From positions 7,812,001 to 7,876,000 of the forward strand of contig NC_003279.8 of NCBI RefSeq assembly GCF_000002985.6: DNA of 64,000 bases, in the 5' to 3' direction. The notes under the pieces were generated by a model, which was not told where the DNA came from, made no database searches, and worked only from the letters and a program-made list of their open reading frames with translations. The first letter of the stretch is position 1. Each line of letters opens with the position of its first letter. Both the position numbers and the translations under genes were made by a program. This document shows positions 1-64,000 of the stretch, piece by piece. Source of the stretch: Caenorhabditis elegans (lineage: Eukaryota; Nematoda; Chromadorea; Rhabditida; Rhabditidae).

Positions 1-1830
1 AACTGTCTTGAAAAAAATTTAAAATCAGAAAATCCAGGGACAGTAAATATGATTATGAACGTTTGAAAAAGTAAAATAAAAAATATATATAAATTTTGTG
101 CTCTTCTACTTTTAAAGCGTCGGAGACTAAAAAAAGAGGGTTGCAATAAATGCTCTTCATGCTTCATCTAACTAGATTATAATGCATCCAATGGTCAACA
201 CCACATGGGTTCGTCTATACTTTTTACGTGACTTGAAGCATAGAGCATTTCAGTTTTAATTCGTTCCCTGAACTCCTGTTTTTCACTATTGGAGATCCAA
301 AGAATAATTCGGAAGATAAAATGAAACTACTGTTTAATGGCGAAAAAGGATCTGAAACTGAAAAAAAAGTATTTAAAAAACATATTTTTGAGCTTTTCAA
401 GTATTGTTACTTATCATCAGAAACGAAAACGTGTTAACTTGTTTTATGAAATTGCTGGAAAAAGAAGGCTTGGAAAACTTACAATTAGATATCACAATAG
501 ACTTGAAAAGCGTCAGTGGGATTATTTTTAAAAAACTTGGAAATTATTCAAATTTCAGACAAACTTAGACTATTTGATAAATTTCGAACCACCTCAATGT
601 ACATTACAAATGATTAACACATAGTTGAAGTACGATACATGTAGAAAAAAGGTTCCCAATTTTGACTTGAAAATGTTTTTTAAACAATAATATTAATTTA
701 ATTTATTGGTGTTTCAATTTATTTGTTAATTTTTATTTCAATCGAACAATTCTCAGTACCGGAACTCAGTGCCCACCCAAAAAATGACGAGTGTAGTAAA
801 CTTGAACAAAATTAAACCGGAAAAGTACGTCATCAAGAGGGTGAGGGACGTGGGTTTGGATGATGTTTTACTGAAAATAAGTTTCAGAATCTTTCAAATT
901 TAAAAGGGGTAAACGGTTTTACAATGAAATTTGTGACAAAGGAAGTATCTATGATTTTTCGGCCAAGAGTACGGTATCCGGTCTCGAAACACCGAACTTT
1001 TATTAAATGCAATAAGATGTGCGCCTTTAAAGAGTACTGTAAGTTCAAACTTTTTCATTGCTGATTTTTCTTTGATTTTTTGTAGTTTTCGATAAAAATA
1101 TATTTATTTATTACAAAACTCGAATAGAATAGCAGAAAAAACATGAATTTTAACAAATCGTGAGAAAAACTATGAAAAATTAACTTCGCAGCAATTGTTT
1201 GTTAGCAACAACAGTCTTGAATCTACAGTACTCTTTAAAGGCGCACACCAGTTTGTATATTACGAAGAATCGGTCGTGTTGAGACCAGCTACCGTATTTT
1301 AAAACCCCTATTTTATGCATTTTTTTCGGAGAAAATCGAGAACTAGAAGAAGTTAATTTAAAATTAGAAACTAAACAAATGCTCAGTTTAAGAATATAAT
1401 TCTTTACTTGAATTCTTGAAAGACGTGTGAAAGTGAAAACAATATTTTGAGAAGCAGGTGAAAAATTGATTTTTCGTGAATTGAAAATGATTATTTCGAA
1501 TTTGGAAACGGCAGCTTGAGAATCTTTTAAAAAACCGAATTCTGTTCAAAAAACAAAACTGAAAAATTCTTTGGAACTGTTAAGTCAAAAACTCGTTTTC
1601 TCCTCCTTTTTCCCATCTTGTGACGCCTTCTCTTCCGATTACAGTTTCAGTGGAATTCTCGGAATTTTTTACAATGTTAAATATATTTTTACACTTTCTA
1701 TTTTAGACTTTGGGAAGGTTTTTGTAAAAATCATGTCTTTAGAAAATTTAATTGATACATGAATGAAAATTTATTGAAGCCATGAAAGCAGATACGAGTT
1801 AATTTGAAAAAAGAAAGCAAACTGGGCAAT
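1..1830. other. AT-rich stretch without a convincing gene
   Basis: I see no recognisable protein here. There is a weak possibility of a small plus-strand gene. An ATG at 784 follows a splice-like acceptor near 761, the frame stays open to a GTGAGG donor near 841, and it reopens after TTTCAG near 893, running on into the left arm of a palindromic repeat. The predicted peptide resembles nothing I know and the frame is short, so I do not call it. Other frames here (337-531, 1571-1762) are lysine- or phenylalanine-rich and look like chance openings in AT-rich DNA. The last 50 bases are the 3' end region of the PDCD5 homologue on the minus strand. Confidence 0.5.
968..1300. repeat. Palindromic repeat (MITE-like)
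   Basis: Two arms are inverted copies of each other. The left arm (about 968-1047) contains GCGCCTTTAAAGAGTACTGT, and the right arm (about 1220-1300) contains its reverse complement. Outside that core, both arms carry a TACGGTA...GGTCTC block close to the ends. The loop between the arms is AT-rich. The organisation is that of a non-autonomous inverted-repeat DNA element. I did not find a clear target-site duplication. Confidence 0.75.
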
Positions 1831-2584
1831 TTAGAGGTCGAGCTCTTCATCCGAATCGAGCTCATTGCGCCGACGATCGAACTTGACTGACGTGGCTTTC
1901 TGAGTTTGAGCAGATACTCGTTCCATCAATGCTTTTAATCCATCATCGGTCATTTTTCCAGATAGTTGTCCTCTTCTGAAACAAAATATATTTATTTTCA
2001 GTTTTCAAGTGACAATACAATTTTTAATGGAGAATTTATTCTCGATTTATTAATTAGAATTTTCGCTTCTGCGGCAAGAGTTCAATTTCTAATATTTATG
2101 GCTCACGAAAACCAAATTTATTTTTAAGTTTTAATTTTATATGAAACTATTAATTTTTAACAACTAAATTTGCAATCTTTGAGATTATTTTAGCAATTTT
2201 AGTTTCAGAATAGTTCATAAAGCAAGAAAAACGTTACCTTGCCATATTGATCAAGGCAGCTTCCACCATTTGAGCTTTTTCTGGCTTTGCAACAGCAAGA
2301 TTGCTCAATCTTTGCATCGCCGCTTGATCGAGAATCTGAAAAATGGCTCGAAATAATTCATAATTTTACAAAATCCTTTGACAAACCTGAGAAATCATGC
2401 CATTCTTTGCAGTTTCCTGATTTTCAGCTTGTTGGCGTGCTTTTTCGTGTGCATCCTATAATTTGATGAACATTAAATGTTTGAAAACCTAACATTATGC
2501 ATCTCAAGAAAACAAAAATTTAAAAGATGGTGAATTATTTACCTGAGATGGCTGGGGAATAGAAGAGGCTCCCTGAGCTTCCAT
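1831..2584 (-). CDS. PDCD5 (TFAR19) homologue, 117 aa
   Basis: Four minus-strand exons join in frame: 2584-2543, 2455-2387, 2335-2238 and 1975-1831 (stop TAA). The start ATG lies just after a TTTTCAG acceptor, so it is probably trans-spliced. The product is 117 aa, near the usual ~125 aa of PDCD5. The family core is clear: an ILDQAA...RLSNLA helix, KPEKAQMVE and a GQLSGKMTDDGLKALMERVS block. It ends in a QQ/QTQKATSVKF segment and a DSDEELDL acidic tail, as in human PDCD5. Known family members are small DNA-binding-like helical-bundle proteins linked to programmed cell death and to binding of the TRiC/CCT chaperonin. The worm function is inferred from family only. It is divergent from the next plus-strand gene. 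Confidence 0.93.
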
Positions 2585-3267
2585 ATTTGGTGAGAATTGA
2601 GAAAACTGAAAATGTTTGTGTGTAATTTTAAAAAACAAATTAAATAAAACAATTTTAAACGCGCCGGAACAGGATAAATTCCAGAGAATTCGCTTGGACC
2701 ACGTGTGCTGCAACCCCGCTCTATGGCTAATGTTGTCTGAGTCTCTTCTAAACAAGAGATTCTGGTGGAAAATTAAAAAAGAAAGCACCACAAAACGCAA
2801 GGAAATTGAAAAAAAAGTTTTTTGAGTAGAAAAACTAATTGTGAATTTGATGAACAGAAAACAAATTCTAAAAGATAACAAAATTTAGTGAATTATAATA
2901 AAGATGAAACATGTTAGACTTGTAGGAATATATTCCGTTCGATACCTTTTGACAACGCGCGCTGTTCCTTTGATACCGTACCTGATTCAAAATTTCCATT
3001 TTCGAAACTTCGTGGTTTTGTCACTATTTTCCAGCACGTTTTCTGAAAATTCCATCAACTTTTTCGAATAAAACATCTAGCAGGTAAGATAATTTCAGGT
3101 TTTTCATGTATTTTATCTGTTTTTCTTGTCACTAAAACTTTTCGAGAGGGAAAGCGTGTTCCGTGGATTTTGGCCTAAAATTTAATTTTTAGTCTTACTC
3201 CTGAATGCACGGAAATCGTATCCAAGGAAAACGTATACTAATTTTAGGCTTCAGAGAAGAGTCTAGC
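2585..3267. promoter_or_regulatory. Divergent intergenic region
   Basis: This lies between the starts of the PDCD5 homologue (-) and the 1048-aa gene (+) and must hold both promoters. It contains a GC-richer island at 2650-2775 with self-complementary segments (listed separately). A likely trans-splice or 5'UTR acceptor (ATTTTAG) at about 3247 precedes the plus-strand start. I see no TATA-like element that I would call. Confidence 0.5.
2650..2775. other. GC-rich structured island, possible ncRNA
   Basis: About 125 bp of noticeably higher GC content sits in AT-rich flanks and contains short self-complementary runs. AGAGA near 2684 faces TCTCT near 2741, and a TCTCTT/AAGAGA hairpin lies near 2740-2760. 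On the plus strand an ACAGGA (H-box-like, fitting ANANNA) precedes the hairpin and an ACA follows it, loosely as in an H/ACA snoRNA. There is no promoter or Sm site that I can identify. A weak call; it could equally be a decayed repeat. Confidence 0.2.
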
Positions 3268-6200
3268 ATGGATTGCGATTCGGGAATGATCGCGGAGCAA
3301 TCAGAAATCCAAGAAGAGTATGTTTTAATCAAAATATACAATTTAAAGTTTAATCATTTTTCAGTTCAACGAAACAAGCGGCAGAACTGACTGTTGTCTC
3401 GAGCGTCAGTGAAGTGGACCAAGAGAATGTGAAAAATACACTCCACGTGATTGAGAACAAGGTCGAAGAACCGGAATCAGCTGTTGTTGACGAAGTGGAG
3501 GTTCCGATTGAAAAAATCATAGATTGTCTTGGAGTTGAAGCCAGAGAAGATAATGGAAAAGTAGAGGATAATGTTTTTGAAAGCCAAGATGAAGCGGCGG
3601 GGTTGGATGCGGTCAAGGATACAGATAAAAAGGATGAAGCGGCAACGATGGAAGCGGTCAAGCATACAGATAAAGAAGTCAAAGTAAAAAACCGTACTTC
3701 ATCTGTGAAATCTGACATCAGCCGGAATTCTGTAAACGAAAATTCCGAGAATGAAGTTGAGCCCATCGTACCTGACGTGTATACTATAATCGAATGGGAA
3801 AAGAAGGTCGGAACAAGAAAATAGAATCTTGATTTTAAATGCGAACGATTTTCAGGGCGAAGACTACAATGTGCAGCAGGCAAAATTTGTCAAGACGTAC
3901 TACAGAAAGTTTGCTTCGGCTCTTCAATTCATCGATCCCGAGTTTCGTTTCTCTGCAGGTAGTTACAAATTTGGAAGAAAATAGGATACTTTTTCTGCCA
4001 TAGAAGCGTTAGTTTGAATATTATTCTCATTTCAGGAATCGGACCTTGCACAACTTTCGATTCTGAAGGTGTGACACGCATCAGAGAAAAGATGAATGAA
4101 ATCTCTAGTGATACTCTCTGCCCATTCGAAGATGGCTTTCATGCTTCAGCCGAAGAGTATCGCACATTTCTTACTGTAAGTTTCTTCTTATTTCATGCAG
4201 CTGTTGAGGAATTTCTTATCAATGATAATAATTTTTTAAAGGAAGTTCTCAAACACGCGCGCTTCTGTTTGGGACTGGCATGCTGTGAGCGTTGCTTCAT
4301 TCACATAGGTCAATGGCACGATAGGCGGAACATCCTCAGCGTATGGGGACATGAAATCGATCCACTTCTCGAACTGAAGACAATTAAAGCAATTTTTGAG
4401 GAAATCAAAGATTCGTTTACAAAAAGTGAAGGAATCGAATCACGACTTCTGGCAGAAGCTCATAAGATTTTCGATTTCATGTTGCCAGCTCTTGAAGCTT
4501 CTGATACCCAAACCTTGGAAGAAAATGGAATTTCTGATGGTCTTGCCACTATTCATGGACGAAAAGAAATGGGATTCGAAATATCTGAAGCAGAAGTTGA
4601 TGAGGTAACGGTTTTTTAAAACTCAGCTCGGGAAATGTATTGTTTTCAGATGTTGGAGCAAAGCCTACTTGATGAAGGATTTGGCGAGTTCCTGTCGACA
4701 GCACTCCACGCTCCAGAACTGTTCAAAACTCCGAAACATCTGAAGCTGTAATATTTTAAATGAATCTTAGCAAAAACTAATGTACACTTTCAGAATTTAC
4801 GATCAACTCGAAAAGATGACAAAGTCGATTGATATTCGTGTGAAATCAAGAGGTATTCAGATGATATCTCGAATTTTCGAGGTTTTGTCTGAAGAAGAAG
4901 CAATGAGCTTGTTTGACGAATTGCGTGAAAAGCCGAGAATCTCCATGGAGAAGATGTTTGGAGTCAATTTAGCCACGTATGATCTCCCAAGAAACGATGC
5001 GAAGCGAGCTCAATATCTCAAAATTTTCTACACAACACTGGGTGAGAGTAGTCCGATTGAGAATGTGAGTAAATAGTATAGGCTACATAAAATTTATTTC
5101 ATATTTTTAAGTTCGTATTCCCACTCAAACGATTGGTCGCAGCAATTGAATGCTTTTATCTCATTTTCTCAGCATTTGAGTTCAACACATTTATTTTCAA
5201 AATCTTATCAACAAGATCGAAGGGTAATGCACAACTCGACAAGGACCGCTCAATGTTGAGTACTGTAAGTTGTGTCTCGAAAAGAATATCCAATTGCTCA
5301 GAATATGTCTTCAGGCTCTGCTGATGCTCCCGGATAAACTTAAAAAGCGACTCGAAATTGGTCCTGGAAACGAGCCTGCGGGCCCATTGCCAGTTGTTTC
5401 AGATGTTGAAGATGCATCTAGCGCCGATTCTGGAAAGGATAACCCAGAGAGCATGTACTTCCAAGTTGTTTCAACTATTAGATTTGGACAGAGAGATGGA
5501 ATCATGGATAGATTGGCCGCATTTCTTTCAGGTTTGTTCATTTTAAAAATTTTTGCCAATTACATAAATTAATTCTTCTAAAAAGATTATCAAAACTTAT
5601 ATCTCTGTCTGCGTTCTCTTTGAACTCTTATCTAATTTGCAGTCACTTCGAATACGGGCGAACACATCATTTCACTGGAACCAACTTTGCGATTTGCCAT
5701 GAGATGTGTGGACGCTAAAAAGTATCAGACGATGGCTGTTGATGTGCTCAAATTTCTTGCTCGCCCACAAATGAAAAGGATGAAATTGCCAAACGAGTTT
5801 TTTGAAGATCTCATTGTTCTCGTTCTTTCCAAGTATAACATTCCAGACTCCACATATTCCGAGAAATTGTATCAATTTATTGGTTAGCAATCAAAACTTA
5901 AAATTCAATTCAAAATTTTCATTTCAGATTACTTTCTGAATCTCGTGGAAACTCTCAGAAAGGAAAACGGTATTGTGATTGACGAGAAGAAAATTGTTGA
6001 TAAATGGGCGGTATGTTTAATATTAATTTTAAAAAAACATGAGAACAATTGCCGATTTTCAGAATATGGGCCATCATTGGTTTTCCATCTTTTTCCTTTC
6101 TCATCGTTTCGATATTCTCAAATTCTCGACCACAATCGCTCAGTTGCCATGGTCATCTGCAGACATTTGGAACGAGGAGAAAAAAGATCCATCCGATGTG

Positions 6201-7205
6201 ACAAGCTATTTGCACTTGGCAAAACTTCCAACCGCGTGGCCAAACTACTGTAATCTCGATGTCATCGAGAAAACGGTTTCAGGTGAATCTTGATTTTTCT
6301 TTATTAGTGAGTTTTTTATTTGTATTCAGATCACATTCCACAAGAAGTAGTTCGTACACAGCTCTATGAAGCAATGAAAAAGTACGCCGCCGAGATGCCG
6401 ATAGATGAGAATTGGAAGAAGGTTTGGGATCGAATATGACTTTATAGAAAAAACCTCATTCGAAATTTCAGAATCTCCTCAGACATTTCACAATTAAGAT
6501 CAAATTTTTGACATCACACAAAAAAATTGATAAGGAAGAGCTGAAGGAAGACACAAAGCAGTCAAAAGAAGATAGCAAGGTACCTGAGAAGAGCCCAGAA
6601 GTACTTCCTGGAGACGCGGAAAAGTGTGAAGAATCGGAAGAAGTAACCACAAAAGCGTCTTCCGATGCAAAAGAAGGAGTGATCGCAGTAGATGCAGTGG
6701 CTGCTGAACCGGATATCGTTCAAGAAAATGCGACTAGCACAGATGATGCAAATAATGAAGACCAGGAGAAAGCTTCACAGGTCGTTGCCAGCTCTGTAAT
6801 CTCTGAAGAAGTGTTGAAAGAAGAATCAACCGGAGACTGTGTAAAAACTTCGAAAGATCATATGGATTCAGAAACTGCTGGTAATTGTTCCGATTCTGTG
6901 ATCAACGATGAGCCGGTGGAGGCTGAAGACCCCGACAATGTGAAAGTTGAACGGAAAGAAGAGGACGAGTCAATTGACGGAGTATCATGCGATAACGAGA
7001 AAATCCCACTGAAACCCTTAGCACAATGTGGCAAGAACTGTTTGTACGGCTTCTACCCGGACGATAAGTGGGCTCTTTTGAATGAGCCAGTAATCAATGA
7101 AATTTATCGGCTACGCGAAAAACACGGCTACTCGAACAAGGTAATTTATTTTTTTAGAAATGCCGTTAAATAATTCCAATAACTGAGTTTATTTTCCAGA
7201 TGTAA
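3268..7205 (+). CDS. Unrecognised 1048-aa protein with acidic tail
   Basis: Fifteen exons join in one frame: 3268-3317, 3365-3806, 3856-3958, 4036-4175, 4242-4604, 4650-4747, 4794-5064, 5112-5264, 5315-5531, 5643-5882, 5928-6010, 6063-6282, 6330-6421, 6472-7140, 7200-7205. I do not recognise the family. The first ~160 aa are acidic and low-complexity (E/D/K/V/S). Residues ~165-780 look like an all-helical, possibly repeat-type globular region with hydrophobic LF/FL helices (for example RIYDQLEKMTKS, KFLARPQMKRMKLP). Residues ~825-980 are again E/S/D-rich and probably disordered. A short conserved-looking end has CGKNCLYGFYPDDKW. I see no signal peptide or membrane segment. The last exon contributes only ATG TAA. 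The 66-nt intron 4176-4241 is a multiple of three and is open if retained. A polyadenylation signal (AATAAA) is at 7391-7396. The neighbours downstream are on the same strand. Confidence 0.85.
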
Positions 7206-7578
7206 TCTTCGTGCAATACTTGTAACATATCACAAATGCATTCATCATCGTGATGAGTTCAACAGTTTTATTCAAAAATTTTGAAAATGCTCAAGTGACG
7301 AACTTTTTTTCTTTTTTTTTTTGTTAAGATTATTTCATTTCCCTTTAAAATTTTCTCTATAGAGCTATAGTATCGTTGTTCGTGTTTTCTAATAAACGCT
7401 TTAAAGTTTTGTTCTATAGGTTTTTATTGTTATCCAATATTGGTTTTAACCAGAAATATGCACTACATGTTATGACACTTTTCATATTAGTATTACTTTT
7501 TATTGTTTAACACGTTAACTTTACCGAGGTTTTGCAGCCCTACCCGTGTCCTATTTTATGCTGATATTCATCTTCCAG

Positions 7579-8237
7579 ATGGGCAACAAAAAAAATAAAT
7601 CAAGTGGGTCCCGAAAGAATCATTCTCAGCATTATTCTCAGCCAACAATGACCGTAGAGGAGTGCTTGAAGGAGTACGAGAACACAGGAAATTTCGCCAA
7701 GTTCTACCCGAATTACATTTTCCAACGGTTGCCAAAAGAGTTCCTCCAAAAATACTTAGCCTCTAAAAGTTCGTTTTACAAGAAAAGTTGACAAGTTTAA
7801 CAACCTTCGCAATTTCAGAAAATAAAAATATTTCTAAAAATCCATCACTAAGTTGTTCAAACTCTACATTGGACAATATGAAAGAGACGTCGAAAAGTAT
7901 CTATGTGGACGTGGATCCAGATGATCCTCTCTCCGATGAAGCATTCACTGCTCAACATCCTGTGGAAGAATGGTTTCGACTTCCTCTCGAATGGCGCATT
8001 GAGATCGAAAGGCAGCGTTTTGTGAAAAAAGGTATTTTATTCATGGCTAGAAAATTAATCCTACAAAAAACCGCTTAAAACTCGATTTTTGAGTAAAGAA
8101 AGAATTTAACAATTTTTCATATGGATAATTTATTAAATATCGAAAAAAAGCATTTCTCTTATTTTCTTTCAGAACGCGCCGACCGTGCTGCTGAAGCTGC
8201 CAGGAACTCCGCTGAACTTCTAAAGCCAGACGCTTAA
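7579..8237 (+). CDS. Unrecognised 155-aa protein
   Basis: Three exons: 7579-7768, 7819-8031, 8173-8237. The ATG immediately follows a TCTTCCAG acceptor, which fits a trans-spliced message whose leader joins directly at the start. The N-terminus is basic (MGNKKNKSSGSRKNHSQHY). It is followed by an ECLKEYENTGNFAKFYPNY segment, a middle part rich in N/S/K, an acidic DVDPDDPLSDEAF motif, a WFRLPLEWRIEIERQR helix and an Ala/Glu-rich C-terminal helix. I know no domain that fits. It starts about 180 nt after the AATAAA of the upstream 1048-aa gene. That spacing is compatible with operon-type processing of one precursor, possibly continuing to drh-3. Confidence 0.8.
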
Positions 8238-8842
8238 AAGTGCATCAACGATTCGTTTTAACGTTGTAAAATGTTATTTTCGATGTTTTCTTTTCATCCA
8301 GTTATTCGTATTAATTTGCCATTCATCAGCTGAAATTCATCCCAACAACCTGCCGAAAGAATTTTATTTTCTGTTCTATCTTTCAAATTTCCTTTTCTTT
8401 TCTTCATTTTCTGTTGGCAGCTGCTCGTATTTCCATCACCGGTTCCCGTGAATTTGCAGTTTTAATGAAAGTTTTATTCTTGTTTTAAATATTATGATTT
8501 TATTTTCTCACAAGGTTGAAGAGCCAAAACATTTATTTATGTTGTAGAATTTAAATACTAATTTTATTGATTCCGCCGTTGCTCATCGTTAAATATTGAA
8601 TACTGAAACCAAAACTTCCCTTCCTGACACTACTTGCCCTTCTTTAACACTAATAATGGTTTTCTGTTCATTCATGTATTTCCCTCTTAACTTTTTATCA
8701 TTGGCAAGAGGAAGAGAAAATCATTAATGTGAAAACCTCTGCCACACTTGTTTATATTTTGTGCGCCAGTTTGAACAACATGTCTTTTTGTCGTTTTGTC
8801 GGCAAAATTTAATTTAATAATTTCCTACAGATATTTTCGATA
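8238..8842. other. Spacer between 155-aa gene and drh-3
   Basis: About 600 bp. The first part is the 3'UTR of the 155-aa gene. A TTTCCTACAG acceptor at 8821-8830 lies 12 nt before the drh-3 start and is the probable trans-splice site. No AATAAA is obvious, so a variant signal must be used. I see no other feature. Confidence 0.5.
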
Positions 8843-11800
8843 ATGCAACCAACTGCAATACGTTTAGAAGATTACGACAAATCGAAGCTTCGCCTTCCGT
8901 TTGAGTCTCCATATTTTCCAGCGTATTTTCGTCTTCTCAAGTAAGAAAATTATACATTTCCCCCCTTGCACTCGATCAAATAATTAAATATTATTTTAGA
9001 TGGAAATTCCTTGATGTATGCGTGGAGAGTACACGAAACAACGATATCGGATATTTCAAACTATTTGAATCGCTGTTCCCGCCAGGAAAATTGGAAGAAA
9101 TTGCCAGAATGATCATTGACGAGCCAACTCCAGTTTCTCATGACCCGGACATGATTAAAATCAGAAATGCCGAGTAAGACGACAGAGAAATCATGTATTA
9201 GAAAAACGTTCCAACGAAAACAATTTCTTCGGTGTTATCTATATCTGTGACGGCAAGGATGTCGAAACGGAGTTTTGAAAACATAAAATTGTTTTAATGA
9301 CTTAAATTTTTATAAAAAGTTTAAATATCGTGAGTTTTCGAGTCACAGAAGCTTAAAAGGTCAAAAAAAAGTATTATGGTGTCTGGAATTTTCGTGCCAT
9401 ATTTTTTTTAAATACCAATTTTTCAGTCTCGACGTTAAAATCAGAAAACAGGCAGAAACATACGTTACATTGCGTCACGCACATCAGCAGAAAGTTCAAA
9501 GGGTAAAAACACTTTTGAAAAACATTTAATAAAATAATTTTTATTTCAGAGAAGATTCTCGGAATGTTTTTTGAACACTGTTTTGTTCGATGAGAAGGGA
9601 CTCAGAATTGCTGACGAAGTGATGTTTAACTGTAAGTAATCGTGAAATTTCAAACGTTTTGAACTGTAAAATTCAGACGATAAAGAACTTTATGGATACT
9701 CACACTGGGAAGATCTTCCTGATGGCTGGTTAACTGCTGAGACTTTCAAAAATAAATTCTACGATGAAGAGGAAGTTACCAATAATCCATTTGGATATCA
9801 GAAGCTTGATAGAGTGGCTGGAGCTGCACGTGGAATGATTATTATGAAGCATCTGAAATCGAATCCACGTTGTGTTAGTGAAACTACAATTCTCGCTTTT
9901 GAAGTATTTAACAAAGGTAATCATCAACTATCAACTGATTTGGTCGAAGATTTGCTAACCGAAGGACCAGCGTTCGAGCTGAAAATCGAGAATGGAGAAG
10001 AGAAAAAATATGCTGTGAAGAAATGGAGTCTTCATAAGACTCTCACCATGTTTCTCGCAATCATCGGATTCAAATCGAATGACAAAAAAGAGAAAAATGA
10101 ACACGAAGAGTGGTATTACGGATTTATTGATGCAATGAAGAATGATCCAGCTAATCGAGCGGCTCTCTACTTTTTGGATAAGAACTGGCCAGAAGAGCTT
10201 GGTAAGTTTTTTTTTGTTTGGAAATTAAATAGCGGCAAACATTTTGTACTTCAGATTTCAAAATACTGAAATTATTTTAATACAATTTTAAATAATGCCT
10301 AACTTTTTATTATTCGGCCATCTCATGCTATTTGATGTATTTTACGAATTTCGATTTACAATCTAGGCTTAACTAAATCAATTTTCAGAAGAACGAGAGA
10401 AAGAACGTGACCGTATCCGCCTTACCCTACTGAAAAGTCAGCGGACTAACGAGGAAGCTGTCGGCGAGGATGTTTGCACGACAATACGTCCACAACCGAA
10501 AGACAGCGGCTACAGTAAGATTATATTTCCAACATTTAGTGCAAATTTTCCTTTTTCCAGATCCAGATGCGGTGGTTACTGAACTTGTATTGCGTACTTA
10601 TCAAGAAGAACTTGTCCAACCGGCTCTCGAAGGAAAGAATTGTGTTATTGTTGCTCCGACTGGTTCTGGTAAAACAGAAGTGGCAATTTATGCGGCTCTC
10701 AAACATATTGAAGAACGAACATCCCAAGGAAAGCCTTCCAGAGTATGTTTTTTTTTTAATTTTCTCGTCAAGTTCTAATATTATTTCCCCTTGATATAGA
10801 AGCAATAAAATTTTATTTTCCAGGTTGTGCTCCTTGTGCCGAAAATCCCGCTTGTCGGTCAACAAAAAGACAGATTCCTGAAGTATTGTAACGGAATGTA
10901 CGAAGTTAATGGTTTTCATGGATCCGAGAGCAGTGTCAGTGGAACAGGACGTCGTGATGAAGTAATTGCTACTCATGTATCAGTTATGACTCCTCAAATT
11001 CTGATGTGAGTTAATGGAATCAGGTTCATTAAATTCTGAATCGAAAATTTCTGATATAACTCATTAATTTTTTATTTTACTTTTTTTTTTCAAAAAAAAT
11101 TATAAATTATAAAAAGAGTGCAATTTTAATCAAGATATATAAAATGTTTAATTTTTTCGGATCGAGCTCTGGTTTTTATAATACCCGAACTAATTATTTC
11201 AGCAACATGCTTCAATCGGTACGTCAAAATGAGCGTTTGTATGTGAGTGATTTCTCAATGATGATCTTCGATGAAGTACATAAAGCTGCAAAAAATCATC
11301 CATATGTGTTGATTAATCAAATGGTTCAAGAATGGAAGTATGAAAAACCACAAATCATTGGTCTGACAGCTTCATTGAGTGTCAAAGTTGATGGACAAAA
11401 AGACGAGAATCAGATGCTTAATGATATTTATAATATGCTCGCATTGATCAACGCTCCACATTTGAGTACAATCACTCGCCAATCGAGCATAGATGAGCTC
11501 AATGAGCATGTTGGAAAACCAGATGATTGTAAGTTTGTTCTCAAGTTGGAAATTTAGTTTTTTTTTTCTTAAAAACCATAAATAAATTTTAAAATACAAA
11601 TAAGATAAATTTCTAGGTGTATCAAATTATAAAAATATTTATTTTCAAGTTTACACAGTTCAAAAAAATTTGAAAATTGTAAATTGTTCTTGTAAAATGA
11701 AAAATGGTTTCTAAATGAAGTGTTGTAAACAGGAATTGAAAAAAAAAACCTTCGGAAGCTGAAAACCCACTTTAGAATCAAAACCACGGTATTGAAATTT

Positions 11801-14240
11801 CCTTTGTTTTCCCTTATTTCTCATGGTATTGTTTAACTTCAAGCTAATCCGGCAATTTCAAAGTAAATTCCTCATTTACTCTATTCCAAAAATAACCAAT
11901 TACTTGTTTTCTCTTCGGAATATGAAATTTCATGAGAGAATTATTTCAAAAAAATTCTTCTCAGCTGTCGAACTATGCTTGCCTGCCAAAGAAAATATCC
12001 TTCGAGATTACATCGAACGATACCTTAACCACGCCCATGGCAAATTTCTCGAAGAATTAGCAAGCATGTCTAAATCAACTGGCCGCAACAACACTATCCC
12101 ACCGAATATGATTAACACGTTTAAAAAGAATCAACCGAAGAATTATGAGTACTACGATTCATTACTTCAAGGTATTATTCAAGAGTTGAACAAATTGAAT
12201 GTTCCTGAGAAATGGAATTCTCAAACTTGGGCGAAATACATGAAGGTTTGATTCATTTTCAAAGATTCTTGTAAATGAAATGATTTAGGTATATCTCGAA
12301 GCTCGCGGAATCGTTGATCTGATGCCTGCGATGGTTGCATTCAAATACATGGAAAAAGCTATTGGGAAATTGAATGAAAGTCATTCAGAGACAGTCGAAT
12401 ACAGCACCTTCATCAAAGACCATGATACTTTGAAACAAACAATTCAATCCGTTGAACCAGAAATTGTTCTACGTCTCAAGAATACACTCACCAATCAGTT
12501 CCACGTGGCTCCTGAATCTCGAGTTATTATTTTCGTAACACAAAGAAGCACCGCTCAACGTGTCAGTGATTTCTTGAACGAATCTAAAGTTTTAGATCAA
12601 TTTGGTAATTATGGTGAACAAATGGTTGGATATGTTCTCGGAACAAACAAACAGGGCGCTGTACAGCAGACTTCACAAGAACAACAATTGACACTTGATA
12701 AATTCAACAATGGAAGACTTAAAGTAATTGTGGCAACGTCAGTTGTTGAAGAAGGTCTCGATGTTACTGCATGTAATCTTATTATCAAGTACAACTGTTC
12801 ATCAGGATCAGCCATTCAACTTGTTCAACAAAGAGGTCGTGCACGTGCCAAAAACTCTCGTTCTGTGCTTTTATCAGTGAAGAGTAGTATCAATGAAACC
12901 GAGACTAACGCGTTAATCTCTGAAAAGTATATGAGACTTTGTGTGAAGAAGATCACAGAGAATGGCGAGAAACAATTGGCTGCAGAAGTGAAACGAGTCG
13001 CTGAACTAAATGCGGCTGAAAGGAAACGAAATCTGGAAGAGCAACTCAATTTGAGATTACGACATGAGAATAAGATTTATAAATTGATGTGCAGCAATTG
13101 TTCAAAAGAGTTCTGCAAGAGTATTTATATCAAAAAAGTGTTCTCGAATTACATGGTGTTCGATCCAAGTGTATGGAGATTTTTGCATGTTGAATCGGTA
13201 CGTTTGATGAATGCTCAAAAACCGGAGCCGGCTTGTCGAAAATATAATTTTAATGAATTTTGTAAGATTATACTCGTAGACCAGGGCTGTAAAACCATTT
13301 TCCCAAAAAACCGAAACCTAAAATTTCTCAAAAAAAAAGACAATTAAAAAAATTTCTGTCACTAAAAAATCGTTTTAAAGTAAAAAAATCGCTTTATTCA
13401 TCTGAAATTAACTTATTCAGGTTGAAACATTTATAAAGTGCTTAAAAATTACCTGGAAGTGTCGAATTGCCGATTATCAAATTGCTGAATTTCCGAACTT
13501 TGCTTTCCGACAATTGACTTTCAGGCTATTTTTGTGCAATTTCCAGATGTTTCAAGTAAATGTTTTTTTCAGCTAAGCCGACTTCTGTTTATCATAGAAA
13601 CGCAATTTGTGATTGTGAAAAATTGAATTTTTTCAGAAGCGAAAGGTGAGTAAGTACTTGAGTGAGGACAATCAACCACTCAGTGATATCAAATGCTTCC
13701 ATTGCAAGTTGGATGTTGGAAGAGCTTACAAAATAAGGTAATTGAAATTTAATTTATTTAAAAGTCGTTTCTTATAAAACAACATTTCTACAGAGGAACC
13801 TATTTGCCGCAACTCAGTGTCAAGGCGTTGACATTTGTTCAAGAATCAGACTATTCCTCGATGACAAAAGCAAAATGGTCGGATGTGGAACAGGATCTGT
13901 TTTATATTTCAGAAGCAATCGAGGATGACTTTGTAAGATTTTGGTCACTTGATTATTTAAAAATTGTACGAATTTACAGAGAATCATGTTGAATGCGCTC
14001 TCCGATACTGAAGAAAATATCGAAAAGAAGATTGTTCTTGATTTGGACTCACGACAACACAATAAGCAACTCGAGATGAAGAGATTGTAAGTGTGCTCTG
14101 GATTGTGATTCCTTTTCTGTTTAACACTTTCGAAGCTCAAAAAATACGGATAAACTCTCTATTATCATAATAATGCTTTCATTTTCAGCCATATTCAACA
14201 AGAACCACCAACGAAGGGAGTTGCACCAGAAGCTCAATGA
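8843..14240 (+). CDS. drh-3: DRH-3, Dicer-related RIG-I-like helicase
   Basis: Fifteen exons: 8843-8940, 9000-9173, 9427-9502, 9550-9631, 9677-10201, 10389-10514, 10561-10742, 10824-11005, 11203-11528, 11965-12245, 12289-13197, 13637-13737, 13794-13932, 13980-14086, 14189-14240. Together they give 1119 aa. The N-terminal ~350 aa are nematode-specific. The SF2 helicase core has Walker A APTGSGKT at ~392-399, the DEVH box at ~505-508, TAS at ~537, VVEEGLDV and motif VI QQRGRAR at ~864-870. Two C-x2-C pairs (~952/955 and ~1007/1010) form the zinc site of a RIG-I-type C-terminal domain. Known role: a core part of the RdRP modules that make secondary and endogenous siRNAs (22G-RNAs), needed in the germline. 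It appears complete, with no lost helicase motif. It lies downstream of two same-strand genes and may share a precursor with them. Confidence 0.97.
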
Positions 14241-14490
14241 TCATCTCAAGGATTTCCAACTTGTACGAGAATTCAATTTTTCTTAATCTTTTTTGTTATT
14301 TTAATATCATTCATCGTGTTCTATTTACCGAGCAATTTTCATTCGATCTCTTGAATAATATAAAGCTCTATTTAGTTTTATTTTTTTAATTGATCTTTCA
14401 ATTTTTCTTCCAACAATTTGACTGTAAATTAACAAATGACAAAAAATGGAATGATTTATTAATTTAAATCAATTTCTAGAACATCTATTC

Positions 14491-17400
14491 CTAATCATCT
14501 TGTCCTTTAAGATTGTAAACCGTAATTGCCTCTTCTAGCAGCTTAACACAAGCAGTATGATTAAAATGTTTAGCATCATCCAATGGAGTTCTATCATATC
14601 TATCACATGGATTCGGATCCTCTTGCCATTTACTCAATACGTATTCCAATGTGACAACGTCTCCTTCAGCAGCAGCCACGTGTAAAACTGTTCGATCATC
14701 ATAATCTTTGCAATGAATATCATGTCCCATCAAAAGGAATCGTTTAATTGCAGCAATATCACCCAATTTTGTAGCATACATGAAACGATTCTGACCGTCA
14801 TGATCATCTTTCAATTGACGACGAGGATCGATTTTCTTATTATCCGAGTAGATCTGAATTGGGATTATTATGGTTTAAGTAGAAAATGCTAATTTTTAAC
14901 CAAATATATTATTCGGGATGCAGAGAAAAGTTCGTTTGGTAATCTACGTGGAAAGGCGATCCACGGACAATTGAAAACATTCCGCCCCCGAGCAATGGGT
15001 CTCGTTAGGAATTTGGCGGAATAAAAAAATAAAAATTCTACAACAAATTAAAAAATTTGACAAAATCGGCAAAACTAAATAAATGTTGCATACGGTTTTG
15101 CCGCCAAATACCTAACGAGACCCATGGTTCGGGGGCGGAGCATTTTCATTTTGCCATGGAGCGCGTTTCCAGGTCGATTTCTAAAGGAGATTCTCTCTGC
15201 GCCCCCACCATAAGATATTTCGAAAGAAAACTCAAATAAATTAACTTTAGAATTTTCTATTTTGAGATAACTTACCAGACTATCATAATTATGGAAGTTA
15301 TACTTTTGTACGAGCTGTTCTGCAAACTTGACACCTCGAACCGTGTTTCCAAGTTTATCAAGTCGTGGACTGTACAAGGCAATACCCATCACATTCGGAA
15401 TCACAATAATCATATCTCCAGATACTCCTGATTTGGCTGGAAGACCTACGTGGAAAGCGAACTGCCCCGACCAATCGTACATTCCACAAGAGTACATCAA
15501 TGAGAGAGTATCACGGCAAGCACTGAAGAACATGATAGTTTAATGAAACAAAAAAGTAGATCTTCCAGCAATAAACTAAAGTTTCAATACTTGTAAATTT
15601 ATCAATAAGTTAAAGTAGAAACTAGATCTTTCAAGCAGGCACAAAATCGCCTGCTTACCTACAAGGCAGGCCTAATCTGCCACGGCTGTGCCTAGAAGGG
15701 AAGATGGTCTCAAACGCAAAAAATGCAGACCTCATGTCTACCGTGTACCTACAGGCATTTGTACCTTCCTTAAACCTGCCTAACTTTATGCCTACCTACC
15801 TAATGTTTTCATGGATACGAAATAATATCAGGAATTGTATCAAACCAACCGATTATTCACAATTCGTTCTCCATTCATCGGATTGACACCTCCATTTGCC
15901 AATGTTGCAGCCATCACAGCCAATGAATCACAGTTTGTTTCAATAGAACAAATTTGAAAATAGAGATCAAGAGTGTCTTGTAAATTTAAATCTTTTGGAA
16001 AAACTTTGTGTTCTCTCATGTAGTACGATAATGCGTAGTTTCGATCAGCTGTTTCCCGTTCGGACAAGAAAACAGAATTATCAAATCCAATGTAGCCACT
16101 GCCAACGAATTTTCGGCATGCGTGGATCATCTGAAAATCCAGTAAAAATATAAACGGTTATGTACGAAGACACTTTTTCAGGAAGCATTGGTTTTCTATT
16201 TTGATTTTTCATTCTGTTTTTGAGGTTCCTAAATTAAATTTGAACCTAGGATTTATTTTGAAACTGTAAAGATATTGAGCTTTGAGCCTAAGTTGGTAGA
16301 ACGTTGAAAAAAATTGGAAGCATATAAATGGCGGGAAAGTTTTGGATTACTGTAGTGGTACGGTAAGGGAACGATAGTAAACTATAGTAGACTAAACAGT
16401 TACATATATCTGGAGCAGACAACAAATATCGATAGAGCATAATACATACCAGAAAAACATGAATAACTCACAAAATCAAATCGATCAGCAAGTGGTAGTT
16501 TGTTCTTGAGAAGTGAAGCGACTACAATGGCACCAGCATTGATGAGTGGATTGTGTGGCTTTTCTGAAAAAATAACAAAATAAATAATCAAACGAAACTA
16601 GAACTTGTAAAATCACTAGTTTAACAACAAAAAGCAGTTCAATTTTCAGCAGATTTCGTGTTTCAGTCATTCTTACTAGGCCTCGGATTTTCGTGTCGAA
16701 TTTGAAAAGATGGAAGATTGCCAGACTGTTCAAACGACTTTGAAATCTCCATGAAATCTAAAGATTACTACTACAAACTTTGCAAGCTAGGTATCTATAA
16801 TTTCTTCTAAATTCTCCAAGTTTCTTAGAATCTCAGAAAACGTTTTGTTTCTCTAAAAATTTCAAAAATTCAATAACTACTACATTTTGAATAGTTTCAA
16901 ATTGAACATGTTCTAGTGTTAAAGAAAATTTCCCACATTGGATAAATTTTTAAAAACTATCATAAAAAACAGTGAAAAACAATTTTACACTAAAAATTCA
17001 AAGCATTTGAAAAATTCATTTTGTTTTCGGGTAATATCTGCTTACTTTTGAAAAATAAAGATAAAACTCACTATTGTGATCAAGACTAATATCATTAAAA
17101 AGTCTTCCAGAAGGTTCTTGTCCAACATGTGCATGAAGTTCTTCAGGTCCAATATCATCATGAACTAAAGCATATGTAAATGGTTTTGATACACTTTGCA
17201 AGCAGAATGGTTTCAATGCATCACCCCACATTTTCCGTTGTCCATCAATTGTACACACAGACATTGCCCAACTATCCGGTGCAACTCTTGATAATTGTGG
17301 AATATACGTGGCAAGATCACCCTCATTATGCGAACGAACATCTTCAAATATTTCTCCCATATCAGACACAAATCGTTCCCAATCAGGAATAATCATTTGC

Positions 17401-19526
17401 TTTTTGAGAGCTTTTGTTACAACTCCGATGCTGGATCCAATGTATCGTTTGAATGTATCTTTTTCCAAATAAATATGTTGAGTTCCCCAAACAAAATCAT
17501 CGAGAAGATCAGCATCTTTTATATTTTGAATCATTTTGTCAATTCGAGGATCATCTTTTCGAATTCCGCTTTCTAGAAGTGCCTGTGAAAAATTTAATTA
17601 TTAATATTACGTACAGTTGTAGGAGCATTACAGAAAATATATTTAAAAGAAAAAAATTGCCTATTTTAAAACCTTGCCTAATAATGAGTTTTGTTTCCTA
17701 AAAAATTGACATCGTGACAACTGGTGAGATTGCTACGGCTTCTATGGATCTGATGAAAAAAGAAACTTGACGACACTAAAACGTACCTTGAAAAACCTTG
17801 GCAAGTAGACTTTTCCTGTAGTTTCATCTTTATAGAGATCAAATAACAGCTCCTGCTGATGATTTCCACACATATCGTAAGACATCGATCGGCACACTTT
17901 CACATCACTTATTACCGTATTCACTCGATAGAAGCTGCAACAAATTTGATTTTTATAGACATTTTTGAGATTTTCCGTTTTTTTTCTCTTTTAAAAAATT
18001 TTTCTTTTAAAACAAACTTTTAAGTTTGGATGACATTTGCACGTGCTGGCACAAGCAGTGTAAAACTTGGTCGATATATTCGTTTTTATATAAAAATTTT
18101 TATAAGTAGTTGAAATACTTATCTACACGTTTATCTACTTCTGGGGGTATTTATTGCAAGAGAGTGAATCGAGTAATCGTTTTTCTAATTAGAAACCTTT
18201 CCCTCTTCTCACTCTCGTTTTGCAATTTCCTCCTTTTCTCCTCTAGAAATTCATTTCAATTGCAAATAGCATCTACTGCAATAAACTATTACAACTCTCC
18301 AAGTACATTTTCACACTTTTTCATGCACAACCCAATGCTCTTCTCTAAATACATCTCCCGACTCCAGAAAACTCTTATGTCTCTGTCAAAAAGTAATCCA
18401 AAAAGCCCTTTTGTTCGGTGCCCACCAATCGCTTTCTATTCTCAAAAAAGCCATTACGTGTCTCCACTAGTACCACGAGAGGGATAGGCTCTCAAAGAAA
18501 AATGACAGAGTATGTGATTGTTGGAAGATGAATAATAAGCTTTTTTTACGAGGACTAAAAAATTATACATCTTCTGAAGAGGAACCATGAATTTACATAA
18601 ACTGACGTATGTTTTGGAATAGGACAGGTCGGAAAGTAGTGTATATGTTCTATTAATAAATTATAATGAAAAAAGAAAATCTCATGTAAAATCTCATGAA
18701 AACCAAGAAACGGGTGGAGAAACGGGGGTGAGGTTTTTGTGTTCGTCGTTTTTTTATGTACTTATTTTTGAACATTTTCAAAAACTCGAGCAATTTTCAG
18801 CTGAAAAAATGTCGAAGTTGTGGTTAAAAAAATTGTTCTAGATATTTTGGCATATTTTAGTTTTTCTTTCAACTTGCTTACACTTATCAAAATTTCGTTA
18901 GTTTTTAACAGAGTAGAAAGCAATATTAAACCACATTTAAATAAAGGGAAATTTGGCGAACTTTACATGTGAAATGTAAAAGCTCACGAAAAAGAGAATC
19001 TCAAGTTTCATTATTAATCGGTTGAGTGGAGTGGAAGTAAGGCAAAAAGTCATGTGAATTCTCTTAGACACTTTTTTATCTGAGAAGATGTGCAAAAGTA
19101 GAAAAAACACATATTCGCATAAAATGAGAGACTTAGACAGATAAATCGAGAGTCTGAGAGAGAACGCAGTTAAACTGAGTTATAGTTGAGCTTTTAGTGA
19201 CATTTTGAAATAGATTTTAAAATAGCCCTTATTAAATAAGTTGAAAGTATTTTTGACATAGAAGTGCAAATCATTGGTATGATTAAATGATTCAAATTTG
19301 TGTTAAGCATTATCACTACACTTTTCAATAACTTATATTTTGTACTTTAAAATTAAAAGCTCCCAATTGGCTTCAAAAAATTGCAAATGTATTATTAATT
19401 GGGTTGAACACCTCACCTGGGTTTTGTAAAAGCAACAACCGTCGGAGTTCTAGGCTTCTCCGACGGTCCAGGCTGATCCTTGAGCTCGTCGGAAAGCTCT
19501 TCGTCTTCTTTTTCTTTATTATCCAT
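14491..19526 (-). CDS. glna-3: Glutaminase, kidney-type (GLS family)
   Basis: Seven minus-strand exons: 19526-19417, 17934-17787, 17582-17072, 16563-16472, 16130-15850, 15522-15276, 14853-14491, giving 583 aa. The enzyme hydrolyses glutamine to glutamate and ammonia. The serine beta-lactamase-like fold is clear. The catalytic S-x-x-K is in QSVSKP. It is followed by [22 protein letters not shown], the [15 protein letters not shown] segment, [16 protein letters not shown] and [19 protein letters not shown]. The last exon carries two or three ankyrin repeats ([15 protein letters not shown]..., [13 protein letters not shown]..., [10 protein letters not shown]...), as in mammalian GLS. The N-terminus is acidic and not a classic mitochondrial presequence. 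Introns 1 (1.48 kb) and 6 (contains a palindromic repeat) are the longest. I assigned glna-3 from synteny; the worm paralogues would need alignment to separate. Confidence 0.95.
14949..15172. repeat. Palindromic MITE in glna-3 intron 6
   Basis: The arms are inverted. The left arm (about 14949-15020) has CCGCCCCCGAGCAATGGGTC then TCGTTAGGAATTTGGCGG. The right arm (about 15098-15172) has the complement, ending in GAGCGCGTTTCCA. The short loop is AT-rich. A single-arm relative lies at 41205-41303 in a taf-5 intron. The TGGGTCTCG core is shared with other repeats in this window. Confidence 0.8.
17935..19416 (-). other. glna-3 first intron
   Basis: A 1.48-kb AT-rich intron. Part of it (18110-18490) has a long pyrimidine-rich plus strand with an open frame that I regard as chance. 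I see no exon or repeat that I can support. First introns of this length in worms often hold enhancers, but that is inference. Confidence 0.4.
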
Positions 19527-20949
19527 TTTTACTCGATAAAAACCCAGAAATCTGAGTAATTTCGGAAGTGTCCACGACGACGACAAAACGGCGAATAAAA
19601 TGAAAGTGGGAAAAAATAGAATGAGAGAAAAGAGTGGGGGACTCGGCGAGCAAACACGGCCAAGTAGGCGGAGACAAGACGGCGGACGTCGACGTGGAAG
19701 AAGTAGAAAGATTCAGATGAAGAAGGTCAAGATGTAGAAACTCATCGAATGCATTGGATGGGTAGGGAGATACTAAGAAGAAGCTCTATTCAAGCACTGA
19801 ATTATTTAGCTTTTCATCGTCGTTCTACTTCTCTGTTTATGTTGTGACAACTCCTAATTTGTCTTGGCTTCTTGATGTCTAGCGACTTTAGAAACTTGAA
19901 GTAATGAAGGTATCTAGAAAATATCAAGTCTGATGTCTTATTCAGGCTAGGTCTAGTAGAATTTAAAAAAAGGGTAAGCCGTGTTAGAAAGAGCCCTGAA
20001 GTTCTCGCTTTAAGAACATAATGAACACTAGAACTATACTGTATATTTAATTTCCGTTGTCTGTGAGTTTAAAGGGAAGCGCATTAATGCGAAAAGGTCT
20101 TGCCGCGCATTCAGCATTCATTCTGAAAATTCCCTCATCATTTTTTTCTGATTGAAAAAAAACTAGAAAAAACCATAATAAATAAAATAAGGAAGGGAAC
20201 AATAAAAATGTATCTATTACTAATAATTTCCAAAAAAGTAAGCTCGCGGCGAGACCCAAGAAAATTGTTAAAAGAAAGCAAAATGCATAGTAGATAGAAA
20301 TTATTTTTTTTTACTCATAAATATGGTTTTCGTCGTAGAAAAACCTAAATTTATTTTTCAAACCCATAAATTCACTTACTGTTTTCCGAATGATTTGTGC
20401 GAGTTGAAAATGATTCTTGAGATCATTTTATGATTACTAGTAGAGAATAGTGTTTAAAAAAATCGAACCGCCTGAAAACTCGAATGTTTTAACAAAATAC
20501 AAGCATTTTTCACGGCTTACCACTTGGCGCAAAATCTTACTCTCGATTGTTTGTTCAAGTAGAAATGAAATTTTTTCGTCTTATCATTTCCAGGACACGT
20601 GGGAGGAAGTACGTCTTTCATTTTTTTTGTCACGGCGGAAACACAGCTGTTCCAAGTTTCTCGTCATTTCAATGTCTAGTTGCACATTTTGATCTTCGTT
20701 TTTTCGAGTTATAAGAAAACATTTTTTGTTCCGAAAAAAATTATAAAATGTCTGATATTAATATGAAAAAATTTGGAAACAATAACAGTGGGGTTATCGG
20801 AACATGTCGAGAAGCGAACAAATAATATAAGAGATGTATCGAGAAACGAATACGGGAGCGAAAAAAATGTAGGGGAATCGGATGAAAGATATTTAGTGAA
20901 TGTTACAAGTGTTGGAAATGAGACATTCAGAAATTGGATTGTGGCTCCT
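19527..20949. promoter_or_regulatory. glna-3 upstream region, no gene
   Basis: 1.4 kb between the glna-3 start (-) and the stop of the 638-aa gene (-). It should contain the glna-3 promoter and the 3'UTR of the 638-aa gene. The 100 bp upstream of the glna-3 ATG are richer in GC (CGACGACGACAAAACGGCG near 19574). A motif related to the repeat core (CTCGCGGCGAGACCC) is at about 20242-20256. The plus-strand frame from 20773, antisense to the last exon of the 638-aa gene, is not supported by splice signals. Confidence 0.45.
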
Positions 20950-23281
20950 TCAACGCCAAGCATCGGTTCTTGTAGACAGAATGTCTCTGATCCATATTTT
21001 CTCTCTGCTCCAGAACCTAGATGGCACATCAATCAGCAACATTCCTCGAAATTCGAGTTGGGTGGAATGCGGAAAGGTTGGTGCAACCACCATCTGAAAA
21101 TTAACTTGCTGATTGATAACTTTTTGCTGCCTTTTTACCTCAAAGTTGCTTGCTTTGGACACTTCGAAAGACCCCAACAATGCTTTCTTGATGACAATGT
21201 CCGCTTTGATGCTCTGCGAGTGGAATGTCACATCAGCAGTTCCCTAAATTGATTGGTGATACATTTTTGTGGTTCTCAGAAACTCACAGTTTGCTTGAAA
21301 ACGGCATCATCCACCAAGAAGGCATCCTCTGGGAATGTGCTCCTCTTGGTGTTCATTTCCGTTATCACCGTGATTTGATCAACACGGAACTTGCGGTCTT
21401 CGAACGATGCTTGGAAAATCACAATCTGAATAATTGTTAATCTGGTTTTGAACAACACAAAATTCCTACATCAAGTTGCTTATCCCAGCAAGTGTACTTC
21501 TTCAAAGCAATTCGAGCCGATCCACTGATAACGTCCATCAATCCAAGTGAATCATTCCAAATGAACCAACTTCTCTCGCTTGTCTGATCTTCGCGCCCAA
21601 TTGGATGAACAAGCATTCCACGTCCTTTAATACTGATTTTGTTTGGAGCAGGAAGCTTTGCAGAAATGATACAATTTGGATGCCCAAAGAAACGAAACTG
21701 AAATTTCAATGTTTGAAAATTAAAATTTCGTATTATAACTAACTCCTCCATATTCGCCTGGATTAATGACCATGAAGTAGACATAATCTTTTGTATCTGC
21801 GCGGGTGTCCGGAATTCTAATATGACCGAGACGTGATGAGTACACGTGAAGCATTTTGGGATCCGATTGACTATCTCTCTGGATCATTCCCTCTGCTAAG
21901 AAGGGATACGTTGCCTTGAACTTGGTGCGTACATTGCTCTCAAAGCTAAAAAATCGTGTTCTATTAAAATAATAATTCATTAGGACAACTCACTAAGCGT
22001 CTGTAACATTTTTCAGCTCTGTGTTATCCATATTGATAAGAATATCTGTCGCCAAATTGCAGTACTCTGTTTGGTTCATTTGTTGAAATGCTTGGACGGT
22101 AGACGAGGAAGATGTACCACCTTGTTGACCAGTTTCTGATGATTCCCATAGAGTACCCATTGAATTCGGAATGACACGAGAATTCTAAAAAATGAATTTA
22201 ATTTAAATCCCATTTTCTTAATTTTTTTAAACCATTTGCTGTTGATCAAACTGATTTGATGTTCCTTGATTCATACTAAGTTCATTCAACTCTCGCCGGA
22301 GAAGTTCTTCCCTCTCTTGGGAACGTAGACGAGCAGTTAATTCAGTGAACATGTTAGGAAAAACCGTTTGACCCGGAAGATATGGAAGATCAATGTTTTC
22401 AATACTCTTTCCGCTGGCAATGAATGGTATTGTTTTATTTGGATCGATGACGTCATTGTTTTGAGAAATGTTAATAGCAGCATCATTTGACTCAGAAAGC
22501 CATGTACTTTGTTCAATTTGTTCTGCTGGAATCAATACACTTGGACGCTGCAACTAAAAAATTTTGAGAGAACTGCAAAGCTCTAATTTACCGGGAACTG
22601 ATGACGCTGGACCATTTCAAAAACCCCATCGAGATCAGCGTTCAACTCGGAAGACGGAACTTCACCCTGATTGTTGGCTCCATGATGAATATTTAAGTTG
22701 TTCACTTCTCTTATAATTTCAGCTGGAGCTTCATCCACTTTAGGCTGAACTGAACCGAGTTTGCGTGTCTGTCAATAAAATTCATTAAACGGGAATTAAA
22801 AGTTAAAACCAACCAGGACAGGAATTGATTGAGATGAAAGACGACGTTGTGATGAAGCTGCCAAAGTGGAACTGGAAGGAACAAGCGCAGTATCTAAGGC
22901 TGGGACAGATTCGGAATTCGACAATTCTTGGATTGGGAGAAGCCTTTGTGTGAACGAGTTTCTCACTCCAGCAACTTGACTACTAGTGGGCACCTCTGAC
23001 GATGTAAATGATTGAATTTCCTGTCGAAGAGATTGAGGTGGTACTTCACTTGAGCGAACCATGTTCTGGAAACATATTTTATCAATCAGAATATGAAAAC
23101 AAAGTAAAACCGTTTGCGCGATTTGCTGAGGAACAGAAGTACTGGTTGGTAGAACTGCTTCACCAGAGAGTACAGGTGGAGGAAGCGGCTGGGATAAATC
23201 TGAAAATCGACTTGAAACTTAGGTCATTAAAAGTTTCCACAAACCTCTCTGATTACCAGCGAGATATCGCTGAGGATTCAT
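20950..23281 (-). CDS. Unrecognised 638-aa protein
   Basis: Ten minus-strand exons join in frame: 23281-23257, 23199-23111, 23065-22814, 22768-22592, 22553-22233, 22184-21994, 21945-21744, 21697-21470, 21425-21288, 21243-20950 (stop TGA). I do not recognise the family. Residues 1-~185 are Ser/Gln/Pro-rich and probably disordered. Residues ~190-300 include a charged helix RLRSQEREELLRRELNEL. From ~360 to the end there appears to be a compact, mainly beta domain. It includes FRFFGHPNCIISAKLPAPNK, RSWFIWNDSLGLMDVISGSA and TADVTFHSQS. There is no signal peptide or transmembrane segment. The gene is divergent from gras-1, with 545 bp between the starts. It may be nematode-specific. Confidence 0.82.
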
Positions 23282-23826
23282 ACAGAAATTCCTCGTAAAC
23301 TCATTTACTTGTGCTATATATTCAGCATAAGAATCATTCATCGCGAATGATCCTTATTTTGACAAAAATCAAGGGAATTTTCACAAAAGTAGGAAAAGTA
23401 TTTAGGAACGAGTTTTCGAAAGCTGAAATTTCGAAAGCGTGTCATGTGTTTGCGTGTTTCAGTAAATACCGTAACCTTCATATATTTCAACAACAAATAA
23501 GAAAAGGTGCGCACGCGCTAGTCATTTGTTTGGTCTTTTAGTCGTTTATTTTTTTGCATGATGATTGTGTTTTAGTCACTTTTTACTTAAGTTTAATAAT
23601 TTTATATGCTTTCTTCTAAAGTTATTACCGAATTTCCCATTATAAACTTTGCGCGTCGAATCTGGCGCTTGCGTACATGTTTCTCGTCTCTAGCTTTTCC
23701 TTTCATCTTCTCACCAATTTTACAACTTATCGACTTTGTTTCGAGTCTTGTGTTGTTTAAACATTTAAAAAACTCTAAAAACATGTTTTTTTGTTTAATA
23801 TATGTTATTTCAGAGTTTCTGCTTTT
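23282..23826. promoter_or_regulatory. Divergent promoter region upstream of gras-1
   Basis: 545 bp separating the divergently transcribed 638-aa gene (-) and gras-1 (+). It includes GCGCACGCGC near 23509 and GCGCGTCGAATC near 23651 in otherwise AT-rich DNA. A TATTTCAG acceptor at about 23806-23813, 13 nt before the gras-1 ATG, is the likely trans-splice site. No gene is seen. Confidence 0.45.
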
Positions 23827-24712
23827 ATGGATCACATCGACGCTCATAGTGCGGTTTCCACGAGTTCGAGCTCTTCAAAATATGATACGCCGGATGACAA
23901 TATTTCTGAACAGCGACTATTGTGTGACGCAAAAGTAATTATTTGATTCTCCATTGAAGAACAACCATAATATTCGTTACTACAGGAAGAATATCCACTG
24001 AATGATTATCTTTTCGATGGGATCAATCAAGAATCCGCACAACGGAGCCTTCTTCTATGTCGTCAAACATTTGAAACTTCCTTTGGCTTTGCTCTCCAAT
24101 CATATGTATTCAAAAGAACATCTTCAAACAGTTACGAAAGAATAACTTATGTGGATTACGTGTCGGCTGATAGCCCAGCTGATCGCTGCGGGATAACACG
24201 AGGTATTCAATCATTTAATTCAGCTTTTCCTGCCAACTACTGCAATTTTAGGCGACATGGTCATTGCTGTCAATGAAAAAAGCGTCGTCACTGCCTCCCA
24301 TGCAGAAATCGTCGAATCAATTGCTCAGTGTCTTCAAGTCAGTCTCGTTCTGGTCTTCAAAGATGTAGCAAGAATCGTGGAATTGAGCATGCGGTCGATT
24401 CAGTTACGATTCATGCTCGATGCAAAAATTAGAGAATTGAGGATGCTCGAAAAGACGGAAGAAGATTTGCAAGCATTATATGACGATGAACGTAAGTCGA
24501 GTTTACGGTTATTATTTTGATTATTTGTAACAATTTTAGATGGCAATGAGGAGGAAGACGAATCACTTGAAAGCACGCTTTACGAACTTGATGAGGAGCT
24601 AAAAAATGTACAAAATCCACAAGAAAAGGAAGCAAACGGCACTGATTATCGCCATCTCATTCGCATCAACAGTAGCACGTCTGTTGGAACTCCCCAAGTC
24701 ACGCGTCTCTAG
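23827..24712 (+). CDS. gras-1: GRAS-1, GRASP/Tamalin-type PDZ protein
   Basis: Four exons: 23827-23934, 23986-24202, 24252-24491, 24540-24712, giving 245 aa. A short Ser-rich N-terminus is followed by one PDZ domain (~50-150). Its carboxylate loop is in [12 protein letters not shown], and its C-terminal half has [20 protein letters not shown] then [10 protein letters not shown] coiled coil follows (~165-215, [19 protein letters not shown], then [11 protein letters not shown]). This PDZ plus coiled-coil layout matches the GRASP (Tamalin)/CYTIP scaffold family. I recall the C. elegans gene of this place and size as gras-1, implicated in early meiotic chromosome pairing. The function is from memory of the literature; the domains are seen in the sequence. 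Confidence 0.9.
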
Positions 24713-25063
24713 TAAAATCAATGTCTTTCATATTTTCACGTTTATCTCTGAACACTCATGGGTAAACATGTATACTCTAATTATATATTTCGATCCCTGG
24801 TACATAGTTGTACATATATGTATTTTAACTTCCTGTCTCCGCCCAAAATTTGCCATTTTATTCCCATTCCAGTCATTTTGATTCCCACAAACCTGTGATC
24901 ATGGTTATGATTCTAGCCTGCCTGTTATACTATTAGTTTCAGGAAATAACATGAAGTTTTATCTACTATTCCTGACACAATTATTTCAATTATCCATGAG
25001 GTTCTGTGCCTTTTCTACTTTTTCGTTTGTTTTTCCTTGACAAAACTACTTTTTTTCAAACAG
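24713..25063 (+). other. gras-1 3' region and spacer
   Basis: 351 bp from the gras-1 stop to the acceptor (TTTTTTTCAAACAG) directly before the next ATG. The U-rich tract and same-strand neighbours would permit operon processing, but the gap is on the long side and I see no clean AATAAA. Confidence 0.4.
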
Positions 25064-27727
25064 ATGCACTCATTGTCAAGGATTCTTCTTCATCGCAGTA
25101 ACAGTGTGCTCAATTCGCCTACTTTTCTTGTTGCTGTTAGGTAGACCTTTTCATCATTAAAACCTGTTTTATTCTGAGTATCCGTTAAATTCAATATTAT
25201 CCCTCTAAAAAATGTGTTCTACTTCAGACAAACATCAGCCGGTCCACCTCCAGCCACTCCAGCTAAAGAAGGATCCTTGACCTACAAGTATGAACAATTT
25301 ATTGGAAAATGGCCTAAAGTGTTGGCACTTCACAGGACTGTTCTTGAAGGTGAGGGAGTTCTCCGATTAACTTACTTACTTTTGAAATTCAAAAATGACA
25401 TTTTCTGATCTTTTTTATTTTTATTCAGAGATCTTGACATGCTCTCTTAAAGTCGCACGGATTTATTCAGATGGGTCTCGGCGCAAAGTTTATGGCAACT
25501 TAAACTTCGCCCCGTGACTCATCTGAATAAATCCGTACACCTTCATGAAGGAATGCCAAAATCGTGTAAGATTACAATATCATCTTGTGAATCATATATT
25601 CAGGCTCTCGATGGTGCTTTGCCGATGTGAAAATGTATTTCAAGACGAAACGAGCTGTGGCTACCGGTCAGAAGAAGCTCACAGATCTCAGCGTTGAGGA
25701 ATTGGAGACACTTGTTCAGGTAGAAATAAACTACGGAAAAGGGTCTATTCGTTGTTCTTTTTCTTCATGAATAGACTCAAATTCTCCCTTTTTGTTTTTA
25801 TTTTCTATTACAAGGATAGTCAAAATACTAGCAAATTATCTAGAGTGGAAGCGAATTGATCAAAATGCTCACACTCATTGTGATTCTACAAATTCCTGGT
25901 CCTGGCGACATTCTAATTCTTATGTTGTGAGTTGTCCTAACATTTTTGGAATATTTTTTGTCGGTGTTGTTAGTTATTTTTAATTCCGTTTTCTTCTTTT
26001 ATATAAAAAATTTGGGAGCGTTCTTTGGGGGTTTTGCTTTAAATTATAGATACGAAAAAGTATATAGAATTGTACATGATTTTTTTTTCAATCTTTCAAA
26101 AACAAAGGAAACGGTTTAAACGGGCTTTACTTCCCGCGCAATAAAATTCTGGCTAAATTCTTTTTTTTATTTCTTCTTTGCTATTTGGTTTGAAACATTT
26201 GACTCAGGCGTTTTTAAAATTTTTTTGTTTGCAGCATTAAAATAACCTTTTTTTTTTAATTAAATAAGTTGTTCAAAGCAAAACCCCCAAACAACTACTC
26301 CACCTTTAATCCTAACTGGACGGCAAACTCGCAACTAAGAATCTCCGTTTTGGCGTGTCTTTTCTCCCTCAATTTCATCACCAAACAGCTTCGAATCTAA
26401 TTAGAAAACATCTAAATTTCAGTTTTTTAAGCTGAAAACCTTTTACAATGTCTTATTCCATTCAATAATTGGAAAATAATTTTTCGTTTATACAGTCGGG
26501 ATCATTTTTCTATTCGGTAGATTTATAATTAATAATGGAAACGTTATTGAAATAATATAAAAGTAGTCTAATTAGATTCGAAACTGTTTGAGTTTCTCGC
26601 TCTTTTCAGATGCCAGTCGAAGGACCCAAAATGGCGATTGTTACTGCGTTTTTGCCTGTGCCACTCAGTGTTTACGTCTTTGCATTCGCCATGTATGTGG
26701 AAATGATTTCCATTATTTATTTTATTTTCTCACTATTTAATCCCAATGTTTCGACACAAAGTTTATTTTAGAATCTTCTTTCCTCGCCTCGTGCTTACTC
26801 GTCATTTTTGGTCTGACCAGCAGCGACGAGAATATTTCCAATTGGAAGTGACCAAAGCTCTGATCAGTGGAGAGCAACTGCTTAAAACATATGGAAATGT
26901 GAGTTGTCTTCTTTTTCTCTTTATTATAACAATTACGATTAATTTCAGCCTTCGTCGACTGATGAGAACAAAATGAAGCCTCTCGATAAGCTTGATAGTA
27001 GTGAAATGGTATATTTCATCGAGAATATATAATTACAAATTTAATTGTTCAGCTTCTCGTACATAATATGCAATCAATGTATCCAATTCCTGGATCGAGC
27101 AAACGAATCATGAATCGAATGAAAGCTTTAAGAGCTCTCGATAATCTATTGCCAACTACAATTGACGGATTCAACGAAAGACAACTTATTTTTGTAAGTT
27201 TTAAAGATAAACAACAGCCATTGGGAACATATGAATTTTGATCACTGAAATATAAAACTGTTTAAAAAACAATTTTTTAATCGTTGACTTCCAAAAAAGT
27301 TGGTGAAAACCATGTTTTCCCCGCTTTTTGACTTGAAATAAAAAATATTTCAAAACAAATTTACTATGATATTTAGTAATTTTAGCATCATAGGAATGTT
27401 TTTTAAGCATTTCGCCACTAGCCGTAGTTCACTTTAAAATTCTTCAATTACTCGAAAGAAGTTTCAATCTAAGACTATCATTTTGTTTTGATAAATATTT
27501 GTTGTCTATAATTTTTTTCAGAACTGCTACATTCGTAAGATTGATATTGGAAAGAAAAACGACTCGGAAATGCGAGATTCATTGCGGCAGTATGTCAAAT
27601 TCAGTGAGTATCTCTCGGCAAATTATTGCTCGCGGAGCTCTCATGCATCATTACCCTCACATTTTCAGCGTCCCGAATGCCCAACAACGTCTATCTCTAC
27701 GCATCTCCATTGTTCAAACAAAAGTAG
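25064..27727 (+). CDS. LETM1-domain (LETMD1-like) mitochondrial protein
   Basis: Nine exons: 25064-25140, 25228-25349, 25604-25719, 26610-26692, 26772-26898, 26949-27008, 27053-27193, 27522-27603, 27669-27727, giving 288 aa. The N-terminus (MHSLSRILLHRSNSVLNSP) is basic and hydroxylated, like a mitochondrial presequence. The key block is a hydrophobic helix (AIVTAFLPVPLSVYVFAFAI) followed by FFPRLVLTRHFWSDQQRREY. It aligns with the FLFPRQLLIRHFW region of human LETMD1 and with the LETM1 ribosome-binding fold. This suggests a single-pass inner-membrane protein with its C-terminus in the matrix. Two introns hold palindromic repeats (25449-25547 and 26021-26297). Orthology to LETMD1 rather than LETM1 is inferred from the short length. 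Confidence 0.88.
25449..25547. repeat. Short near-perfect palindrome in intron 2 of the LETM1-domain gene
   Basis: The arms 25455-25492 and 25501-25538 are reverse complements with only a few mismatches, separated by 8 bp. Each arm contains GGATTTATTCAGATG followed by a GGTCTCG-like core and GTTTA. It resembles the two arms of the larger element at 50357-50644 and may be an internally deleted relative of it. Confidence 0.85.
26021..26297. repeat. Inverted repeat in intron 3 of the LETM1-domain gene
   Basis: TTTGGGGGTTTTGCTTTAAA near 26024 is mirrored by TTCAAAGCAAAACCCCCAAA near 26272. The arms are about 22 bp with roughly 230 bp of AT-rich DNA between them. It lies inside the 890-bp intron 25720-26609. 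It could be a decayed MITE. Confidence 0.6.
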
Positions 27728-28480
27728 AATATTATGAGCTCTCACCATTGGAATTTTCTTATTTATACCACAAAGCCTATTCATTTTTTATAATCAAATA
27801 AGAGAAATTGTAATTGGCTTGTATTTAGGTCTCGTTTCATGGAAATTATCAAGATTTAGTATTTAGATACTGTAGTTTCTTTTTTTGTTAAGTCATTTAT
27901 TATACAATACGGGACATATTTCTGATACCCATTTCTTCTCCCTTTTTCAGATTTTTCTTTGTACTTGTTTTGGTTTTTTATTTATTGCAGTCCTGTTAAC
28001 AATGAATTTTTGAAAAGTTTTTTTAAAATTTCAATAAGTTCTTCATAAATATCTGTTCAGCTTTTGTGCAGTTTTAATATCTTTTGTTTATTTTTTTTGT
28101 ACGTTTTGGTTGACCTTCCTTTGTGCCACTTTTTTTAAAACTTTCAAAAAGACGAAAAGTTCAATGTATTAGCCCTTTTCTCTTCAAATACCCATTGGCA
28201 CCAAACCCTCTACGCCTCTTCTCGTTAAGTACTTTTTCCCCATCCGCTCCAGAGCTCGCAGCGAAGAGCACGAAGAGAAGCGGTCTCTTCTGAATTATTC
28301 CCTGTTGTGTCATTGCCGCTCCACGCCTTCTGTGAGCTCTCTGCGCGGGTTGACAACTCGTCACTATTTCTAGGCCTTTTTCATGTTATGTTGCACTATG
28401 AAGAAAAAAACAAAAAACTTCAAAAATAGGAATTTTTGCAGGAATACCAAGAAGGAGGAGACGAATGATTGTCAGAAAAG
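27728..28480. promoter_or_regulatory. Intergenic region upstream of the NAA60-like gene
   Basis: The first half is the 3'UTR of the LETM1-domain gene. From about 28190 to 28370 the GC content rises, with CGCAGCGAAGAGCACGAAG and CTCTGCGCGGGTTG. This is the sort of composition seen in worm promoters, and it sits just upstream of a candidate first exon at 28481. No gene is seen. Confidence 0.4.
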
Positions 28481-31400
28481 ATGGAAGGAACTGCTAGATT
28501 GGGATGGTCATTCGATCAAAATGCCCGAAGGGTAAGTGAAGGTCATTCAAAAAGAGCACAATGAACTGAGTATAAGTGACGAACAACGGACCTTAAGTCG
28601 GAAACTCTTTTTTCACCTATGTCGTATGAGCTTGAACTCTTTATATAGTCGAGAAATTTTTCGATTTTTCGATGAAACCGTTGTTCAGAATCACTTTTTT
28701 TCTGTGTTTCGTTTTTTGTTTTTGAAAATCGAAGAATTGGAAAAAATCTTTAGAAAAATAACGCAAAATTTTATTTCAAATCTAATTTTGTTTATGTTGA
28801 TGAGAAAAAACCAAAGAAAAACATAATTTTCCTTTAAAACGAAATTCTAAATTAAAAAAAAAATTTTTTTTAATCGAATAGCACCACCCTTATCATTTCA
28901 TAATTTTTATTTGGTGTTTCTATATTTCGATTTTACTATTAAAAAATATATTTTTTTTCTCTCTGTTGCCAACAAAAATATAAATTTGTCAACGATAAAA
29001 ACTTTTTCCGGTTTTCTAAAAACTTATTGCCTTTCGAATACACACTTTCAAAATTAAAAGAACCACGAGCCACACATGTTGTCTTTTTTTGTGTAAAACG
29101 AGTGAAATCCGAGACTTTTGAAATGACGACGGACATGCTTGATATATACAGAGATAAAAAGTGTTTTTATTCACGATTTTACTTAAAATTAATTTTTCCC
29201 GTTTTATCCAAAAAAAAAAAAGTTGAGCTTTTCAACGAATCTTCAACTAGAAAGGCAGTAATTATGAAAAGGAAAGATGCGTCTCTCTTTCTTTTTGTCT
29301 TTCGTTCTGTTGGTCCCGGCTTTTCGTATAGTGGAAAGTGAACCGGAAATTGGATTAGACATCCATTCAACCGATTCTTTTGCACCAAAAACCACACCTT
29401 CTATCTTTTCCAACCTGTCTTTTGGTAAAAATTAACGATATCTTCTAATTTTCATGTAAAGTGCCGTCAATTTGGATTTTACTTTAAAATACTCAAACTG
29501 GTTTTAAATTCCGAAATACCAAAAAAGAAAAACTAACAAATTTCATTAAGTTTGAAAAAAAGACCGACGATTTTGGCGATTTTTCATTTCTTTCTAATCT
29601 TCTCATTTGAATTACCGCGCTTTTGTCTCTAAGCTCCGCCCATAAAACCGTGCCGCACTTCGGCTTTTTTCAATTTAATTCGTGAAACACAGCACCAAAA
29701 TGGTTGATTGATGAGCCAATTCATCTTAAAGTTTCTCCACTTGTCCTTCTCCTTGTTTTGTTTCATTTTTCGCCGCCTTTCTACAACCACCACCACTACC
29801 ACCATAACCATCTGTCAAATGTCGATATAAATTTGATAAGTGACAAAACTGGGAGCTTTTTCTCCCTTTTTTCCACAATTCTAGACACTTCCATTGAACG
29901 ACTGAACGACGACTCGTTTGTTTCCGTTTTTTTCGAACTTTATTTCTTTCGCTAAATAACTGACAGTGAAAAATCGAAAATTTTTATGGAAGTTTTTTAA
30001 AATCTCTTTTTTGTTTTGGTTTAACGTGAACTGTCAGTCACTACATATTTAAACGTACAATTTGATTATTTATTTCTATTAGTTAATTCTAGCCAATACT
30101 GTGAGTTCTTGTTTTGATACATCAAGAATACGATGAAGCTGTGATTTTTAATCTCTTAAATTGCGTTTTTTTCAGAGCAAAGGTTTGTGGATGGAATCAG
30201 TTGACATGACACCATCTTCATCAACACACATTCAACAACCACTTGCTTTGTCTGATTCATTTACTCTTCGAAGACTTCAAACATGGGATCGTATGGCTGT
30301 TGAAGCACTATGCAATGAATCATTTCCTATTCAATATCCAGATTGTTGGTACGATGAAGTTGTGTCTGGAGGATTATTGTCGACTGGATTATTTGATGGA
30401 GAACAGTTAGCAGCCATGGTTGTTTCAGAAACCAAGTTCCTCTATGATTGTAATCTTGAGGTGCGGAATCATTGAAAAAAGGAGTATTTGTGTTATATCA
30501 AAACGCTCCTAATGACCAAACAATGCCAATTTTCAAAATGAGTGCTTTTCAATATTTCAAAAAAAAAGTCAAGTTTTAACTGAAATCTTTAATTTTGCTA
30601 ATCTGTCGGTGTCTCAGCTGCTGGAAATTAATTTTATATAATGAAAATGCCGACTGCATATTTCATATTAATTCTTACTAGGGAATGACCAGAATAAATG
30701 GAGCGATATTCAAAAAAAAAATATTGTATCGGAAAGCTGACATTCTCTACTATAAGAATATGACTGAAATTTTTGCCCGTTCGGGCTGGAAATCTGAAAT
30801 TTTTACGTCTGAAATTCTACACTGAAATCAGTGCATTTCCTATGGTTAACAGTGGATTTTTGTCTCTGGCGCCAACAGAAGTCTCACCACAATGGTGGAA
30901 GGGCGAAAACATCGGTTCGGTGGTCGAGTGGTGAACGCGTTCGCCTCTTGAGCAGAAGTTTGTGGGTTCGGTTCCCATACATGGTTTAACTTTTGGCCTT
31001 TTTTATACAAAATTTTCAGAACGGGAAACAAGTATTTAGAACATTTTTTTGAGGGTTTTACATAATTTTTTTGCTTTTTAATTGAACCATAATTACCCTG
31101 GAAACTTTTCAGAAATTTTAATTTTTTTCGAAAATTGTCACTTTTTTCTCCACCAAACCCATGAGAAAATTTGATCGAAAAATTTTTTTTTGAAATTTTT
31201 TTAAAAATGCATGAAATATTTTAGAGTGTCACAAATAACCTATTTTTCATTATTTTCAATGACCGAATCATTGATTCTGATGCCTTATCAAGACGTTTTA
31301 CCAAATCGATATTGGCAAAACATCTTGTTTTTGAGGCTCCATATCTCTGCAGGAAAAAATCGCACTAAAAAGTGATCAACTAGAAACTTGTTAAACACAA

Positions 31401-32604
31401 TGTGATCTAAAACATTTCAGTTGAACACTTTTTTGTAAAAAATTTCGTTGCCGAGTTGGAACCAATTGATTTGAGCTTCATTATTTTTGAATATTCTAAA
31501 TAGTTAAAGATCTATATCTTGGCAACGAAATTTTTTACAAAAAAGTGTTCAACTGAAAAGTTTTAGATTACATTGTGTTTAACAAGTTTTCAGTTAATCA
31601 CTTTTTAGTGCGATTTTTTCCTGCAGAGATATGGAGCCTCAAAAACAAGATGTTTTGCCAATATCGATTTGGTAAAACTTTATTTTAATTTTTTTTTTCA
31701 TATTATTGTTTTTATATTGGGTCAAAACGTATTTGCTCTGCTAAATAGTTAGCTGGCGCTAATTTTTAATTTTATTATTTTCGTATTTTGATAAATTTCA
31801 CTGAAATTGTCACTTTAATAGTTTACATTCTATTGGTTTTCTTTTATTCAATGTCTTTTGATATCGGAAACGTGATGTTTGCCTTGCATCGTCATTTTCC
31901 CAATCCCCTCCCATCAAATCCCTCGATTTCGAGACATGAGCAGAAGGTGGCAGATCATTTGGCAAGCATTATAAAGGAATCTTATTATGGAGATACCAGT
32001 GTGGAAGAATCCGAATATTTGGTTCAAGAAGAATATGGCGATTGGGAGCCAGAAGTTTTTGAGGTATGTTGGTTTCGACACTATTAATTGTCATTTAAAA
32101 AACCTTTCAGCCGTATGACTGTGTGTTGCCGGATCAAGATGATGTATTGTTCGGTGAGAAAGCTGTATCAAGGGAAGAGTTGGATAAAGCGATCACCTTC
32201 TACCGTAGCGGAAAAATTGGAAGTAGGCCGATAACGACTATGCACCATAGTTATCGCTGGATACGAACCGATGCTCATATGAACAAACTGCGCAAGTACG
32301 AGAAAGATAAAAAAGCGTTCCAAGAAAGCGTGCGGGTTCGTTTGGCACAGCTTACACAACGGCTTTATGAGGAGGTCAAGGAGAAACTTGATAATGGTAA
32401 CGAACATTAATATAACAAGTTTTAATATAAATATTTCAGGAGTCAATTTGCATGATTCTGATTTGATGGCTATGGCACTGGAAATCAACACCCGCGAAAT
32501 GAAGTTGCAAAACTTCAAAGCGTCACAATCCTGGATAACCCGATGGAAGCAAAGCCACAGGTATGTAATAAATTGCGGAGTATGTTAGATATATAGATAT
32601 ATAG

Positions 32605-32669
<65 letters not shown>

Positions 32670-34841
32670 CAGAATCGTGAGTCGGAGAGTCACCAAGTTT
32701 GTCACACGGAAGTGCCTGATCAATAAAGACGCTATCAAAAAAAACGCGGATGATTTTTTCAAGAATGCCAGAACAGAGATCTCCAACTATCACCCGTCGA
32801 TGGTCTTCAATTGTGACCAAACCGGAATTCAAAAGGAGCTGTATCCAGCCCGGTCTTTAGCCTTTATGGGCGAAAAAACAGTCGAGAGGTTGGCGCAATC
32901 GAAATCGTCGCTGACCCACTCGTTTACGTTTCTCCCGATGATTTTCCTCGATGGCTCAATGGGACCCAAGGCGTTTATGGTAATCGCTGAACCAAAAGGC
33001 CAGTTTCCTCCGTCTCGTCCAATTCCAAACTGCCCAAATTTGGAAGTGCGGGCTGGATACAAGACACACATCATGACGAAGCAATTGATGTGCGATTTTT
33101 TCGAAAGTTGTGTCTTCATTCCGTCTGTACCGAAAAAACTGTACATCATGCTGGACAGTTGGCCAGCGTTCAAGGACCATACAACGATCAAGAACTTGGT
33201 TCCCAATGGTCATGATGTCGTCATTCGCAACATTCCAGAGCACACAACTGGAATGATCCAACCGTTGGATGTCTATTGGAATGCGCCATGGAAGGTATGA
33301 ATTTAAATCTTTATAACTTTTTGATAGTATTTTCCAGAGCTTGATCAAGAAGTTCACAGCATATGCCCTTCGAACCCAGACGGATTACGTCATCGCACAG
33401 AGGAACAACGCAATTTGCATGGTATCTGTGTTGTATCACCAGATCTCGGCAGAGCACTTCCGACCGTTTTTACAGCATTGTTGGAAGAAAGCTGGATACG
33501 TGGGTGCTGCGAATACTTCATCAACACCATTTTTGACTCCAGCTCAATATTGCATTGATCATGGTGACACAGTGATTTGCTATCACACTGGATGTAACCA
33601 TCTCGGATTCATCCGATGCGCAAGATGCAAGATGTTTGTTTGTTTTAATCATTTTGTTGTGTCAAAACAACATCTTTGTTCATCTCCTTGAATAATTAAT
33701 AAATTCATGATTGCATTACATTCAAGTTTCGCTATGAATAAAATTGTTTATATGAGGGGATCCATGGTTGTAGTGGTCCATGGTTAAGTTTAAATTTTAG
33801 GGGAAAAGATGTTGAATGAATCATTATGGTGTTGGTCGACACATTGATCATGCTGATATCGATCAGAAAAATTAAAATTTGGGCTTTTATATAGTTTCGA
33901 AAAAACACGTTTAAATTTTTGAAAAACTTTACGTTAGGGTGGAATTGAACCCCAGAGTCCCACCATGCTTGTCATCCACTCTATCCACTCGGCCATCTCG
34001 CTGTTGCAGGCAGTACTAATTGGGGATGGTGATAAGTAAAGCACGTCAAAACGAATAATTTCAGACGTAAAAATTTCAGATTTCCAGCCCGAACGGGCAA
34101 AAATTTCAGTCATATTCTTATAGTAGAGAATGTCAGCTTTCCGATACAATATTTTTTTTTGAATATCGCTCCATTTATTCTGGTCATTCCCTAGTTAGTT
34201 GATCTTGGTATTTTTTTTCTATGCCTCCGACATGATACATAAATTGAAGAAGACTTGTTATCAAAATTTTGAACTGCATTGATGATTTTTTGGAGCTTTT
34301 CAAGATATCTAATTTTAAAACAACCATTATTACATAAAAGCACATTTAAATCAATTTCGTATATTTTGAATCCATTTTAATCTTCAATTCTCTTCCAGGA
34401 TCAAGGAATCCTGCCATCTTCAAACGCCCACGTCGCCTACATTCTATCAATAGCTGTTGATAAAAAATTCCGAAGATTAGGTCTCGCCACGAGACTTTTA
34501 AATAATCTAATGTCGTCTCTATCTGATCATCCACCATATCCACGTGCCGTCTTTCTTCATGTTCTATCTACGAATTCAGCCGCTTTATCTTTCTATAAAA
34601 TGCACGGATTCGAATTCCACGCTTCGTTACCGTAAGTTTTGCAAAATAAAATAAAAAATTCAATTTTGTCAGTTATTTCAGGGAATACTATCGTATTGGA
34701 GAGCAATTGGCCGATGGTTGTACATATGTCAAATACATTAATGGAACCTACACTAATGTCACCTTTACGGATGTCTGTCGAACGTTTGGAAATACGATTT
34801 GCATGCCTCTCAAGGCAATTTGCAAAATGCTCTCTTTTTAG
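28481..34841 (+). CDS. NAA60 (NatF)-type N-alpha-acetyltransferase
   Basis: Core exons: 30191-30460 (ATG at 30191), 34399-34631 and 34682-34841, giving 220 aa. A candidate upstream exon 28481-28531 (ATG at 28481, GTAAGT donor) splices in frame to 30176, adding 22 aa and giving 242 aa. The GNAT fold is clear. There is an N-terminal LRRLQTWDRMAVEALCNESFP strand/helix. The acetyl-CoA loop is in DKKFRRLGLATRLLNNL. LHVLSTNSAALSFYKMHGFE and YYRIGEQLADGCTYVKYING follow. The amphipathic C-terminus (NTICMPLKAICKMLSF) fits the Golgi-membrane anchoring known for NAA60. The family acetylates N-termini of transmembrane proteins facing the cytosol. The 3.9-kb intron 30461-34398 is almost filled by a Tc4-type transposon. 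Intron 28532-30175 is AT-rich with no other feature that I can support. Confidence 0.9.
30678..30816 (+). repeat. Left terminal inverted repeat of Tc4-type element
   Basis: 139 bp starting CTAGGGAATGACC and ending ...ACGTCTGAAATT. It matches the right repeat as a reverse complement, apart from one extra A in the A-run near 30711. Confidence 0.93.
30914..30986 (+). other. tRNA-like module (A and B boxes), left side
   Basis: The A box TGGTCGAGTGG (30921-30931) fits the Pol III consensus. The B box GGTTCGGTTCC (30965-30975) fits except for one base. They are 33 nt apart, as in a tRNA gene. The T-arm can form GTGGG/CCCAT around a 7-nt loop, but the acceptor arms do not pair. It is therefore a degenerate tRNA-derived sequence, not a functional tRNA. 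Confidence 0.6.
31295..31678. repeat. 384-bp palindrome nested in the transposon
   Basis: The left arm starts GTTTTACCAAATCGATATTG and the right arm ends with the complement (…CGATTTGGTAAAAC). The arms run about 160 bp each with few mismatches, passing through GGCTCCATATCTCTGCAGG on the left and its complement on the right. They meet in a short AT-rich centre near 31487. The organisation is that of an inverted-repeat MITE inserted in the 5' part of the Tc4-type element. Confidence 0.88.
31851..33691 (+). CDS. Tc4/pogo-type transposase, open reading frame
   Basis: Five exons: 31851-32063, 32111-32396, 32440-32560, 32673-33294, 33338-33691, giving 531 aa with no internal stop. The N-terminal ~280 aa include a CENP-B/HTH-like region (ASQSWITRWKQSH, typical of pogo-type DNA-binding halves). 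The catalytic domain has the three expected acidic positions: Asp in VFNCDQTG, Asp in YIMLDSWPAF, and Asp in TTGMIQPLDV. The C-terminus is Cys/His-rich (CYHTGCNHLGFIRCARCKMF, then CFNH and HLC) and may bind zinc. Intron 3 holds a 57-bp AT dinucleotide run next to its acceptor. It should be able to encode a full transposase. Whether it is expressed is unknown. Confidence 0.88.
32609..32665. repeat. (AT)n microsatellite in transposase intron 3
   Basis: About 57 bp of uninterrupted AT/TA dinucleotides, ending 5 bp before the TTTCAG acceptor. It is probably length-variable between isolates. Confidence 0.95.
33934..34002 (-). other. tRNA-like module (A and B boxes), right side
   Basis: On the minus strand the A box TGGCCGAGTGG (33995-33985) and B box GGTTCAATTCC (33951-33941) both match the Pol III consensus, 33 nt apart. 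The acceptor and T stems pair poorly. The sequence differs from the left module, so the two are not simply part of the same terminal repeat. Both point toward the transposase gene. Confidence 0.6.
34057..34194 (-). repeat. Right terminal inverted repeat of Tc4-type element
   Basis: 138 bp, ending GGTCATTCCCTAG at 34194 and followed by TTA. It is the reverse complement of the left repeat at 30678-30816 with a one-base length difference. Confidence 0.93.
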
Positions 34842-35985
34842 TATATAAATATTGTGCGTTCAACAAATTTGTCAGATTTTGAAACTAGAAAAACATGATA
34901 TGATACTTGTGAAAAATTATTCGACAATTTTCGTCCAATTTCACTGAAACATGATTTTGTGGGCGTGGCTGGTTACTGTAGCTGACTAATTTCTTGAGCA
35001 CACTGTACCTTGCGGCTTTCATTGTATCTTTTCTCAAACTTTAGTGCATTTCTTACGTTTCACCCCCATCTCTTCATTCATTCTCATCAGGTTCAAAACA
35101 TTTTCAGTTCTTTTTTCATACTCTCGTGCTCCATTTCAAAGTGCTCCAATTCCTCAGATTCATTTCATTTAGATGTATATTCTTTATTAATCGCTCCTTT
35201 ATTTTCCCCTGTAATATTGTACATTTGATTGTGTATTTAACTCGGTTCATCGAAATTTTTTATATTAAAACAACTGCAAGAAAAGAAAAAATAAAACAAT
35301 AAATAAGAATAAACTATCAGGATTTGGAAGATATTAAGTTTTGTGCATGATGTGTTGTCAATTGCAGTGTTGTCTCTTCCTGCGTTATGCTACCTTTAAT
35401 TTTTTTGTTTTTATGAAAACAGTGATTTTAAATTTTAAACTTACTCACAGTAGCTCTTTTCGAGTCGTTTCAATTCTGCACATACCGCCTGTAATTTTTT
35501 GTGACTTTTATTTATCTATTTTGAGTCCACTAAATAGTTTTTAGAGAGAAATTGACAAATTTATAAACAACGTAGAAGTACGTGATTTGAATCACCTAAA
35601 AACGTCCAAAAAGTTCAAAAAATAGCAAGCTTCGCTTTTTGGATATTTTCATGCATTCTTACTAATTTAATTTAGGCGGAGTCGTGCCAGTGGTGATTTT
35701 ATTTTAAAGGAATATGTAGTTACCACTTTTTGAAATTCGCACTCAAAATTTCAGCCTTCTCTCATAGATTTTTAACATTTCATGTTATATATGATCTCTT
35801 AGATTAATGTTTGTCAAATTGTGAAACACTTCTCCACACGGAAAACAGCGAAAGAATGTGTAAATTCATCAATTGTCAAAAATCTATCGATTTCATTTCG
35901 AACATTTTTTTATTTGGGAAGTGTTTTTCAGCAAAAAGAAAAATATATGATAAAAACGCCGAAAATCTATGAGAGATAGCCCCAA
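34842..35985. other. Convergent intergenic region
   Basis: About 1.1 kb between the stop of the NAA60-like gene (+) and the end of the 234-aa gene (-). Several short frames (35010-35228, 35341-35544) are Phe/Leu/Ser-rich and look like chance openings. AATAAA-type signals occur near 35288-35306. I see no gene. Confidence 0.5.
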
Positions 35986-36853
35986 TTAGACCTGAACTCG
36001 GTCTTTTGCTGATTTGAAGTGCAAATTTCAAGAAAAAAACTACTCTTCATTTAAAAATTACCTGAATATCACTGTCCACTTGTTTCTTCAGTTGCATCGC
36101 TGTTGCCAGTAGTTGAACATTATTCTCTGCTGACGAAATAGCCGTCTCATATTGCCCATTGACACGTTTCAAATTGAAAAGCTTTACATTCCAATAGAAC
36201 ATTTGAACATCATTCAGTTTGACAAGTTCATCATTTGCCGTAAATAACTGACAACCAAGATCAAACTTTCTAATGACAGCGTTAATTGTATTGAATGTCC
36301 ATGCTTCTGTTACTGTCATTTTGTGAGATCCCATCGTGAATTTTCGTGTGATGTCACGTGGAATATCCGATGGGAACTTGCTCAGTAGTTTCAGCTGGAC
36401 CATATGGACAGCCACATAACGTTCTTTATTACGTGTCACTGCGGGAAGCTTCAGACCATCTATGGTAACCCAATCCCAAGATGATAGAGAGGAAATTAGA
36501 TTTTCAGTTCCGTCAGATGTACTACTAGATGTACGAAGACGTTGAGGAGGTGGTGACAGGTTTTTGTTGCTCTGAAATTCAAGAATCTAGCTTTCTAGGT
36601 TTCTAGACGCAAAGCTTCAATTTTTCAGTATCGACAAAACATTTTCTATTAAAAAAAAACCTACATCAGTTCTCCTTGTAGAAGTTGAATTATTCATCTG
36701 CTGCTCATTTCCAACTGCTCCATTCTGTTTCTCCGGCGTAGAGCAATCAGATTTGATCACTTCAACATCAATTTCAGGACTATGGGCTCTTGGCGTCGCA
36801 TCAGTGTCCTTTTTCTCAGCACTCTTTAAAGACGAGGTTGTAGTAGTGTCCAT
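35986..36853 (-). CDS. Unrecognised ~234-aa protein
   Basis: Minus-strand exons 36853-36665 and 36571-36062 join in frame. A third exon 35991-35986 (GTC TAA) after a good TTCAG acceptor ends the protein at 234 aa. If the last donor is not used, translation stops at 36047 instead. Residues 1-~95 are Ser/Thr/Glu-rich and probably disordered, with an SPEIDVEV motif. Residues ~100-233 are folded and mostly helical (AWTFNTINAVIRKFDLGCQ; YETAISSAENNVQLLATAMQ), possibly a coiled-coil subunit of a complex. The start is uncertain. In-frame ATGs also exist upstream in the same exon, which seems to begin after an AAATTCAG acceptor near 37014, giving a longer Arg-rich N-terminus. I do not recognise the family. 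It is divergent from taf-5. Confidence 0.72.
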
Positions 36854-37815
36854 AATGTGTAGAAACACAAGCAATGCTCGTCTTCTTCTTCTCTGTCTTC
36901 CACTCCCCCATTCATTTTCTGTGTGCATCTGTCTCTCCAGTCTATCGATCCTTACACGGAGCGTGTTCGCCTCTGCGTCTCGCTTGGGCTTCAACTGCTT
37001 CTCGGCGTCCCTCTGAATTTTATATGCATTCGACAACGTTTGTGTGTGTGTGAAATCGTCATTCTAGGACAACAATTCGTATTTTCGTTGCATTAGATAT
37101 TAAAAATTAAAACGGCTGAATTCAAAATGGGTAAGTATTTCTAATTAACTATTTCCCTAGTTTTACTTTACGTTTTTTCATCATTCTAGAAAGTTATCAC
37201 TGTAGCAATCGACTCCGTTATCAGATACATAGAAATGATAAGATAGCAAACAAAATATTGTTGATTGCACAATTGAATACATTCGAATATTTATTAATCG
37301 TTGTATTGAAATCAGTTGGAATGAAAATGTTAAATTTACACTACAAACTACAAGCGATAACATTTTACTGTATATTTAGTGTTCTTAGTTAGTTGCCAAA
37401 GTGATATCAAGGGAGATATCATAATTATTTAAGATTGGGTACCTTCATTTAAAGAAACTGAGTAGAGTTCTTTTGGAGTACAGGACCCAAACACCGTTTT
37501 TTTTTCATAGATAATTAACTTTTAACTCCTACAAAAAGGTCTGACAGAAATTCCGAAGGTAGGCATGCCTACGTAGGTTAGTTGCAATCTCGCTCTGCTG
37601 CACCATGTCGGCAACAAGTTCGTAGTGACGTTTGAATTAATTCTTCTTCGCTCTTTTATTCTACTTATAAATTCTGCAATTGGCCACATATTTGAAAAAA
37701 AAAACACCATTTTGAACTCAATTATTTTTCTAACAAATGTCGGTTTAAATTCAAAAAAATATATCAAATTTGATATTTTGACAGTATTTTCTCATAATAA
37801 TATATTTTCCAGAGA
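36854..37815. promoter_or_regulatory. Divergent region upstream of taf-5
   Basis: This separates the start of the 234-aa gene (-) from taf-5 (+). The first 160 bp are probably 5'UTR or N-terminal coding sequence of the minus gene. The remainder is AT-rich. A TAGGCATGCCTACGTAGG block (37561-37578) contains small palindromes. The TTTTCCAG acceptor three bases before the taf-5 ATG is the likely trans-splice site. Confidence 0.45.
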
Positions 37816-40800
37816 ATGAACTTGATGGATAGCGAGAATTCGAGTAGTCATTCGATAAGTTCTCCACAAATGTTTCAAAACACGCACAACAATTCAGCAA
37901 TGGAGGATAATTTGCTTTCTCGGCCAATGAACAATGAATCACTTCAAATGATTATTGGATACTTACGACGAAATGGTTTAACAGAAACTGAAGAGCTTTT
38001 GACTCGAGAAGCTGGACCAGTACTTAGAGTTGAAGGATCTAATGGATTACCTCCAGAGTAAGTTTTTTTTTTCAATTTAAAAATGTATCTAGAAATTAAT
38101 ATTTTAAAAGGTTGGAGCATTGCTAGACTCAAAATGACCCCACAAAATTGTTTTAAATTTCTCAAAAAAAAGCTAACCAGTTGATTAAGATGCTTTTTCA
38201 GTAGATGTGCACACAGTAATTTCAAAATAAAATTTTTTCCAAATGTTGTGCATCCATCGACTGAAAAGATCACTTTTACCGAAAAAATCAATTTTGTAAT
38301 TTTCTGCCGAATATAGACTTTTCCCCTAAACTCAAAACCGGTATTTAAATAAATTTGGGAAATTTACAAGACGTATTAATAATACATTCGGTTTTCGGTA
38401 TCATTTTAAGTCTAATGAATCTACTCAAATTTCGCCACTTCATCTTAGAAATAATTTTTTTTAATAGCAAAATAGACAAAATTTGAATTTTTCAAAGCCC
38501 AATGTCTTAAAAACCAAAAGTTTCAGAGAAGCGATATCCGTTGAATTCGACACATTTGTCCAGCACGCAAACGATTGTACAGATGTTGTTCAAGCGGAAT
38601 TCAGTCAACTTTTATTTCCTATATTTGCACACAGCTATATAGCTTTAATTGAAAAGCATGCCGCAACTGCCCGTATATTCTTCAATCGATTCAAGATTTT
38701 CATTCCTGAATGTTTCTCGGAATTTGTATATCAATTATCACTAATCGAAGATGCAATGACGTTACGAGCCAATGAACATGTTCACATTTTACGAGAAAAT
38801 AAATTTCTTGTTCGACTTTCGAGGCCAACACTGAAACATCTTGAATCAATTCAAACGAGAGTGATTGGTGTTAAGAATATAATTGCAAAACATATTTGTA
38901 TTGAAAGTAAGTATTCATTTTTATATACAAAAAAAATATAATAATATCCGTTAAAGATGCTGACGAAGTATCCACAAATCGAACGACAATAGAAACCCAA
39001 ATGGGTGGAATTCTTGGAGTAACTTCGAAAAGTGATAAAAGACATAAAATGATGTTTTCGGTGTTAAAAGACGAATTGATGCAGAATATTGAAAAACGGA
39101 AGACAAAAGGAAAAGATTGGAAAGATATGGGAAAGAAAATGCAGACGGTAAGATTTTTAAACAATTTTTTTGAATTTTTTTGTACTGACAAGGAAAGATT
39201 TTCATCTTACCCTGAAATTTTAAAAATGTTTATCAAATTTTGTTTATGTTAATGAAAAAAAACATAAGAACATATATAATTGTTTTCTAAAAAAGAGAAA
39301 AAAATTGTCAATATTTTAAGCTAATTTTCAAAAAATCAAAAACAAAATCATTAGATTTTTCGATTTCCCAAAAACCGAAAAACGTAATATTTTCGTTATT
39401 GTTTTTTGTGAAAAATCGAAAAATGAACACCTTTGCTGATAACATATCGCTGTAACATTTTAATCGGCATGTTATGTTGAAAAATCTAATTTTAAAACAG
39501 TTGATTTTTTTCTGAATAAATTTCCAAAAATAATGTTTGGCTACACCTAAACTCTTTTGAAGTCTTCAAAAATATTCAAAAGTATCTTTTGGAGCAACTC
39601 TAATGGCCTGAAAATAATGCAAAAATACACTGAAAAATACAGTCAAAATTTAAATGGTTGAGGGTGTAGCTGTGACGATTAAAATTTTTTAGTGTGTTTT
39701 TTGAGTCCCTCTCCCTTTGTTCTGTAATTTTCATAGTTCTTTGTATATATCTTGTTATTTCCAGCATTGCCCACAAGCTGACCGAATTCCTCTTCCACCA
39801 ATCAGCGAACATCTTCGAGAGGAACGACGAAATTGGCTTCGAGACGTCGGAAAAATGGCCATCATTTCAGCTGAATCACCCGTTTCCATTTGTATGTACA
39901 CAACAGTAAATGCACCAATTGGAGTGGCTTCATGTGATTTTACGGATGATTCAAGTCTTATTGCAATGGGTTTATCTGATTCTTCAATTGTTATGAATGC
40001 AATGGATCCGATGAATAAGATGAAGAAGCTTCGTGATATGGAATTTCTTGATAAAATCGATATTGAAACTGCGGATAACGTGCAATCACAAATGTTTGAT
40101 TTACAAGGATCAACGACAAGTGTGAGGTATACAGGCCACGGTGGTCCCGTGTTTTCTGTCAATTTTTCACCGGATCGACGACTTCTTATATCATCTGCCG
40201 GAGATCGAACAGTTCGACTTTGGAGTATGGAGACTCAGAGGAATGCTGTTATTTATAGAACACCAGCAGTAGTTTGGCAGGTTTGTATTTATATAATTTT
40301 AACTAGCATTTTAACTGAGATATTTAGTGTCGTTGGTAATCTTATTTCAAATAATAGATCATTATCCGAAATTATCGAATTTAACTAATAAAAAAACTGT
40401 CTCATAAAGTTTCAGCGCAACGTTCTACATTATCTAATCTGAAAACTATTACAGGCTCAATTCTGTAGTCGTGGATACTATTTCGCTACAGCAAGTGCCG
40501 ATAAAACAGCTGCAATGTGGTCGACAGATCGAATGCATCCACTTAGAATATTCGCTGATCCATATGGAGACGTTGGATGTATTGATTATCATCCAAATTG
40601 TAATTATATTGCTGGAGGATCAGATGATAGATATGTTCGAGTATGGGATGTTTGTTCTGGTACTCGAGTTCGCATTTTTAGTGGTCATAAAGCTTCGATT
40701 ATCGCTGTCAAGTTCTCCCCATGTGGTCGGTATATCGTCTCGTTAGATGCTATTGGAAATCTGATGATTTGGGATTTGGCATACCAGAGATTAGTTGCAG

Positions 40801-41498
40801 CTGAAATTACGGAACAAGCTGGAACGAAGGTAGTGAAATATAAAAATGATAATATCATATTACTAGTTCATTTCAGGGTTCAATTACATTCTCTCGTGAT
40901 GGTGGTGTATTTGCGGTATCCCATGGAAATTCAAGTATTCAATTATATTCACTTGATACTCTTATTGGAACAGTTCTCGCCGCTGGACAAAATGATTCCT
41001 ACATTGAGCCAAAGTAAGTTTTAATTAGGAACAAAATACTTGGAGAAATATACAGGTACAAATATTATGAAAACGCAGAAAAATCCCCTTACGAGAAAGA
41101 AGAAAGTATAAATTTTATTCATCAAATTAGCCATAACATTTTTTTAAACCACTTAAAAACAGGACAAATGCTTGAAGATCGGAGAAATCGGCAATACTAA
41201 AAACTTTCGAATTTACGGTTTTGTCGCCAAATACCTAATGAGACCTATGGCTTGGGGGCGGGGCGTATTTATTCGGCAGTGGAGCGCGTTTCCACTTCAG
41301 AATGTCTTTTCTAAGTCCTCATAATATATAGTTTCTCGAAAACTCCTACAAGCTTTTTTCAATCAATTTTTACAAAATTTCAGAGTGAATCTGGACGGTT
41401 TCAATATAGGATCATATGCAACAAAAGAAACTGCAGTAATCGGACTCCATTTCACTCGTCGAAATCTTCTTCTTGGATTTGGTTGCTTCGGGCAATAA
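37816..41498 (+). CDS. taf-5: TAF-5, TFIID subunit with WD40 repeats
   Basis: Seven exons: 37816-38057, 38527-38906, 38957-39147, 39765-40280, 40455-40829, 40877-41013, 41384-41498, giving 651 aa. The N-terminus has a LisH-like motif (LQMIIGYLRRNGLTETEELL). It is followed by the TAF5 NTD2 domain (~80-210), with FDTFVQHANDCTD, LLFPIFAHSYIALI and ARIFFNRFKIFIPE. From ~330 there are about six WD40 repeats with GH...WD/WS signatures: SAGDRTVRLW, SADKTAAMW, GSDDRYVRVWD, GHKASIIAVKFSPCGRY. This is the TAF5 architecture; the protein scaffolds TFIID in Pol II pre-initiation. Intron 6 contains a dispersed repeat (41205-41303). The stop lies only 250 bp before apb-3. Confidence 0.95.
41205..41303. repeat. 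Dispersed repeat fragment in taf-5 intron 6
   Basis: This matches the right arm of the palindromic element at 14949-15172. It has CGGTTTTGTCGCCAAATACC, then TAATGAGACCTATGG, GGGGGCGGGGC and GGAGCGCGTTTCCAC. No matching inverted arm is obvious, so it looks like a single-arm or decayed copy. Confidence 0.75.
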
Positions 41499-41749
41499 CT
41501 GTCATCTTGCCTGCTATTATTTGAACATTTTATCTTTAAAATACATTATCTCAAAATCTGGTCTTTAACGTGATCCTCTCATTCATATTAAATCTCTTTT
41601 TCACTGGTGGAATAAAACCTTTTAACAAATTTTAAATTTATTTTAAAATCCCTTTGGCTTTATTTTGGAATTATGTGTTCATTCCGACACTGCAAATATT
41701 TTATTACATTTTTTTCTCTTTTTTAAAAATAAGGTTATTTTATTTTCAG
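41499..41749 (+). promoter_or_regulatory. Operon-like junction between taf-5 and apb-3
   Basis: 251 bp separate the taf-5 stop from the apb-3 ATG. A polyadenylation signal AATAAA is at 41611-41616. A long U-rich stretch follows, and a TATTTTCAG acceptor directly precedes the ATG at 41750. This is the layout of a C. elegans intercistronic region, where an SL2-type leader is added to the downstream message. Confidence 0.65.
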
Positions 41750-44700
41750 ATGACGTCGTTCGTCGAAGGGTTGACCAGCCCTGAAATGGAAATTGCTGAG
41801 GGCGGAGTCATCTTGGATAATAGGACGTAGGTTTTTTTGTTAACTTAAGACTAATAAAAATACTTATTTTTTAAAAAATTTCAACAGTTACATTTTAGGT
41901 ATAACTGTACGTAACATTTTTCGAATATATCTACTTTCAGACGATTCGCTGACCTAAAAGCCATGCTGGATAGTAATAAAGATAACCTAAAAGTTGATGC
42001 AATGAAACGAATAATTAACGTGAGATTTTATTTCCAATAAATTATAATTATCTAAACTTGAAATTTCAGCTGATAGCGAAAGGAAAAGATGTCAGTGAAC
42101 TATTTGCTGCAGTTGTGAAGAACGTAGCAGCAAAAAATGTGGAGCTGAAAAAGTTGGTATTTGTTTATCTTGTACGATATGCCGAAGAACAACAAGATCT
42201 TGCACTTCTCTCGATATCAACTTTCCAACGGGCTCTCAAAGATCCGAATCAACTGATTCGTGGAAGTGCTCTCCGAGTTTTAACATCAATCCGTGTTCCG
42301 ATGGTCGCACCAATCATGCTTTTAGCCATCAAAGATGCAGTACGTGATATGAGTCCATACGTGAGGAAAGTTGCTGCACATGCCATACCAAAACTATACT
42401 CACTGGAACCTGAACTCGAACCTCAGCTTGTCGATTGCATAGATTTTCTTCTCGCTGATCGAAGAAGTTTAGTACTCGGTAGTGCTGTTTACGCATTTGA
42501 TGAGATCTGTCCACACCGACTCGATCTTCTTCATAAACACTTCAGAGCATTATGTCGTGGTTTGGCAGATGTCGACGAATGGGGTCAAATTGTGATGATC
42601 AACATGTTGACTAGATATGCAAGACATGAATTGGCGGATCCAGATAGAGGACCACCCGATACGGATGTTGTACTTCTTCTCAACTCAGCTCGTCCTCTAC
42701 TTCAATCAAGAAATTGTTCAGTTGTCATGGCAGTCGTACAATTATTTTATCATGTTGCGCCGAAAGCTCAACTCTCTCAGGTAAGTCAAGCGGAAAAAAA
42801 TATGGCTTCAGAAATTTCAACTGAAAAGTTAGTAAAGTAAAAATAAAAACTCTTATTTCCAGATCGCCCGTGCACTTGTCCGACTTCTACGTGGTCCACG
42901 GGAGACCCAATACGTAGTTCTCACCAACATTGCAACAATATGCGAACGAAATCCGGTAGAGGAAGGAACTTACGCCATCTCAAAAGTGCGCTGAACGCAA
43001 CTGAGAAAATAGCATGAAAAGCATGTAAAGACTGAGACAAATCTAGAAGAAACTGTTATACATTTATCAGTTTTTGAATTAATTTCACAAAATGATAAAT
43101 TTGTGATAGCAGTGGTTAGCGTCTCAGTCTTAGAGTCACTTTCCCCGTTTTTGTGTTGTCTTAATCTGGATTGTCTGAAATTCTTTTAAAATGAGATATC
43201 TAGCTTTTTGAACGATATTGTTGCTCAATTGAAGTGCACTGTGATGTTTTTGCTCATAAGTAAATACATAGAATTCTTGGTTTTGACAAATGAGACAATC
43301 CAGATATTTTTACCAGTGAATTGGAGTGCTGCTTGGTTGTGTTTCAGTGTACTTGTCTTTTGATGGAACTTTTACATATCAAAAATCAATTTTTTTCACT
43401 CTCAGACGATGTTCGACCCGTTCCTAAAATCATTCTTCGTACGATCCTGTGACAGTTCTCTCGTTAAGAAACTAAAACTTCATGTGCTCACAAGTTTGGT
43501 TTCAGAAGCGAATGTTCATATCATTTTGAGAGAGTTACAGGTGAGAGAGGGTAATAAATTTTCATATGAAATTCTTTTTCATTTTTCAGACCTATGTTCA
43601 TATGTCTGATTTAGCTTCTCCAGCTGTTGAGGCAATTGGAAGATGTGCAGTTCGCGTCGGAGCAGTATCAGATCAATGTATGACTGGACTTGTCCAATTG
43701 ATTTCTTCTTCCGATGAGAAAGTCGTATGCTCTGCTGTAGTTGTCATCAAGAGACTTTTGCATGCTTCTGCCCCTCTGAATCTTCTTTCAAGGCTTATGA
43801 GGCTCATGCCGAATATGATTGCAGCACAAGCGCGAGCTTGTGTCATTTGGCTCGTCGCCACCCATGTCGAACAAGTTCTACACATGGCTCCAGACTTTTT
43901 GAGGCTTATTGCAAAGAAATTTTCGACGGAAAATGAGCTGGTTAAACTAGAAGCTCTGAAACTTGCAGTGAAGTTGTGGCTTGTGAAGCGTGATGACTCT
44001 GAAAAGATTGTACAATACGTATTCCAACTTGCCCGATTCGATCTCAGTTATGACGTTCGTGATCGATGCCGATTTTTACGGAATCTAATGTTCAATACGG
44101 AGATTCTTTCACAGCATATGGAAGAGATTTTCATGTCGAAAAAGCCAGCACCAGAGCTTATTAGTAGTTTCAAGGAACGTGATAAATTCCAATTGGGATC
44201 TCTGTCACATGTGTTGAATCAAAGATGTACGAAATACATTGATCTACCCGAATTCCCAGCAACATCAAGTGATTCGTTATTAAGAAAAGAAGCACATGCA
44301 CCGAATGAATTGAAATTGGATGATAGTGACGAAGAAGAAGATGATGATGATGAAGATGAAGAAGAAGACGAAGATGAAGAAGAGGAGGATGAAGATGAAG
44401 AAGATGAGGAAGAGGAAGAAAATGAATCAGAAGAAGAAGAGGAAGATGATGAGGATGAAGAAAGTGAAGAGGAATCTGATGAAGAAGATGAAGAGGAGGA
44501 AGAAGAGGATGATAGTGAGCCAGAGGAGAAGCCTAACCCAAAACCATCTACTAAGAAACAAGCACTCATTCTCAATAAATCAAGTGAGTTTCAATCAAAA
44601 CCGATTTTAGGGTAGCACAAAAGAATATTCCTGTAAAATCTCGGACCAAAACAAACAAATTCGTGAAAATACCAAGAAATAACTCTATCTTGGATTTATT

Positions 44701-45746
44701 GTAAACTTTAAAAAACCCCATTAACCACATTTGGTAAGGTATATATGCAAAACATGAAAAGTGTTTGAAGTACAGATCTGTAGAGTTACGGTATTATTCG
44801 TGGCTACAGTACCCCTAACCGTATTTGATTCTTAATATTCAAAAAAATTCAGAACCAATGAATGGTAAGCCAAAAACAGAAAGAAATGATCTCGATTTGC
44901 TGATTGACGTTGATTTCTCGGCCGCGGGAAGTCGTCAAATAATGGATGCAACTCATATCGAAGAAAAAGAAATTGAACTTTTGAATGTAATTGAAGGAAA
45001 CGGGCTAATATTATCAATTAGTTATCCGCGTATTAATGATGGACAATACACGGCTATTCGATTTGGAATCACAAACAAAACCGATGGAGATTTGTTAGGA
45101 GTTGAATTAAAAACTGAAGAAGGTCTCGATGTGAAGGGAAACTCGATTATTGGAGATATTCCGTCTGGAGCACGAGTTTCTGTTGATTTGCTCGTAGATT
45201 TTGGAGATAGTGCGACAAGTAGAGAATGGATACTTACAAGAGATGATGGTCATGAGAAGCATTTCAGATTTGAGGTAATCTTTTAAATAGTTTCAGAGGC
45301 TTTTAAAATTATTTTTTCCACAAAAAAAATTGAAAAACGTAAATACTCCCTTGATGGTTAATATTTTATATCAAAACTTGTATAATTCCTGACTAGATTC
45401 CACAATCCGCATCTTTTAAAGATAAACTAAATTTTTTCCTAAATTCTAGGTCCCATATGGTGAGCAAGTTCAACCAATTCGTCTGTCTCCAGAAGATATT
45501 TCAAAAGAAAGAAGTCGTCTTGGAGGTCTCAATCGGCATGTGATACAACTCGAAAATCCCATTAATCCTTCGTCAATTGCTCTATTTGTTAACGCATTTT
45601 CTTCGGATTTGACCATTTTCACTTGCCAGACACGTTCACGAAAGGATGTTTGTATTCTGACAGTTTCAGAAAAATCGATTGAGTGCTGTTGTGACAACTC
45701 GGTGATAGGACGAATGCTGGCGTTCTCTGTCTCCAAAAATTGCTAG
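41750..45746 (+). CDS. apb-3: AP-3 adaptor complex beta subunit
   Basis: Eight exons: 41750-41826, 41941-42019, 42070-42780, 42863-42955, 43406-43540, 43590-44583, 44853-45274, 45450-45746, giving 935 aa. The N-terminal ~575 aa form the adaptin HEAT-repeat trunk. Typical segments are [24 protein letters not shown]-like [20 protein letters not shown] and [17 protein letters not shown]. They are followed by a strongly acidic hinge of almost pure Glu/Asp with some Ser (~590-660, DNA 44320-44530), characteristic of AP-3 beta. The C-terminal ear follows. AP-3 sorts cargo to lysosome-related organelles such as worm gut granules. The protein is shorter than human AP3B1. Intron 4 (42956-43405) contains small inverted repeats. 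It probably shares an operon with taf-5. Confidence 0.94.
43025..43310. other. Small inverted repeats in apb-3 intron 4
   Basis: AGACTGAGAC near 43029 is mirrored by GTCTCAGTCT near 43120, and ATCTGGATTGTCT near 43167 by AGACAATCCAGAT near 43292. This suggests a decayed or composite inverted-repeat element. There is no coding potential. Confidence 0.4.
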
Positions 45747-46121
45747 AAAGATTAATTCAAATTGTATTTATTTATTTATTTTGCTCACTTTTTCTTGAAA
45801 TCATTCCTTTACTAACTATTCATGGTGACGGATATATAAATTTTTAACAGAAAAATTAGAAATATGTAGGCACTTTAGAAATTTGGAAAATAATGTGGGT
45901 GAATGGCGAACGTGGAACTTATATTGAGCAACAGTAAGGCGGGGCAAATAAAATCGGGGTCTAATACCAATTGGGTGGGAATAAAACATAAGCATGATAC
46001 AGGATGTCATGGAAAAGAATAATAACGGAAAGAAACGAAGGAAATGATGAAATGGAGGATCCCTGAGTGAATGAAAAGTCACAGTATGCGAGAAAGGTGA
46101 GAAAAACCAAAAAATGAAATG

Positions 46122-47403
46122 TTAAGCCCGTGTCGTTGTAAGATGACTGGAATTGTTGTTAGACGAGTTGTTGCTCACGCGAATCGTCGATAAAATTGAA
46201 TCGAGCCGCTCGACTTTTGTCATCAGGTCTTTGACGATTCGATTGATGCAAGCACCGGCGCCCGTACCGGTAGATACTCGTTGGCTCTGAAAGCTATGTA
46301 AATGTTGGCTGAGAACTATAAATGGGTTAGCAAATATTGTTTTTTCGGTCTATTCTGCATCTAGAGATGCTATCGTTTATAGTTGTGAGGGAAAAAAGAA
46401 TTAGAACTCGCTGCAAGAGTTTTTCGACTAAATGTTTTTCATTCCGAAATAAGGTGTGAAGCTATTAATTGATCGAAATTTGCAGGTCTTCTTTGAATTA
46501 ATATTTGGATATTTACTTTCAAAAATCCACCAAAAAAAGAAAATTTACGTACTTTTTCTTGAATATTTTTATTGTCATCGATGCGCACTTCGTCAATTTT
46601 TGCAATAGTTTCCTCCATTCGAACATCTTCGTGGTGCTGCACGTCTTCCATGAAAACATCTTCCGAGCCTTAAATAGTACTAGTTATTTTCATTCTCAAA
46701 ATGCGACAAATACTTACTCATTTTAAACTCTTCTTTACTTGGACCTGGGGATGGCTCGTCCGGCAGAATTTCTGGATCATTCCTCAATGGTTCTACAATC
46801 AAACGTGGCCGTTCTGTTGTTCGAAGTTGTTCTTCTCGTAATCTATGCATTTCTTCAGCAGCAACTTGCCGTTCATAAAGCTCACTTTCCAACATTGCTA
46901 TCTTTTCAATAGCATGATCCAGTTTCGATCCGAGATCAGATGCTAGATATTCCTTATTTCTTTCTGATGTTTCGAGCACATCGTTTCTCTGTTCCAGTTT
47001 TCGAATTCTTTCTCTCTGACTTTCACATTGTTCATGAAGATGTGAGTTTTCTCGTCTTAATTGCTCTTCGACTTGTGCAAATTGTACACGGGAATCGTCC
47101 TGTCGATCCTTTAAAATTCACAAAATTCAAATTATAGTTGAAAAATTTTATAAAGTTTTTTTTTTCAATTTTAATGTAAAAAATAGTACCAACCTTGTTC
47201 CTAATTTGCTCTGTGGTCATCTGCTGTACTCTGGTTTCTGCTTTTTTCAGTTGTGTTTTCAAATCATCCAATTCTGAATCCATCATTTTCTCAATTTCCG
47301 CGGAACTTGTCTGGAACTCGTTAAACTCTTCGCGCATTTGCAAGAAATGACCAAGAAGCTCATGGTGCGGTAGTCCGCGAATTTGATCCTCAGACAAATC
47401 CAT
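46122..47403 (-). CDS. nud-2: NUD-2, NudE/NDEL1 homologue
   Basis: Four minus-strand exons: 47403-47194, 47108-46718, 46668-46553, 46286-46122, giving 293 aa. Residues ~10-165 form a long coiled coil of Glu/Lys/Arg/Gln heptads (ELDDLKTQLKKAETRVQQM, RIRKLEQRNDVLETS, AIEKIAMLESELYERQ). This is the dimeric rod of NudE/NDEL1 that binds LIS1. The C-terminal GAGACINRIVKDLMTKVERL matches the conserved CSINRIVRDLLSKV segment of vertebrate NDE1/NDEL1. The family regulates cytoplasmic dynein together with LIS1. In worms NUD-2 acts in nuclear migration. The ATG is preceded by TTTCAG and a short leader. It is convergent with apb-3. Confidence 0.95.
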
Positions 47404-50400
47404 TGATTTCTGATGATCTGAAAATATTAAAGGTTTAGAAAATTGTTCAGGATATTCAACAAAAATTATGAATCGTAGGAAAAAACGTATAATGCCGCCT
47501 GTGAACACACTAAACCCTTACAACGTTCGGCCACGTGTGGACAAAAAGTGAGAGAATAGAATGGACATTTGGGAAAGAGAGAAAAAGAGAACTGGTCGAA
47601 CGGAGGAAAACAGAAGCAACTACGTATTAGTTGCTACCGCAAATGGATGTTTTTTGAGGTTTAACGATGTTGAAGAAAAGTCTCAGTATTCTTATAAATC
47701 GGGATATCTAAGGTCGCCATCATCTGATAGACAGCTAAAGTCATCTCTCTGAGGAAAGATGGAAAATCCTCCAAAGTTTTTGACACAAGGCATTCGAGCA
47801 AACAAAAAAGTGGGGGTGCTCCGGCTGCTCCGGCCGCCGTGTGCTCTGTGTTTGTCCTTGCTCCCATAGCTCGTCCGCACTTCCGCTACAAAAAGTCGAA
47901 CAGCTGTGCGAGTAACACCAATAGGCAATAATTTTAAGATCAGATAACCTTTGAAGATTTCAAAATACTTTGAAGGAAAATTTTACTGTTTTTTGGGTTT
48001 AATACACTGATGAAGTTCAAAGAAATCTGCTATAAGAAACTAATTCCGAAAAAATTAACACTTTTTGTAAATAGAATAGAATAGTCATTCAAGAAAATCT
48101 GTGTTAAAAGAAAAATTGGTAAATTTCTTCAAAGAGTATTCCAGAAATGGCAATCAATTTTAGTAATCGATAATTAAACTTCGGAAATAGAAATTAAATT
48201 CATATAACAGTCCAATTTCCCACACGAAATTCAGGTCAAACTCACGATAGGCAGCAGTCGGAGGAATGGGGAGCGGCAATGGTCGCGTATAATAACTGAT
48301 AACAAATAGAATAAGGAATGCAGAATATATTGAGCATATTATTTGAAAGATTTTCAAGTTAAGCGGGTCAATTTAGTTGTAACGATTGAGACTAATGATG
48401 TAAGTGAGAATTTGGAGAGAATGAAATGTATTAACAAACATTTAAAAAATGAAATTCCAAAACGCCTACGCATGACTCATCGAGTTGTTGAGTTCTAATT
48501 GGATTAGGTGTGGTGAACACAGAAAATCGTACGAATTAGTGAACAGAAACACGAAACCGGTTGAGATAATAAATGACCAATTTCAGCGGTTAATATAGGA
48601 TTCACGAATCACTGGGCCACGTCACGAGGAGAGTTGGGGGTGGTATAATCTGTTTTTCGCGTTTTTTCCCGCGCCGCAGTACCACACCTAAATTTGATAT
48701 TCGAAAATGTAAATGAACGAGAAAAGTGCTTCACATACACACAAACTATACGATTCATCTATTTCCTATTCAGGTCGACATGACACGATCAAGGTTAACA
48801 TCACTCTGCTGAAGAATTGAATAGTACGAACAGGTGAACAAAAAAAGAAAGCGATCGTCGCAAAAGATTCCTCCACATTGAGAAGCCTATCAAATCAGTA
48901 TTTGACTTCACTCGTAAAGTGCCAATCGAAGAGCGAGAGCTCTGTGTTGACATTTTGGTGCTCTGACAAACTGAACTGATCATAAAACTTTTTTGTTCGG
49001 GGGCAAGCAAAAGCTGAGTAAATACGTGTTTAGCAATGAAAATGCCGAGTTTAGAAACACTCAAAACTGCCAAGAATAGAAGACAGAAATTTCGTAAAAG
49101 AGTAAATGGTGCAAAATTTCAAAGCAATTGTTGAAAATTAAAAGAAGAAAAAACATTTAGTTTAAAAGATGGTTTCAAAAATCTGTTACACAATATGTCG
49201 TCAAATATGCTGCATTAAAAAACTTGCGTACTAAGAGAACTACAGTAATACATATATTTTCAATGCTCGCCCGGAAAATTAATTGAAAACGTTCAACGAA
49301 GAATTTTGAATTTGGCCTAGTGGAAAATAATAATTTCAAAGCCATCTTTTCATGACGATAAATCTCGAAATCGTCCACCCAACCAGGTTAACAGGGAATT
49401 TCAATTTAAAAATTTAAAATTAATAAGCAAACAGGCAAGACTCCTATTTGAAACAGTACAACAATTTTGAATTCAGGCAATGACGCCAAATACCATCAAA
49501 AATGAGTCAGTATGGTGTGGGAGAAAGACTAAGACAGTACTGAGGAAGTCAGAGGCGGAGAGTGAAGGAAAATGTTGATGCAGTCTCGTGTATAGCTTCG
49601 CGTGAAAGAAAATATTGAGGAGTTTCGAGAGACGATTGAGAAGATGAGAGAGTGACGGACGCGCGGAGGGATTAGAGATTCCTCTCACGCAGACAATCGA
49701 TTTTCGTTGGAGAAAGAGAAGATGAAAAAGAAGAAGGAGAATGGAATGCCAGCAGTCATCAATGCAACAGACAATAAGTTTGACAGAGACATATACAACT
49801 GGCCAATTAGGAATTGTCACTTGGCTTCTCTTTACAAATTAATTTCGGTTAGCTAATACTACGATTACGATCTTTCGAAGACAATTTAATTCGAAAATCG
49901 CCAAATTACGAAATACTTCTCAGGTGATCAATTGACTTTAAACATTGAAAATTTGTGACTGAAAACCATGACCACACCCAGGAAAATCACATGATTCAGA
50001 ATAAAAAACGTGAATGTTCTGGAAAACTGCGTCATAAAAGGTTTTGGTTTAAAAGGAAACACTTGATTCCTGAAATACGAGGAAAATTGCAAAATTAAAG
50101 AAAAGTGCAGAAAACATTCAATTTTAGTGAAGAATATGATAAGAAGTGGAATGACAAAGAAGAAAGTTCAGTCAACTGAAACAGGGTTCTGCAACAGAAG
50201 AATGTGTGTCACATGACGTATTCACAGCAATATGACCGATTCAATCTTTTCGAGAAACAGGAAAAAAGTGGAAAAACATCGATATTATTTGAGTGCGCTG
50301 TTCTAAAAAAGCGAAAAATTCTGGAGAAAAGAAAAAAAACACGAACTCAAAAAATAGTACATTTAAAGGCGCGCGGGTTAAATCGAATGGGTCTCGCCAC

Positions 50401-50912
50401 GGAAAAAAGTTTATGGTAGCATTTATTGTTTGCCGCGGTTCTTTTTCAATTATATAATTAATTATTGCTGTTCTTTTCGAAAAATGAAATACAGAAAACC
50501 TTTTAAAAAATAAAGAGAGCTCGTTTTATTCATAAAAAGTTATTCCCCAAAATACGGAAAAGCAGCCGCCGCAACGAAGAAGACTACCATAAACTTTTCT
50601 CGTGGCGAGACACATCAGAATAAATTCATGCACCTTAAAAGTACACGTTGCAGATAATTGTGAAGTTAGAATAGGTTACGATACACGTATGAAATTTAAG
50701 TTGATACACGTTTAGCGCTTTGAATAACAATAATTCAGGTATAAAACCATTTTTTAACTTGAAATTCTTGTTAGGTTCGTTTTTTTTAATAAGTTATTTT
50801 TTATTAGCAATAAAAATGAGGACAATTTGTATAATTAATGCTGATTTCCAATGAATCATATTCCACAGGAATTAGTTGCTCACGCGGGATCATAAGATCA
50901 TAACAATCATTC
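47404..50912. other. 3.5-kb gene-poor region upstream of nud-2
   Basis: No recognisable gene. A minus-strand open stretch at 47692-47930 has somewhat higher GC and a CGCACAG acceptor in front. It can be joined in frame to another open stretch ending at a GTGAG donor at 48245, but no ATG is present in the latter, so I do not call a gene. Other frames (49473-49820, 50204-50419) look like chance openings. GCGTTTTTTCCCGCGCCGC near 48659 and a palindromic element at 50357-50644 are the only notable features. Confidence 0.5.
50357..50644. repeat. Palindromic repeat with GTCTCGCCACG core
   Basis: The left arm 50357-50417 starts GTACATTTAAAGGCGCGCGG and contains ATGGGTCTCGCCACGG, then AAGTTTATGGTAG. 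The right arm 50583-50644 is its reverse complement and ends ...AAAAGTAC. About 165 bp of AT-rich DNA lies between. The arms resemble the short palindrome at 25449-25547. The core equals the 15-bp unit of the array at 56285-56648. Confidence 0.85.
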
Positions 50913-51523
50913 TCAGAAGCACAGTGGTGGTCGAACAGCCATCAAATTCCGCACAACTTTCCGGGTCTCGACACGATGTTGTCGAACTGGAGCCAATGAT
51001 CCAAAGCTTTTTCTTCTTTTTGGAGTCGACATTGCTGCGTTTCCTCCAGTGCTGTGTCTCCGGATCGGAGCAGTTTTAGGTGTCATTGGTACATTCGCAA
51101 GCTTTATTGATCGACGTCTTGGTGTCTGAATTATCTTTTTTCTATCCTTTTTTGTTGTTTTCATGATGACAACCACATCGAATTCTGGTGCACGGCGAAG
51201 CCGAGAAGTTGTTGGTGCATTTGTGATTTCTTCTGGTGCTGAAAATATTAGGTAAAAATGTTACAAATCAAATTAAGAATGAGTATCACATTACTTTAGT
51301 GGTTATTTCCACTTTACTGCAAATTTTCAATTGAAAAACAATACAAATAATTACAGTATAAAAATCGTTTAAAAAACTAACCAATTCTGTGCTCAGGTTT
51401 ATCCTTAATTGGTGCACTAAGCCTTTTCTTGTTTCCCTCAATTGGTCTTTTGATGATTCCATCCGATGCTTGAATGCCATGTGAAATTGTTGGTCTCTTG
51501 ACTGGAGTCATTGGGTACGACAT
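50913..51523 (-). CDS. Small basic protein, 155 aa, function unknown
   Basis: Two minus-strand exons, 51523-51382 and 51238-50913, join in frame. The protein is very basic (many Arg/Lys) and rich in Pro/Thr/Ser. Proline-directed motifs recur: MTPVKRP, QTPRRRS, MTPKT, STPKRRK. This suggests an intrinsically disordered protein with many possible CDK/MAPK sites and nuclear localisation signals. I recognise no domain. The start ATG is four bases after a CTG and has no perfect AG acceptor directly in front. An untranslated leader is likely. It stands alone in a gene-poor region. Confidence 0.75.
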
Positions 51524-54400
51524 TTTTCAGATAGACTGATTGAATGAATGACTGGAGTGTATTGGTAAGACCTGACTTATATATGAGTTGGCGGTGGGGG
51601 CGGGGCTACAAGGCAGGATGGTCCAGAAGGGCGGAGAACTTTCTGGAAGGAATGGTATAGATGAGAGGGGCGGGGGCAGAGTGAGGTCCCTACAAACAAC
51701 AAAAACATTTAAATATAAAATTAAATGAAACATTAAATTAGGTTTCAAAATTTGTGACTTGTGAAAAAGCCAAAAACTATAGAATAAACTATAAATATTC
51801 CATATCATGATAATAAAGTCTCATCTATGTTTCACTTTCTTGAGTTACTAAAGTTTAGCCAGTTGGGTAGATATTTAAATTCTTTTATATAGTGCTAAAA
51901 TTACCAAATATCATAGCAAAACTAAGCAAAACTTTAGAATATCTTCATAAATTACAGTCAACTTTTTGGCTGTTGCCAATCGGCAACCCAGTTGACGCCG
52001 CCCTGAAAAACGTGTGTACCCTATTTGCGGAACAAGCCGCCCTTCTTTTCCCACAAATTCTCGCCTAATCCATCACAATTACCCAAGTTAGTTTGTCATT
52101 ACGTAATTCATCACATCTTGCCGCACTTTTTTTTTGTTCCCGTCGATATTCCAAAGAGCAAAAAAGGATGAGATAAGATTGTTAGGAAAACTCAGTGAAA
52201 CTTAACTTTGAAGATTTTTGGATAGATAAGATTTGTAAGTTTTTTTTGCATTTCCTTTGTTTGAAGACACAAAGAAAAATACCGTATTCTTAAAACTTTG
52301 AAACTTTTAGAAATATATATGAAACACTAGTGTTGTGTATTGAGCTATTTAATATTTTAGCTAGTTTGTAAAACACTTTGTAAAATATATTGAAATCACT
52401 TAATTCTGCATTTTTTGTATAAAATGTAACTTTTATTATACGTTTCGAGATCTCAGTCAGCATCTATAGTCTTCGATAATATTGCTCATTCTTGGGAACT
52501 AGCAAAGTATGTAGTTTCATCATTTGACTACAATACTCAAAACATGCCTAGTTCTGCCACGTCACAATGGCAGATGGTCGTAAGTGAAAAGAGAATGCAA
52601 CATTACGTAGTTGCAGTCAACGGGAAGATATGACGTCATTTGTCTGGAAATGATGGATTGTGTGGAAAGAGGTCAGGAAAAAGGGGGAGATATCTGGCGG
52701 TTTATGGGTGCATATATAACAGAAGAGTTACGACTGGAAGATCAAAGACTGTAAAGGGCCTTTTAAGTTGTATAATTGCTACTGGAGAAAATTGTTTCCA
52801 CTACTCTTATGTTAAAATGATCATAACAAATCTTTTTTTTTGAAACTTTTTTCACTGTTAAAAGGTGGCAAATACTCAGTACCACTATTTTTGAAATTGT
52901 CCAAAAACACTGCCTTCTGCATGTGTTATTTTTTTAAATCAAAAAATAAATCATTCTAGCAAATTTGGAACTTTGTCAAAACGAAATATGGAAAATTTTG
53001 AAACATTTATAACAAATGTGAAGTCTTAAATTATGTTATTCGGTTATATATGAGTAAATGTTCCAATTTTTAAAAATTAATATCTGGCTTCAAACTAACT
53101 TTTTCAAAAATTCCCGTAACCATTTTGTAGCAAATTTTGTGTTCTGTCAAAATTTGAAAATAAAATTGAAAAAGGTTTCATATCCGCTGAGTTCAAGCAG
53201 AAAAAGTGGATTTTCAGTCATACCTTTTAGTGCACAATTTGAGACCAATTGTGTTTTGAACATTCGAACTGGAGAAAAAAACAAACTTTCCACTTTTCTA
53301 TAATATCTTATCAATTTTCAAAGTTTTTTTCTTAAAGAACATTAACTTTAATAAATTGGAGTCACAAAAATGGATGTACTCCTGGGTCATAGTGATGACA
53401 TAAAAAGTGTGTGTTTTATTTTTCACTGCTACGAAATTAAAGGCACATTTATGCAAAATTGTCTTGATGAGCGTTCAGTCTTTTTTTAGAGTGCCTGTGA
53501 AAAATTTGTGGAGATCATACGTAGATCACAATTAATTTGAGGAAAATAAACAGAAATTCAACATTGGAGGGAAATTTAATTGTGATCTACGCGCGATCTA
53601 CTCAATGTTTTCACAGAAACTCTCAAAATAAAGGCTAAACGCGCGGCAAGACCATTTTGCGTAAATGTGCGGACATTCAGTTCAGTTATTAATAATATAT
53701 ATTTTTATTTCTCTCGAACACTTCCAACGGTAATATTTGGCGCCAAAATAGTTCTGTTTGTTTTTTTGTTCTTTCAAAATACATAAACAAACGAACACTT
53801 TTCTGACCAAAATAACAAATGGCAATTTCATTCAATTGTTGCGGAAGCAGCCATTGCCATTTTTCGCTTTTAGTTTTTTTCATAAATATATTCCTGTGTT
53901 TTGGCGTTCCAAAGTTTTAAAAATGTGAACAACCTTTTTTCAAACTTAATAAGTTAGTTTAATATGTATTAAATTGTTTAGAGGTTCATCTTCTTTGTTA
54001 CCTTCATTTTTTTTTCAAATTTTAATTTCCAAAAGCACCAGACCATTGAACACTCATTTGATTAAATCGAACAATGTTTGTCCTTCTTTCATTTTTTGCC
54101 CTTTCTCCATCATTATCCCTCTCTTCTTTTTACAGTCACACCACCATCGAGCACGCCGTATACACAACATACATTGAACATCATCGTTCAAAAACAACAG
54201 TTGGGCGGAGTTAACGCTGAGAGAGGCATCTGGTGACCAGGCTTCGTCTCTTCTTTCCGTGTGCTCTTAAACCACCTGCGTCTCTTTGGGGCCATTCTCT
54301 CCTGGCGGCCACTGATACCCATCCCGTCCATCCCTGCCATCTTCTTATTCTTCTCATTCACACCGCAACCAAAGTTTCGGCACAGTCGGTGTAGAGAATC
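51524..54400. promoter_or_regulatory. Divergent region upstream of pck-2, no gene
   Basis: 2.9 kb between the small basic gene (-) and pck-2 (+). It contains a palindromic element (53443-53671). The GC-richer final 230 bp (54180-54400, with GGGCGGAGTTAACGC and CTCTCCTGGCGGCCACTG) is probably the pck-2 core promoter and 5'UTR. A GGGGGCGGGGC block near 51596 lies in front of the small basic gene. I see no other coding sequence. Confidence 0.5.
53443..53671. repeat. Palindromic MITE upstream of pck-2
   Basis: The left arm starts GCACATTTATGCAAAATTGT and continues through a CTGTGAAAA block to a TAGATCACAATTAA block. The right arm is the reverse complement, ending TTTTGCGTAAATGTGC. The arms are about 100 bp with scattered mismatches and a very short centre. 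Confidence 0.82.
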
Positions 54401-57400
54401 ATGTCTGTTGATCCAAACCTTCTTACTCCTTACAAGGTAATATTTTTTATTTATGTTCTTGCCTAATATATGTATTGTTTTAGAATACCGGAGCTGCCAA
54501 CGCATCTCTCCGTCAGATCTCTGAAGATGCTTTCTACGTTGTCAATGAGGTCGTCATGAAGCGTCTTGGACATGTTCCGATTCTCAAGGTAATTTTTGAA
54601 AGTTCCGAAAAGAAAGCAATTGAAAGTGTTTACACTTTTAAATTGTTATAATGGCAACGAGTATAACACTTGAACAAACAAAATGATAAAATTGGGTGGA
54701 AAGTACAGAAAATCATTAAAATTTATTTCGATACATGTACACAAATGTGTTGATTCTAGAAATTGTGATGAATTGGATTTTGATCAAAAACCATGTGAGA
54801 TGGTATCGAAAAAGAAAATTGAAATAAGAAATCACTGAAAAGATTATGTTCTAAACTTTTAATATCGTTTCTTGATTTTCCAAAAAACTTTCAATAATTG
54901 TTTCGTTCTGAAAATTGCTTCTGATTTCATTCCACCAGGCAACAATACAAAAGGGACGAACAAAAACCAAATATTTGCTAATAAGATTTTATTCCATTGC
55001 TTTTCTTTTCTTCTTTCCAATATTTTCTTCTTCACAATAAACAAACTATTGTGTGTAGTGGTAGAGACCGAAGACGGTCTGCGTTTTAGAGGCCAAAAGA
55101 GCGATCTTGAAACCAATTACAAAGCAATAAGAAGGAGGAGGAGGAGGAGGTGATCTCTTATCACTTATCACTGATTGACTCGCTGATATCATATCACACC
55201 ACGAGGACAGAGACGGGGTTTTCCAAACGGCGATTCTCGAACAGCGCAAAGTACGCACTTAGATCTTCTACGACTAGGAACCATAGAATATTCCAGAAAA
55301 GATTCAAGAAACGAGAGCGCACAAAAATGTGAGGGAGGGATTGGCACGCGCCTTGCTTTTTCAAATGGAAAGTGGCTTTTTCAAGCAGGAAAGGGTCCTC
55401 TTGTACAGCATCCGAGAGGGTTGTTTGTTGAGAGTAGCCAACGAAAAACTAAAAATTTGTCTCAAGGGAAAAATATTTATTTGGGAATAATTTTATATGC
55501 TGTCGTATCTACATAAGTTTACTATAGTTTTGGAAAAAATTCACTATCAAGCAATTTCAGCATATAATATTTTTTTTTAAATAATGGAAACAAGTAGTTC
55601 TTTCCGTTCTTTCAAAAATTTCAAAGATAGTAAATTTTGTCGAAATTTAAAGTTCAAAGTCTCAGGCTCTTGTGGCTTATGAGCTCCCTTCTTTTTTCGA
55701 AACTTCTTGATATCTACACGTGGTTGTTTGCAACCTTCTCCATCTTCTCCTCCCCGTGTCTGCGTGCAATTCGGCACAAGTGCCGGGGAGTCGGCTGGAG
55801 CAGTTGGTGTCCCTGTCCCTGACAACTCGGCCCGTAACTGCCTCTGGTCAATCGATCTAGGAGTGCCTGTGAGAGAACGAGATGAAAAAAAAACTAAAAA
55901 TAACCAAGAGAAATACATAAACAAATTTTTTTCCCAGCATGAAAGATTCTCGTGCAGAGGAACCAGTTTCGGATAGCATTGAAATGGAAAGGTCAATGTT
56001 CAAATGATACGATAGACGGTTGTTGGTGTAGGGCAGAAACTGCAAGGACCGGTACAAAATTCGAACTTTGCTTCGAGCGACCTTGTTAGTTTATTGGGGT
56101 AAAGGAAATAAATAATTTAAGCTACAATAACACTACTAATAGAGACTTTATTTTGCTGCAAAATCATTACTTATATATAAAAAAATAATTCCGTTTGTTC
56201 CATAGTTTGTAGTCTATGTAGTCTTTGTAGTCTGTGACGTCACACCCAAAGTCACTGAGAATTGTGGGCGGGGTCTGTCATCCTTCGTGGTGAGACCCAT
56301 CGTGGCGAGACCCATCGTGGCGAAACCCATCGTGGTGAGACCCATCGTGGTGAGACCCATCGTGGCGATACCCATCGTGGCCAGACCCATCGTGGTGAGA
56401 CCCGTCGTGGCGAGACCCATCGTGGTGAGACCCATCGTGGTGAGACCCACCGTGGTGAGACCCGTCGTGGTGAGACCCATCGTGGTAAGACCCATCGTGG
56501 TGAAACCCATCGTGGCGAGACCCACCGTGATGAGACCCGTCGTGGCGAGACCCATCGTGGTGAGACCCACCGTGGTGAGACCCGTCGTGGTGAGACCCAC
56601 CGTGGTGAGACCCGTCGTGGTGAGACCCACCGTGGTAAGACCCAAAATTTTGGCGGGAAATTTAAATTTTCTGTGAAAAATATTTTGGCGGGAAATTTAA
56701 ATTTTCTGTGAAAAATATTTTGGCGGGAAATTTAAATTTTCTGAGAAAAATATTTTGGAGGGAAATTTAAATTTTCTGTGAAAAATATTTTGGCGGGAAA
56801 TTTAAATTTTCTGAGAAAAATTTTTTGGCGGGAAATTTAAATATTCTGTGAAAAATATTTTTGCGGGAAATTGAAATTTTCTGAAAATTCTAAAATTCTG
56901 GAAATCTAGAATCTTCTGGAAATTTCGAAAAAATTCTCGAATGTTCCAGAACTTTCTAGAAAAATCGAGAAAATTCTGGAATGTTCCAGAACTTTCTAGT
57001 AAAATCGAAGAAAATTCTGGAATGTTCCAGAACTCCTAGAAAAATCGAGAAAATTCTGGAATGTTCCAGAACTTTCTAGAAAAATTGGGAAAGTTCTGGA
57101 ATGTTCCAGAACTTTCTAGAAAAATCGAGAAAATTCTGGAATGTTCCAGAACTTTCTAGAACAATTGGGAAAGTTCTGGAATGTTCCAGAACTTTCTAGA
57201 AAAATCGAGAAAATTCTGGAATGTTCCAGAACTTTCTAGAAAAATTGGGAAAAGTCTGGAATGTTCCAGAACTTTCTAGAAAAATCGAGAAAATTCTGGA
57301 ATGTTCCAGAACTTTCTAGAAAAATTGGGAAAATTCTGGAATGTTCCAGAACTTTCTAGAAAAATCGAGAAAATTCTGGAATGTTCCAGAACTTTCTAGA

Positions 57401-59883
57401 AAAATTGGGAAAAGTCTGGAATGTTCCAGAACTTTCTAGAAAAATCGAGAAAATTCTGGAATGTTCCAGAACTTTCTAGAAAAATCGAGAAAATTCTGGA
57501 ATGTTCCGAAAAATTGAGCTTAGAGCTTTAGAAGAGGTAGTTATTTGGGAGTTGATGGGGGATCAAGTCAAGGTACTGTAGTGGTACTATAGGGGTACTG
57601 TAGGTATACGGTAGGGTTACTGTAGTTTTGGAAAATTTGACTTTTTGTCCTTTGAAGAGATATTGGGTTAGGAGTTGGTGGAGGATAATGTCAAGGTACT
57701 GTAGTGGTATTGTAAGGTTACTGTCTTGGCCAAAAAGTAACAGAAAGTTTTCATACTGTCTGTGAATTTTTGAAACATGCATGTCGTAGAAAAATACATA
57801 CATGTAACAGTGCCAGTAAACCGCGTTTTAAGTGTTTCAAGTTTTTTTCATGATGAGAAATTTTTTGAGTGATTGAAGGTATGTGTGTCAAATACTTTTA
57901 ATGGTGCCAGTCGTTGCCCGCGCCGTAGGCGCAGTCAGCGGCTGGTATATATATAATTTTTTTCAGGGAGACTTCCATCTTCTGCCAGCCAAGGTGCAAC
58001 GTTTCATCGCCGAGAAGGCCGAGTTGATGCGTCCACGTGGAATCTTCATCTGCGACGGATCTCAACATGAAGCTGATGAACTTATCGACAAGCTCATCGA
58101 GCGTGGAATGCTCTCCAAACTCGAAGCATATGAGAATAACTACATCTGCAGAACCGATCCAAAGGATGTTGCTCGTGTCGAATCGAAGACCTGGATGGTC
58201 ACCAAGAACAAGTATGACACTGTCACACACACCAAGGAAGGAGTTGAACCAATCATGGGACATTGGCTTGCTCCAGAGGATCTTGCCACCGAGCTTGATA
58301 GCCGTTTCCCAGGATGTATGGCTGGACGTATTATGTATGTCATTCCATTCTCTATGGGACCAGTTGGAGGACCACTTTCCAAGATCGGAATTCAATTGAC
58401 TGATTCCAACTACGTCGTGCTTTCAATGAGAATCATGACTCGTGTCAACAATGATGTTTGGGATGCTCTTGGAAATCAAGATTTTGTTCGTTGTATCCAC
58501 TCTGTTGGACTTCCACGTCCAGTCAAGCAACGTGTTATCAACCATTGGCCATGCAATCCAGAACGTGTTCTCATTGCTCATAGACCACCAGAGCGTGAAA
58601 TCTGGTCTTTTGGATCCGGTTATGGAGGAAATTCCCTTCTTGGTAAGAAGTGCTTTGCTCTTCGTATCGCTTCCAACATTGCCAAGGATGAAGGATGGAT
58701 GGCCGAGCACATGCTTATTATGGGAGTAACACGTCCATGTGGTCGCGAACACTTCATCGCTGCTGCTTTCCCATCTGCTTGCGGAAAGACCAACTTGGCT
58801 ATGCTTGAGCCAACTCTTCCAGGATGGAAAGTCCGTTGTGTCGGAGATGATATTGCATGGATGAAGTTCGGAGAGGACGGAAGACTCTACGCTATCAACC
58901 CAGAAGCAGGTTTCTTTGGAGTTGCTCCAGGAACCTCAAACAAAACTAACCCAATGGCTGTTGCTACATTCCAAAAGAACTCGATCTTCACCAACGTCGC
59001 CGAGACTGCTAACGGAGAGTACTTCTGGGAGGGACTTGAGGATGAGATCGCCGACAAGAACGTCGATATCACCACATGGCTTGGAGAGAAGTGGCACATT
59101 GGAGAGCCAGGAGTTGCTGCTCATCCAAACTCGTAAGTTAACATTGAAAATTATAGTTTGTAAAAGTAATTTTTCAGGCGTTTCGCTGCTCCAGCCAATC
59201 AATGTCCAATCATTCATCCAGACTGGGAAAGCCCACAAGGAGTTCCAATTGAGGCTATCATTTTCGGAGGACGTCGTCCACAGGGAGTACCACTCATTTA
59301 TGAGACTAACTCATGGGAACACGGAGTCTTCACTGGATCATGCCTCAAGTCAGAAGCTACCGCTGCGGCCGAATTCACTGGAAAGACTGTTATGCACGAT
59401 CCAATGGCCATGCGTCCATTCATGGGATACAATTTTGGAAAGTATCTCCAACATTGGTTGGATCTAAAAACCGACTCCAGAAAGGTAATCGATTTTTTCA
59501 TATTTTCAGTAATTTAATGTTAATATTTTTAGATGCCAAAGATCTACCACGTCAATTGGTTCCGTAAGGATTCAAATAACAAGTTCTTGTGGCCAGGATT
59601 CGGAGACAACATCCGTGTTATCGACTGGATCATCAGAAGACTCGATGGAGAACAAGAAATCGGAGTGGAAACCCCAATCGGAACAGTTCCAGCCAAGGGA
59701 TCCATCAACTTGGAAGGACTCGGAGAGGTCAACTGGGATGAGCTCATGTCTGTGCCAGCCGACTACTGGAAACAAGATGCTCAAGAAATCCGCAAGTTCC
59801 TCGATGAACAAGTTGGAGAAGATCTTCCAGAACCAGTTCGTGCCGAGATGGATGCTCAAGAGAAGAGAGTCCAGACATTGTAA
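54401..59883 (+). CDS. pck-2: Phosphoenolpyruvate carboxykinase (GTP)
   Basis: Five exons: 54401-54436, 54484-54588, 57967-59132, 59178-59484, 59533-59883, giving 654 aa. The enzyme converts oxaloacetate plus GTP to phosphoenolpyruvate, CO2 and GDP, feeding gluconeogenesis. The GTP-PEPCK signature is present: the P-loop [13 protein letters not shown] at ~315-327 with the reactive Cys, the metal/kinase-2 motif [25 protein letters not shown] and the C-terminal FPxxNWFR-like [21 protein letters not shown] segment. Codon choice in exon 3 is C-ending and optimal (GGA, CTC, AAG, CCA), as in highly expressed worm genes. The 3.38-kb intron 2 is unusual. It carries three tandem arrays, including heat-shock-element satellite DNA, and a possible nested antisense gene. 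I assigned pck-2 rather than pck-1 from synteny. Confidence 0.96.
55577..55866 (-). CDS. Possible nested antisense exon in pck-2 intron 2
   Basis: A minus-strand open frame of 95 codons from a CTCTCACAG acceptor (exon begins 55866) to a TAA at 55579-55577. An AATAAA lies about 96 bp downstream on the same strand (complement of 55476-55481). The stretch is GC-richer than its surroundings and encodes a polar, basic peptide ([15 protein letters not shown]..., then [17 protein letters not shown]). This looks more like a terminal coding exon than chance. I could not place the upstream exon with confidence. One option is an ATG near 55990 (MLSETG) through a weak GTTCCT donor. The antisense plus-strand frames over the same bases are also open because of the base composition. 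Confidence 0.4.
56285..56648. repeat. 15-bp tandem array, about 24 copies
   Basis: Repeats of GAGACCCATCGTGGT with frequent C/T variants at a few positions (GTGGCGAGACCCATC, GTGGTGAGACCCACC). The unit length is a multiple of three, so frames on both strands stay open and translate as false periodic proteins. On the complementary strand the unit reads ATGGGTCTCGCCACG, identical to the core of the palindromic element at 50357-50644. Confidence 0.95.
56647..56885. repeat. 35-bp AT-rich tandem array, about 7 copies
   Basis: The unit contains TTTTGGCGGGAAATTTAAAT followed by TTTCTGTGAAAAATA, at a 35-bp period (TGGCGGG at 56651, 56686, 56721 and so on). It directly abuts the 15-bp array on the left and the 40-bp array on the right. 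Confidence 0.93.
56941..57510. repeat. 40-bp satellite of heat-shock elements, 14 copies
   Basis: Unit starts (ATGTTCC) fall at 56941, 56981, 57022 and then every 40 bp to 57461, with a partial unit at 57501. From the TTCTGGAATGTTCCAGAAC part through CTTTCTAGAA, each unit holds six alternating TTC/GAA triplets at exact 5-bp spacing. That is a perfect extended HSF-binding element (inverted nGAAn pentamers). From about 57061 to 57420, AAATCGAGAAAATTC and AAATTGGGAAAGTTC versions of the linker alternate, giving an 80-bp higher-order period. It lies in pck-2 intron 2. Confidence 0.96.
57566..57725. repeat. Degenerate TACTGTAG repeats
   Basis: Several near-copies of GGTACTGTAGTGGTACT-like sequence (57570-57620 and 57694-57725) surround a TTTTGGAAAATTTGACTTTT stretch. 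This forms the right flank of the satellite block and may belong to the same mobile element. Confidence 0.55.
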
Positions 59884-60264
59884 TTATTATACCCGTTTTT
59901 CGCGCATTATTTCACGGTTATCTAACAGTTTTCTGTTTGTTTTATTTTTTATTTGAAACGCATCTATTGTTCCTATGTGAGTAGTGCCTTTTCTTCGCTT
60001 CACAACAATGTTTTATTTTTCTCAATGTGTATAGTTACATGATTTTGGTAAAGTAAAAATGAATTGTTTTATGGAAAAATCAGTATCCGAATTTCTCATT
60101 TTATAATTTTTATTTTGAAAAAACTAGAAGGTCACTAACAAGATAATAACTTAGGAAAAAACCTTTACAGAAGTGGAATTTCAAGCGAAACATTTAGAGA
60201 TCAGAAGCCAGTCAGAACAAATGGTTGATAATACATGAAAATAAATAAATAAAAATTTGATTTT
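59884..60264. other. pck-2 and suro-1 convergent 3' region
   Basis: 381 bp between the stop codons of pck-2 (+) and suro-1 (-). AATAAA-like signals occur on the minus strand (TTTATT complement near 59943, 60015). No gene is seen. Confidence 0.5.
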
Positions 60265-63200
60265 TCAGTGACGTTTGATGAACGACGTGCAGAATTTACA
60301 GGTATATGCACATTGAGCACGCATAAATGATTGTTGCTCCTCACACACTTGTTTGTTGTTTTTCAGCCAAAATCCACACGAATATCTGGAAATTAAATAA
60401 TAACATTTCAAATAATTGTTAAAGTTGGCAAAGTTATTTGTCTATTTTTTCGTTAACAGCTCTAACCTCATATCTCTGCATTCGGGATCCAGAAATGCTG
60501 ATGGTTTTGTAGCAGTGAAGAATCCATATGTAGTTGCTCTCGAAGCTATTGAAGATGATCGAATTACCCCTGTCACATCTTCTTCTTCAGTTGTTGTAGT
60601 TGAAAATTCCGTCGATGGTGACATTATTGGCGGAGCCATTGGAGGAGTTGGACGAGCACGAGTCGATGAATTCAGGTCAGCTGTGAAACGATCAAAGTGA
60701 CGACTTGTCTTGGATGGTGATGTAGCTGAAACAATACATTGGCAAAAGTACAATGAGCCTCTAAAAACAGAAATCCTATCAAAGAAAAGTAGTTTTAGCC
60801 AATAGAAAATATGAAATACTTTCGAATCTAAAGAAATAACCTTCACTCGTTGTCGATACAGATGTAGTGGAAGTTTTGAGTGTTGTAGTACTTCTTGTAG
60901 TACTTCCAGCTGCTTGAGATGCCAACAGTCTCATACGATCTAAAAATATTATCGAATGAATATGCATTTGTATTTTCAAAGAACTTACATTGTTGTTTTC
61001 TCATTTGCAAATCGGATATTGTTTTTCTTGAAGTATTCGATCCGGAAGATAATCCAATTGATGACGTTGAATTGTTGAGTGTAAGAACTGCGTCAACGAC
61101 TTCTCTGAATCCTTCGAAAGTCTCAACAGCAGTTGGAATAAGCTCTTTCTTGTGAAGAATGAATCCATTTGATACTGGAAATAAGAAAATTTTTGTGTTT
61201 ATTTATTTGTACTTGAATATCTTACATTCCATTTGGGGGCGAAGTTCAATCAAGTAGACATATTTCACGTTCAATGCAGATTTTGCCCAGTCATCGGATC
61301 CTCCAGCAGCAGGTGCTGAAACATTGATTTATACTTGTGAACATAAATTTTAGGAAAAATTATTTTTTTTTTTGGGTTTTTGATTTTTAGTTTTTTGCCA
61401 GATATGTAATTTCAATTTGAACATTTGTACATATAGCCGGTTTTCAAAACAAAACTGCCGCGCACCCTGGTTTCTACAAATGAATTTCCAAAAGATTGTG
61501 ACATCAGAATTTCAAAACTACGTGTTATCTGCATTTTCAAACGTCAGCCAAAAAGTGTACAGTTGCTCTGATATACTAAGACTTACATAGCGTGTCCGCT
61601 CCAGTTCCCATTCTATAATTTGTACCATAAACACGAGATAATCTATTAATTGCCTTTCTTGCAGTTTTTCTCAATTCTCCAATATCTTCTGGATAATTTT
61701 GTTCTTCGTGACTATATGGATATATCCATAATTGTGCATATGAATGAAGTGTAACAAATGCATCAACTCGATCTTTCATTTCCGGAGTCGCCAAAAAGTT
61801 TCGAACAGCTCTTGTTTCAGGCTCACTGAATACTTCTTCTCCGTGATAGATATTGGAGCATGGCTCGTATGAAGATCCCCGTTCAGCCCAATGGAATCGG
61901 AAATTTCGATTCAAATCAACTCCACGGCAACACTTTTCTCCGCCCCACAATGATGGGCGGCACAATTCTGGGGAACGATTTTTTCTCCAGAGACGGACAG
62001 TTGGAATCGGAGAAGTGCGAGTGTATTCGTATCCATCAGGGTTTAGACATGGTACAATGTAAAAGTCGAGTGTATCCACGTAGTTTGTAATCTGAGCATC
62101 TTTTCCATATTCAGAAACAAGCTGAAAATGTTTTGAATGAAAGAGTGCCTACGTTTTTCCTTTTAAATTAATTCTTCGCATCCTTGACTCTACTCGAACA
62201 TTCACTTAATTTAAATTCTTGTAAGCTGAACGTCTCCGCAATAAAGTTTATGAGTGTAAATGCGGCGCCTATTTTTTTTTGAAAATTTTGTAAGTTTACA
62301 GATACATTTGAAGTTCGGGTGTTTAGCAAACCTGATTAATAAAATAAAGAGCAGTATGACTACTAGCCCATTCTCTTGCATGAATATTTCCATCAACCCA
62401 AACTGCTCTTTTCTTATGAGATGATCGTGCCCCAATCTTGAGTCCTTCAATTGGTTTTCCTTCGTGAGTTGCCCCGATTCGTACAATTTTTGCAATTCTT
62501 GGGTAATAAAACTCAATGGTTCTCATATATTTGACCATATCTGCATAAGATGCGTAATCTCCAAATGGGTACTTTGCTTTTTTTAGTGCTCCAACTTTAG
62601 TCAAATCAAGGTCAGCTGAAAATTGATAGAGTTCAGTTGATCTATAATGTTTCAAAACTAACGTTCACTGTCAAGAATTGGATCATCATGAAGCCATTTT
62701 GAGAGAGATCCAAATCCGAGATGGGATTTCGACGTTGTTCCCTCATTTCTCATAATTAATCTGGAAATTTCTAGATTTTCAGTAAAATTCATACAAGTCA
62801 ACATCATACTTTTCAACATCAGGAACAGACATTGATACTGTAACATTTGCAAATGATAAAATCTGTCGAAGCATTCGTTCGGATTTTCCTCTTTTTACCA
62901 TTATATCAGCTTTGTCAGAGATTGATGATGGAGATTTCCAGAAATCGAGCTGAAAACTTTGGAAATAAGAAGAAAAGTTTTTAGAGCAATTTTTCCAGAA
63001 GACCTTCAACAAAATCTATGATAGTTGTTCTCGAAAATTCTGAATGCCCCCACGCGAAAGATTATGCGACCAATCAGCGACATTTGTCGCGCCCCTCGCG
63101 TTGACTATTGGTCGGTATGTGCCTCATTTTCGTGCGGATAATTTTGAGATTTGCCGCACACTCCTGGTTCCACTGATTTGAATAACCCAGAATCACGGGA

Positions 63201-63516
63201 TCCCCACCTCCAGCGATCCCTCTGATTAGCCGGATTTCAAAATTTTGGTGAATTGCCAAATAGCTACTCAACTTTTATATGTATACTTGCAAAACTTTCT
63301 CTTTTCAAAAAATATTTCCTCCAGAAAACTCACATCATATTTAAAATCATTTAATTGAAGTTGCTTGATAAGATGTAATGATTGTTCATCATGAGCACTG
63401 ACATGAATCAGTGCATATTTATCATCTGTATTGTGCACATCTGTGGAGCAACAAACAGAGCCCACGAGCAGTATCGTGTGCACAGCTAGAAGGATTGACT
63501 TGCACAGGTATCGCAT
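60265..63516 (-). CDS. suro-1: M14 zinc carboxypeptidase with ShKT domain
   Basis: Ten minus-strand exons: 63516-63334, 62949-62810, 62760-62663, 62615-62332, 62121-61587, 61315-61226, 61174-60989, 60939-60841, 60725-60467, 60385-60265, giving 664 aa. It begins with a signal peptide (MRYLCKSILLAVHTILLVGS). An activation-peptide-like region (~25-130) precedes the peptidase domain. Zinc ligands are His219 and Glu222 (GNIHAREW) and His361 (TLHSYAQ); the catalytic Glu is ~437 (YLIELRP). A Ser/Thr-rich linker leads to a final ShKT domain. It has six cysteines in CRDMRYSCGFW...C...C.YTC.FC and ends KRH. This is a secreted, probably cuticle-processing carboxypeptidase. I recall the worm gene as suro-1, a suppressor of a roller (cuticle) phenotype. 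The enzyme looks complete. Confidence 0.94.
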
Positions 63517-64000
63517 TTAATGGACTTCTACGAGTTCATCCACCTGTCAAGAATCTAAAAAAACAATTTAAATTTTATGAAAATATGAAATTCAAAGGAG
63601 AAAGATGAAAGCACGGGAAGGAGGGGGAGGTGATTGCCTCATCGAAAAAGCCAGAGGGCGGGGCTGGTTGGCGGATGAGATGGATGCATTGAGATGGCAA
63701 ATCAACCAGATTCAATGCAGACATAATATAGAAAATGAGAAAAAAGAAACAACTTATTATTGATAATAATGACACGATGGTGGATATTAAAGAATTGAAT
63801 GATTGTTAAAGAGGAAAAGAAGATGAAGAATTGATTGACTGGTTATAGAGAAAAACTATTGTTTCTACAAGTGGATAAAATATTCATATTGAATAACATA
63901 GAATGTCTTACTATTAAAAAAATATATAAATTGGAAATAAATGATAAGGTATAATATTGCCATTGAAACCACCGAAAAGGTGAGAAATGAGTATGTAATA
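63517..64000. promoter_or_regulatory. Upstream region of suro-1
   Basis: Presumed suro-1 promoter on the minus strand. A GC-rich block (GGGAAGGAGGGGGAGG and GAGGGCGGGGCTGG at 63615-63667) lies 100-150 bp upstream of the ATG. The remaining part is AT-rich. No gene is seen before the window ends. Confidence 0.45.

Follow-up and report, generated by a model that had tools for sequence, protein, structure and literature searches.

The closest described counterparts of the array analysed here are the heat-shock elements (HSEs) that Caenorhabditis acquired through Helitrons. Garrigues 2019 (PMC6927752) found that 61.4% of genomic HSEs lie within Helitrons, that eight copies of HelitronY4_CE carry more than 100 HSEs, and that this HSE-rich element is bound by HSF-1, with higher binding on heat shock. 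These results agree with the premise of the original prediction, that Caenorhabditis Helitron repeats can carry HSEs and recruit HSF-1. In the same study, Helitron copies upstream of genes accompanied heat induction: nhr-247, with 96 HelitronY4_CE HSEs upstream, was induced 254-fold in N2 and 3.2-fold in QX1211, where the element is absent, and col-52, with 86 such HSEs upstream, was 3.5-fold up. Genes were assigned the HSEs found in the 2.5 kb before their annotated start sites, so an intronic array would be covered only where an internal start site is annotated. The array described below belongs to the same HSF-1-bound family and has HSEs consistent with the reported tandem overlap, whereas the published gene effects are tied to upstream HSEs and the pck-2 copy is intronic. 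Neither 'pck-2' nor 'R11A5' occurs in the main text of PMC6927752.

Two further studies touch the repeat itself. Glauser 2014 (PMC4039745) described a 40-base repeat, AAAATTCTGGAATGTTCCAGAACTTTCTAGAAAAATTGGG, and a 15-base repeat, both part of HelitronY4_CE, and noted that among genes with multiple splicing decisions the element was present in R11A5.4 only, drawing no conclusion from it. By gene name and by the matching 15- and 40-base repeats, this is the same copy as the pck-2 array; there the repeat is given as context for splicing motifs, and 'heat shock' is absent from the main text. The second study (PMC9918286) defined a 40-nt satellite family, Fam_5_40_94 (5_40_94), of which one listed member is part of HelitronY4_CE. 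Its satellite at III:8344363 coincides with an array that we find at C3:8344364-8344683; however, that work dealt with transcription of intergenic satellites and excluded intronic ones. We use the name HelitronY4_CE on the basis of the report on R11A5.4 (PMC4039745) and of this coordinate match to PMC9918286. The kind of element and even the pck-2 copy are already in print. What is added here is the exact anatomy, with both termini of the complete element, a register left intact by duplication of whole units, and a set of related arrays suited to tests of HSF-1 titration or of a condensate scaffold.

An HSE array in the second intron of pck-2

The window, that is, the whole 64-kb stretch of DNA analysed (C1:7812001-7876000; the genome searched comprised 100,286,401 bases in 7 contigs), contains a PEPCK gene that we take to be pck-2 (R11A5.4). 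Its five exons lie on the plus strand at 54401-54436 and 54484-54588, with intron 1 in between, and at 57967-59132, 59178-59484 and 59533-59883, again separated by introns. When joined, they encode a single open protein, and exons 3, 4 and 5 match PEPCK_N and PEPCK_GTP of Pfam with E-values from 1.8e-91 to 1.4e-35. The predicted location in a pck-2 intron is confirmed by the joined exons and the PEPCK matches, which identify the host as intron 2 (54589-57966, plus strand, 3,378 bp). A nested antisense exon had also been proposed, for which we found no support: the 2 antisense ORFs scanned, among 43 ORFs on both strands, gave no Pfam match. No known structured RNA of Rfam reached its gathering score over 54401-59900.

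Tandem Repeats Finder (TRF) delimits a 40-bp tandem array of 15.4 copies at 56892-57507 on the plus strand, with 91% matches; the interval first noted, 56941-57510, takes in roughly 14 of its units. In blocks of ten bases the unit reads TTCTGGAATG TTCCAGAACT TTCTAGAAAA ATCGAGAAAA. It consists of eight pentamers, seven of which are perfect alternating TTC/GAA while the eighth carries ATC or ATT. A search for perfect TTC/GAA ladders with 5-bp steps and at least four pentamers returned 16, all within the array (nine of seven pentamers, the greatest length, two of six, three of five and two of four), which together hold 98 pentamers. From 57044 to 57506 the array keeps a single register, in which perfect pentamers fill 79 of 93 slots; of the other 14, twelve read ATC/ATT and two read GTC, which stands in place of one TTC in each of two units. 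Close to its left border the array slips by one base and then returns to register (ladders at 57010 and 57049). Units with ATCGAG and units with ATTGGG mostly alternate, which gives an 80-bp higher order.

No ladder of at least four pentamers was found in the remainder of the 64-kb window, and in 100 first-order Markov simulations the expectation was 0.08 such ladders per 64 kb, with a longest ladder of 5. An extended HSE consists of at least three alternating nGAAn/nTTCn pentamers in phase, and the array contains such runs throughout its ladders. The first description of the array was correct and slightly understated. Its six alternating triplets per unit hold as to alternation and spacing but not as to number, which is seven in 9 of the 16 ladders because the GAA ahead of the first TTC keeps the same phase. 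The array at 57049-57508 also has a strong 10.0-bp AA/TT periodicity, with a power of 13.5, whereas the intron's left part has 0.7. This signal resembles the A/T periodicity of C. elegans intron DNA.

As 40 is divisible by 5, tandem duplication of the whole 40-bp unit would leave all copies in the same HSE register, and an array in one register would offer HSF-1 trimers an extended stretch for cooperative binding. Cooperative binding of the HSF-1 DNA-binding domain (DBD), by as many as five DBDs, was found for most HSEs tested in PMC9148306, so a long register should load many trimers.

Since HSE ladders are self-complementary, the array RNA could also fold into long double-stranded RNA, and the array might act in the pck-2 pre-mRNA on splicing, editing or small-RNA silencing. 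The 460-nt array RNA has a predicted folding energy of -216.2 kcal/mol, compared to -106.8 (sd 5.65) for 100 shuffles (z -19.4), and, with a cruder shuffle, the antisense strand folds similarly (z -18.4). R11A5.4 is moreover classed among genes with multiple alternative splicing decisions (PMC4039745); however, the transposon was reported in only one such gene and no conclusion was drawn. The fold itself follows from the dyad symmetry of HSEs and is expected in the absence of any RNA function, so it is no evidence of one, and we regard an action at the RNA level as very unlikely. By the cruder shuffle, the 15-bp block described below (z +2.3) and part of the left intron (z +0.2) had no folding excess, the 3′ tail had a weak one (z -3.3), and the 35-bp block folded strongly (z -14.7).

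A bounded Helitron-type element around the array

Helitrons start with 5′ TC, end with 3′ CTRR preceded by a hairpin, and insert between A and T without target-site duplication. A genome search with both flanks of the array returned many copies with sharp edges (only the best candidates were scored, and copy counts are therefore lower bounds), which delimit an element of 1,782 bp at 56164-57945 on the plus strand. On the left a host A is followed by TCATTAC, and on the right GCGGCTGG is followed by a host T. These ends fit a Helitron, with the 5′ TC at 56164 and the 3′ CTGG ending at 57945, and no repeated flank was seen by eye at the pck-2 insertion. A free-standing satellite in the intron is ruled out, as the array sits within this bounded transposon, which PMC4039745 would name HelitronY4_CE. 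Ladders, register and element ends all support the prediction that the array is an ideal extended HSE derived from a Helitron.

All parts of the element are given on the plus strand. The 30-bp 5′ terminus (56164-56193) has 22 genome matches with at most 3 mismatches, its own copy included, compared to 0 for the reversed control. It is followed by a 15-bp tandem block of 24 copies of TCGTGGTGAGACCCA (56285-56644, TRF) and by a 35-bp tandem block of 6.8 copies (56647-56883, TRF), in which a motif search located five exact TTGGCGGGAAA sites. Beyond the HSE array lies a 438-bp 3′ tail (57508-57945), defined by similarity to 26 other loci: 21 align over 429-444 bases at 89-99%, four over 270-291 bases at 94-98%, and one over 403 bases at 76%. 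The tail closes with a terminal hairpin (57906-57945), whose inner stem, GCGCC-GTA-GGCGC, stands 9 nt from CTGG; its fold has a z of -2.85, and 1 of 200 shuffles was as good. The start of the tail, 57508-57725, is about 84% identical to a satellite spaced at about 123 bp that forms long arrays elsewhere, for example at C5:3434630-3441083.

The same insertion context recurs across the family. In the 41 genome stretches examined, 22 of 23 left ends were preceded by A and one by T, and all 32 right ends stood before T; these host bases lay outside the end-search patterns, and the pck-2 copy itself and a few loci whose flanks are duplicated are counted. The right ends read CTGG in 31 of the 32 and CTTG in one, although TC and CTGG were part of the search patterns (1-2 mismatches allowed), which partly predetermines the TC and CTGG counts; the similarity matches have edges at the same positions. 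A genome-wide 3′-end search, with a pattern that included the T, gave 135 matches, two of which, among those listed, end in A.

The Rep/helicase domain Helitron_like_N (PF14214) had 13 listed matches in the genome, 12 on C2 (854-855 kb, 1.97-2.01 Mb and 2.597 Mb) and one on C6 (16.949 Mb), with none on C1; the pck-2 copy is therefore non-autonomous. Ends common with Rep-bearing copies were sought as well: 0 of the 22 left-end matches (at most 3 mismatches) lay at Rep loci, and neither did any right-end match among those listed, of 135 in total. As left-end matches are absent near Rep loci, shared ends cannot name the protein that mobilises the family.

A non-autonomous rolling-circle transposon would thus have inserted whole between A and T of intron 2. 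The two nearest of the copies compared differ from the pck-2 tail at 4 and 5 of its 438 bases, which suggests a fairly young insertion. With a mutation rate of 2-3e-9 per generation, and ignoring gene conversion, its age would be, very roughly, two million generations.

The TTGGCGGGAAA sites of the 35-bp block look to us like E2F (EFL-1/DPL-1) sites, and two regulators may thus have arrays in this element, with predicted HSF-1 sites and putative E2F-like ones. EFL-1 is among the factors that have at least 20% of their binding sites in transposon-derived regions (PMC8896005).

Unit variation, HSF-1 binding and pck-2 expression

Selection on HSF contact bases was assessed in 31 arrays with 632 units, cyclically aligned to the unit, leaving out arrays of fewer than 5 units and two opposite-strand duplicates. 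Non-majority bases had a frequency of 0.041 at the 21 core columns and 0.068 at the 16 spacer columns; the eighth pentamer, with three columns, had 0.179. The core varied less than the spacer, but in these 31 arrays and 632 units this trend was not significant, either by frequency (p = 0.094) or by array-level events (7.7 versus 10.6, p = 0.11). Restricted to A/T columns, p was 0.080 for frequency and 0.055 for events; restricted to G/C columns, it was 0.26 for both. The contrast was larger when the mask was moved by one base than with the true mask in place. Variation was also higher at the G contact columns (0.046) than at the first-A columns (0.016). No significant signal of selection on the HSE core bases emerges, although weak selection may be at work, and the array can be accounted for by duplication of a single HSE-rich unit.

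The pck-2 copy was also considered as an unusually well preserved one, which its HSE density rules out: by pentamers per 40 bp it ranks 12 among 33 rows of at least 5 units (one locus being counted on both strands), and the longest of the arrays examined, on C5, ranks 32.

We conclude that the array is very probably an HSE minisatellite of HelitronY4_CE and a transposon bystander in intron 2 of pck-2. Its presence is most likely due to transposon spread and tandem duplication, not to a need of pck-2. Upon heat shock HSF-1 would load on this copy and leave pck-2 mRNA little affected or unaffected. Judging from the behaviour of the family, we think such loading likely; a real change in pck-2 mRNA brought about by the array is unlikely, and an effect of the array on pck-2 in general is doubtful. 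Genes with Helitron HSEs bear more repressive histone marks (PMC6927752), so by analogy the pck-2 copy may lie in closed chromatin, which would count against HSF-1 binding.

The array could instead be a co-opted enhancer on which HSF-1 activates pck-2, or an internal start site, in heat stress. The inductions that accompany promoter copies of HelitronY4_CE at nhr-247 and col-52 (PMC6927752) point in this direction, and, since promoter copies of the family can have strong activity, an intronic effect is possible by analogy. Gene-body sequence may widen pck-2 expression: in the C. elegans PEPCK study PMC7473531, whose strain list includes R11A5.4(ok2586), a translational fusion was expressed more broadly than a reporter from which coding and intron sequences are absent, and intron 2 is by implication part of that fusion. 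Against activation by the array stand the lack of a significant selection signal on the HSE bases, the ordinary HSE density of the pck-2 copy and the absence of pck-2 from the main text of PMC6927752. Searches joining pck-2, heat shock, hsf-1 and elegans found only unrelated content in the accessible literature, and no report of an array-driven heat response of pck-2 was found there, including the accessible parts of PMC8814026, PMC7115159 and PMC7473531. We therefore hold a co-opted enhancer to be quite unlikely.

When a mini pck-2 gene with its large second intron removed was placed under other promoters, it rescued male mating (PMC7115159), so the array is dispensable for this function. In the same work PCK-2::YFP males were heat-shocked as a control. 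The pck-2 copy offers a clean case in which to ask whether a metabolic gene can be rewired by an HSE array in an intron rather than in a promoter.

The pck-2 array among its genomic relatives

With at most 2 mismatches, a 28-mer of the array has 543 + 479 = 1,022 matches in the whole genome, compared to 0 for its reversed control. The genome stretches examined contain 42 rows of at least three units, two being the opposite strand of another; the row count covers the stretches that were fetched, and at least 19 further places with matches lie outside them. The longest row is the array at C5:7916948-7925028, which spans 8,081 bp with about 201 units and holds 815 pentamers in ladders of at least three. 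A Helitron 5′ end precedes it at 7915798, and the 1.35 kb examined beyond it yielded no 3′ end to match.

Such numbers raise the possibility that the arrays jointly titrate HSF-1, or keep it in nuclear foci, the pck-2 copy being one of many. The 1,022 matches, the 8.1-kb array on C5 and the share of genomic HSEs that falls within Helitrons (PMC6927752) all speak for such a role; a decoy function is already in print as speculation (PMC8896005), and according to a review germ-cell HSF-1 prefers helitrons under heat stress (PMC9737000). However, in two wild isolates where particular Helitrons are missing (absence was confirmed for just three insertions), hsp-70 was similarly induced, and at the Helitron gene col-88 HSF-1 occupancy was below that at hsp-70 despite more HSEs (PMC6927752). 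A joint sink is in our judgement improbable, and, given 1,022 near-matches genome-wide, the pck-2 array could contribute little to it.

A related reading takes the HelitronY4 arrays, which range from hundreds of bases to 8 kb in single registers, as the DNA scaffold of the HSF-1 stress granules of worms; we rate it as highly improbable. Human satellite III, which is pericentromeric, is the HSF1-bound tandem repeat of nuclear stress bodies in heat shock. Binding of HSF1 to this repeat on heat shock is covered by the review PMC9737000, which also states that worm HSF-1 granules re-form at similar places, implying a scaffold. In the accessible literature on nuclear stress bodies, HSF-1, elegans and Helitron, nothing was found that names these arrays as that scaffold. 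The worm arrays, known here from sequence, resemble satellite III as predicted HSF-1-binding tandem repeats; in contrast to the pericentromeric human repeat, they are interspersed, transposon-borne and dense in canonical HSEs. If the scaffold reading were true, they would be a transposon-borne counterpart of human satellite III, and the pck-2 intron would mark a gene pulled into a stress body in heat shock.

Two pairs of copies have identical host flanks, one at C5:6071529 and C5:6091487 (loci L044 and L046) and the other at C3:8336790 and C3:8344985 (L031 and L032), which indicates that some of these Helitrons probably multiplied through segmental duplication.
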